From an uncultured Burkholderiales bacterium (lineage in GTDB: Bacteria > Pseudomonadota > Gammaproteobacteria > Burkholderiales > Burkholderiaceae_C), in the NCBI GenBank assembly GCA_903887325.1, contig CAISPG010000016.1:1-37309 (forward strand): DNA of 37,309 bases. The letters run 5' to 3'. The notes under the pieces were generated by a model. That model was not told the origin of the DNA, ran no database searches, and saw nothing but the letters and a program-made list of their open reading frames with translations. The position numbers and the translations under genes are program-made. The stretch's first letter is position 1; every line of letters begins with the position of its first letter. Positions 1 to 37,309 of this stretch are shown here, in pieces.

Positions 1-42
1 AGGGGGCGTTTTTTTCGAGCGAAAGCGCAGAAAAAAATCGCA

Positions 43-195
43 CCGGATGGTTCGGCCAAAGCGTGTCTTTTATCGGTCTTAGAGTGAGTTCATAACCGCA
101 GAAATGCCAACCCTTCCGGATGGTTCGGCCAAGCGTGCCTTAACAGAACCGCACGAAAGCCAATACATCCGGATGGTTCGGCCAAAGCTTGTCTT
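43..195. repeat. Three imperfect copies of a short direct repeat
   Basis: The 17-base core CCGGATGGTTCGGCCAA occurs at 43-59, 116-132 and 169-185, in each case followed by a similar tail (AGCGTGTCTT-like; ends at 69, 141 and 195). Start-to-start distances are 73 and 53 bases. Copies 2 and 3 also share about 22 weaker bases upstream of the core (ACCGCA..GAAA..GCCAA), so the true unit is about 50 bases. The array lies just downstream of the stop codon of the TSUP gene and may continue beyond the window start. On the minus strand copies 1 and 3 can be read as ..TLWPNHP../..KLWPNHP.., but copy 2 has a one-base deletion that breaks that frame, so it is probably not a coding repeat. Function unknown. 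Confidence 0.8.
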
Positions 196-201
196 CAAAC
201 T

Positions 202-1020
202 TCAAACTGCCGTCAAACCCCGATACAGCATCGTGCAAGCCAGCGCGTAAAGCAAATACGCGAAGCCGCGTTTGAGCTTGGCCACAGGTAAACGCTGCGC
301 ATAACGTGCCCCCATGGGCGCGGTGAAAACGGTACAAATACAAATAATGAAAAAACCCGGCAACCAGACAAAACCAAAACTGTGCGGCGGTGTGTTGGTC
401 ACCGACCAGCCGCTGACCACATAACCGATGGCGTTGGCCAATGCAATCGGGAAGCCCAAAGCCGCACTCGTGCCCACCGCTTGGCGCAAAGGCACGTTAC
501 ACCAGGTCATGAACGGCACACTGATGAATGCACCGCCTGCGCCAACCAGACCGGACACCATGCCTATCAGACTGCCGACCAGCGATTGACCCACAGGCCC
601 TGGCATGTGCCGCGAGGGTTTGGGCTTTTTATTTAGCAGCATTTGCGTGGCTGAAAACGCCGTGAAAAAACTGAACAGCAAAGCCAGTACCGAGCCTTTG
701 ATGACCGCGAACAACCACAGGCTGGACAGGGCGCTGCCCAGCACCAGACCGGGCGCAATGCCTTTGAACAAATCCCAGCGCACTGCACCCGCTTTGTGGT
801 GAGCGCGCGTGCTGGCCAAGGAGGTGATGACGATGGTTGACATCCCAGTGGCAATCGCCATCTTCACAGCCATGTCCGTTGGTATGTCAAGTTGGTGTAG
901 CAAAAAGGTGAGGAAAGGAATCATCACCAGCGCGCCGCCCACGCCTAGCAGCCCTGCTAAAAATCCGGCGAACGAACCCAGTGCGGCAAGTGCCAGCAAC
1001 AGCAGCGGCCAGGTGAACAT
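202..1020 (-). CDS. TSUP (TauE/SafE) family membrane transporter
   Basis: A 272-residue very hydrophobic protein with the two-fold repeat of the TSUP/TauE-SafE family: an N-terminal half beginning with a membrane segment and the glycine-rich motif FLAGLLGVGGALVMIP (about residues 19-34), and a second copy GMVSGLVGAGGAFISVP (about 153-169). About eight membrane segments are visible. Family members export or import sulfite, sulfonates or other small organic anions; the substrate cannot be read from the sequence. The start codon lies 2 bases after the stop of the upstream CoA ligase on the same strand, so the two are almost surely cotranscribed and translationally coupled, which suggests the transported anion may be related to the ligase substrate (inference). 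Confidence 0.88.
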   Translation of the reverse strand: MFTWPLLLLALAALGSFAGFLAGLLGVGGALVMIPFLTFLLHQLDIPTDMAVKMAIATGMSTIVITSLASTRAHHKAGAVRWDLFKGIAPGLVLGSALSSLWLFAVIKGSVLALLFSFFTAFSATQMLLNKKPKPSRHMPGPVGQSLVGSLIGMVSGLVGAGGAFISVPFMTWCNVPLRQAVGTSAALGFPIALANAIGYVVSGWSVTNTPPHSFGFVWLPGFFIICICTVFTAPMGARYAQRLPVAKLKRGFAYLLYALACTMLYRGLTAV

Positions 1021-1022
1021 GC

Positions 1023-2540
1023 TCAGGCCAAACCGAGTTTTTGCGCCATGCCTATGCGTTGCAATTTACCGGTGGCGCCTTTGGGAATTTCCTCTAAAAG
1101 CAGAATTTTGCGCGGCACTTTGAAGTCCGCGACGCGGGTTGCCACATACTCGCGCAGTTCCTTTTCAGTCGCTGTCACGCCTTCGCGCAAAACGACAGCG
1201 GCGCCGACTTCTTCGCCGAGTTTGTCGTGCGGAATGCCAAAGCAAACCACTTGACCGACTGCCGGGTGGTCCATCAATATTTCATCTATTTCACGCGGAC
1301 TGATTTTTTCGCCGCCCCGGTTGATGATTTCTTTCAAGCGACCGGTGATGCTGATGTAGCCGTCCGCGTCCATCACGCCTTGATCGCCTGTGCGAAACCA
1401 GCCGTGGGTGAAAGCTTCTGCGTTCGCCTTGTCGTTGTTTTCATAACCGGGTGTGACATTGGGGCCGCGAATCACGATCTCGCCCGTGTCTCCGGCTTTA
1501 AGCAAGTTGCCGTCCAAGTCCATGATGCCTACTTCCGGTCCCGCAGCGATACCGACGGTGCCTGGCTTGCGTTGCGCCGGCGGCAAGGGGTTGCACGCCA
1601 TTTGGTGCGCGGCTTCGGTCATACCATAGGCTTCAATAACGGGCGAGTGGAAGGTGGCTTCGAGTTCGGCCAGCACTTGCGGTGGCAGTGAAGAAGAGGA
1701 TGAGCGTATGAAGCGCAATGGCACGCGCGCAATCACGTCTTTGTTGTTCGCAGCGCGCGACAAAATGGCCTGGTGCATGGTGGGCACAGCGGTGTACCAA
1801 GTCGGTTTGACTTCGTCCATTTGCGCAAAAAATTTCAGTGCATTGAAACCACCTGTGCAATGCACTTCGCCGCCTTGAGACAGCGGGGCCAATATGCCAG
1901 CGATCAAACCATGGATATGGAACAAGGGCATGACGTTCAAGCCCCGGTCCTGCGCGGTGAAGTGTGTGCTCGTAGCAATGTTTTTCGCAGACGCGCACAC
2001 ATTGCGATGAGTCAATGGCACGATCTTCGGGCGCGATGTGGTGCCCGAGGTGTGCAACACCAGCGCCACATCGTCCGGCAATGCCGCGCCAGGGTACGCC
2101 GGTGCGGCGGCTGCACGTGCCGAGGTGTCCAAGGTGAATGAACCTGCGCCAAGGGCCGGCGTGGGATGCAACACCAAAATAGACACACCGAGTTTGCGTG
2201 CGACTTCAATGGCTGGAGAAGCAGAGCCTGCTTCCACAACCAGCGCTTTGGCATGCAAGTCGTTCAAGTAAAACTCGAACTCATCGGCGCGGTAAGCCGG
2301 GTTCAAAGGTGCTGAGGTACAGCAAGCCGCCACGGTAACAAAAGACGCTGCCATTTCTGCGCTGTTGGGCAAGACCAGTGCGACCCGGTCGTTGCGGCCA
2401 ACGCCCACGGCATTCAGCGATTGCTGAACATAAATAGAGAGTTGACGCAAACCGGCATAAGTCAAAGGGCTGGCACCTGCGGCGCTCAGGCAAGTGTCTG
2501 TGTCACGGCCAGCGGCCATCCATTCGGTCAATGTTTGCAT
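1023..2540 (-). CDS. AMP-binding acyl-CoA ligase, oxalate-CoA ligase (AAE3/Pcs60)-like
   Basis: A 505-residue ANL-superfamily adenylate-forming enzyme. Visible motifs: P-loop HTSGTTSRPK (163-172), the aromatic A5 motif AYGMTEA (304-310), WFRTGD (about 380-385), the hinge region GRLKEIINRGGEKISP (399-414) and the C-terminal catalytic lysine in KGATGKLQR near residue 490. The P-loop with SRPK, the PLFHIHGL and PTWYTAVPTMHQ segments and NRGGEKISP resemble the plant AAE3 / yeast Pcs60 oxalyl-CoA synthetases from memory, so activation of oxalate or a short dicarboxylate is the best guess; a fatty acyl-CoA or malonyl-CoA synthetase role is the alternative. It is the middle gene of a minus-strand run, 13 bases after the reductase gene and 2 bases before the TSUP gene. 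A purine-rich AGGA precedes the start. Confidence 0.88.
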   Translation of the reverse strand: MQTLTEWMAAGRDTDTCLSAAGASPLTYAGLRQLSIYVQQSLNAVGVGRNDRVALVLPNSAEMAASFVTVAACCTSAPLNPAYRADEFEFYLNDLHAKALVVEAGSASPAIEVARKLGVSILVLHPTPALGAGSFTLDTSARAAAAPAYPGAALPDDVALVLHTSGTTSRPKIVPLTHRNVCASAKNIATSTHFTAQDRGLNVMPLFHIHGLIAGILAPLSQGGEVHCTGGFNALKFFAQMDEVKPTWYTAVPTMHQAILSRAANNKDVIARVPLRFIRSSSSSLPPQVLAELEATFHSPVIEAYGMTEAAHQMACNPLPPAQRKPGTVGIAAGPEVGIMDLDGNLLKAGDTGEIVIRGPNVTPGYENNDKANAEAFTHGWFRTGDQGVMDADGYISITGRLKEIINRGGEKISPREIDEILMDHPAVGQVVCFGIPHDKLGEEVGAAVVLREGVTATEKELREYVATRVADFKVPRKILLLEEIPKGATGKLQRIGMAQKLGLA

Positions 2541-2553
2541 GGGGATGTCCTGT

Positions 2554-3555
2554 TTAATTCAAAGAGAGTCCGTGTCCGCTGCGCAGCACCGATTGCTGCA
2601 ACAACAAACACAGTTGATGTACGGTTTGTAATGTGGGCACGGGCAGTCCGACGATTTGCCCGAGTTCGATGACGCTGCCCAGCAGCGCGTCGAGTTCAAG
2701 TGCTTTGCCTTGTTCAATGTCTTGCAACATGGATGTTTTGTGCGCGCCTACGGCTTGGGCACCGGCGATACGCTTGTCTATGCTGATTTTGAATTGGATG
2801 CCAGTGCGCTCGGCGACTGCCTGCGCCTCTTGCATCATTTGCGTCACCAGTTCGCGCGACGGCGCAAAGCTGGCAATGTCTTCCAAGGTGGCATGCGTCA
2901 GCGCTGACACCGGATTGAAGCTGAGATTGCCCCACAGTTTGACCCACAGCTCACCGCGTATGTCGTTGGACACCGGCGTTTTAAAACCTGCACCAATCAT
3001 GGCTTGCGCGAGTTGCGTCACGCGTTCGGTTTTTTCGCCATTGGGTTCACCCAAAGTGAAGCGATTGCCTTCAATCAAACGCACCACACCGGGTGCAATC
3101 AGTTCAGCAGCAGGGTAGACAGCCGCGCCGATGATGCGTTCGGGTTTGAGCAAATTCCACAGTTGGCCTTGCGGGTCCAGTGTTTTGAGTTGGTGTCCGT
3201 TGTATTCGCCGGGTAGTTGATGGAAATACCACCAGGGCAAACCGTTTTGCATGGTGACTATGCAACTGGTGTCATGACACAGCGCGGCAATGTCGGCGGC
3301 GACAGCTGCCACTTGGTGAGACTTCAGCGTGACCAGCACATAGTCGTAAGTAGATGCGCTGGCGATGTCACAGGCTTTGACATCGCGCGCGTGCAGTTCG
3401 CCGTCGTCTGTCAGCAATTTCATGCCGTGTTGGGCAATCGCCTGCAAATTGGCACCGCGAGCAATGAAAGTGATGTCATGACCGGCCAATGCCAGTTTGA
3501 CACCGAGGTAGCCGCCGATGGCACCGGCTCCGACGATGGCGATGCGCAGACTCAT
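2554..3555 (-). CDS. 2-dehydropantoate 2-reductase family protein (PanE/ApbA)
   Basis: A 333-residue enzyme with an N-terminal Rossmann motif GAGAIGGYLG (residues 9-18), the NADP-binding VTLKSHQ segment (about 75-81), the QNGLP motif (about 102-106) and the C-terminal ApbA_C helical domain. PanE reduces ketopantoate to pantoate with NADPH in coenzyme A biosynthesis. The protein is slightly longer than E. coli PanE (about 300) and many proteobacteria carry several paralogues that act on other 2-keto acids. Its position as the first gene of an operon-like run with a CoA ligase and an anion transporter, rather than with panB/panC, makes a paralogue role quite possible. ATG start preceded by a GGAGGGA-like sequence reading on the minus strand is not seen; the start is chosen from the family's N-terminus. 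Confidence 0.85.
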   Translation of the reverse strand: MSLRIAIVGAGAIGGYLGVKLALAGHDITFIARGANLQAIAQHGMKLLTDDGELHARDVKACDIASASTYDYVLVTLKSHQVAAVAADIAALCHDTSCIVTMQNGLPWWYFHQLPGEYNGHQLKTLDPQGQLWNLLKPERIIGAAVYPAAELIAPGVVRLIEGNRFTLGEPNGEKTERVTQLAQAMIGAGFKTPVSNDIRGELWVKLWGNLSFNPVSALTHATLEDIASFAPSRELVTQMMQEAQAVAERTGIQFKISIDKRIAGAQAVGAHKTSMLQDIEQGKALELDALLGSVIELGQIVGLPVPTLQTVHQLCLLLQQSVLRSGHGLSLN

Positions 3556-3596
3556 AAGGGGGAGGGAAGAAGTAAGAGGTTAAGCATGAAAGAAAG

Positions 3597-3770
3597 GTGT
3601 CTGCAAGACTCCACCGGATTGTCATCCTGAACAAAAGGTTCAGGTGGGCGAGGTCAGTAAGGTGTTGGGTTCATCTACGCGAGATGATCACGCTCACCAA
3701 ACGATGTTCCAAGCCCGGGGCTCCATAGAGCATTGGTTCAAGAAATATAAACCCGGCAGACTTGCAGACA
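3597..3770 (-). ncRNA. ssrS: 6S RNA
   Basis: The minus strand just downstream of zapA folds as 6S RNA. The ends form a perfect closing helix: GTGTCTGCAAG near 3760-3770 pairs with CTTGCAGACAC at 3598-3608. Between them are 6S landmarks in the correct order, notably a TTGGTGAGC segment after a GC-rich arm (as in E. coli GGTTGGTGAGC) and CACCTGAACC..GGTTCAGG-like hairpin sequence near the 3' side. 6S RNA mimics an open promoter, sequesters sigma-70 RNA polymerase in stationary phase, and is released by product-RNA synthesis. Genomic position after zapA is the classic one in beta- and gammaproteobacteria. Exact ends are inferred to within a few bases; I would expect an Rfam 6S match. Confidence 0.88.
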
Positions 3771-3775
3771 CAGTC

Positions 3776-3781
3776 ATTGTA
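3776..3781 (-). promoter_or_regulatory. Probable -10 box of the 6S RNA gene
   Basis: On the minus strand the hexamer TACAAT (5 of 6 to TATAAT) lies about 7 bases upstream of the first base of the 6S closing helix, so the predicted transcription start coincides with the RNA 5' end. No convincing -35 box is seen. 6S may also be processed from a zapB-zapA-ssrS transcript. Confidence 0.55.
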
Positions 3782-3791
3782 GGAGCATGCG

Positions 3792-4088
3792 TCATAGAAG
3801 ATGTCCGTCTTGGCCTAAAGCCGAGTCCAGGCGGTGCAACAGGTTGTTTAAGTTGTGGCTGGAGCTGCCGGGTTCCGTAGGGGCGGCAGAAAAATCAGAC
3901 AACTCAAACGCCAGATTGAGAGCCGCCAGCACTGCAATGCGGTCACGCGCCTTGATTTTGCCGGCGTCGCGGATGCTGCACATGGCGGCGTCAACTTTGC
4001 GAACGGCAGTATGAAACCGCTCTTCAGCGCCGGGCGGGCAGGCCAGCAAATAGCTTTGGCCCATGATTTGCACTTCGACCTGGCTCAT
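3792..4088 (-). CDS. zapA: Cell division protein ZapA
   Basis: A 98-residue protein with the ZapA family pattern: N-terminal beta strands (VEVQIMGQSYLLACPPGAEE, about 4-23), then a long helix with the conserved ..KARDRIAVLAALNLAFEL.. segment (about 46-63). ZapA binds FtsZ polymers and stabilises the Z-ring at midcell. The gene overlaps the upstream zapB-like gene by 4 bases (ATGA), and is followed by 6S RNA. The last 30 residues are not conserved in my recollection of the family. Confidence 0.92.
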   Translation of the reverse strand: MSQVEVQIMGQSYLLACPPGAEERFHTAVRKVDAAMCSIRDAGKIKARDRIAVLAALNLAFELSDFSAAPTEPGSSSHNLNNLLHRLDSALGQDGHLL

Positions 4089-4300
4089 GCGCCGTCCTTG
4101 ATGTCAAGCGGCAGCCGATCCAGCAAACCGTCGATGCGGCTGCGTGCCGCCTGCAAACGTGATTTGAGAGAGTCGCGTTCCTGGGTCAGCGTGTCGACCT
4201 GGTTCACCAGCAATTCGTTGGTGCGTTTGAGTTCTTCGTAACGTACGAGCAAATGTTCAACGCGTTCGAGTACGGCATCAAGTGGATTGTTTTCAGACAT
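4085..4300 (-). CDS. Small coiled-coil protein, ZapB/TIGR02449 type
   Basis: A 71-residue protein that is essentially one heptad-rich coiled coil: LERVEHLLVRYEELKRTNELLVNQVDTL and then ERDSLKSRLQAARSRI. It matches the short coiled-coil protein usually found directly upstream of zapA in betaproteobacteria (TIGR02449, ZapB-like), thought to act with ZapA at the division ring. The reading frame is open to 4420, but residues upstream of MSENN look non-coding and the extension would run into the riboswitch region of the opposite strand, so I chose the ATG at 4300; an in-frame ATG at 4309 is the alternative. Overlaps zapA by 4 bases. Confidence 0.8.
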   Translation of the reverse strand: MSENNPLDAVLERVEHLLVRYEELKRTNELLVNQVDTLTQERDSLKSRLQAARSRIDGLLDRLPLDIKDGA

Positions 4301-4424
4301 GTCTCGCATTTTACGGGTGTGCTTGCCGCTTGTGGCTAGAATGATTCGGTTGGTGCTCGCGATGTGGTTCACACACCGCAGTTCAACGGGAAGCAGAAGT
4401 TTTCTATCTATCAAGTACATCTTT

Positions 4425-4600
4425 TAGGTACATGTCAAGTGACGATCACCAGCCTGCGCTGCCCCCGCAACGGTCAAGCGAACGAAACACTTCATGGTGT
4501 TTCCGCCCTGTCCCACACAGCCACTGGAAGCCTTGAACAAGCCTCCGGGAAGGCGGACAGAGTAGTTTTCGCCAGCCCGGATACCGGCCAACACAGTGGA
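4425..4600 (+). promoter_or_regulatory. Cobalamin (B12) riboswitch upstream of btuB
   Basis: Conserved cobalamin-riboswitch elements appear in the right order: GCCCCCGCAACGG at 4461-4473, the GCCACTG motif at 4520-4526, CCGGGAAGG at 4545-4553, and the B12 box AGCCCGGATACCGGCC at 4574-4589. The element precedes btuB by about 85 bases. In this family adenosylcobalamin or another cobalamin binds the junction and lowers downstream gene expression, so B12 uptake here should be turned down when B12 is plentiful. Outer limits are approximate. The 4590-4675 leader could hold the expression platform; I do not see a clear intrinsic terminator in it, so control of translation initiation is more likely. 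Confidence 0.92.
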
Positions 4601-4675
4601 GCCGCGCCTGGCGCGACTTCGTAACGTCCATGCACTGTCGGGGAAGGCGGTGAGGGCTTTTGGCTGGTTCTTCTC

Positions 4676-6550
4676 ATGATATTTTTCAGGCGTATTTCGC
4701 CCCGCACCGGCTTATTTGCTGTCGCTATGACTTTTGTCGTCCCCGCAGTACAAGCCCAAACCCGCCAACTCGACGAAGTGTTCGTCACAGCAAATCGCAT
4801 CGGCCAATCTACGGAATCCATTGCCAGCGAAGTCGATACATTGAATAAAGACCAGTTGCAAACCATGGGCAATGCGAATCTGTCGCAAGCATTGGCTGCC
4901 TTGCCTGGCTTTCAATCAACCGCTTACGGTCAGCATTCGGTTTATTTGCGCGGTACCGATTCGCGCATGACCTCTTTGTATATCGAGGGCATTCGCATTG
5001 AATCGCATGACGGTAACCGTTTAGGTGGCGGGGTTCCGTGGGAAATGCTGCCCTTAGAGATGGTGGACCATCTTGAAGTTGTCCGTGGGCCCGCGAGTGC
5101 TGTTTATGGTTCAGATGCCATGGGCGGTGTGGTTCAGTTGTTCACCAAGTCCGGTGCTGTTGGTGACAAAGCGCAGTTGTCACAGTCCTTTGGCAGCTAT
5201 GGTTTCAGACAAACCACAGGACAGGTGTCCGGTCGTCAACAGGCATTTGATTACTCGATTCAATTCAGCACCAATGCCAGCAACGGCTACGACACCCGCC
5301 CGGACATGACGCACACACCGGACAAAGAAGACAGCGCAAAACATTTCGGTATGGTCAAACTGGGTTATGACCTGAACCCGGTACACAGGGTGGAATGGGT
5401 GGTGTTTAAAACCATTCAAAGTTACCGAAGTACTCCTTATTTGACTGACACAACAGATATCACCAACCATAACCACATCACCGGTACCAAAGTCGAATGG
5501 CAGGCGGGTTGGGACGCAAATAACTTGAGCAGGCTGCGCTACACCCGCTCAGAAGTTGCAGCGGATTCCAATGATCCGAATAACAACGGATACGATCTTG
5601 CATGGAATTACAAAACGACGACAAGCACAGTTTCTGTGGATCATGAATTGTCGACCTCAGTAGGAAAGTGGACAGGGTTGTTAGAACGTAAACAAGATCA
5701 ATTCAAGGCTGATCTCAATGACTACAACACTGCTGTTGATGCAGATAGATCACAGAATGCACTAGGACTGGGCTACAGTCTTAAGCAAGCGCAGCAACTG
5801 GTGAATGCTTCTGTCAGAGCAGATAACTACAGTAGTTTCGGCACACATGCGTCTTATTCTCTTTCTTACGGCTATGAGTTTCAGCCCGAATGGACTGTCA
5901 TGGCCATACAGGCAACAGGATTTCGGGCACCCACACTGGAGCAGTTGTACGGGGGCTACGGCAGCACGACTTTGACACCTGAGAGTAATATTTCAAAGGA
6001 ATTGGCCCTGCAATATAAAAGCAACAAATCAAGTGTCAGGCTTTCATTTTTCGATAATAAAATCACTGATCTCATCAGTAGTGACGCTACAACTTATATC
6101 TATTACAACGTAGACAAAGTCAAGATCCAAGGCATCAGCCTTTCTGGCAAGACCCAGGTCAATGATGTCAATCTTCAATCCAGTCTGGACTTACTGAACC
6201 CGGTGTATGACTCAGGCACCTATGCGGGCAATCAACTGAGTTTGCGCAGCAAACAAGCCATGCATTTTTCTGCTGACAAAGCATTCGACGAAACACGCGC
6301 CGGTATGGAACTTCAATACGTTGGCAAACGCTTTGACGATGCTGCAAACACCGTGGAGTGGCCGTCCTACGGATTGGTCAACCTGTGGAGCAAAACCGGT
6401 TTGAACAGCGAATGGAGTTGGATCAACCGGATTGATAATCTGTTCAACAAAACCTACCAGCAGTACGGCTGTACAGGAGCGACCATAAGTTGTAACTACG
6501 TCATGCCGGGGGTGACGTTCTTCACTTCTGTCCAATGGCAACCCAGATAA
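4676..6550 (+). CDS. btuB: TonB-dependent vitamin B12 outer-membrane receptor
   Basis: A 624-residue outer-membrane transporter, close to the 614 of E. coli BtuB. It begins with a signal peptide (residues 1-27, cleavage after VQA), then a TonB box region DEVFVTANR at about 33-41, the plug domain (LSQALAALPGF, VEVVRGPASAVYGSDAMGGVVQLFT about 130-155) and a long barrel of amphipathic strands. Transport of cobalamin across the outer membrane is energised by TonB-ExbB-ExbD. Assignment to B12 rather than another siderophore rests on the riboswitch upstream and btuFCD downstream. It ends ..SVQWQPR, without the usual terminal aromatic residue. No strong Shine-Dalgarno is visible before the ATG at 4676, consistent with riboswitch control of initiation. 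Confidence 0.93.
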   Translation: MIFFRRISPRTGLFAVAMTFVVPAVQAQTRQLDEVFVTANRIGQSTESIASEVDTLNKDQLQTMGNANLSQALAALPGFQSTAYGQHSVYLRGTDSRMTSLYIEGIRIESHDGNRLGGGVPWEMLPLEMVDHLEVVRGPASAVYGSDAMGGVVQLFTKSGAVGDKAQLSQSFGSYGFRQTTGQVSGRQQAFDYSIQFSTNASNGYDTRPDMTHTPDKEDSAKHFGMVKLGYDLNPVHRVEWVVFKTIQSYRSTPYLTDTTDITNHNHITGTKVEWQAGWDANNLSRLRYTRSEVAADSNDPNNNGYDLAWNYKTTTSTVSVDHELSTSVGKWTGLLERKQDQFKADLNDYNTAVDADRSQNALGLGYSLKQAQQLVNASVRADNYSSFGTHASYSLSYGYEFQPEWTVMAIQATGFRAPTLEQLYGGYGSTTLTPESNISKELALQYKSNKSSVRLSFFDNKITDLISSDATTYIYYNVDKVKIQGISLSGKTQVNDVNLQSSLDLLNPVYDSGTYAGNQLSLRSKQAMHFSADKAFDETRAGMELQYVGKRFDDAANTVEWPSYGLVNLWSKTGLNSEWSWINRIDNLFNKTYQQYGCTGATISCNYVMPGVTFFTSVQWQPR

Positions 6551-6554
6551 ACAC

Positions 6555-7358
6555 ATGCTGCCTCACTTACCCCAACGCATCATCTGCATGACCGAGGAAA
6601 CCACCGAGTGGTTCTACCTGCTCGGCCAGTCGCATCGCATTGCGGGTATCTCGGGCTATACGGTCAGGCCGAAAATCGCCCGGGCTGAAAAACCGCGCGT
6701 CAGCGCGTTCACTAGCGCCAAGATCGACAAAATCCTGGCGCTGCAACCTGATTGCGTGTTCGGCTTTTCCGATTTGCAGGCGGATATCGCGGCGACCTTG
6801 ATACGCCACGGCGTGCAAGTGACAGTCTTTAACCAGCGCAGTGTTGATGAGATTTTCAGCATGCTGTACCAGGTGGCGGCCATGGTCGGCGAGGCGGAGC
6901 AGGGCTTGCGTCGAATCAGTGAAATGCAGTTGCATCTCCAAGCCATACAGAAAGCGGCCAAAGCATTGCCGCGCCGCCCGCGCGTGTATTTTGAAGAATG
7001 GGACGAACCGCCTATCAGCGCCATACGCTGGGTGTCTGAATTGACAGGCATCGCAGGCGGTGATGATTGTTTCCCTGAATTAGCACAACAATCGCTGGGC
7101 AAAAACCGCATCATTGCCGACCCCTTGGAGATTGTGCGCAGACAACCCGACATCATCATCGGTTCCTGGTGCGGCAAGAAATTCCGCCCGCAAACGGTTG
7201 CTGCGCGCCCCGGCTGGCAGGATGTGCCCGCAGTGAAAAACGGGCAACTGTTTGAAATCAAATCTGCCGACATATTGCAACCCGGCCCGGCTGCGTTGAC
7301 TGATGGCGTCGATCAATTGCATCGCATCATTTCGCAATGGGCTTTGCTCCATGCCTAA
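6555..7358 (+). CDS. BtuF-like helical-backbone metal-receptor protein without signal peptide
   Basis: A 267-residue protein with the fold signature of class III periplasmic binding proteins: the opening PQRIICMTEETTEWFYLLGQ corresponds to the usual PQRIVSL..TE.L..LG segment, followed by KIDKILALQPDCVFGF (about 57-72), and a C-terminal lobe with RRQPDIIIGSWC and GWQDVPAVKNGQLFEI. Unlike its neighbour it starts directly at the mature fold and has no hydrophobic leader, so it should remain in the cytoplasm unless the start is wrong; no in-frame upstream extension is possible because btuB ends 4 bases before the ATG. Its 3' end overlaps btuF by 8 bases. Likely a cobalamin-binding protein that handles or senses B12 after uptake (inference). 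Confidence 0.82.
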   Translation: MLPHLPQRIICMTEETTEWFYLLGQSHRIAGISGYTVRPKIARAEKPRVSAFTSAKIDKILALQPDCVFGFSDLQADIAATLIRHGVQVTVFNQRSVDEIFSMLYQVAAMVGEAEQGLRRISEMQLHLQAIQKAAKALPRRPRVYFEEWDEPPISAIRWVSELTGIAGGDDCFPELAQQSLGKNRIIADPLEIVRRQPDIIIGSWCGKKFRPQTVAARPGWQDVPAVKNGQLFEIKSADILQPGPAALTDGVDQLHRIISQWALLHA

Positions 7359-8214
7359 GCTGTTAATGCTTTTATTGCTGCTGTGGCAAAGCGCATCAGC
7401 GGTGACCGTCATCGACGACAGGCAACAGCATGTCACGCTGAATGCAGCGCCGCAGCGCATCATCACTTTGCTGCCATCGCTGGCTGAAACCGTGTGTGAG
7501 TTGGGCGCTTGCAGCAGACTGGTGGGTACCGACAACTATGCTGACTGGCCTGGGTCTGTCAAAACTTTGCCCAAACTCGGCGGCTTGTACGACGCTTCAG
7601 TCGAAGCCATCGTCAGACTCAAACCCGATGTGGTGCTGGCCGGTAAATCCACCCGCATCATCGGGCGGCTGGAGTCGCTCGGTATCAAAGTGGTGGCGCT
7701 TGAACCTCAATCACTGGCCGATGTCGAGCGCAGCATGCACACCATTGCACAAGTATTGCAATTGCCGCAGCCGGATGCAGCCGCTGACCGCTTATGGCAG
7801 CAGGCCATGCAGGCCATTGATCAAGCTGCCAAAAAAATCCCTGTTGCATCGCAAGGCGCAAGCTTTTATTTCGAAGCCAGCACAGGCGGGTATGCAGCGG
7901 GTGAAGCTTCTTTCATAGGCGGGGTGATGCACAGACTCGGTTTGCGCAATGTTGTCAGCGCCGACATGGGCGCGTTCCCGCAAGTCAACCCGGAGTTTGT
8001 GGTGCGCGCTTCGCCGCAGTGGTTGTTTCTGGCCGAACCCTCAGCAGTCGCTTTGCACAAACGCCCGGGCTGGGCCGCCATGCCGGCTGTGAAAGCCGGT
8101 CGCGTCTGTGCTTTCAGCCCGGCGCAAGGACATATGCTGGTGCGTCCCGGGCCGCGCATAGGCGAAGCCGCAGATGTGCTGGTGGCGTGTTTACAAAAAG
8201 CGGCGACGCCATGA
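7351..8214 (+). CDS. btuF: Periplasmic cobalamin-binding protein BtuF
   Basis: A 287-residue substrate-binding protein of the B12 ABC importer. The leader MPKLLMLLLLLWQSASA is a clear signal peptide; the mature part opens with APQRIITLLPSLAETVCELGA, then KLGGLYDASVEAIVRLKPDVVLAG and a second lobe ending in PGWAAMPAVKAGRVCAF. BtuF captures cobalamin released by BtuB and delivers it to BtuCD. The frame is open from 7303, but the ATG at 7351 is chosen because it begins the signal peptide. It overlaps the previous gene by 8 bases and the next by 4 (ATGA), so the cluster is a tightly coupled operon. Confidence 0.92.
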   Translation: MPKLLMLLLLLWQSASAVTVIDDRQQHVTLNAAPQRIITLLPSLAETVCELGACSRLVGTDNYADWPGSVKTLPKLGGLYDASVEAIVRLKPDVVLAGKSTRIIGRLESLGIKVVALEPQSLADVERSMHTIAQVLQLPQPDAAADRLWQQAMQAIDQAAKKIPVASQGASFYFEASTGGYAAGEASFIGGVMHRLGLRNVVSADMGAFPQVNPEFVVRASPQWLFLAEPSAVALHKRPGWAAMPAVKAGRVCAFSPAQGHMLVRPGPRIGEAADVLVACLQKAATP

Positions 8215-9230
8215 ACACACCGCAGCAACACACTCGCACATGGGTAGTCGTGTTGTGCGCAGTCACGCTGGGCTTGTGGCTGCTTGGTCTGGCTGCGGGC
8301 AGCCGGGGCTTTGAATTTGACTTGGCTTGGACCGATCCCATTGTGCAAGACATCAGACTGCCGCGCACACTGGGCGCGTGGCTGGCCGGTGCATTGTTGG
8401 GTCTGGCCGGTGCCCTGGCGCAAGGTTTGTTTCGCAATCCGCTGGCCGATCCTTATTTGCTGGGCAGTGCATCCGGCGCAGCACTTGGCGTGGCATTGAC
8501 CCTGGCCTTGGGCGCATGGGGCGGGGCGCAATTGCCGGTGGATATTCAGTGGGTTGGGCCCTGGGCCTGGCGTCTGGGTTTGACCGGTGCGGCTTTTGCC
8601 GGTGCTTGGGGCGCGGTGCTGCTCACCTTGCTGCTGGCGCGAGGTGTGCAACACACTTTGCGTTTGCTGCTGGCCGGTGTGGTGGTCGGCGTGGTGCTGG
8701 GGGCGTTCACCTCGTTGCTCAGCGCGACGCAGCCGCAGTTGTTACCGGCCATGCAATCTTTTTTATTGGGCAATACCGGCATGGTCAACGGCGCATCTTG
8801 TGTGTTGATGGCTTGTGTGTTGTTGCTGTGCTGGCTGCCTTCGTGGCGGCTCAGCGCTTTGCTGGACGGCTTAAGCCTGGGCGAAGACACGGCCAAAAGC
8901 CTGGGGCTGCGGATTGCGCCCTTGCGCATGTTGCTGCTCGCGGTGATGGCCTTGTGCACCGCTACTGCGGTTTCGCAAACCGGTTTGATTGCCTTCGTCG
9001 GTCTGGTGGCTCCGCATCTGGTGCGCTCGCGCGTGCGCGCGCGTTTTGCCATGTCTTCGCTGTTGTCGGCTTTGACGGGCGGGGTGTTGCTGTGTTTGGC
9101 CGATATGCTGGCGCGCACGGTGATGGCGCCGCAGGAATTGCCGGTCGGGGTGTTGACTGCTGTCATGGGCGGTGCTTATTTGATGTGGCGTTTGCGTTCG
9201 CACAGTTCGCATGAAAGCGAGCAAGCATGA
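8211..9230 (+). CDS. btuC: Vitamin B12 ABC transporter permease BtuC
   Basis: A 339-residue FecCD-family permease with about ten membrane helices. Recognisable segments include LPRTLGAWLAGALLGLAGALAQGLFRNPLADPYLLG (about 44-80), the typical RNPLA-P-LLG region, and the cytoplasmic coupling helix region GLSLGEDTAKSLGL with IAFVGLVAPHLVR (about 260-272). It forms the membrane channel with BtuD. ATG at 8211 overlaps the btuF stop by 4 bases; an upstream open frame from 8019 is antifamily and was discarded. Confidence 0.93.
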   Translation: MNTPQQHTRTWVVVLCAVTLGLWLLGLAAGSRGFEFDLAWTDPIVQDIRLPRTLGAWLAGALLGLAGALAQGLFRNPLADPYLLGSASGAALGVALTLALGAWGGAQLPVDIQWVGPWAWRLGLTGAAFAGAWGAVLLTLLLARGVQHTLRLLLAGVVVGVVLGAFTSLLSATQPQLLPAMQSFLLGNTGMVNGASCVLMACVLLLCWLPSWRLSALLDGLSLGEDTAKSLGLRIAPLRMLLLAVMALCTATAVSQTGLIAFVGLVAPHLVRSRVRARFAMSSLLSALTGGVLLCLADMLARTVMAPQELPVGVLTAVMGGAYLMWRLRSHSSHESEQA

Positions 9231-9994
9231 ACCAGCCCTTGGCATTGCAAGCAAAAGCAGTCAGCGCCTGGCATGGCCGGCAGCAGGTGCTGCATTCGGT
9301 GAATGCAGACTTTGAGGCAGGACGCTGGACATGCATAGTCGGGCCTAATGGTGCGGGTAAAACCAGTTTGCTCAAAGTACTGGCCGGTTTGATGGACTGC
9401 ACAGGCGAAGTGTTGTTGCTTGAAAAACCCATGCGGTCTTACCAACCGCGTGAACGCGCGCAGCAACTCGCCTGGCTGGGCCAGCACGACACGGCTGGCG
9501 ACGATTTGTCGGTGTACGACGTGGTCATGCTCGGGCGTTTGCCGCATCAACATTGGTGGAACGGTGCTAGCGCACAAGACCGTCAAGTGGTTGAACAGTG
9601 TTTGCAAGAACGGCAACTCAGCGACTGGCGTCACCGCAGTCTGGGCAGTTTGTCCGGAGGCGAACGACAACGTGTGTTGTTGGCGCGCGCGCTGGCGGTA
9701 CAGGCCCCTGTGCTGCTGATGGACGAACCGGTGGCGAACGCGGATGCGCCGCATCAATCGGATTGGTTGAACACGGTCAAAGCGGCTACCCGCCAAGGAG
9801 GCACGGTAGTCAGCGTGCTGCACGATTTGAATATGGCCTTGCGGGCTGAGCGTTTGGTGGTTATGCAGCAGGGCAGGTTGGTCATGCAGGCCGCGCCGCA
9901 CGACGCGGCTTTGCACGCTTGTTTACAAGAAGTGTTTGAACATCGCCTGGTGTTTCATCAGGTGCAGGGCCGGTGGCTTGCGCTGCCTGAATAA
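9227..9994 (+). CDS. btuD: Vitamin B12 ABC transporter ATPase BtuD
   Basis: A 255-residue ABC ATPase with Walker A GPNGAGKTS (39-47), signature LSGGERQRV (142-150), Walker B VLLMDEP (162-168) and the switch histidine in VLHDLN (about 197). It powers cobalamin import through BtuC. It overlaps btuC by 4 bases and is the last gene of the operon; 79 bases of non-coding sequence follow without an obvious U-tailed hairpin. No cobalamin adenosyltransferase or cobinamide-salvage gene follows in this window. Confidence 0.92.
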   Translation: MNQPLALQAKAVSAWHGRQQVLHSVNADFEAGRWTCIVGPNGAGKTSLLKVLAGLMDCTGEVLLLEKPMRSYQPRERAQQLAWLGQHDTAGDDLSVYDVVMLGRLPHQHWWNGASAQDRQVVEQCLQERQLSDWRHRSLGSLSGGERQRVLLARALAVQAPVLLMDEPVANADAPHQSDWLNTVKAATRQGGTVVSVLHDLNMALRAERLVVMQQGRLVMQAAPHDAALHACLQEVFEHRLVFHQVQGRWLALPE

Positions 9995-10073
9995 TCAAGC
10001 TTGTGTTGCTGCCGGTTCGTTGGATAGGCTGAACAGCGTTTGTTAAGCTTGCAATCAATCAGCGGGACACACC

Positions 10074-10304
10074 ATGAAGCAACTCAACACCCAGGCCAAC
10101 TTCCACCACAGCGGCTCGCCGGTGCGCGGCGACTTCGAGCCAGGGGACGCGTTTTACGAAGCCTTGATGCAAGCGCACGAGGGTTTGGATGAATCACAAA
10201 GTCAGTTGCTGAATGCGCGCTTGATACTGGTGTTGGCCAACCACATCGGCGATTTGACGGTGTTAAAGCAAGCAATTGAAACCGCGCGTTTGCCTGAAGA
10301 TTGA
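10074..10304 (+). CDS. DUF2783 family small protein
   Basis: A 76-residue soluble protein. The pattern D.FYEALMQAHEGL...QSQLLNARLILVLANHIGDL..LK.A resembles DUF2783, a small alpha-helical family of unknown role common in Burkholderiales; from memory only. The start is supported by GCGGGACACACC before the ATG. It stands alone between btuD and the convergent nth gene, whose stop is 14 bases away. Confidence 0.72.
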   Translation: MKQLNTQANFHHSGSPVRGDFEPGDAFYEALMQAHEGLDESQSQLLNARLILVLANHIGDLTVLKQAIETARLPED

Positions 10305-10317
10305 ATGAATAAACCGT

Positions 10318-10959
10318 TTAAGGACGTGGCGTTTTAGGCTTGAAGTCACACCACTGCGACACCTGACATTGCCAGCATTGCGGTTTGCGCGCCTGACACA
10401 CATAACGACCCAGCAATATCAACCAATGGTGCGCATCCAACAGATACGCAGCTGGTATGCGTTTGAGCAAACCCATTTCGACTTCATAGGGGTTGGCTCC
10501 GGGTGCCAAACCGGTGCGGTTGCCTACCCGAAAAATATGCGTGTCCACCGCCATAGTCGCTTCGCCGAAAGCCACGTTCAATACCACATTGGCGGTTTTG
10601 CGACCCACACCGGGCAAGGCCTCCAGTGCTTCGCGGGTGCGCGGCACTTCACCGCCGTGTTGCTCCACCAGTATTTGGCAGGTTTGCATCAAGTGCTTGG
10701 CTTTGCTGCGAAACAAGCCTATGGTTTGGATATACGACTCCAGCGCGGGCAGGCCTAAATTCAGAATCGCTTGCGGCGTGTTGGCCACTGGAAACAAGCG
10801 CCGCGTGGCTTTGTTCACGCCGACATCCGTGGCCTGAGCGCTGAGCAGCACAGCACTGAGCAATTCAAACACGCTGGTATATTCCAATTCAGTATTCGGC
10901 TGCGGATTGGCCGCTTTCAGCGTCGCAAAAAACGGTTCGATGTGCTCTTTTTTCATCAT
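10318..10959 (-). CDS. nth: Endonuclease III (DNA glycosylase/AP lyase)
   Basis: A 213-residue protein, the same size as E. coli Nth (211). It has the helix-hairpin-helix LPGVGRKTANVVL (115-127) with the catalytic lysine K121, the catalytic aspartate D139 in VDTHIFRVGNR, and a C-terminal 4Fe-4S loop with the exact spacing C-x6-C-x2-C-x5-C. It removes oxidised pyrimidines and nicks abasic sites in base-excision repair. It is convergent with the DUF2783 gene and divergent from the aminotransferase (35 bases between starts). Confidence 0.96.
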   Translation of the reverse strand: MMKKEHIEPFFATLKAANPQPNTELEYTSVFELLSAVLLSAQATDVGVNKATRRLFPVANTPQAILNLGLPALESYIQTIGLFRSKAKHLMQTCQILVEQHGGEVPRTREALEALPGVGRKTANVVLNVAFGEATMAVDTHIFRVGNRTGLAPGANPYEVEMGLLKRIPAAYLLDAHHWLILLGRYVCQARKPQCWQCQVSQWCDFKPKTPRP

Positions 10960-10994
10960 TCATTTCATAGGGGTTTGGCCCCGATTATCCTCAC

Positions 10995-12185
10995 ATGCAA
11001 TTTGCCCAACGCTTAGACAAAGTCGAAACATCGGCCATTCGCGAACTCTTTAAGTTGCTGGGCAAACCCGGCATCATCAGCTTTGCCGGTGGCTTTCCCG
11101 ACAGCGCCATGTTTGATGTGCAAGGCATACGCGAAGCCAGCGAACGCGCCTTGCGTGATGAACCGGGCGCGGCTTTGCAATACGGTGCCACCGAAGGCTA
11201 CAACCCTTTGCGCGAGCAACTCGCGGCTTTCATGCAGTCCAAAGGCGTGGCCGGTTTGCGTGCCGATGAATTGATTGTCACCACCGGCAGCCAGCAGGCG
11301 CTGGACCTGGTCGGCAAAACTTTGTTGGACCCGCAAGACACGGTGCTGGTGGAGTCGCCCACTTTCTTGGCCACCATCCAATGCTTCCGTTTGTATGGAC
11401 CGACGGTCATGGGTGTGCCTATCGATGTCGATGGCGTGGATGTGGATGCACTCGAGCAAATGATTCAACAACACCGTCCCAAGCTGGTGTACTTGGTTCC
11501 TACCTTCGGCAACCCCAGCGGCGCCATGACCAGTTTGCAGCGGCGTTTGCGCGTGCTTGAATTGGCAGTGAAATATAAAACCGTGGTGGTTGAAGACGAC
11601 CCGTATGGCGATTTGTATTTCGCCGATGCGCCGCCGCCCTCACTGCTGGCGCTCAGCGCGCAAGTGCCAGGCAGCCGCGATTGGCTGGTGCATTGCGGTT
11701 CACTCAGTAAAGTGTTGTCGCCGGGTTTGCGCATTGGTTGGATGGTGGCACCGCCGGACTTGTTGGCGCGCGCCACCATGTGCAAGCAGTTCAGCGATGC
11801 ACACACGTCTACCTTCGCACAAGCCACAGCCGCACAGTACTTGCAAGCCGGGCGCATGCCTGCCACTTTGCAGAATGTTCGCAAGGTTTACGCAGGGCGT
11901 GCCCGCGCCATGTGCGAGGCATTGCGCGTGCATTTGGGCGAGGGTTTGTCGTTTCACGCGCCGCAGGGCGGCTTGTTTGTCTGGGCCAAACTCACGGGTA
12001 AAACCGGCTTCACCACCGATGGCAATTTGCTGGCCAAACGCGCGATTGAAAAGGGCGTGGCCTTTGTGCCGGGCGCACCGTTTTTTGCCAACAATCCGGA
12101 CAACAGCACCATACGTTTGAGTTTCGCTACCGCCGATGAAAGCAAAATTGCCGAGGGTATTCAGCGTTTGGGGCAGGCGTTGTGA
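10995..12185 (+). CDS. PLP-dependent aminotransferase, fold type I (2-aminoadipate aminotransferase-like)
   Basis: A 396-residue class I/II aminotransferase of the MocR/LysN/KAT group: opening FKLLGKPGIISFAGGFPD (19-36), the LQYGATEGYNPLRE segment (61-74), PLP-phosphate-binding TTGSQQALDL (96-105), GNPSG near 173, the DDPYGDL motif (201-207) and the Schiff-base lysine K239 in GSLSKVLSPGLRIGW. Substrate preference cannot be fixed by eye; 2-aminoadipate, branched-chain or aromatic amino acids are all possible. A toxin-antitoxin pair follows after 26 bases. Confidence 0.88.
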   Translation: MQFAQRLDKVETSAIRELFKLLGKPGIISFAGGFPDSAMFDVQGIREASERALRDEPGAALQYGATEGYNPLREQLAAFMQSKGVAGLRADELIVTTGSQQALDLVGKTLLDPQDTVLVESPTFLATIQCFRLYGPTVMGVPIDVDGVDVDALEQMIQQHRPKLVYLVPTFGNPSGAMTSLQRRLRVLELAVKYKTVVVEDDPYGDLYFADAPPPSLLALSAQVPGSRDWLVHCGSLSKVLSPGLRIGWMVAPPDLLARATMCKQFSDAHTSTFAQATAAQYLQAGRMPATLQNVRKVYAGRARAMCEALRVHLGEGLSFHAPQGGLFVWAKLTGKTGFTTDGNLLAKRAIEKGVAFVPGAPFFANNPDNSTIRLSFATADESKIAEGIQRLGQAL

Positions 12186-12211
12186 ACTAAAATCTTGAAT
12201 AAAGGTGAACT

Positions 12212-12445
12212 ATGCAACTCCATCAATTAAGCCAACTATCGGTTCAAGATCGTTTACAAGCCATGGAGTTGTTGTGGCAGTCTTTCATTGACACTGAAAA
12301 TGAACACGCCAATTTAATTCCTGCTTGGCATCAGCAAGTGATCAATGACCGTTTGAATCGGATGCAAGCCGGTCAAGAGAACTCCAATTCGTGGCAAGAA
12401 GTCTCATTGCGCTTGCGCGAAGCAACAAAGAAATCTGACGCTTAA
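12212..12445 (+). CDS. Antitoxin, addiction-module component (TIGR02574-like)
   Basis: A 77-residue acidic-to-neutral helical protein with the pattern LSVQDRLQAMELLWQSF (about 8-24) typical of the short antitoxins often annotated as addiction-module component, and a C-terminal WQEVSLRLRE segment that would wrap the toxin. A clear AAGGTGA precedes the ATG. It pairs with the ParE-type toxin gene that starts 5 bases after its stop. It lies 26 bases after the aminotransferase gene and may be partly read through from it. Confidence 0.82.
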   Translation: MQLHQLSQLSVQDRLQAMELLWQSFIDTENEHANLIPAWHQQVINDRLNRMQAGQENSNSWQEVSLRLREATKKSDA

Positions 12446-12450
12446 ATTCG

Positions 12451-12765
12451 ATGAACGGTTGCAGTGATATTCGCATCACAGATTCCGCGGTAGATGACTT
12501 ATTGGCAGGATTTAGGTTTTACGAGGCGCAACTTGAAAGCTTAGGCGCGTATTTTTTGGAAAGTCTGAGTGAAGACATTGATGCGCTTTCAATCAGCGCT
12601 GGCGTTCACTTCCATGCTCATGGTGCTTACAGAAGCCTGGCAAGCAGGTTTCCCCATGCTATTTACTACACACTTGAAAACAACACTGCAACAGTTTTTG
12701 CAGTGCTAGATACTAGGCGGGACCCTATTTGGACGCGCCAACAAATAACCAGCCGTCAGGTTTGA
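12451..12765 (+). CDS. RelE/ParE family toxin
   Basis: A 104-residue protein of the ParE/RelE fold: IRITDSAVDDLLAGFRFYEAQ (N-terminal strand and helices), YRSLASRFPHAIYYTLENNTATVFAVLDTRRDP (C-terminal strand series with the usual FPH.IYY and V.AVL..RRDP signature). Such toxins either cut ribosome-bound mRNA (RelE) or poison gyrase (ParE); the RRDP ending is more ParE/RelE2-like, and the target is not decidable here. Paired with the upstream antitoxin. Confidence 0.84.
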   Translation: MNGCSDIRITDSAVDDLLAGFRFYEAQLESLGAYFLESLSEDIDALSISAGVHFHAHGAYRSLASRFPHAIYYTLENNTATVFAVLDTRRDPIWTRQQITSRQV

Positions 12766-12801
12766 TGATTTTGCTGCCAGTCATTAATTGAAAAAAATGT
12801 A

Positions 12802-13164
12802 TTAACCCGCAAAATCCAAATAAGCCGCCGCATCCATCAAACCATCCAACTCCGCCGGGTTGCTGAGTTTGACCTGGTAAAACCAACCCGCGCCTTCGGG
12901 GTCGGTGTTGGCCAAAGACGGATCGGCACGCAATTCCTCGTTGACTTCCAGCACAGTCGCCGATACCGGCATGTGCACATCGGCTGCGGCTTTCACCGAT
13001 TCAACCACACCTGCCACACTGGCTTGCTCAAAAGCTTTGCCAATCTCTGCTAATTCGACAAACACAATGTCACCCAAGGTGTCTTGCGCATGCACAGTGA
13101 TGCCAACGAATGCGGTGTCGTTTTCAACCCTTACCCAAGTGTGTTCAGCGTGGTATTTGGTCAT
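12802..13164 (-). CDS. gcvH: Glycine cleavage system H protein
   Basis: A 120-residue lipoyl carrier with the complete GcvH pattern: opening YHAEHTWVRVEN, GDIVFVELAEIG, the lipoylation site ESVKAA with lysine K58, VNEEL and the GWFYQVKL segment. In the glycine cleavage system its lipoyl arm shuttles the aminomethyl group between P, T and L proteins. The frame is open to 13215 but the start at 13164 fits the family; the ATG lies 2 bases after the ETF-QO stop, so translation is probably coupled. No gcvT or gcvP lies alongside, which is unusual. Confidence 0.93.
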   Translation of the reverse strand: MTKYHAEHTWVRVENDTAFVGITVHAQDTLGDIVFVELAEIGKAFEQASVAGVVESVKAAADVHMPVSATVLEVNEELRADPSLANTDPEGAGWFYQVKLSNPAELDGLMDAAAYLDFAG

Positions 13165-13166
13165 GT

Positions 13167-14852
13167 TCACATGCCTGCGTAATTGGGGCCGCCGCCGCCC
13201 TCTGGCGTGACCCATACGATATTTTGCGTGGGGTCTTTGATGTCACAGGTTTTGCAATGCACACAGTTTTGCGCATTGATTTGTAATCGGTCCGCACCAG
13301 CGTCTGTTTTCACATATTCATACACACCGGCTGGGCAATAACGGCCTTCGGGGCCGTCGTATTGACTGAGGTTGATGGACACAGGCACGCTGTAGTCTTT
13401 CAGCGTCAAGTGGGCAGGCTGGTTTTCTTCGTGGTTGGTGTTGCTGATGAACACGCTAGAGAGTTTGTCAAACGACAACACGCCGTCCGGTTTCGGGTAA
13501 GCAATGCGCTCACTTTGCGAAGCCTGCGCCAAAGACTGGTGATCAGCTTTGTGGTTGTGCACCGTCCACGGTGGTGTGCTGATACCTATCTTGGGTAAAA
13601 ACCATTGTTCTATGCCGGTCATCAGCGTGCCTATGAGCTTGCCTTTTTTGAACCAGTTTTTGAAATTGCGGGTCTGGTGCAGTTCGGTGTAGAGCCAGCT
13701 TTTCTCGAAAGCTTGGGGGTAGGCGCTTAATTTGTCGTGCGCGCGACCGGCCTGCAAAGCATCGAACGCCGCGTCTGCGGCCAGCATGCCGGACTTGATG
13801 GCGGCATGGCTGCCTTTGATGCGCGCGGCATTCATAAAGCCTGCGTCACAACCTAGCAAGGCACCGCCGTCAAACACCAAATCGGGCAGTGCTTGAGGCG
13901 TGCCGTTGTTGATGGCACGTGCACCGTAGCCAATGCGCTTGCCGCCTTTGAGGTGTTTGGCAATGGAAGGATGCGTTTTCCAACGCTGCATTTCATCGAA
14001 GGGGCTCATGTAAGGGTTGCGGTAGTCCAGCCCCAGCACAAAACCCAACGTGACTTTGTTGTCTTCCAAGTGATAAAGAAAGCCGCCGCCGAAACTGCTG
14101 TCAGCGATCGGCCAACCGGAGGTGTGTACCACCAGACCGGGTTTTGCAAGCGCCGGGTCAATTTCCCACAGTTCTTTGATGCCGATGGCAAAGGTTTGGG
14201 TGTCTTTGTCTTTGTTCAGTTCATAGCGTTGTATGAGTTGTTTGCCTAAGTGGCCGCGTGCTCCTTCAGCAAACAAGGTGTATTTGGCGTTGAGTTCCAT
14301 GCCGAGTTGAAAGTGGTCGGTGGGTTCGCCGTCTTTGCCCAAACCCACATGACCGGTGGCCACGCCACGGACCGCGCCGCTGTCGGTGTACAAAATTTCT
14401 GCGGCGGTAAAGCCGGGAAAAATATCGACACCGAGGTTTTCAGCCTGCTGCGCCATCCACTTGACCACATTGCTCAGCGACACCACATAGCAGCCGTCGT
14501 TGTGGAAATTGCGCGGCATCAACCAGCCGGGCGTGGCGGTGTGCCCGGTCTCCGATAAGACCAGCAATTCATCGCCGGTCACAGGTTGCAGCAAGGGCGC
14601 GCCGAGGTCTTTCCAATCGGGAAACAATTCATCCATGGCGCGCGGGTCCATCACGGCTCCAGAAAGAATATGCGCGCCGGGCTCAGAGCCTTTTTCAATC
14701 ACCACCACCGACACGTCTTTGGATTGTGCGGCGGCCTGTTGTTTGATGCGGATGGCGGCAGCCAGACCGGCGGGACCGCCGCCGACAATGACCACGTCGT
14801 AATCCATGGCCTCGCGCGGACCGTATTGTTCAAGCCATTGAGTTGCTGTCAT
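13167..14852 (-). CDS. Electron transfer flavoprotein-ubiquinone oxidoreductase
   Basis: A 561-residue membrane-associated flavoprotein with the FAD motif VVIVGGGPAGLAAAI (20-34), the central ubiquinone-binding region (KELWEIDPALAKPGLVVHT..GW, GGGFLYHL), and a C-terminal 4Fe-4S ferredoxin-like domain with CPAGVYEY and NCVHCKTCDIKDP. It moves electrons from electron-transfer flavoprotein, reduced by acyl-CoA and other dehydrogenases, to the ubiquinone pool. Length and motifs agree with the full-size family. The neighbouring acyl-CoA and ketoacid genes fit a beta-oxidation-type context; etfAB are not in the window. Confidence 0.95.
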   Translation of the reverse strand: MTATQWLEQYGPREAMDYDVVIVGGGPAGLAAAIRIKQQAAAQSKDVSVVVIEKGSEPGAHILSGAVMDPRAMDELFPDWKDLGAPLLQPVTGDELLVLSETGHTATPGWLMPRNFHNDGCYVVSLSNVVKWMAQQAENLGVDIFPGFTAAEILYTDSGAVRGVATGHVGLGKDGEPTDHFQLGMELNAKYTLFAEGARGHLGKQLIQRYELNKDKDTQTFAIGIKELWEIDPALAKPGLVVHTSGWPIADSSFGGGFLYHLEDNKVTLGFVLGLDYRNPYMSPFDEMQRWKTHPSIAKHLKGGKRIGYGARAINNGTPQALPDLVFDGGALLGCDAGFMNAARIKGSHAAIKSGMLAADAAFDALQAGRAHDKLSAYPQAFEKSWLYTELHQTRNFKNWFKKGKLIGTLMTGIEQWFLPKIGISTPPWTVHNHKADHQSLAQASQSERIAYPKPDGVLSFDKLSSVFISNTNHEENQPAHLTLKDYSVPVSINLSQYDGPEGRYCPAGVYEYVKTDAGADRLQINAQNCVHCKTCDIKDPTQNIVWVTPEGGGGPNYAGM

Positions 14853-14890
14853 ATATCTTTAAAGTCATTGTCAATGTAGCGACAGATTCT

Positions 14891-14951
14891 ATGCCCAGCG
14901 TGTTTTCGCTTATCGTCATAATGCGACTGGGCATCAAGGGCGATATCGCCC
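14891..14951. promoter_or_regulatory. Divergent promoter region with two inverted repeats
   Basis: Between the divergent ETF-QO and SDR genes are an 8-base inverted repeat ATGCCCAG / CTGGGCAT (14891-14898 and 14927-14934) and an adjoining perfect 14-base palindrome GGGCGATATCGCCC (14938-14951). Either could be an operator controlling one or both genes; the regulator is not known, although a TetR-type gene lies three genes downstream. Confidence 0.45.
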
Positions 14952-14994
14952 GTCTACACATACCGCATCACACATTCAATCACAGGAGTTCAGT

Positions 14995-15777
14995 ATGGCC
15001 TACAGCCTCGATTTATCCGGTCGCGTTGCATTGATCACGGGAGCCTCCAGCGGCCTGGGCGCGCAGTTTGCACGTACGCTGGCGTCTGCCGGTGCTGCCG
15101 TTGTACTGGCCAGCCGCCGGGTTGAAATGCTCAAGTCACTGCGCGCTGAAATTGAAGCCGAGGGCGGCGACGCACACGTGGTCAGCCTGGATGTGACCAA
15201 CCGGGGCAGCATTGAATCTGCCATCAAGCAGGCTGAAAAAGATGTGGGCGCCATCGATATTCTGGTGAACAACTCCGGCGTCAGCACCACTCAGCGGCTG
15301 GTCGATGTGCGCGAAGAAGACTTTGACTTTATTTTCGACACCAATGTGCGTGGCGCATTTTTTGTGGCGCAGGCCGTGGGCAGTCGCATGCTGGCCCGCG
15401 CCAAAGGCTTGGAACCGGGCACGTTTGCAGGCGGGCGCATCATCAACATCGCATCCATGGCCGCCATGCGCGTGCTGCCGCAAATCGGCGTTTACTGCAT
15501 GAGCAAATCAGCCGTGGTGCAAATGACCAAGGCCATGGCGCTGGAATGGGGCAAGCACGGCATCAATGTGAACGCCATTTGCCCGGGCTACATAGACACG
15601 GAAATCAATCACCACCATTGGCAGACTGAGCAAGGCCAAAAACTGGTGAATATGCTGCCACGCAAACGTGTCGGTCACCCCAAGGACTTGGACGCATTGC
15701 TGATCATGCTGGCCAGTCCGCAAAGCGATTTCATCAATGGCGCGGTGATTTCCGCAGACGACGGGTTCGGCGTATGA
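14995..15777 (+). CDS. Short-chain dehydrogenase/reductase (SDR)
   Basis: A 260-residue classical SDR: cofactor motif TGASSGLG (15-22), NNSG (92-95, the usual NNAG variant), catalytic serine S154, and Y167-x3-K171 in YCMSK. A basic pair RR at 41-42 suggests NADP(H). The C-terminal VISADDGFGV replaces the usual VDGG. It starts after an AGGAG and overlaps the next gene, an acyl-CoA thioesterase, by 4 bases, so the pair probably acts on the same hydroxyacyl or ketoacyl substrate. Exact substrate unknown. Confidence 0.92.
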   Translation: MAYSLDLSGRVALITGASSGLGAQFARTLASAGAAVVLASRRVEMLKSLRAEIEAEGGDAHVVSLDVTNRGSIESAIKQAEKDVGAIDILVNNSGVSTTQRLVDVREEDFDFIFDTNVRGAFFVAQAVGSRMLARAKGLEPGTFAGGRIINIASMAAMRVLPQIGVYCMSKSAVVQMTKAMALEWGKHGINVNAICPGYIDTEINHHHWQTEQGQKLVNMLPRKRVGHPKDLDALLIMLASPQSDFINGAVISADDGFGV

Positions 15778-16193
15778 AGCTGGAGTTGCCGCAGAACAAA
15801 AAATGGGTGTATGAACAAGTCATGCCCATACGCTGGGGCGACATGGATGCCATGGGCCATTTGAACAACACCAGCTATTTCCGTTACCTGGAGACTGTTC
15901 GCATCGACTGGTTTTCCTCGCTGGGTTGTCCGCCTTTGCCGGATGGCGAAGGGCCGGTCATCGTTAACGCGTTTTGTAATTTTTATAAGCAGCTCGAGTA
16001 CCCTGGCGAGGTGTTGATCAAGATGTATGTGAGCGAACCCGGGCGCAGCAGCTTTGAGTCCTGGGCCACCATAGAGCGCACCGACATGCCCGGTGTCATA
16101 CACGCGGCTGGTGGTGCGACCACGGTGTGGGTGAATTTTCCGGCGCAAAAATCCTCGCCTATGCCTGATTGGTTGCTTGCTGTTGTGAAGTAA
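15774..16193 (+). CDS. Acyl-CoA thioesterase, 4HBT hotdog family
   Basis: A 139-residue single-hotdog thioesterase. The RWGDMDAMGHLNNTSYFRYLE block (20-40) carries the 4HBT signature with the likely catalytic aspartate D25. It hydrolyses acyl-CoA to the acid and CoA, at which chain length cannot be told. Translationally coupled to the SDR gene (ATGA overlap). It is followed by 230 AT-rich bases. Confidence 0.9.
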   Translation: MKLELPQNKKWVYEQVMPIRWGDMDAMGHLNNTSYFRYLETVRIDWFSSLGCPPLPDGEGPVIVNAFCNFYKQLEYPGEVLIKMYVSEPGRSSFESWATIERTDMPGVIHAAGGATTVWVNFPAQKSSPMPDWLLAVVK

Positions 16194-16329
16194 GTCTAGG
16201 GTGATTGCTAGCGTTTTGGTCAGGGCTTGCATGACGTTTCATGCCTCGCTCCTAGCCTATTTATTGAATTGATGCATAAGTCGCAAAAATATTCATATTT
16301 GATTAAATAATGGTGATTATTATATTTTT

Positions 16330-16348
16330 ATTAGCATAAATTGCTAAT
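16330..16348. promoter_or_regulatory. 7-base inverted repeat before the TetR gene
   Basis: ATTAGCA (16330-16336) and TGCTAAT (16342-16348) form a perfect inverted repeat with a 5-base centre, inside a strikingly AT-rich 230-base gap. The size and symmetry fit a TetR-type operator about 80 bases upstream of the regulator's start, so autoregulation is plausible. Nothing else is recognisable in the 16194-16425 gap. Confidence 0.5.
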
Positions 16349-16425
16349 ATATTGATGGTCTGTACATTCATCAAAAACCAAGAAACTAGTTGCCGGTTAC
16401 ACGCTACCGATGGCTTTCAAATCAC

Positions 16426-17052
16426 ATGCGCAAGCAACCTACACAAAAAAGAGCACAACTCACCATCGAAGCCGTTTACCAGGCCACGGCTGAATTAGTA
16501 GACAAAGAGGGCATGACCGGTTTGACCACCAACAAGATTGCCCATAAAGCCGGTTTTTCAGTTGGGACCATCTACCAATATTTTTCCAGCAAAGACGAAT
16601 TGTTTCGTGCCATGGTTAAACACTCACGAAGCAACGCATTGAGTGAAATAAATGTCTATTTGTACAGCCTCGAATCTCTCGAAGACCCGGGAGCGCTAGA
16701 CCTGGAAATCTTTATCCGTGGTTACATCGCTCTACTGATTGATGGGTTCGCTTTCGGTCCACCCTTGAAGCGAAGTGTCACACGATTGTGCTGGATGGTT
16801 GAAAGCCCCGAAGAAACGGCTGAAACTATGCAAGCCTTGGTGGTGCGTCTGGTTCAATTCGTTAACTATGTACAACACCCGCAACTCAAATTGCTGACTG
16901 AAACACGTTGTTTTGTGCTAAGTCGCACCATCATCGGTTGTTTGCGCAGCGCGTCGCTGGAGCGTTTAGAGCCGCTATCCGTCACAGAGTTGACCAACGC
17001 CTTGGTAGAGATGGTGCTGAGTCAGCTGGATTTGAGCCGTCAACCCGCCTGA
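16426..17052 (+). CDS. TetR family transcriptional regulator
   Basis: A 208-residue regulator with the TetR helix-turn-helix near the N-terminus: ..AVYQATAELVDKEGMTGLTTNKIAHKAGFSVGTIYQYFSSKDELF (about 16-62). The C-terminal ligand domain is variable. The frame can be extended to a TTG at 16390, but the family start and the ATG at 16426 favour the shorter form. It ends 6 bases before the stop of the convergent AhpD-like gene. Its targets are likely the adjacent SDR-thioesterase pair or itself (inference). Confidence 0.87.
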   Translation: MRKQPTQKRAQLTIEAVYQATAELVDKEGMTGLTTNKIAHKAGFSVGTIYQYFSSKDELFRAMVKHSRSNALSEINVYLYSLESLEDPGALDLEIFIRGYIALLIDGFAFGPPLKRSVTRLCWMVESPEETAETMQALVVRLVQFVNYVQHPQLKLLTETRCFVLSRTIIGCLRSASLERLEPLSVTELTNALVEMVLSQLDLSRQPA

Positions 17053-17058
17053 GTTGCT

Positions 17059-17634
17059 TTAGCTTTTGCTTTTGGGTGTGCGGCCCATGGCATAAAACTC
17101 CGGATTGGGCATCATGCCGGAAAAGCTGGCCATGCGGTTGGACAAACCGAAAAAAGCAGTGATGCCTGCAATATCCCAGATGTCTTCGTCGTTGAAACCG
17201 TGGGCGTGCAAGGCCGCGAAATCAGCTTCTTCTATTTCATCGCTGTACAAACAGACTTTCATGGCGAAGTCCAGCATGGCGCGCTGGCGCTGGCTGATGT
17301 CAGCCTTGCGGTAATTCACAGCCACCTGATCGGCGACCAGTGGTTTTTTCTCGTAGATGCGCAAAATCGCGCCATGCGCCACCACGCAATACAAACAGTT
17401 GTTGGCCGCGCTGGTGGTGGTGACAATCATTTCGCGGTCGCCTTTGCTCAGGCCCGAATCCTCGCGCAGCATCAATGCATCGTGGTAAGCGAAAAAAGCC
17501 CGCCATTCGGCCGGGCGTCTGGCAAAGGTCAGAAAAACTTGGGGCACGAACCCGGCTTTTTCCTGCACTTCCAGGATTTTGGCGCGTATGTCATCGGGCA
17601 GGTCTTTGATTTCCGGGGCAGGGTAGCGTGACAT
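17059..17634 (-). CDS. Carboxymuconolactone decarboxylase/AhpD-like peroxidase-related protein
   Basis: A 191-residue all-helical protein of the CMD/AhpD superfamily. The redox CxxC-type site is C80 and C83 with H87 in NNCLYCVVAHG, the pattern of peroxidase-related enzymes with alkylhydroperoxidase activity. Length and the SNRMA..GMMPNPEFY tail match the peroxidase-related subfamily (TIGR01926). It probably protects against organic peroxides, but no substrate is certain. It is convergent with the TetR gene. Confidence 0.85.
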   Translation of the reverse strand: MSRYPAPEIKDLPDDIRAKILEVQEKAGFVPQVFLTFARRPAEWRAFFAYHDALMLREDSGLSKGDREMIVTTTSAANNCLYCVVAHGAILRIYEKKPLVADQVAVNYRKADISQRQRAMLDFAMKVCLYSDEIEEADFAALHAHGFNDEDIWDIAGITAFFGLSNRMASFSGMMPNPEFYAMGRTPKSKS

Positions 17635-17727
17635 GAGGTCTCCTTTGGCAAGGCATTATGCCCAGCCGTTTCAGTTCTGCGAAAGCACCGCGCCTTAGAA
17701 TCATCAGCTTGTCTACGGGAGAATCGA

Positions 17728-18435
17728 TTGAACAAAGTGTTTCCAAGTGCGGCTGCCGCACTCAAAGACGTGGTGCACGACAAGCAGTTGTTGGCTGTCG
17801 GCGGTTTCGGTTTATGCGGTATCCCGGAGGCTTTGATTGCCGCTTTGCGCGACAGCGGCGTGAAAGACCTGACGGTGATTTCTAACAACGCCGGTGTCGA
17901 TGATTTCGGTTTGGGTTTGCTGCTGCAGACCCGGCAGATCAAAAAAATGATTTCCTCTTATGTGGGTGAAAACAAAGAATTTGAGCGCCAGTACCTGGCC
18001 GGTGAGTTAGAGCTTGAATTCACACCGCAAGGCACGCTGGCAGAAAAACTGCGCGCAGGAGGCGCGGGCATTCCTGCCTTCTTTACCAAAACCGGTGTGG
18101 GCACCGTGGTGGCCGACGGCAAGGAACTGCGTGAATTCGACGGTGAGACCTATGTCATGGAGCGCTCGCTGATACCGGACGTGTCATTGGTCAAAGCGCA
18201 TACCGCCGACAAGGCGGGTAATCTGCAATTCAGACTGACCGCGCGCAATTTCAACCCGGCCGTGGCCATGGCCGGTAAGTTGTGCATAGTCGAAGTCGAA
18301 CACATCGTTGAGGTGGGCGAGTTGCAGCCTGACGACATCCATTTGCCGGGTATTTATGTGCACCGCATTGTGCATAACCCGCATCCCGAAAAACGCATTG
18401 AAAAACGCACCGTCACAGAAAAAGCAGGAGTCTGA
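17728..18435 (+). CDS. scoA: 3-oxoacid CoA-transferase subunit A
   Basis: A 235-residue family I CoA-transferase alpha subunit with the glycine-rich [13 protein letters not shown] (29-41), [14 protein letters not shown], and the conserved [13 protein letters not shown]-like stretch ([13 protein letters not shown]). With subunit B it moves CoA from succinyl-CoA to acetoacetate or a similar ketoacid. The start is TTG at 17728, supported by GGGAGA upstream. scoB begins 2 bases after its stop. Confidence 0.92.
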
Positions 18436-18437
18436 CC

Positions 18438-19076
18438 ATGGCCTGGACCCAAGACCAGATGGCGGCGCGTGCCGCCCATGAATTGCAAGACGGTTTTTAC
18501 GTCAACCTCGGCATAGGTATCCCCACGCTGGTGGCCAACCATGTGCCATCGAACATCGAAGTCTGGCTGCAGTCGGAAAACGGCATGATGGGCATTGGGC
18601 CTTATCCCACAGAAGAGCATGTGGATGCGGATCTGGTGAATGCCGGCAAGCAAACCGTGACCACCATCGCCGGTACATCTATCTTTGGCAGCCACGACAG
18701 TTTTGCCATGATTCGTGGCGGCAAAATCAATTTGTCTATTCTGGGGGCCATGCAAGTCAGTGCCTCGGGCGATCTGGCAAATTGGATGATTCCCGGCAAG
18801 ATGGTCAAAGGCATGGGCGGCGCCATGGACCTGGTGGCGGGCGTCAAGCGGGTCATCATTTTGATGGAACACGTGGCGCGTAAAAAGGACGGCAGCGAAG
18901 ATTTGAAAATTCTCCCGGCCTGTACCTTGCCGCTCACTGGCGTGGGTGTGGTCGACCGCATCATCACCGACCTGGGCGTGATGGACGTCACACCCGCGGG
19001 CTTGAAACTGGTTGAACTGGCCGACGGCGTGACCCGTGAATTCATTCAAAGCAAAACCGGTGTTCCGCTGATCTGA
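18438..19076 (+). CDS. scoB: 3-oxoacid CoA-transferase subunit B
   Basis: A 212-residue beta subunit with the catalytic glutamate E47 in [11 protein letters not shown], the [11 protein letters not shown] segment (21-31), and the [13 protein letters not shown] motif. It completes the transferase with the preceding gene. RBS GGAG is visible before ATG. A strong terminator follows at 19113. Confidence 0.94.
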
Positions 19077-19112
19077 GCCGAGGTGTCCTTAGGGCAAAGC
19101 GGAAAGGCATTA

Positions 19113-19137
19113 AAAAAGCACCCTAGGGTGCTTTTTC
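19113..19137. terminator. Bidirectional Rho-independent terminator
   Basis: A near-perfect 24-base palindrome centred on CCCTAGGG with A-run on the left and T-run on the right (AAAAAGCACCC / GGGTGCTTTTT). It lies between the convergent scoB and MarR-type genes and should stop transcripts from both sides. Confidence 0.93.
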
Positions 19138-19162
19138 TTTGTTCAGTTGCAAGCGTTCAAAC

Positions 19163-19504
19163 TCAACCGACCGCCTGTTGTATGAGCGAGCCGACCGTGC
19201 TGAAGTAAAGCTGTGCCTTATCGGTGATCTTCAGGTACTTGGTGCGGCGGTTCGTGCCTTCAAAATGCGTTTCAATCATGCCCAATTCACGCAACTGATC
19301 AAGCTTGCGGTGTATGGTCGCGGGTGAGGCGATTTGCACCATGGCCATGGCGTCTGTGACAGTGATAGCCTGGCCCTGGCTTTGTTTAACGGCTATGATT
19401 TCCAGTAAGCGTTTGGCGTCCAGATCCAGCGGGGGTAACTCGCCTTTGCCCTCGATGACGTGCATCAAACTGAGAAACCTTAAATAAATTTCCTGATTTT
19501 TCAT
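19163..19504 (-). CDS. MarR-type winged helix-turn-helix regulator
   Basis: A 113-residue protein with a winged-helix core: LLEIIAVKQSQGQAITVTDAMAMVQIASPATIHRKLDQLRELGMIE (about 34-79) followed by a wing with NRRTKYLKIT. Short for MarR (usually about 140-160), lacking the long N-terminal dimer helix, but complete by start and stop. It lies downstream of the aldehyde dehydrogenase gene on the same strand with 101 AT-rich bases between, so it likely has its own promoter. Target unknown. Confidence 0.78.
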   Translation of the reverse strand: MKNQEIYLRFLSLMHVIEGKGELPPLDLDAKRLLEIIAVKQSQGQAITVTDAMAMVQIASPATIHRKLDQLRELGMIETHFEGTNRRTKYLKITDKAQLYFSTVGSLIQQAVG

Positions 19505-19515
19505 GGCGTTTAAAG

Positions 19516-19537
19516 TGAAAAAAATTTTAATTTTTCA
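19516..19537. promoter_or_regulatory. Inverted repeat immediately upstream of the MarR-type gene
   Basis: TGAAAAA (19516-19522) and TTTTTCA (19531-19537) flank an 8-base centre, 12 bases upstream of the regulator start. A winged-helix autoregulatory operator is plausible, but A/T runs of this length also occur by chance. Confidence 0.35.
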
Positions 19538-19605
19538 GATTAAAACTAATATAGCACCAAAGCAGAAAAAAATCTAAATTTGAATAATGTTTTCTTTTAA
19601 ACGTA

Positions 19606-21084
19606 TTATTTCAATACATCACCAATACAAAGGTATTTCATTTCCAAGTATTCGGTCATGCCGTGGCGCGATCCTTCGCGACCCAAGCCGGATTGTTTCA
19701 TGCCGCCAAAAGGCACATGCTCCGTAGCCAAAATACCTACGTTCACGCCGACCATGCCGTATTCCAAGGCCTCGCCAACGCGGTAAATCCGGCCTATGTC
19801 GCGGGTGTAAAAGTAACTGGCCAGGCCGAATTCGGTGTTGTTTGCGGCAGCAATCACTTCTGCCTCGGTCTCAAATTTGAACACCGGCGCAAACGGGCCG
19901 AAGGTTTCCTCGGTGGCGCACAACATGTCGGCGGTGGCATCAGCCACCAATGTGGGTTCGAAAAACTGACCTTGTAAGGCCTTACCGCCGGTCAGCACAC
20001 GGCCACCTTTGGCGAGTGCGTCTGCCACGTGGGCTTTGACTTTGACCAAGGCCGCGTCTTCGATCAACGGGCCTTGCGACACGCCGTCTTCGAAGCCGTT
20101 GCCGACTTTCAAGGTTTTGACCTTGGCGGTGAATTTCTGCACGAACTCTTCATACACGGCGGACTGCACATAAAAACGGTTGGAGCAGACACAGGTCTGA
20201 CCAGCATTGCGGTATTTGCTGAGCATGGCACCTTCCACCGCTGAGTCGATGTCGGCATCGTTGAATACGATGAAGGGCGCGTTGCCGCCGAGCTCCAAGG
20301 CCAGTTTTTTGATGCTGGGTGCGGACTGCGCCATCAAAATGCGACCGACTTCGGTGGAACCGGTGAAGCTGATGTGACGCACCGTGTCGCTGGCGCAAAA
20401 CACCTTGCCTATGGCGATGCTGTTGTCGCTGTCAGCGCTCAGCATGTTCAACACGCCCGCCGGGATACCGGCGCGTATTGCCAACTCAGCCGCAGCCAGC
20501 GCGGTCAAGGGCGTGAGTTCAGCCGGTTTGATGATCACCGGGCAACCGGCGGCCAATGCAGGCGCGACTTTGCGGGTGATCATGGCCAGCGGGAAATTCC
20601 AGGGCGTGATGGCGGCGCACACGCCTATGGGCTGGTTGAGCACCAGCAAACGGCGGTTGTTGTCAAACTGCGGCAGCGTCTCGCCATTCACGCGTTTGGC
20701 TTCTTCGGCATACCACTCGACAAAACTCGCGCCGTAAGCGATTTCGCCTTTGGCTTCGGGGTAGGGCTTGCCTTGTTCGGCGGTGAGTATGCGGGCCAGA
20801 TCGTCGGCGTTGGCCATGAGCAAATCAAACCATTTGCGCAAAATCTGGCTGCGTTCCTTGGCGGTTTTGGTGCGCCAGGCAGGCCATGCAGCATCGGCGG
20901 CGGCGATGGCTTTTTCTGCGTCGGCAGGGCCCAGGTTGGCCACATCCGCCAGTTTCAAACCGGTGCTGGGGTCGCAGACATCAAAACGGCTGCCGCCTTT
21001 GACCCATTCACCGTTGATCAGCGCATCGGTTTTTAGCAAGCTCGGGTCTTTGAGCAAGGCCAGCGGGGAAGTTTTCATGTCCAT
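19606..21084 (-). CDS. gabD: NAD(P)-dependent succinate-semialdehyde dehydrogenase
   Basis: A 492-residue aldehyde dehydrogenase close to GabD. Motifs: ITPWNFPLAMITRK (NADP-binding and catalytic Asn), FTGSTEVGR, the catalytic glutamate in LELGGNAPFIVF, the catalytic cysteine in RNAGQTCVCSNR, and EETFGPFAPV. The NRRLLVLNQPIGVCAAITPWNFP stretch and the GMVGVNVGILATEHVPFGGMKQSGLGREG tail are typical of SSADH. It oxidises succinate semialdehyde to succinate for the TCA cycle, alternatively glutarate semialdehyde (DavD-like). Frame is open upstream to 21174 but MDMKTSP at 21084 fits the family; the ATG at 21078 is an alternative. Confidence 0.88.
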   Translation of the reverse strand: MDMKTSPLALLKDPSLLKTDALINGEWVKGGSRFDVCDPSTGLKLADVANLGPADAEKAIAAADAAWPAWRTKTAKERSQILRKWFDLLMANADDLARILTAEQGKPYPEAKGEIAYGASFVEWYAEEAKRVNGETLPQFDNNRRLLVLNQPIGVCAAITPWNFPLAMITRKVAPALAAGCPVIIKPAELTPLTALAAAELAIRAGIPAGVLNMLSADSDNSIAIGKVFCASDTVRHISFTGSTEVGRILMAQSAPSIKKLALELGGNAPFIVFNDADIDSAVEGAMLSKYRNAGQTCVCSNRFYVQSAVYEEFVQKFTAKVKTLKVGNGFEDGVSQGPLIEDAALVKVKAHVADALAKGGRVLTGGKALQGQFFEPTLVADATADMLCATEETFGPFAPVFKFETEAEVIAAANNTEFGLASYFYTRDIGRIYRVGEALEYGMVGVNVGILATEHVPFGGMKQSGLGREGSRHGMTEYLEMKYLCIGDVLK

Positions 21085-21199
21085 GGGGTTCTTTCGGGGG
21101 TTCGTGGCCGGAGGCGGCCAAGCGGAAATTATGCCCTTTGCCTTGTTGCGTCTGAAAGCCAGCTTGAATATCAAGAGGACTTGACCTTATCGGGCTAAC

Positions 21200-21239
21200 T
21201 TGACAATGAAGCGCAGATCGGTAATGTAAAATCACATTA
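21200..21239 (+). promoter_or_regulatory. Promoter with overlapping palindrome for the AbrB/PIN toxin-antitoxin pair
   Basis: TTGACA (21200-21205) is followed after 16 bases by TAATGT (21222-21227), which is one arm of the inverted repeat TAATGT / ACATTA (21222-21227 and 21234-21239). Overlap of the -10 with a palindrome is the usual layout for antitoxin autorepression. ATG at 21265 follows AAAGGATGACAC. Confidence 0.6.
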
Positions 21240-21264
21240 TTTATTCACGCCCAAAGGATGACAC

Positions 21265-21510
21265 ATGGCAGCTTTAACTGTTACCGCCAAAGGCCAAATC
21301 ACTTTGCGCCGCGAGTTATTGCAATATTTGGGCATCACGCCAGGGCAACAAATTGAAGTGGACAAGCTCGCGCACGGTGTGCTGGCCCTGCACGCGAAGA
21401 CACCGCATGGGCTGGATGCATTTGTGGGTTGCCTGCCGCCACCTGCCAAAACGCTGAGCGTTGACGACATGAACGCATTGATCGCTGACGCATGGGCGGG
21501 GAAAGCGTGA
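21265..21510 (+). CDS. AbrB/MazE-type antitoxin
   Basis: An 81-residue protein with an N-terminal AbrB swapped-hairpin: ALTVTAKGQITLRRELLQYLGITPGQQIEV (3-32), the usual TVTxKGQITLP pattern with arginine in place of proline. The tail (DDMNALIADAWAG) should bind the toxin. It forms a VapB-like pair with the PIN toxin that overlaps its end by 4 bases (GTGA). Confidence 0.88.
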   Translation: MAALTVTAKGQITLRRELLQYLGITPGQQIEVDKLAHGVLALHAKTPHGLDAFVGCLPPPAKTLSVDDMNALIADAWAGKA

Positions 21511-21911
21511 AGCTCACGTTAGACACCAATGTATTGGTTCGGCTAGCCACGCAAGACAATCCCCCACAGGCCGCAGCGGCTTTGAAAGTATTGCAAACGG
21601 CCAGTCTGATAGCTGTGCCGTCCACAACACTGTGCGAAACGGTGTGGGTACTTATAAGGGGTTACCGCTATACCCCCGAACAAGTCGCCCACGCCATACG
21701 CACCTTGCTGCAAGTCAGCCAAGTGGTTTGTAACACACCGGCAGTGTTGGCAGGCTTGGCTTTGCTGCAAAGTGGCGGCGACTTTGCAGATGGCGTGATT
21801 GCCTTTGAAGGCGAACTGATGGGCGGTCAGGAATTTCTCACCTTTGACAAAGCAGCTGCCAAACTACTGAAACAGCAGAAACGCAAAGTAAGGCTGCTAA
21901 AGGCTGGCTGA
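21507..21911 (+). CDS. vapC: PIN-domain toxin, VapC-type ribonuclease
   Basis: A 134-residue PIN-domain protein. The acidic residues of the active site are visible: D in LTLDTNVLVRL (N-terminus), E in TLCETVWVL, and D in GGDFADGVIAFE plus the C-terminal TFDKAAAKLL. PIN toxins cleave RNA, often tRNA. Start GTG at 21507, overlapping the antitoxin stop, has a GGGGAAAGC ribosome-binding sequence; an ATG at 21492 in the same frame is the alternative. Confidence 0.88.
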   Translation: MKLTLDTNVLVRLATQDNPPQAAAALKVLQTASLIAVPSTTLCETVWVLIRGYRYTPEQVAHAIRTLLQVSQVVCNTPAVLAGLALLQSGGDFADGVIAFEGELMGGQEFLTFDKAAAKLLKQQKRKVRLLKAG

Positions 21912-21992
21912 ACGCTGCATCAGCGCACATCGTTGCGCTTCCTTTGTACCCATCATCACGTCCTTGCCCATGTCCTGCCTGCCCCAGTGAAT

Positions 21993-22057
21993 ATAAAGGT
22001 GACATTTCTACTTTGGGCAAAGGTTGCATTGGCGGTTTGTGCACCAATCACCTTTAT
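21993..22057. repeat. Widely spaced 10-base inverted repeat
   Basis: ATAAAGGTGA (21993-22002) and TCACCTTTAT (22048-22057) are exact inverse copies 45 bases apart, between the two toxin-antitoxin modules. They could be the remnant ends of a small mobile element or a long-arm hairpin. No target duplication is evident. Confidence 0.5.
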
Positions 22058-22079
22058 GTTTGCTGGTAATGCCATAGAA

Positions 22080-22107
22080 TGACCTGTCCATAAAACTGCA
22101 CAGGTCA
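22080..22107. promoter_or_regulatory. Operator-like palindrome upstream of yefM
   Basis: TGACCTGT (22080-22087) and ACAGGTCA (22100-22107) form a perfect 8-base inverted repeat with a 12-base centre, directly before the ATG at 22111. The right arm supplies the AGG of the ribosome-binding site. This is the position at which YefM-YoeB autorepression is expected. Confidence 0.65.
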
Positions 22108-22110
22108 GCC

Positions 22111-22365
22111 ATGAAAATCATTTCTTATACCGATGCCCGAAATGGCTTGAAGGCCGTGATTGATGGCGTGGTCAACGATGCAGACATCGCCGTGATCACG
22201 CGCCGCGAGGGCGGTAACGCAGTGGTCATGTCTCAGGCCCAATACGAAAGCATGGCCGAGACCCTGTACCTGCTGTCCAACCCGGCCAATGCAGCGCACT
22301 TGGCCACTTCTATTGCTCAACACAAGGCGGGTAAAGCCAAACGCCGTGAGCTTCTTGACGCATGA
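22111..22365 (+). CDS. yefM: Antitoxin YefM (Phd/YefM family)
   Basis: An 84-residue Phd/YefM antitoxin: [60 protein letters not shown], nearly the textbook YefM pattern. The N-terminal part binds DNA and the C-terminal part neutralises YoeB. ATGA overlap with the toxin gene. Confidence 0.94.
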
Positions 22366-22625
22366 GCCGTGCTGTGTTGTTCACAGCAGCGGGTTGGGAA
22401 GATTACACCTATTGGCAAGGGCAAGATAAAAAAACGCTGCGCCGTATCAATGCGTTGATCGAGTCGGCTCGCCGTGACCCCTTCAACGGTATTGGCAAGC
22501 CCGAGCCGCTGGTGGGTAATTTATCGGGCTATTGGTCAAGACGCATCGACGATGTTCACCGACTGGTCTATGCCGCGGATGATGACGAACTGGCCGTGAT
22601 TGCCTGTCGTGGGCATGACCAGTAG
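22362..22625 (+). CDS. yoeB: Toxin YoeB, ribosome-dependent mRNA endonuclease
   Basis: An 87-residue Yoe[63 protein letters not shown] and the C-terminal IIACRGH(D)-like ending VIACRGHDQ containing the catalytic histidine. YoeB cuts mRNA in the ribosomal A site. Full length. Confidence 0.94.
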
Positions 22626-22706
22626 GCTGTCCGCCAAACTTGTACAGCTTGGCCTGCCTTTGCTGGGTTTGACTACAACACAAGACGCGGTGCAGGAGTG
22701 AAAACC

Positions 22707-22712
22707 TATAAT
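22707..22712 (+). promoter_or_regulatory. Possible -10 element of the alaS promoter
   Basis: TATAAT at 22707-22712, about 90 bases before the alaS ATG. The nearest TTGACT (22669-22674) is 32 bases away, too far, and the best 17-base-spaced hexamer is poor. Reported only because of the perfect -10 sequence. Confidence 0.35.
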
Positions 22713-22799
22713 TCCGGCTTCTCCGCCAAAGCTATGGCGCCTGCGGTCAAGCACACGCTGATCGCCCTGAATTACCGCTTAATCCAAGAACCCATCACC

Positions 22800-25439
22800 A
22801 TGAATCCAAGCAATTCTTCCCAGCCCAAACTGTCGGTGGCCGACATACGCAAAACCTTTTTGGATTTTTTCGCCGACCAAGGACATACCGTGGTGGCCTC
22901 CAGCCCGCTGGTGCCGGGCAACGACCCGACGCTGATGTTCACCAACTCGGGCATGGTGCAGTTCAAAGATGTGTTTTTAGGTGAAGACAAACGCTCGTAT
23001 CTGCGGGCGGCGTCTGTGCAAGCCTGTTTGCGCGCCGGTGGCAAACACAATGACTTGGAAAACGTGGGCTATACCGCACGGCATCACACTTTTTTCGAGA
23101 TGCTTGGTAACTGGAGTTTCGGCGACTACTTCAAACGCGACAGCTTGAAATGGGGTTGGGAGTTGCTGACACAGGTGTACAAACTGCCGCCCGAGCGTCT
23201 CATGGTCACGGTGTATATCGATGACGACGAGGCCTACGATATTTGGCACAAAGAAATTGGTTTGCCAGCTGATCGCATCGTGCGCATCGGTGACAACAAG
23301 GGCAAAAAATACGCTTCGGACAATTTCTGGATGATGGCCGACACCGGCCCGTGCGGCCCGTGCTCCGAGATTTTTTACGACCATGGCGCGCACATTCCCG
23401 GCGGCCCGCCCGGCAGCCCGGACGAAGACGGCGACCGTTTCATTGAAATCTGGAACCACGTGTTCATGCAGTTCGACATGCAGCCCGACGGCAGCTTGAA
23501 CAAACTGCCCGCGCCTTGCGTGGACACCGGCATGGGGCTGGAGCGTTTGGCCGCCATCCTGCAACATGTGCACAGCAATTACGAGATCGATATTTTTGAA
23601 GCGCTGATCAAAGCCGCAGCGCGTGAAACCGGCTGCGCTGATTTGCAGAACAACTCGTTGCGCGTGATCGCCGACCACATACGCGCGACCGCGTTTTTGG
23701 TGAGTGACGGCGTGATCCCCGGCAGCGAAGGACGCGGCTATGTCCAGCGGCGCATCATCCGCCGTGCGATTCGCCACGGGTACAAGCTGGGGCAGAAGAA
23801 ACCGTTTTTCCACAAACTGGTTGCCGACTTGGTCGCGCTGATGGGCGAGGCCTATCCGAACTTGGCCGCGCAGGCCGAAAAAATCACGGCGGTGTTGAAG
23901 ACCGAAGAAGAGCGGTTTTATGAGACGCTGGAAAACGGCATGCACATATTGGATGCTGCTTTACCTGATGGCGCCAAAGTCTTGTCAGGCGAGGTGGCTT
24001 TCAAGTTGCACGACACCTACGGCTTTCCTTTGGATTTAACGAATGATGTTTGCCGCGAGCGGCATGTGTCAGTTGACGAAGCCGGTTTCCACGCCGCCAT
24101 GGAAAAACAAAAATCCCAAGCTCGTGCGGCAGGCAAATTCAAAATGGACAGGGCGTTGGAATACACCGGTGTCAGCAACGCATTCGTCGGCTACGAACAC
24201 CTGAGCGCCGAAGCCCAAGTCACGGCTTTGTATGTGGACGGCGTGGCGGTGAATGAAATGCAAGCCGGGCAAACCGGTGTGGTGGTGCTGGACAACACGC
24301 CGTTTTACGCCGAGAGCGGCGGCCAGGTCGGCGACCAGGGCAGCATCAGCGGCGGCGCTGCGGTGTTTGCGGTGGAGGACACGCTCAAGATCAAAGCCGA
24401 TGTGTTCGGTCACCACGGTCAATTGGCCAAGGGCAGTTTGAAAGTGGGCGACAGCGTCGAAGCGCTGGTCGACACCGCGCTGCGTGCCGCCACGGTGCGC
24501 AACCACTCGGCGACGCATTTGATGCACAAGGCCTTGCGCGAAGTGCTGGGCGCGCATGTGCAACAAAAAGGCAGTTTGGTGAATAACGAGCGTACCCGCT
24601 TCGACTTCGCGCACACCGGCCCGATCAGCGACGAACACATCCGCGAGATTGAACACAAAGTGAACGCCGAGATATTGGCCAACGCCGATACGCAAGCGCG
24701 TGTCATGGACATTGAGGCCGCGCAAAAAACCGGTGCCATGATGTTGTTTGGTGAGAAATACGGCGACACAGTTCGCGTGCTCGACATCGGTAGCAGCCGC
24801 GAGTTGTGCGGCGGCACGCATGTGCACAGCACCGGCGACATTGGTTTGTTCAAAGTGGTGGCGCAAAGCGGCGTGGCCGCAGGCGTGCGACGCATTGAAG
24901 CCGTGACCGGCGAACACGCGCTGGCCTATGTGCAAACGCTGGAAGACACGGTGAACCAAGCCTGCGCCGCGCTCAAAGCCACACCTGCGGAACTGAACCA
25001 GCGGCTGGCGCAATTGCTGGAACAAATGCGTGGTCTGGAAAAAGACATGGGTGCGTTGAAAGGCAAACTGGCTTCCTCCCAAGGCGACGATTTGCTGGCC
25101 AAAGCGGTGGATGTCAAAGGCGTGAAGCTGCTGGCCGCGTTGCTGCCCGGTGCAGATGCCAAGGCTTTGCGCGACACCTTGGACCAGTTGAAAAACAAAC
25201 TCAAAACCGCAGTGGTGGTGCTGGCCAGTGTGGACGGCGACAAGGTGCAACTCGCCGCTGGTGTGACTGCAGATACGCTGACCAAAGTGAAGGCGGGTGA
25301 ACTGGTGAATTTTGTTGCCCAGCAAGTCGGCGGCAAAGGCGGCGGCAAGCCCGACATGGCCATGGCTGGTGGCACCCAGCCTGCTGGCTTGGACAAAGCA
25401 CTGACCAGCGTGCAGGCCTGGGTTAACGATCGCTTGTGA
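22800..25439 (+). CDS. alaS: Alanine--tRNA ligase
   Basis: An 879-residue class II synthetase at the normal length for the family. It shows the N-terminal catalytic core ([18 protein letters not shown], motif 1/2/3 region with MGLERL), the editing domain with HSATH near residue 568 and CGGTH near 669, and the C-terminal oligomerisation region ending ..AWVNDRL. It charges tRNA-Ala and edits mis-charged Ser/Gly. The frame is open from 22698 (GTG), but the ATG at 22800 fits AlaS N-termini. The last 17 bases overlap the convergent pseudouridine synthase gene. Confidence 0.96.
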
Positions 25440-26343
25440 TTTTCAAGGAACGCCGACTTTGCCAGTCGCGTTCTTCGCCGGTGACCGGGTCTTTGAACGC
25501 AATCCGCTGCGCCAACAGTTGCAGGCGTTGGCTGAAGTCATCGGCTTCATCGGGGCCGCGCAGTAGCTGAGGGTAAAGCTGATCGCCTGCAATCGGCACG
25601 CCCAAACTCACCATGTGTATGCGCAATTGATGGCGGTGACCGGTGAGCGGTTGCAACTGGTACAGCGCCTCTTCGCCCACGCGTTTTAACAGCGACACCC
25701 GCGTTTCGCTGTTGGGTTCGCCCGGCACTTCTTGCGAAAGAAAAAACTTATCCGCTTCTGCCAAACGGCTGCGATGCAACAGCGGTAAGTTCAGTTCTGG
25801 TTTGAAAGCCGCCACCGCCTGGTACCACTTGCGTACTTGATGGTGGCGAAACAGGGCGTGGTATGGGTCACGGTCTTGGGTTCGTTTGCAAAACACCACC
25901 AAGCCTGCGGTCTCGCGGTCTATGCGGTGAATCGGTGTTAGCGATTCACAAGCGGTCAAGCGCTTGAGTTGCACCAGCAAACAGCTTTGCAGATAACGAC
26001 CGCCGGGCGTGACCGGCATGAAATGGGGTTTGTCCGCCACCAGCAAGTGCTCGTCTTCAAACAGCACTTGTGCATCTTCCGGTAGGGTGGCTTCATGCGG
26101 CACGTCCCGGTAATAAAAAATAAATTGATGCGGAGCATAAGCTTCATCCAGCTTCACCGCGCTGCCGTCCGGGTGCAACACATGGCCTTGGCTGATGCGC
26201 TCGGTCCATTCGTGGTTGGAAATCGCAGGAAACCGTTCGCACAAAAAAACCAGTAGCGTGGCCCAGTTCCCGGCGGGCAATCTCACGCGCGAGGCACCGA
26301 CTCCGTCGCGCATGGGCAAAGTTTCAGGCAAGCCCATGTTCAA
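25423..26343 (-). CDS. RluA-family pseudouridine synthase
   Basis: A 306-residue pseudouridine synthase with the catalytic aspartate in [15 protein letters not shown] (about 138-152) and the [12 protein letters not shown] segment (about 235-246). Slightly short, with an S4-like N-terminal part ([15 protein letters not shown]). It resembles the RluA group acting on rRNA or tRNA; the target uridine cannot be assigned by eye. The gene runs with trmB and gluQ on the minus strand. Its 3' end overlaps alaS by 17 bases. Confidence 0.87.
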
Positions 26344-26381
26344 TCAAAAAAGCCGGGTTGATGGGTGTCGGGCAACTGCAT

Positions 26382-27086
26382 TCACGCCCGCCGGAACACC
26401 AGATCCCAGACGCCGTGTCCCAGCTTCAAGCCCCGGTTCTCAAACTTGGTCAAGGGACGGTAGGCGGGTTGCTCGCTGTATCCGTCTGCGCGCGTGCCTG
26501 CGTTGACCAGACATGGCTCTGATTGCATGACCTTCAGTATGTGTTCGGCATAAGGTTGCCAGTCGGTCGCGCAATGGATATAGCCGCCGGGTTTGAGCCG
26601 CTTGAGCAGTTCGCTCACAAAAGGCGTTTGAATCAAGCGGCGTTTGTTGTGCCGCAGTTTGTGCCATGGGTCTGGGAAAAAGATGTGAACCCCATCCAGC
26701 GAGTCAGCGGCCAGCATGTGTTCAATGACTTCAACTGCATCATGTTGCAGTATGCGGATGTTCTCAATGCCCAGTTCACCCATCCGTTTGAGCAAGGCGC
26801 CGACACCAGGTTCGTGGACTTCACAGCACAAAAAATTGTCTGCCGGACGAACCTGTGCGATGTGCGCGGTGGCGTCGCCCATGCCAAACCCAATTTCCAA
26901 AATCAAAGCTGCGCTGCGCCCGAAGGCTGCTTTTGCGTTGAAAGCATGGCGATCAAAAGGCAGTACAAAACGAGGTCCTAAATCCGCCAGCGCTTTGGCC
27001 TGACCGCTGGTGGTGCGACCGGCGCGGGTGACAAAGCTTTTGATGGTTTTGGGATGTTCAATATGCGCTGGGGCTTGGTTGTTCAT
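26382..27086 (-). CDS. trmB: tRNA (guanine-N7-)-methyltransferase
   Basis: A 234-residue TrmB: SAM motif [10 protein letters not shown] (about 64-73), [13 protein letters not shown], the acidic [23 protein letters not shown] motif (about 136-158) and [13 protein letters not shown]. It makes m7G46 in tRNA. A 38-base gap separates it from the downstream pseudouridine synthase. Confidence 0.94.
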
Positions 27087-27151
27087 GGCTTGTTGTGTGA
27101 AAGATGTAGCGATTGTGCCTGTGGCTTCATAGCCGACATGCTGTCAGCTTG

Positions 27152-27185
27152 GTAGCGGGTTGAACCAAGCGCACCGTCCCGCTAC
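27152..27185. other. Inverted repeat between gluQ and trmB
   Basis: GTAGCGGG (27152-27159) and CCCGCTAC (27178-27185) pair perfectly, and an alternative pairing CTTGG (27148-27152) with CCAAG (27165-27169) competes with it. There is no U-run, so a simple terminator is unlikely; on the minus strand it lies just after the gluQ stop and could affect readthrough or mRNA stability. Confidence 0.45.
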
Positions 27186-27191
27186 GTAGGC

Positions 27192-28100
27192 TCAATGCCA
27201 GCGTTCACGCCACGCATTGACCCAGTGCGGCAAAGCCGAGGCGCAGTTGTCACTGTCAATCTCCGGCAAGCCCAGGACCAGGGCGGCAGCCTGCAAGGCC
27301 AGCAAGGCTTTTTCCGGTGTGGCGGTGACCAGGCTTTGTGCGCCATTCTGTTTGGACAGTTTTTCGCCGTCAGCCGCCAGCACCAGCGGCGTGTGCAGGT
27401 ACACAGGTGCGGGCAGACCCAGGGCTTGTTGCAACAGGATTTGGCGCGCCGTGTTGTCGGCCAGATCTTCGCCGCGCACGACATGCGTGATGCCTTGGGT
27501 CGCGTCATCCAACACCACGGCCAATTGGTAAGCCCACAGGCCATCGCTGCGCTTGAGCACAAAGTCGCCGACGGTGACGGCCACGTTCTGCTGTTGATTG
27601 CCTAAGCGGCGGTCCTGCCAATGCACTTCGCCTTCAGGTACACGTAAACGCACCGACATGCCCGCTTGGAATGACAGATTCAATGCACGGCAAGTGCCCG
27701 GGTAAGGCGTGTCCCGGTGGCGCTCAGGGGCAATGCCTTGCGCCGCCAGGGTTCTGGCGATGTCCGCGCGCGAGCAGCGGCATGCATAGACAGCGTCTAT
27801 GCGTGTCAGCGCGTCCAGCGCCGTCTGGTAGGCGGATGAGCGCTGTGATTGCAGCATTACCGGCTCGTCACTGACCATGCCGCACGCAGCCAATTGCGAC
27901 CGAATGGTTTGTGTTGCAGCTTCATGACAACGAGGTGTATCCACGTCCTCGATACGAAGCAGCCATGCGCCTGAATGGGCACGCGCATCCAGCCAACTGG
28001 CCAGTGCGGTCACCAGCGAACCGGCATGCAAAGGCCCGGTGGGCGAGGGCGCAAACCGGCCCCGGTAGCGGCTGAAGCTGGGTTTCAAATTAAAAATCAA
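27192..28100 (-). CDS. gluQ: Glutamyl-Q tRNA(Asp) synthetase
   Basis: A 302-residue truncated GluRS-like protein without an anticodon-binding domain. The HIGH-equivalent is in [15 protein letters not shown] (about 15-29), the zinc ligands in CRCSR and YPGTCR, and the KMSKS-equivalent is KLSKQ (about 250). GluQ-RS attaches glutamate to queuosine 34 of tRNA-Asp. It starts next to the puc regulatory region, divergently from pucB. Confidence 0.92.
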
Positions 28101-28158
28101 ATGAATTCAACAAGTTGCATCGTGCCTGACTTTAACTCAAGCAATCTGAAAAGCTAGG

Positions 28159-28198
28159 TGTAAATATATGTTGACAGAATGATGTGTCAACATAGAAT
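28159..28198 (+). promoter_or_regulatory. puc promoter with PpsR/CrtJ-type sites
   Basis: A perfect TGT-N12-ACA motif (28159-28176) ends in TTGACA (28171-28176), which serves as the -35 of a sigma-70 promoter with TAGAAT (28193-28198) 16 bases downstream. A second TGT-N12-ACG near-match starts at 28185, and TGTTGACA/TGTCAACA (28169-28176, 28185-28192) form an 8-base inverted repeat. PpsR/CrtJ represses photosynthesis genes by binding paired TGTN12ACA sites; overlap with the -35 predicts aerobic or light repression by occlusion. Confidence 0.75.
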
Positions 28199-28230
28199 CA
28201 CGTGAAAGCCAAATGGTTTTTAAAAATTTG

Positions 28231-28273
28231 TGGCCATGGGGGCCATAAATAACCATCGTGCGGGTTTTGCACG
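28231..28273 (+). other. Two small hairpins in the puc leader
   Basis: TGGCC/GGCCA (28231-28235, 28241-28245) and CGTGC/GCACG (28257-28261, 28269-28273) form two short stem-loops in the predicted leader of about 95 bases, upstream of an AAGGAG ribosome-binding site. Such 5' structures commonly slow decay of antenna mRNAs; function here is inferred. Confidence 0.5.
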
Positions 28274-28303
28274 GACGTGAAAATCTTTCAAGGAGATAAC
28301 ACC

Positions 28304-28450
28304 ATGTCAGACAAAGTAGGGCCAACAGGCCTGACAGAAGCCGAGTCAGAAGAAATTCATCGGCACCTCATCCAAGGGACTCAAATCTTTGGAATGATTG
28401 CAGCGTTGGCACATTTGCTGGCGTACATTTATTCCCCTTGGCTGAAATAA
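28304..28450 (+). CDS. pucB: LH2 light-harvesting beta polypeptide
   Basis: A 48-residue antenna beta subunit. The LTEAESEEIHRHLIQGTQIFG stretch and AHLLAYIYSPWL give the full beta signature: H37 is the axial ligand to the B850-type bacteriochlorophyll, H19 the conserved histidine 18 residues earlier. Lack of the LH1-type W in GT..FG and the following pucC mark it as LH2 rather than LH1. AAGGAG before the ATG is a strong RBS. Followed 12 bases later by pucA. Confidence 0.95.
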   Translation: MSDKVGPTGLTEAESEEIHRHLIQGTQIFGMIAALAHLLAYIYSPWLK

Positions 28451-28462
28451 AAGGAGCACCAC

Positions 28463-28654
28463 ATGATCTACGGAAAAATCTGGACAGTGGTCAAACCTTC
28501 TGTCGGCATTCCCATCTTTCTCGCAGCAGTAGCCATTGGATCGTTTTCGGTTCACCTGGCATTGACCCTGAACACCACATGGGTCAAGAAATTTTTGAAT
28601 GGAAGCGCAGCAACGGCGGCAGTCATACAGACTGTCAAAACGCCCACTGCCTGA
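28463..28654 (+). CDS. pucA: LH2 light-harvesting alpha polypeptide, B800-820-like
   Basis: A 63-residue antenna alpha subunit: [17 protein letters not shown] (4-20), the axial histidine H31, and [10 protein letters not shown] (38-47). Numbered as in Rhodobacter LH2 alpha, positions 44-45 are Phe-Leu instead of the Tyr-Tyr/Tyr-Trp that hydrogen-bonds the acetyl group of B850, the substitution known in B800-820 (LH3) complexes and from site-directed mutants. A long polar C-terminus ([16 protein letters not shown]) follows. AAAGGAG precedes the ATG. Confidence 0.93.
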
Positions 28655-28676
28655 CAAAACAAAAATTTCTTTTTTT

Positions 28677-28711
28677 AATGGGCCGGGATTTACCGATTCC
28701 GGTCCATTTTT
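28677..28711 (+). terminator. Intercistronic hairpin/attenuator between pucA and pucC
   Basis: AATGGGCCGG (28677-28686) pairs with CCGGTCCATT (28699-28708) around a 12-base loop, with one G-T pair, and is followed by a T-run. It should both protect the 3' end of abundant pucBA mRNA and limit readthrough into pucC. The right arm ends only six bases before the pucC ATG, so the hairpin also covers the ribosome-binding region. Confidence 0.88.
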
Positions 28712-28714
28712 AAA

Positions 28715-30079
28715 ATGAACACCTCTGTCGTCAAACCTTCTAAAAATTGGATCAAATTTGGAGCGAAGTTTCTGCCGTTTGCAGATGCCGCATCCGATGT
28801 ATTGCCTTTAAGCAGGCTACTGCGCCTCTCTTTATTTCAAATTTCTGTAGGCATGGCGCTCGCCCTGCTGATCGGCACCCTCAATCGCGTGATGATTGTG
28901 GAATTGCATGTACCGGCAGCGCTGGTAGCGGTGATGGTGTCTTTGCCTTTGCTGTTCGCGCCATTTCGCGCCATCATCGGTTTTCGCTCTGACCACCACC
29001 GCTCGCACCTCGGTTGGCGGCGCGTGCCTTATATCTGGATGGGCACCTTGTTGCAATTCGGTGGATTTGCCATCATGCCTTTTGCGCTGCTGGTGTTGGG
29101 CGGCCTCGGCCAGGCATCAAATGCACCGGCCTGGGTCGGTGATCTCGGTGCGGGTTTGGCTTTTTTGCTGGTCGGCGCTGGTTTGCACACCACGCAGACT
29201 GTGGGGCTGGCACTGGCCACCGATCTTGCCCGGCCTGAGGACAGGCCCAAGGTGGTTGGTTTGATGTACGTCATGTTGCTGCTGGGCATCATCATGAGTT
29301 CCGTGGTATTTGGTTATGTGCTGGAAGATTTTTCACCCGGCACGCTGATTCGCACCGTGCAAGGTGCTGCCGTCATCACTATTTGTTTGAATGTGATTGC
29401 CTTGTGGAAACAAGAGGGCAGAACGCGTGACCGCAGTCCGGGTGTCTACGAAGAAGACCCTGACTTCATGGCATCTTTCAAACTGTTTTGCAATGGCGAA
29501 AATGCCATGCGCAGATTGCTATCTATAGGCTTGGGTACCATGGCTTTTAGCATGGAAGATATTTTGCTTGAGCCTTTCGGCGGCGAAATACTCGGACTGA
29601 GCGTGGCCCAAACCACTTACCTGACAGCGATTCTGGCCATGGGCGGGCTCATAGGTTTTGCCTGGGCGTCGCAAATTTTGAGTCGTGGCGGCGACCCGTT
29701 CAAAATGGCAAGCCGGGGTGCCATGATCGGCATTCCTGCTTTCATCGCCGTGATTTTTTCCGCGCCGCATGCGTCTGCGCCCTTGTTCACCGCGGGCGTG
29801 ATATTCATAGGATTCGGCGCAGGTTTATTCGGTCACGGCACCTTGACCGCCACCATGAACAGCGCACCGCCCGGACAGGCCGGGTTGGCACTCGGCGCCT
29901 GGGGCGCGGTTCAGGCTTCTACCGCGGGTACAGCCATGGCCTTGGGCGGCATCATCCGCGACCTTGCCGCACAATTCACTGATTCAGCAACGGCCTACTC
30001 CAGTGTGTATAGTATTGAAGTGGTGTTGCTGTTGCTGACGGTCCTCATCATGAAACCCTTGGTGAAAACCAAGCCTTGA
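28715..30079 (+). CDS. pucC: LH2 assembly/BCD-family membrane protein PucC
   Basis: A 454-residue major-facilitator-type protein of the bacteriochlorophyll delivery (BCD) family with about twelve membrane segments. The opening LPLSRLLRLSLFQISVGMALALLIGTLNRVMIVEL and the loop FRAIIGFRSDHHRSHLGWRRVPYIW are typical of PucC/LhaA. It is needed for LH2 assembly, probably by shuttling pigment. No Shine-Dalgarno precedes the ATG at 28715; the sequence there is the right arm of a hairpin. Located after pucBA and followed by a small ORF. Confidence 0.95.
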   Translation: MNTSVVKPSKNWIKFGAKFLPFADAASDVLPLSRLLRLSLFQISVGMALALLIGTLNRVMIVELHVPAALVAVMVSLPLLFAPFRAIIGFRSDHHRSHLGWRRVPYIWMGTLLQFGGFAIMPFALLVLGGLGQASNAPAWVGDLGAGLAFLLVGAGLHTTQTVGLALATDLARPEDRPKVVGLMYVMLLLGIIMSSVVFGYVLEDFSPGTLIRTVQGAAVITICLNVIALWKQEGRTRDRSPGVYEEDPDFMASFKLFCNGENAMRRLLSIGLGTMAFSMEDILLEPFGGEILGLSVAQTTYLTAILAMGGLIGFAWASQILSRGGDPFKMASRGAMIGIPAFIAVIFSAPHASAPLFTAGVIFIGFGAGLFGHGTLTATMNSAPPGQAGLALGAWGAVQASTAGTAMALGGIIRDLAAQFTDSATAYSSVYSIEVVLLLLTVLIMKPLVKTKP

Positions 30080-30129
30080 GCGCCTGTGAAGGCAAAAATT
30101 ATCAGATCAACACACAAGGAGAAAGCACC

Positions 30130-30228
30130 GTGAAAGTTCAAACAGTTTTATTCATCGGATGGATTATCGTCATGCTGTTTATGTTGGCCAATTGGTTAAA
30201 TAAGCCTAAAAAAACCATTCGTGACTGA
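30130..30228 (+). CDS. Tiny single-pass membrane protein of the puc operon
   Basis: A 32-codon ORF starting with GTG at 30130, 50 bases after pucC, too short for standard ORF calling. An AAGGAGAAAG ribosome-binding sequence lies at the right distance. The product has a short polar start, a transmembrane helix of about 19 residues (VLFIGWIIVMLFMLANWL) and a basic tail NKPKKTIRD, predicting an N-out/C-in single pass. It resembles in size the small accessory subunits of light-harvesting or reaction-centre complexes, but I do not recognise a family. Real expression is inferred. Confidence 0.72.
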   Translation: MKVQTVLFIGWIIVMLFMLANWLNKPKKTIRD

Positions 30229-30235
30229 TACCCGA

Positions 30236-31285
30236 TCACTTGTTGTCAGCCAGACTCAGCGCCATGCTGAGTCCGCTGATAAAAGCATCTTCGACCCGGT
30301 GACCCAGCAGCCAGTCACCGCACACACCGAGCTTCAATTTCGCATCCCAGTGATGCTTTTTGCCCATGGGCTGTGTGGTTTTGGCGTAACGCCATAAATG
30401 GGTTTGGGTGAATCCCGGTTCGGCACGTATGCCGGTCAATTCAGCGAATGCCTTTAACAACTTCGCTGTCACCCTGTCTTCATCGTCGTCCAAGTGTTCC
30501 TGCGACCATTGCGCACTGGCTTGCACTGTCCAACGCTCAGTGGAGCTGCGTGCGGGTTTGGACGACTCTCTCGAAATCCAGGCGATGCGGTGATGGGTAC
30601 TGCGCGCTGCATTCCATTGCGGGCCCAGGTGACTCAAGCCGGGCTGATTGGCCAGCGGGTAAGCCAGCATCAAGGTCCAGCACGGCGCGACCTCTACTTT
30701 GGACATCATGTCCAGGCCGCTGAACCCGGCCGCGGGTGCGCCTGATTGCCGTAGCAAAAAGTCCGCCTGCACATGCGGTATGGCCAACACAACTGCATCA
30801 AAGCCGCCGTATTCATTGCCGTTGCTGCAGACCAGTTGCCACTTATCGGGTGAACCGGGTTGGCGCAGCAAAAATTGCACTTGTGATTGCATGTGAATCA
30901 AGCCTGCGTCTTGTAGCGGCTGTGCCCAGTGCCGTATCAGGCTGTTCATGCCGGGGGCGGCGACAAAGTGCGGTTCGCGCAAGGGCAGCGGTGCTTCAAT
31001 CACGCGTCCCAGCGGATCCAGCACCCGGACCGCATTGGCGCTCCAGGCGCGGCAAATGGCTTGCGTGCCCGGAACTTCGGTGATGGCTTGCATAAATTGG
31101 GGATCTCGCACGGTGAAGTACTGCACCCCGTGGTCGAAACTGCCGTAGGCGCTTGAACGTGTCGCCATGCGCCCGCCGGCACCGTGGCTTTTTTCAAAAA
31201 CGCTGACCTGGTGGCCGGCCTGCACGAGGGTGCGGGCGGCTGTGATGCCGGCCATGCCGGCGCCTATGACAGCAATTGTTTTCAT
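30236..31285 (-). CDS. FAD-dependent amine-oxidase/renalase-like oxidoreductase
   Basis: A 349-residue flavoprotein with the dinucleotide-binding GAGMAGITAARTL (8-20), the GGRMATR motif (37-43) and a C-terminal LGVCGDWLLGHRVEDAFISGLSMA FAD loop. Resembles the renalase-like NAD(P)/FAD oxidoreductase group of Burkholderiales; substrate unknown. It is convergent with the puc operon (7 bases after the small ORF) and follows the LysR gene by 33 bases on the minus strand. Confidence 0.82.
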   Translation of the reverse strand: MKTIAVIGAGMAGITAARTLVQAGHQVSVFEKSHGAGGRMATRSSAYGSFDHGVQYFTVRDPQFMQAITEVPGTQAICRAWSANAVRVLDPLGRVIEAPLPLREPHFVAAPGMNSLIRHWAQPLQDAGLIHMQSQVQFLLRQPGSPDKWQLVCSNGNEYGGFDAVVLAIPHVQADFLLRQSGAPAAGFSGLDMMSKVEVAPCWTLMLAYPLANQPGLSHLGPQWNAARSTHHRIAWISRESSKPARSSTERWTVQASAQWSQEHLDDDEDRVTAKLLKAFAELTGIRAEPGFTQTHLWRYAKTTQPMGKKHHWDAKLKLGVCGDWLLGHRVEDAFISGLSMALSLADNK

Positions 31286-31318
31286 GTCCCGACTCTACAC
31301 TGTTGTGAACCCTTACGC

Positions 31319-32269
31319 TCAGAAAGCTTGCCCCAACAGTGACAGGCGCGTCTGGGGCTGGCTTAAGCGGTTCAGCCACCATTGCAATGCGCGCGCGCCG
31401 GTAGTGCCGGACTGGCCTTGAGGGCTTTGTCGCCAAGCGTAGCCGATATGACCGCTACGCTGCGGGCGCAGCACCTGGCATGCCACCAGTTCGCCGCGTT
31501 CTATGTAAGGACGGGCCATGGGCTCCGGCAAAAAACCTGCCCCCAAGCCGCGCAATTGCGCGTCGAGCTTGGCCAACATGCTCGGCACCGTAAACACATC
31601 TTGGCCGGCCAGCAAACCGACGCTGATGCCGTTGCCCTGGGGTATAGAGTCGGCCACGGCGACCGCGCGGTGGGCGCGTATTACCGTATCGCTCAAAGGT
31701 TGCACCGCACTGGCCAAAGGATGCATGGGGGCTACCGCAAACACAAATTTCACCACCGGGCCTATGTCTTCAAAACGCAACCCGGAGGGTAGGTCCTCTT
31801 GGAGGACAACACCGATGGCTAAATCTGCCTGTCCTGATGTCAACGCATACAGGGTTCCGCTGAGCGTTTCATCTCGCAAACGCAAGCGGGTGGGCGGGTT
31901 GGCTTCAAAAAAATGCTGGCTTAAATCCATCACCACACGCTGTTGAATGATGGTGTCGACAACCACTGTGAACTGGCTTTCCCAGCCGGTGGCCACGCGT
32001 TTGATGCGGTGGGCGATGCTGTCCATGTCGTTAAGCAGGCGCATGCCTTCGCTGATCAATTCCTGACCGGCGGCGGTCAGCCGGGCCTGGCGCGAGGAAC
32101 GGTCGAACAACAACACGTCCAGCGTGTCCTCCATCTGTCTGACGCGGTAGCTGAGGGCGCTGGGCACCAGGCCCATGTCGCGCGCAGCGGCGGCGAAACT
32201 GCCCAGCCTTGAAATGGTTTGCAGCATAGTTAGGGCGTCAGGGGTGAGTACATCGCGGGCAAAGTTCAT
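31319..32269 (-). CDS. LysR family transcriptional regulator
   Basis: A 316-residue LysR regulator with the N-terminal winged helix-turn-helix ..TISRLGSFAAAARDMGLVPSALSYRVRQMEDTLDVLLFDRSSRQARLT (about 18-66) and a periplasmic-binding-fold effector domain. Divergently transcribed from the pirin gene, so pirin and the following quinone reductase are the likely targets. The AhpD/YhaK-type pairing of LysR, pirin and flavodoxin is common in proteobacteria. Confidence 0.92.
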   Translation of the reverse strand: MNFARDVLTPDALTMLQTISRLGSFAAAARDMGLVPSALSYRVRQMEDTLDVLLFDRSSRQARLTAAGQELISEGMRLLNDMDSIAHRIKRVATGWESQFTVVVDTIIQQRVVMDLSQHFFEANPPTRLRLRDETLSGTLYALTSGQADLAIGVVLQEDLPSGLRFEDIGPVVKFVFAVAPMHPLASAVQPLSDTVIRAHRAVAVADSIPQGNGISVGLLAGQDVFTVPSMLAKLDAQLRGLGAGFLPEPMARPYIERGELVACQVLRPQRSGHIGYAWRQSPQGQSGTTGARALQWWLNRLSQPQTRLSLLGQAF

Positions 32270-32284
32270 AAGGCGCCTTATTCA

Positions 32285-32297
32285 TCAAATAATTTGA
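32285..32297. promoter_or_regulatory. LysR-type binding site candidate
   Basis: TCAAAT-A-ATTTGA (32285-32297) is a 13-base palindrome just upstream of the LysR start (32269) and about 78 bases before the pirin start, the usual position for a T-N11-A-type LysR recognition site. Confidence 0.5.
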
Positions 32298-32374
32298 ATG
32301 ATGCCATCAATTCAGGCAGACTTGATTTCCTTACCGGCGCACTAAAGTGGGAAACATGACAAAAGGAGCCGACC

Positions 32375-33076
32375 ATGTTGACATTGCGTAAATCAGCGAA
32401 ACGGGGTTTTGCCGACCACGGCTGGCTGAAATCTTTTCACAGTTTTTCGTTTGCCGCTTACCACGACCCGGCGCACATGGGCTGGGGCAATTTGCGCGTC
32501 ATCAACGAAGACCGTATCGCTCCCGGCACGGGTTTCGGCACCCATGGTCACCAGGACATGGAAATCATCAGCTATGTGTTGAGCGGTGAAATAGCCCATC
32601 AAGACAGCATAGGTAACGTCAAAGGCATACCGCCTGGCGATGTGCAGCGCATGAGCGCGGGCACCGGTGTGCGCCACAGCGAGTTCAACCACGCGCCGGA
32701 TCAGGAGACCCATTTTTTGCAAATCTGGATACTGCCAAAGCAGCGAGGTGTCACCCCCAGTTATGAACAAAAAACCATTCCAAGCGCCGCAAAACGTGGC
32801 GCACTGGCGCTGGTGGCCAGCCCTGAACCTTCAACACAGGCAGTGAAGTTGAATGCGGATGCACACATGTATGCCGGCTTGTTCGACGGCGAAGAAGAAA
32901 CTCGATTGGTGCTCCACCCTGAGCGCAAGGCCTATGTGTTTTTGATCAAGGGCGGCTTGAGCGTCAACGGTCTGGCGCTTGAAGCGGGCGACGCCCTCAT
33001 GCTGGCGCAAGAGAGCGAATTGCATTTAAGCCGGGGCAAGGACGCCGAAGTGCTGGTCTTTGACCTAGAGCCATGA
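32375..33076 (+). CDS. Pirin family protein (YhhW-like)
   Basis: A 233-residue bicupin. The metal ligands fall exactly at the YhhW/pirin positions: H57 and H59 (GTHGHQDMEI) and H101 with E103 (GVRHSEFN). E. coli YhhW is a quercetin 2,3-dioxygenase in vitro. It sits between a LysR gene and a flavodoxin-like quinone reductase, which suggests a role in a quinone/aromatic stress response. AAAGGAG precedes the ATG. Confidence 0.94.
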   Translation: MLTLRKSAKRGFADHGWLKSFHSFSFAAYHDPAHMGWGNLRVINEDRIAPGTGFGTHGHQDMEIISYVLSGEIAHQDSIGNVKGIPPGDVQRMSAGTGVRHSEFNHAPDQETHFLQIWILPKQRGVTPSYEQKTIPSAAKRGALALVASPEPSTQAVKLNADAHMYAGLFDGEEETRLVLHPERKAYVFLIKGGLSVNGLALEAGDALMLAQESELHLSRGKDAEVLVFDLEP

Positions 33077-33097
33077 TTTTTTTAACAGGAGAAGTAA

Positions 33098-33631
33098 ATG
33101 AGTAAATCAGTGGTTGTCTACCATTCCGGCTACGGCCATACCCAGCGTATCGCCCAAACCGTGGCTGAAGGCGCTAACGCGCATCTGGTGGCTATAGACT
33201 CAGAGGGCAATGTCAGCGAAGCAGATTGGACCGTCATCAATGCAGCCGACGCCATCATCTTCGGTTCACCCACTTACATGGGCGTGGTGTCATGGCAGTT
33301 CAAAAAATTCGCCGATGCCACTTCCAAACAATGGATGAGCGGCGCCTGGAAAGACAAGGTCGCCGGCGGATTCACGATTTCCGCTAATCTGAGCGGCGAC
33401 AAGTTGTCCACCATACAGTACTTCATCACTTTGTCCATGCAATTAGGCATGGTCTGGGTGGGTCAGTCTGAAGCGAATAACGGCACGCTAAACCGCCTGG
33501 GATCTTCTTCAGGCTTGATGGCGCAAGTTGGCCCTACCAGTCCTGCCTCAGACATTCCCCAGGGCGATCTGGACACCGCACGGGTCTACGGTGAGAGAGT
33601 TGCTGCAATTGCAAAAAAATTGCACGGCTGA
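33098..33631 (+). CDS. Flavodoxin-like NAD(P)H:quinone oxidoreductase
   Basis: A 177-residue flavoprotein with a short flavodoxin fold: VVVYHSGYGHTQRIAQTVAEGA (FMN-phosphate loop, 5-26), FGSPTYMGVVSWQFKKFAD (about 55-73). Resembles the WrbA/flavodoxin-like reductase group often paired with pirin, giving two-electron reduction of quinones. It starts 21 bases after the pirin stop with a GGAG ribosome-binding site, and is cotranscribed. Confidence 0.87.
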   Translation: MSKSVVVYHSGYGHTQRIAQTVAEGANAHLVAIDSEGNVSEADWTVINAADAIIFGSPTYMGVVSWQFKKFADATSKQWMSGAWKDKVAGGFTISANLSGDKLSTIQYFITLSMQLGMVWVGQSEANNGTLNRLGSSSGLMAQVGPTSPASDIPQGDLDTARVYGERVAAIAKKLHG

Positions 33632-33733
33632 TTGAGCTTCAGGTGAACACGTGCAGCAGGCTGTAGCGGTCTGAACCACCGGCTTGCTGCATGTCGTGCA
33701 TTGTTTGTCTTAGCCATGCGTTAGCATGAAACC

Positions 33734-34435
33734 ATGAAAATACTGAGCTTATTGCCCTGGCTGGATTGGATGGTTTTGTGCTTTTTCCTGGCCATGTGGG
33801 CGGGGTATGCATGGTTTGCACGCAGGCTGGCAGTGCACAAACACTCGATTCTGGCGGCCAGCAACCGCTTCAGATTGCGCTGGGTCAAAGTGTCGCTGGT
33901 GCGCGACCCGCGTGTGCTTGACGGCATCATCACGCAAACGCTGTCGCATACACCTTCTTTTTTCTCCTCCACCACCATAATCATCATCGGTGGACTTCTG
34001 GCGCTCCTGGGCACAACCGACAAGGCGGCAGAACTGGTGCGGGAAATTCCTTTTTCGCAAGCCACGCCCATACTGGTCTTTGAGTTCAAGATACTCATAC
34101 TGATCGCGATTTTTGTCTACGCTTTTTTCCGTTTTTCCTGGTCGATGCGGCAATACACATTCGTGGCGCTGATGATTGGCGCGCTGCCACCACCGCAGTT
34201 TTTCCATGACAACCCGGACAAGCAAGACGATTACGCGCAACGTGTGGCGGCCATGACCGGGCTGGCCGCTGAAACTTTTAACGACGGGCTGCGTGCGTAT
34301 TATTTTTCATTTGCTGCCATGGGCTGGTTTTTCTCGCCGCTGTTTTTTGTCTTGACCACTTTATTGATCGTGGCTATTTTGTACAACCGCGAATTTCACT
34401 CTGACGTGCTGAATGTATTTGACGATGGCAACTGA
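33734..34435 (+). CDS. DUF599 family membrane protein
   Basis: A 233-residue membrane protein with four to five hydrophobic helices and the DUF599 pattern NRFRLRWVKVSLVRDPRVLDGIITQTLSHTPSFFSSTTIIIIGGLLALL (about 44-92). Function unknown. It stands alone between the quinone reductase and the outer-membrane protein gene. Confidence 0.84.
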   Translation: MKILSLLPWLDWMVLCFFLAMWAGYAWFARRLAVHKHSILAASNRFRLRWVKVSLVRDPRVLDGIITQTLSHTPSFFSSTTIIIIGGLLALLGTTDKAAELVREIPFSQATPILVFEFKILILIAIFVYAFFRFSWSMRQYTFVALMIGALPPPQFFHDNPDKQDDYAQRVAAMTGLAAETFNDGLRAYYFSFAAMGWFFSPLFFVLTTLLIVAILYNREFHSDVLNVFDDGN

Positions 34436-34451
34436 GATAAACTCATTTAAT

Positions 34452-34469
34452 ACTTGACATGTGTCAAGT
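34452..34469. promoter_or_regulatory. Perfect palindrome before the outer-membrane protein gene
   Basis: ACTTGACA-TG-TGTCAAGT (34452-34469) has 8-base arms and a 2-base centre, too tight for a hairpin loop, so a DNA operator is more likely. It contains a TTGACA that could be the -35 of the following gene. Confidence 0.6.
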
Positions 34470-34559
34470 CACTGCTGATCAGGTTCAAGAAAAATAGCAG
34501 CCGTGCCCTTATTCCGGGGTTCCGCCATGGCCAGTTTTCCAAAAAATTTTGATACAAAC

Positions 34560-35447
34560 ATGACTTTATCTACATCAGTTCGAATTCTTTTCAGTTTATT
34601 GTTGATCGGCGCTTTGCCGCTTCAAGCGCAAACTGCGCCGGAACCCGAAGAGGCAGCTACTCCCACCATGCTGCCTTTCAGGTTCAGCCGGGATATTTCT
34701 AAAAAAGGTTTTTTCACCCGAGACGCTGAGTGGTATTTCTCTTTAGGTGTCGGCAAAACTTTTTATGCCAATTCCGATATCAGCGTCAAGCAGACCAACT
34801 ATGACTTTACGGTGCACGACGTCAAAGGCCATGATGAGTGGGGTGACGTCAATGTTCTGATGCCGGATATTGTGCGCGTAGGCCGCTTTATTGACGACGA
34901 CAAAATGTGGGCTGTTGAACTCGGTCTGGATCACGTCAAATACACCAGCACTGCGGGCCAAACTGTCACAGTGACCGGCACTGCCCCTACTGCCCTCACA
35001 GGTACCGTAACCCCGTCCTCCGATGAGTTTTCTTACAAGCTGCACAACGGCTTGAACCACTTGATGGTCGATTTGGTGTACCGCCGTCCCATCACGGCAG
35101 CTGCCGTGAGCGACACCTCGAGCCTGGCATTCATCGGCAAAGTCGGTGCGGGCGTTGCCTATATTCACCCATACATTAATATCAATGGGTCATCCAGTGA
35201 TGTGGGAAGCAAGTCGCTAAACAATCTGATCGGATTTAACAGTGGCTGGTGGCGTATTGTGGGCGTGTCTACCAGCGTGGAAGCCGGATTCCGTTACGTT
35301 CTCAGCAAACCTTGGTATCTGGAACTGACCGACAAAACCATTTTCACCACCATGAGCAACATCCCCGTTTCTAATGGAACTGCCAGCCAAAATTTGTGGT
35401 CTAACGAAATACTCTTAAGCGTAGGCTATACCTTCGACAACAAATAA
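34560..35447 (+). CDS. Outer-membrane beta-barrel protein
   Basis: A protein of 295 residues from the chosen start. A signal peptide is visible (MTLSTSVRILFSLLLIGALPLQA, cleavage before QTAPEPEE), followed by an acidic proline-rich linker and then alternating amphipathic strands with aromatic residues (WYFSLGVGKTFYA, WAVELGLDHVKY, FSYKLHNGLNHLMVDLVYRR, ILLSVGYTFDNK). Family not recognised. Frame is open upstream to a GTG at 34503 and an ATG at 34527; the start shown gives the best signal peptide. Confidence 0.7.
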   Translation: MTLSTSVRILFSLLLIGALPLQAQTAPEPEEAATPTMLPFRFSRDISKKGFFTRDAEWYFSLGVGKTFYANSDISVKQTNYDFTVHDVKGHDEWGDVNVLMPDIVRVGRFIDDDKMWAVELGLDHVKYTSTAGQTVTVTGTAPTALTGTVTPSSDEFSYKLHNGLNHLMVDLVYRRPITAAAVSDTSSLAFIGKVGAGVAYIHPYININGSSSDVGSKSLNNLIGFNSGWWRIVGVSTSVEAGFRYVLSKPWYLELTDKTIFTTMSNIPVSNGTASQNLWSNEILLSVGYTFDNK

Positions 35448-35453
35448 TGTCGG

Positions 35454-35480
35454 CCAAGCTTGCTGAAACCAGCTTGGTGC
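35454..35480 (+). terminator. Hairpin after the outer-membrane protein gene
   Basis: CCAAGCT (35454-35460) pairs with AGCTTGG (35471-35477) around 10 bases, 7 bases after the stop, followed by a short T stretch. Likely terminator, with a weak U-tract. Confidence 0.6.
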
Positions 35481-35517
35481 TTTCAATCCACACTGTCGCA
35501 AGCGCAGGCCGCACAGC

Positions 35518-37071
35518 TCAGTAAATATGATCGAACGGCAAAGCGTTGAATTTGGTACGGCTCTCTTCCACAAACACACTGCGTTCATAGGCAATTGCAT
35601 CTGCCGAGCCGGTTTTGGTGTCCGAGCCCACAGCAGCGGTTGATCCGCCGAACATAAGCTCCAGTGCGTCTGCTGATTCCATGATGCTTTGCACAATGTC
35701 TCGCGCTTGCTGAGTGGCCTTGGCAGAAGCCAAAATGGCCGCTTGAGCCGCGACCAAGGGCGCCGCCACCGAGGTGCCTGACCATGACCAGAGTTGTTCA
35801 TCGGTGCCGAAACCTGTGATGTCCACACCCGGCGCGGTGACAAAGTTATAACCTTGTGTCGTGCCTGCCTTATTTGAAAACGACGCCATACTGACCGGCG
35901 TTATTGAGGTTTGTGTCGCACCGACGGCGATCACATTGGGCATGACCATGGCGTAGGCCGCCGGGTAACAGGGTAGGCTGCCGGCGCTGTTACCTGCGGC
36001 AGCAACCACCACCACATCGTGCGCTTGGGCATAGCCGAGCGCCTTCAGTACCAAGCTGTCGGGGTTGTCTTGTCCCAGCGACAAATTGATCACATCGGCG
36101 CCGTGGTCGACCGCAAAATAAATCGCTGAACTTACCTTGCTGCTGCTGCCGTGTCCGTTGGCGTCCAGGGCTTTGAGCACCATCAGTTCAGCGCCGTACG
36201 CGCCGCCCGTGATACCGAAACCGGTGCCTGGTCCGGCGCATATTTCGCTGCCAGTCATGGTGCCGTGGCCGTTGTCGTCCTGCACATCGGCCGAATCATT
36301 GACAAAGTTCCAGCAATAGCCGCTCAAGCGAATATGGCTGGTGAGGTAGCTGTTCTTCAAATCAAAACCGGTGTCTATGCATGCAATCACGGCACCTTGA
36401 CCGGTAAAGCCTTGCGACCAGGCGGTGGTAAAGCCCAGGTCATCCAGGTAACTGTGGGTGTTGGTCTGGCTGATGAAAGGTGTGTAGCTGGCCCCTTTGA
36501 CGATCGCCAGGGCATGCGCTACGTTGGCCTGTCCCCAGCCGCTGCTCGCGCTCCAGCCGGGAGTGGCAGTCATGGCCGGTGCGTTTGCAGCAGTAGCCCC
36601 CAAACCCGATGAAAAACCCGATGCACCGGCGGCTACCCCGCACAGCAAGCCCGGTATCAGCCAGGGTTGGTTTGCCGTCGGCGTGTCTGAATTTGATTTA
36701 TCGAGCCAGGGCAGGGAATTGAAATTGGCCCGATTTGTCGAACCGACCTCAGCCACTGCGTCAGGCGAGTAAAAAGCTGCGACAACACCGCTGTCGCTCG
36801 TCCATGCCAGTTGCGCACCGGCTGAATCTTCGGTCGACGGGTTGAGCGCTGACTGCAAGTCGGTATTCGCTTCTTCTTGTGCTGTTTTGTGCCAGGCGTG
36901 AAACACCATGGCAAGCGTGTTGTCAGTCTCAGCGTCGGCAGGCGACGGCGCATTCAGCGGGCGAAAGTAGCGCGCCTGGCTGGTGGCGCCTGGCAGGCGG
37001 GTAGCGGCTTGAACCGGCTGGCTGTTGGACAACATGGCATTCCTTGACGCAAAGACTGTGTGGTGTGACAA
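35518..37071 (-). CDS. Subtilisin-like serine protease (S8 family)
   Basis: A 517-residue protein with a complete S8 catalytic domain in the C-terminal two thirds: D233 in ACIDTGFD, H269 in DDNGHGTMTG, the oxyanion asparagine N361 in AAAGNSAG, and S434 in SWSGTSVAAPL. The N-terminal 135 residues are low-complexity and unfamiliar, followed by a hydrophobic stretch WLIPGLLCGVAAGASG (137-152). There is no N-terminal signal peptide, so export route is unclear. The C-terminus has no recognisable beta-jellyroll domain. Confidence 0.88.
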   Translation of the reverse strand: MSHHTVFASRNAMLSNSQPVQAATRLPGATSQARYFRPLNAPSPADAETDNTLAMVFHAWHKTAQEEANTDLQSALNPSTEDSAGAQLAWTSDSGVVAAFYSPDAVAEVGSTNRANFNSLPWLDKSNSDTPTANQPWLIPGLLCGVAAGASGFSSGLGATAANAPAMTATPGWSASSGWGQANVAHALAIVKGASYTPFISQTNTHSYLDDLGFTTAWSQGFTGQGAVIACIDTGFDLKNSYLTSHIRLSGYCWNFVNDSADVQDDNGHGTMTGSEICAGPGTGFGITGGAYGAELMVLKALDANGHGSSSKVSSAIYFAVDHGADVINLSLGQDNPDSLVLKALGYAQAHDVVVVAAAGNSAGSLPCYPAAYAMVMPNVIAVGATQTSITPVSMASFSNKAGTTQGYNFVTAPGVDITGFGTDEQLWSWSGTSVAAPLVAAQAAILASAKATQQARDIVQSIMESADALELMFGGSTAAVGSDTKTGSADAIAYERSVFVEESRTKFNALPFDHIY

Positions 37072-37092
37072 CAGTCATTCAGCAAGAAATGC

Positions 37093-37108
37093 ACCATTCG
37101 AAAATGGT
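37093..37108. other. Small CGAA-tetraloop hairpin upstream of the protease gene
   Basis: ACCATT-CGAA-AATGGT is a 6-base hairpin with a T-rich sequence on its plus-strand 3' side. On the minus strand it lies in the protease leader, between the SRP RNA gene and the protease. It might act as a weak terminator; no further evidence. Confidence 0.3.
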
Positions 37109-37214
37109 TTATTTTTGGATTAAAAAACGCTGTGAATGAAGCGTTAAAAGTAAAGGTAAACGGATTTTTGACACCTGCGTTGCAGGAAGTCGGGTGCGGG
37201 TATGAGGGAAAGTT

Positions 37215-37308
37215 GACGAGCCTTGACCCCGGCACTGGCTCCACAGTTAGGGCTGCTTGGTTCCCCACCTGACCCGGTTGGCCGCTTTACCATGCGGGAA
37301 GGCCCGTC
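37215..37308 (-). ncRNA. ffs: Bacterial signal recognition particle RNA (4.5S)
   Basis: On the minus strand the ends pair (GACGGGCCTT at 37299-37308 with AAGGCTCGTC at 37215-37224, one G-U pair). The apical S domain carries the hallmark sequence: GGTCAGG, then TGG-GGAA-CCA forming a GGAA tetraloop, then AGCAGCC (plus-strand 37251-37274), and later GTGCCGG. About 94 nucleotides, the small SRP RNA that binds Ffh and targets membrane proteins. The upstream promoter lies beyond the window end. Confidence 0.93.
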
Positions 37309-37309
37309 A

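Follow-up and report, generated by a model that had tools for sequence, protein, structure and literature searches.

That residues 44 and 45 of the alpha polypeptide tune the absorption of LH2 is already known, as are the blue-shifted LH2 complexes of Rhodoferax antarcticus and Limnohabitans (PMC5374385, PMC12654162). In B800-850 complexes of the Rhodoblastus/Rhodobacter kind, a comparison of nine LH2 structures lists donors at both alpha-44 and alpha-45 for the C3-acetyl groups of the B850 pigments (PMC9618040). According to the same comparison, the low-light complex of Rhodoblastus 7050 has a single hydrogen bond, from alpha-Tyr41, and absorbs at about 820 nm, while PucD-LH2 of Rps. palustris, whose B850 pigments are without a hydrogen bond, absorbs at 803 nm. 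Moreover, removal of the Tyr44 donor in Rba. sphaeroides is given there as yielding a B800-839 complex and removal of both Tyr donors a B800-826 complex, the bond from Ser27 to the C13 keto group still being present in both, and in both Phs. molischianum and Mch. purpuratum the beta pigment is described as bonded by a beta-Trp. The low-light forms in Rbl. acidophilus and Rps. palustris are treated as alternatives to another LH2 (PMC9618040). Rhodoferax antarcticus is reported to have one puc operon, Phe-Phe at positions 44 and 45 and a band at 819 nm (PMC5374385), and a 2025 review tabulates Limnohabitans planktonicus with LH1 at 865 nm and LH2 at 813 and 799 nm, and Dinoroseobacter and Roseobacter with peaks at 804-806 nm (PMC12654162). 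For Rhodocyclus species the reported maxima are 799-801 nm and either 856-858 or 868-871 nm (PMC8954225). In Gemmatimonas, whose LHh antenna is described as derived from LH1 genes, an outer-ring band at 816 nm shifts to about 860 nm through the conformation of a single residue (PMC12817894), and therefore the band cannot be fully predicted from residue identity alone.

The window analysed here is a stretch of 37,309 nucleotides from an uncultured Burkholderiales bacterium (contig CAISPG010000016.1). We are confident that it holds the sole LH2 operon of a Limnohabitans-type betaproteobacterium, with a ring band that is blue-shifted, its most likely position being about 813 nm (range 803-825 nm). 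The nearest PucC rows are titled Comamonadaceae bacterium or Limnohabitans sp., in agreement with the betaproteobacterial host proposed in the initial annotation of this DNA.

Organization of the puc operon

The gene order in the 5' to 3' direction is pucB, pucA and pucC, all on the plus strand (Table 1). Both small proteins pass the cut-off of PF00556 (LHC) in Pfam, and the locus has the arrangement by which LH2 is recognised, namely a pucB-pucA pair with the axial His followed by pucC, whose product we take to be the LH2 assembly factor. PucB also passes the NCBIfam LH1-beta equivalog NF040862 (67.6 bits, cut-off 61), and automatic annotation may name this LH2 gene LH1.

Table 1. Features of the puc locus, with positions in the window
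Feature	Position	Strand	Evidence
Tandem boxes, promoter/operator of the puc operon	28159..28202	+	Pattern and promoter scans
pucB, LH2 beta, 48 aa	28304..28450	+	Pfam LHC 4.8e-9; top PDB matches Rps. palustris LH2 beta chains, 8.8e-19
pucA, LH2 alpha, 63 aa, ATG start	28463..28654	+	Pfam LHC, PDB register
pucA codons TTT TTG, alpha-Phe44 and alpha-Leu45	28592..28597	+	Sequence, register with solved chains, Table 1 of PMC9618040
pucC, MFS-like, 454 aa	28715..30079	+	Pfam PUCC 1.4e-151, MFS_1 4.4e-19
Single-helix microprotein, 32 aa, (M)KVQTVLFIGWIIVMLFMLANWLNKPKKTIRD, GTG start, AAGGAG upstream	30130..30228	+	Conservation; no known family

Of the tandem boxes, the first (TGT-N12-ACA, 28159-28176) is followed after 8 bp by the second (TGT-N12-ACG, one letter off), so that their starts are 26 bp apart. 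Inside the two boxes lie a sigma-70-like -35 element (TTGACA, 28171-28176) and a -10 element (TAGAAT, 28193-28198). We take TGT-N12-ACA to be the PpsR/CrtJ site, and a PpsR-type repressor would be expected to repress puc under aerobic conditions. The tandem-box pattern occurs once in the window, with 0.01 expected from shuffles, and the promoter-like site (11/12) is one of six in 28050-30300, against 1.9 in shuffles. An equally good site is found on the opposite strand, which is made likely by the palindrome TTGACA-N8-TGTCAA (28171-28190) that the box arms form and that varies in relatives. Among the upstream regions of 24 relatives, 14 have two boxes with the 26-bp start spacing and six have one box, and no exact box was found within 420 bases of pucA in the other four (L127, L130, L148 and L155).

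Residues of PucA and comparison with solved chains

PucA carries Ser27, His31, Trp40, Val41, Phe44 and Leu45. Its register was judged by phmmer against PDB chains: residues 3-52 pair with 3-52 of both 1IJD (B800-820) and 1KZU (B800-850), 2-50 with 2-50 of 7PBW (Rba. sphaeroides), and 3-51 with 3-51 of 7ZE3 (Rps. palustris PucD). The alignments with 7ZE3, 7ZE8, 7PBW, 7ZCU and 7ZDI are gapless; for 1IJD and 1KZU the register is taken from the equal coordinates alone. Because the numbering is equal in the solved alpha chains, His31, Trp40, Phe44 and Leu45 are at equivalent positions, and the earlier gapless placement of Phe44-Leu45 on Rhodobacter LH2 alpha is thus borne out. The top PDB match is PucD-LH2 (7ZE3; 5.6e-16, 61 bits), and 9LT4, a B800-814 entry, is a weaker one. 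With this E-value and with near-identical copies in related genomes, PucA is a real protein beyond chance.

Phe44-Leu45 had been read as the signature of a B800-820 (LH3) antenna, and PucA does lack the Tyr44 and Tyr/Trp45 donors, as does Rhodoblastus acidophilus 7050 LH3 (1IJD), in which the alignment places Tyr41, Phe44 and Leu45. However, the 7050 complex retains one hydrogen bond from Tyr41, its sole donor, which Val41 of the window deletes, and it is one of two spectral forms; the match is right for positions 44-45 and misses position 41. Moreover, the 7050 chain scores 47.8 bits against PucA, below the 61 bits of 7ZE3. A true LH3-type complex, a low-light form with one residual hydrogen bond, would be in line with the 819-nm band reported for the Phe-Phe antenna of R. 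antarcticus (PMC5374385) and with the B800-826 absorption given for the double Tyr-donor mutant of Rba. sphaeroides (PMC9618040); its wavelength lies within the range of our preferred reading, whereas neither a residual bond nor a role in low light belongs to that reading, and on balance we regard it as unlikely. R. antarcticus resembles the window in being a betaproteobacterium with a single puc operon and both donors gone, and differs in its Phe-Phe pair.

By its alignment (Val41, Phe44, Met45), the PucD alpha chain of 7ZE3 resembles PucA more closely. The two share His31, Trp40, Val41, Phe44 and a hydrophobic residue at 45, and in both, positions 41, 44 and 45 are free of donors, which is the PucD-type condition. 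They differ in Met45 of PucD against Leu45 and in Val27 against Ser27, which the window retains as 7PBW does; furthermore, PucD is one among several pucBA pairs, used in low light only, and is accompanied by a gamma ribbon that is reportedly confined to Rhodopseudomonas. Since PucA is donor-free at 41, 44 and 45 while Ser27 is kept, it stands between the Rba. sphaeroides double mutant and PucD. A High-800 or PucD-like complex, whose ring band and B800 would merge near 803-806 nm, still within the predicted range, would fit the top match to the hydrogen-bond-free 803-nm PucD-LH2, the W-V-x-D-F-L reading of six alphas from a single family of the phylum sample (L208-L210 and L212-L214), and the 804-806 nm peaks of Dinoroseobacter and Roseobacter (PMC12654162), names that are not tied to loci here. 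Against such merging are Val27 of PucD versus Ser27 of the window and the two separate peaks, 799 and 813 nm, tabulated for L. planktonicus (PMC12654162), and we consider it rather improbable.

Copy number and genomic setting

The genome searched for LHC proteins is 99.96% complete in 142 contigs. One puf pair (contig 132) and one puc pair are the only ones over the PF00556 cut-off genome-wide; two further LHC matches in Pfam are weak and below the cut-off. A second pucBA with Tyr-Tyr or Tyr-Trp, whose presence the initial annotation had proposed to check, was not found by the Pfam LHC search, and there is accordingly no second, normal LH2 in the search results to which the antenna of the window could be the low-light alternative. 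The absence of such a partner to switch from also argues against the LH3 type. Neither the PucA of the window nor the Phe-Leu alpha of a phylum-sample family had a match in the plasmid collection. In the LH1 alpha of this genome, position His+11 is occupied by Trp, the usual LH1 arrangement. Among 16 genomes examined in the same way, all 15 that were LHC-positive have exactly one puf and one puc pair (G171 has none), and the low-light label is therefore not upheld. Their single puc pairs include Tyr-Tyr (YY), Phe-Phe (FF), Tyr-Leu (YL), Tyr-His (YH), Phe-Tyr (FY) and Phe-Leu (FL) types at positions 44-45; with one puc pair per genome, the 44/45 state is fixed there and is not a matter of light-dependent gene choice.

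No photosynthesis gene was recognised by Pfam among 16 neighbouring proteins, of which 15 could be assigned to a family. One flank of puc has RNA-modification and tRNA-synthetase-like genes, and the other has genes for a flavin oxidoreductase, a LysR regulator and a pirin. In contrast, puc is reported inside the photosynthesis gene cluster in both Limnohabitans and R. antarcticus, and in four genomes (G068, G011, G038 and G021) it is 6-10 kb from puf on the same contig. In PufL/PufM trees the clade of the window groups with Limnohabitans and kin (support 97/96), with which the best PucC tree disagrees. The AU test did not reject this grouping of the 13 genomes for PucC (p 0.243; p 0.274 without the two f18 rows). 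As PucC following the PufL/PufM grouping is compatible with the test, we do not claim a horizontal origin of the puc operon in the window.

Predicted absorption of the complex

The PucB-PucA pair would bind one B800 and two ring bacteriochlorophylls. With Phe-Leu at alpha-44/45 and Val at alpha-41, the C-terminal donors to the ring C3-acetyl groups would be missing, and the usual 850-nm band should move to the blue, provided that other donors are absent in the folded complex; energy would then run downhill from LH2 to the normal LH1. The earlier prediction of a blue-shifted LH2 thus keeps its direction, both C3-acetyl donors being gone, and loses its LH3 and low-light labels. The wavelength is predicted from the residues and from relatives. 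L. planktonicus, a related organism, has its LH2 at 799/813 nm (PMC12654162), and the genus of strains Rim11 and Rim28 is, like the window, mostly Phe-Leu with Val41 and Ser27, from which the predicted value of about 813 nm is derived by a comparison at the level of the genus. This closest measured relative also speaks against the LH3 type. We propose that the complex is aptly labelled a sole LH2 without alpha donors, for which about 813 nm is the best prediction.

As judged from the sequence, further donors may exist, since in PucB of the window a Trp follows the His at a distance of nine residues and there is a beta-Trp precedent in Mch. purpuratum. A normal B800-850 complex, with the hydrogen bonds taken over by such donors, would draw on this Trp, which is at the equivalent end to the beta-Trp bonding the pigment in Phs. 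molischianum and Mch. purpuratum (PMC9618040). Yet the same beta Trp occurs in Rps. palustris PucD-LH2, described as hydrogen-bond-free and absorbing at 803 nm (PMC9618040), and Limnohabitans is reported as blue-shifted (PMC12654162), so that we give this reading very little weight. Similarly, an outer ring of the Gemmatimonas type (LHh) around RC-LH1, in place of separate LH2 rings, would have a similar band (816-819 nm) and is what the 2025 review speculates for Limnohabitans (PMC12654162). It appears highly improbable here, because LHh is described as coming from LH1 genes (PMC12817894) whereas the operon of the window is pucBAC, and because PucA and PucB are closest to nonameric LH2 chains in the PDB search. 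The sole, blue-shifted LH2 therefore remains our preferred reading.

Distribution and turnover of the alpha-44/45 states

In the genus of the window, LHC was found in 56 of 84 genomes; 40 puc regions were taken and 36 read, giving 34 FL and 2 YL, or 35 FL and 3 YL (n=38) when the window (FL) and G005 (YL) are included. In the Limnohabitans Rim11/Rim28 genus, PucA is present in 37 of 90 genomes, and the 36 readable copies comprise 35 FL and one YL, all 36 with Val41 and Ser27. Wider samples were searched with a profile of window-type PucA (A1), a query that favours close kin. The family sample yielded PucA in 23 of 399 genomes, all read (9 YY, 7 FL, 2 YL, 2 FF, 2 YW and 1 FV), and the order sample in 30 of 399 (24 FL, 2 YH, and one each of FM, FY, YY and unreadable). 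Thirteen of 398 genomes in the phylum sample have PucA, two of which (the window and G173) are already counted elsewhere, and the other 11 comprise 6 FL and one each of YL, YV, FF, YW and unreadable. A named census gave 79 FL and 1 YL among the best 80 of 237; as one of its two patterns has [FY] at 44 and only the best 80 were kept, it was rejected as a measure of frequency. Phe-Leu is a common and widespread state in Burkholderiales, and its presence in the window is not something unusual.

A PucC tree with 125 rows, which also include a few other Proteobacteria, requires no fewer than 18 changes of the two-letter state and 15 of FL versus the rest, of which 10 are forced by starred branches; these counts are approximate, the tree being a 'quick' one in which some branches are long. 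YL appears as five separate tips. Four isolated Tyr44-Leu45 copies among Phe-Leu relatives (L253, L162, L259 and L260, in G1250, G005, G021 and G020) are natural single-donor variants, and in one genus (g103, L165-L168) some PucA are Tyr-Tyr and others Phe-Phe, the two kinds being intermingled on the PucC tree. Two loci of family f18 (L190 and L194) have Tyr-His at alpha 44-45, a pair that to our knowledge is on record from no studied LH2. Three further loci (L205-L207) combine FL with Phe41; if they belong to Rhodocyclus, which is a guess, they may be counter-examples to the rule that FL means a blue shift.

Some records call for caution. Five (L087, L092, L123, L143 and L147) are titled Rickettsia typhi, Bordetella parapertussis or Akkermansia muciniphila and carry PucA like that of betaproteobacterial MAGs, a likeness extending to PucC in L087, L123 and L147; the titles of these puc-bearing records look mislabelled. 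In addition, PucA of L057 (G015) is without its membrane span and pucB of L202 (G797) runs into pucA, each either an assembly error or a broken operon.

A conserved microprotein downstream of pucC

Relatives of the microprotein encoded after pucC are single helices of about 26-40 residues in betaproteobacterial puc operons. Among 98 sources surveyed, many of them near kin, 87 have the pucC end and at least 200 bases beyond; 70 of these 87 have a match at a cut-off score that we set ourselves, and 16 of the remaining 17 have a related small ORF as judged by eye, leaving L150 alone with none. The dN/dS ratio of 21 close copies, a set chosen by protein pattern and hence tilted towards conservation, is 0.087 in frame, whereas the two alternative frames give 0.795 and 3.383. 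Searching 53 genomes (36 puc-positive and 17 puc-less) with a profile gave 19 matches with E 2.3e-4 or better at 1.67-1.93 kb past the pucA start on the same strand, the profile including the window copy as a row and some other matches being close kin of rows. None of the 17 puc-less genomes had a match, and two matches elsewhere are chance-like (a second one in G463, 2.4e-4, and one in G349, 0.035). Of the 17 genomes that have puc but no adjacent match, three have a small single-helix ORF after pucC (G088, G448 and G477), six have no such ORF (G411, G253, G142, G724, G1040 and G1203), and for eight the fetched region stops short of the pucC end plus enough sequence beyond. The gene is conserved and linked to puc.

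The microprotein of the window has no match in Pfam or NCBIfam at curated cut-offs or in the PDB, its relatives have only sub-cut-off matches in Pfam/NCBIfam, and no description was found in the titles and abstract openings of the papers listed by a literature search. The gamma polypeptide of Rps. palustris was rejected as a match, because it is described as ribbon-like and extended, with serine-bearing repeats, and as present in Rhodopseudomonas only. We think it probable that the microprotein is a fourth, so far unrecognised puc product, a membrane protein that works with LH2, where it would be either one of the subunits of the ring or a partner of PucC in assembly. It accompanies FL, YL, FF, YY, FV and YH antennae alike, and thus is not a tuning element.

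Significance

What is new here is the scale, in that the donor pair changes repeatedly among Burkholderiales PucA. Phe/Tyr differences at 44 between close relatives would offer one natural hydrogen bond whose effect is measurable in vivo without engineering. The 816-nm antenna of Gemmatimonas phototrophica has been argued to suit water-filtered light (PMC12817894), and by analogy a band at about 813 nm would suit such light in these bacteria. The microprotein, the less expected part of the locus, is a candidate for a missing LH2 component. If true, the microprotein and the repeated 44/45 changes would make the Burkholderiales a natural series for antenna tuning and assembly.
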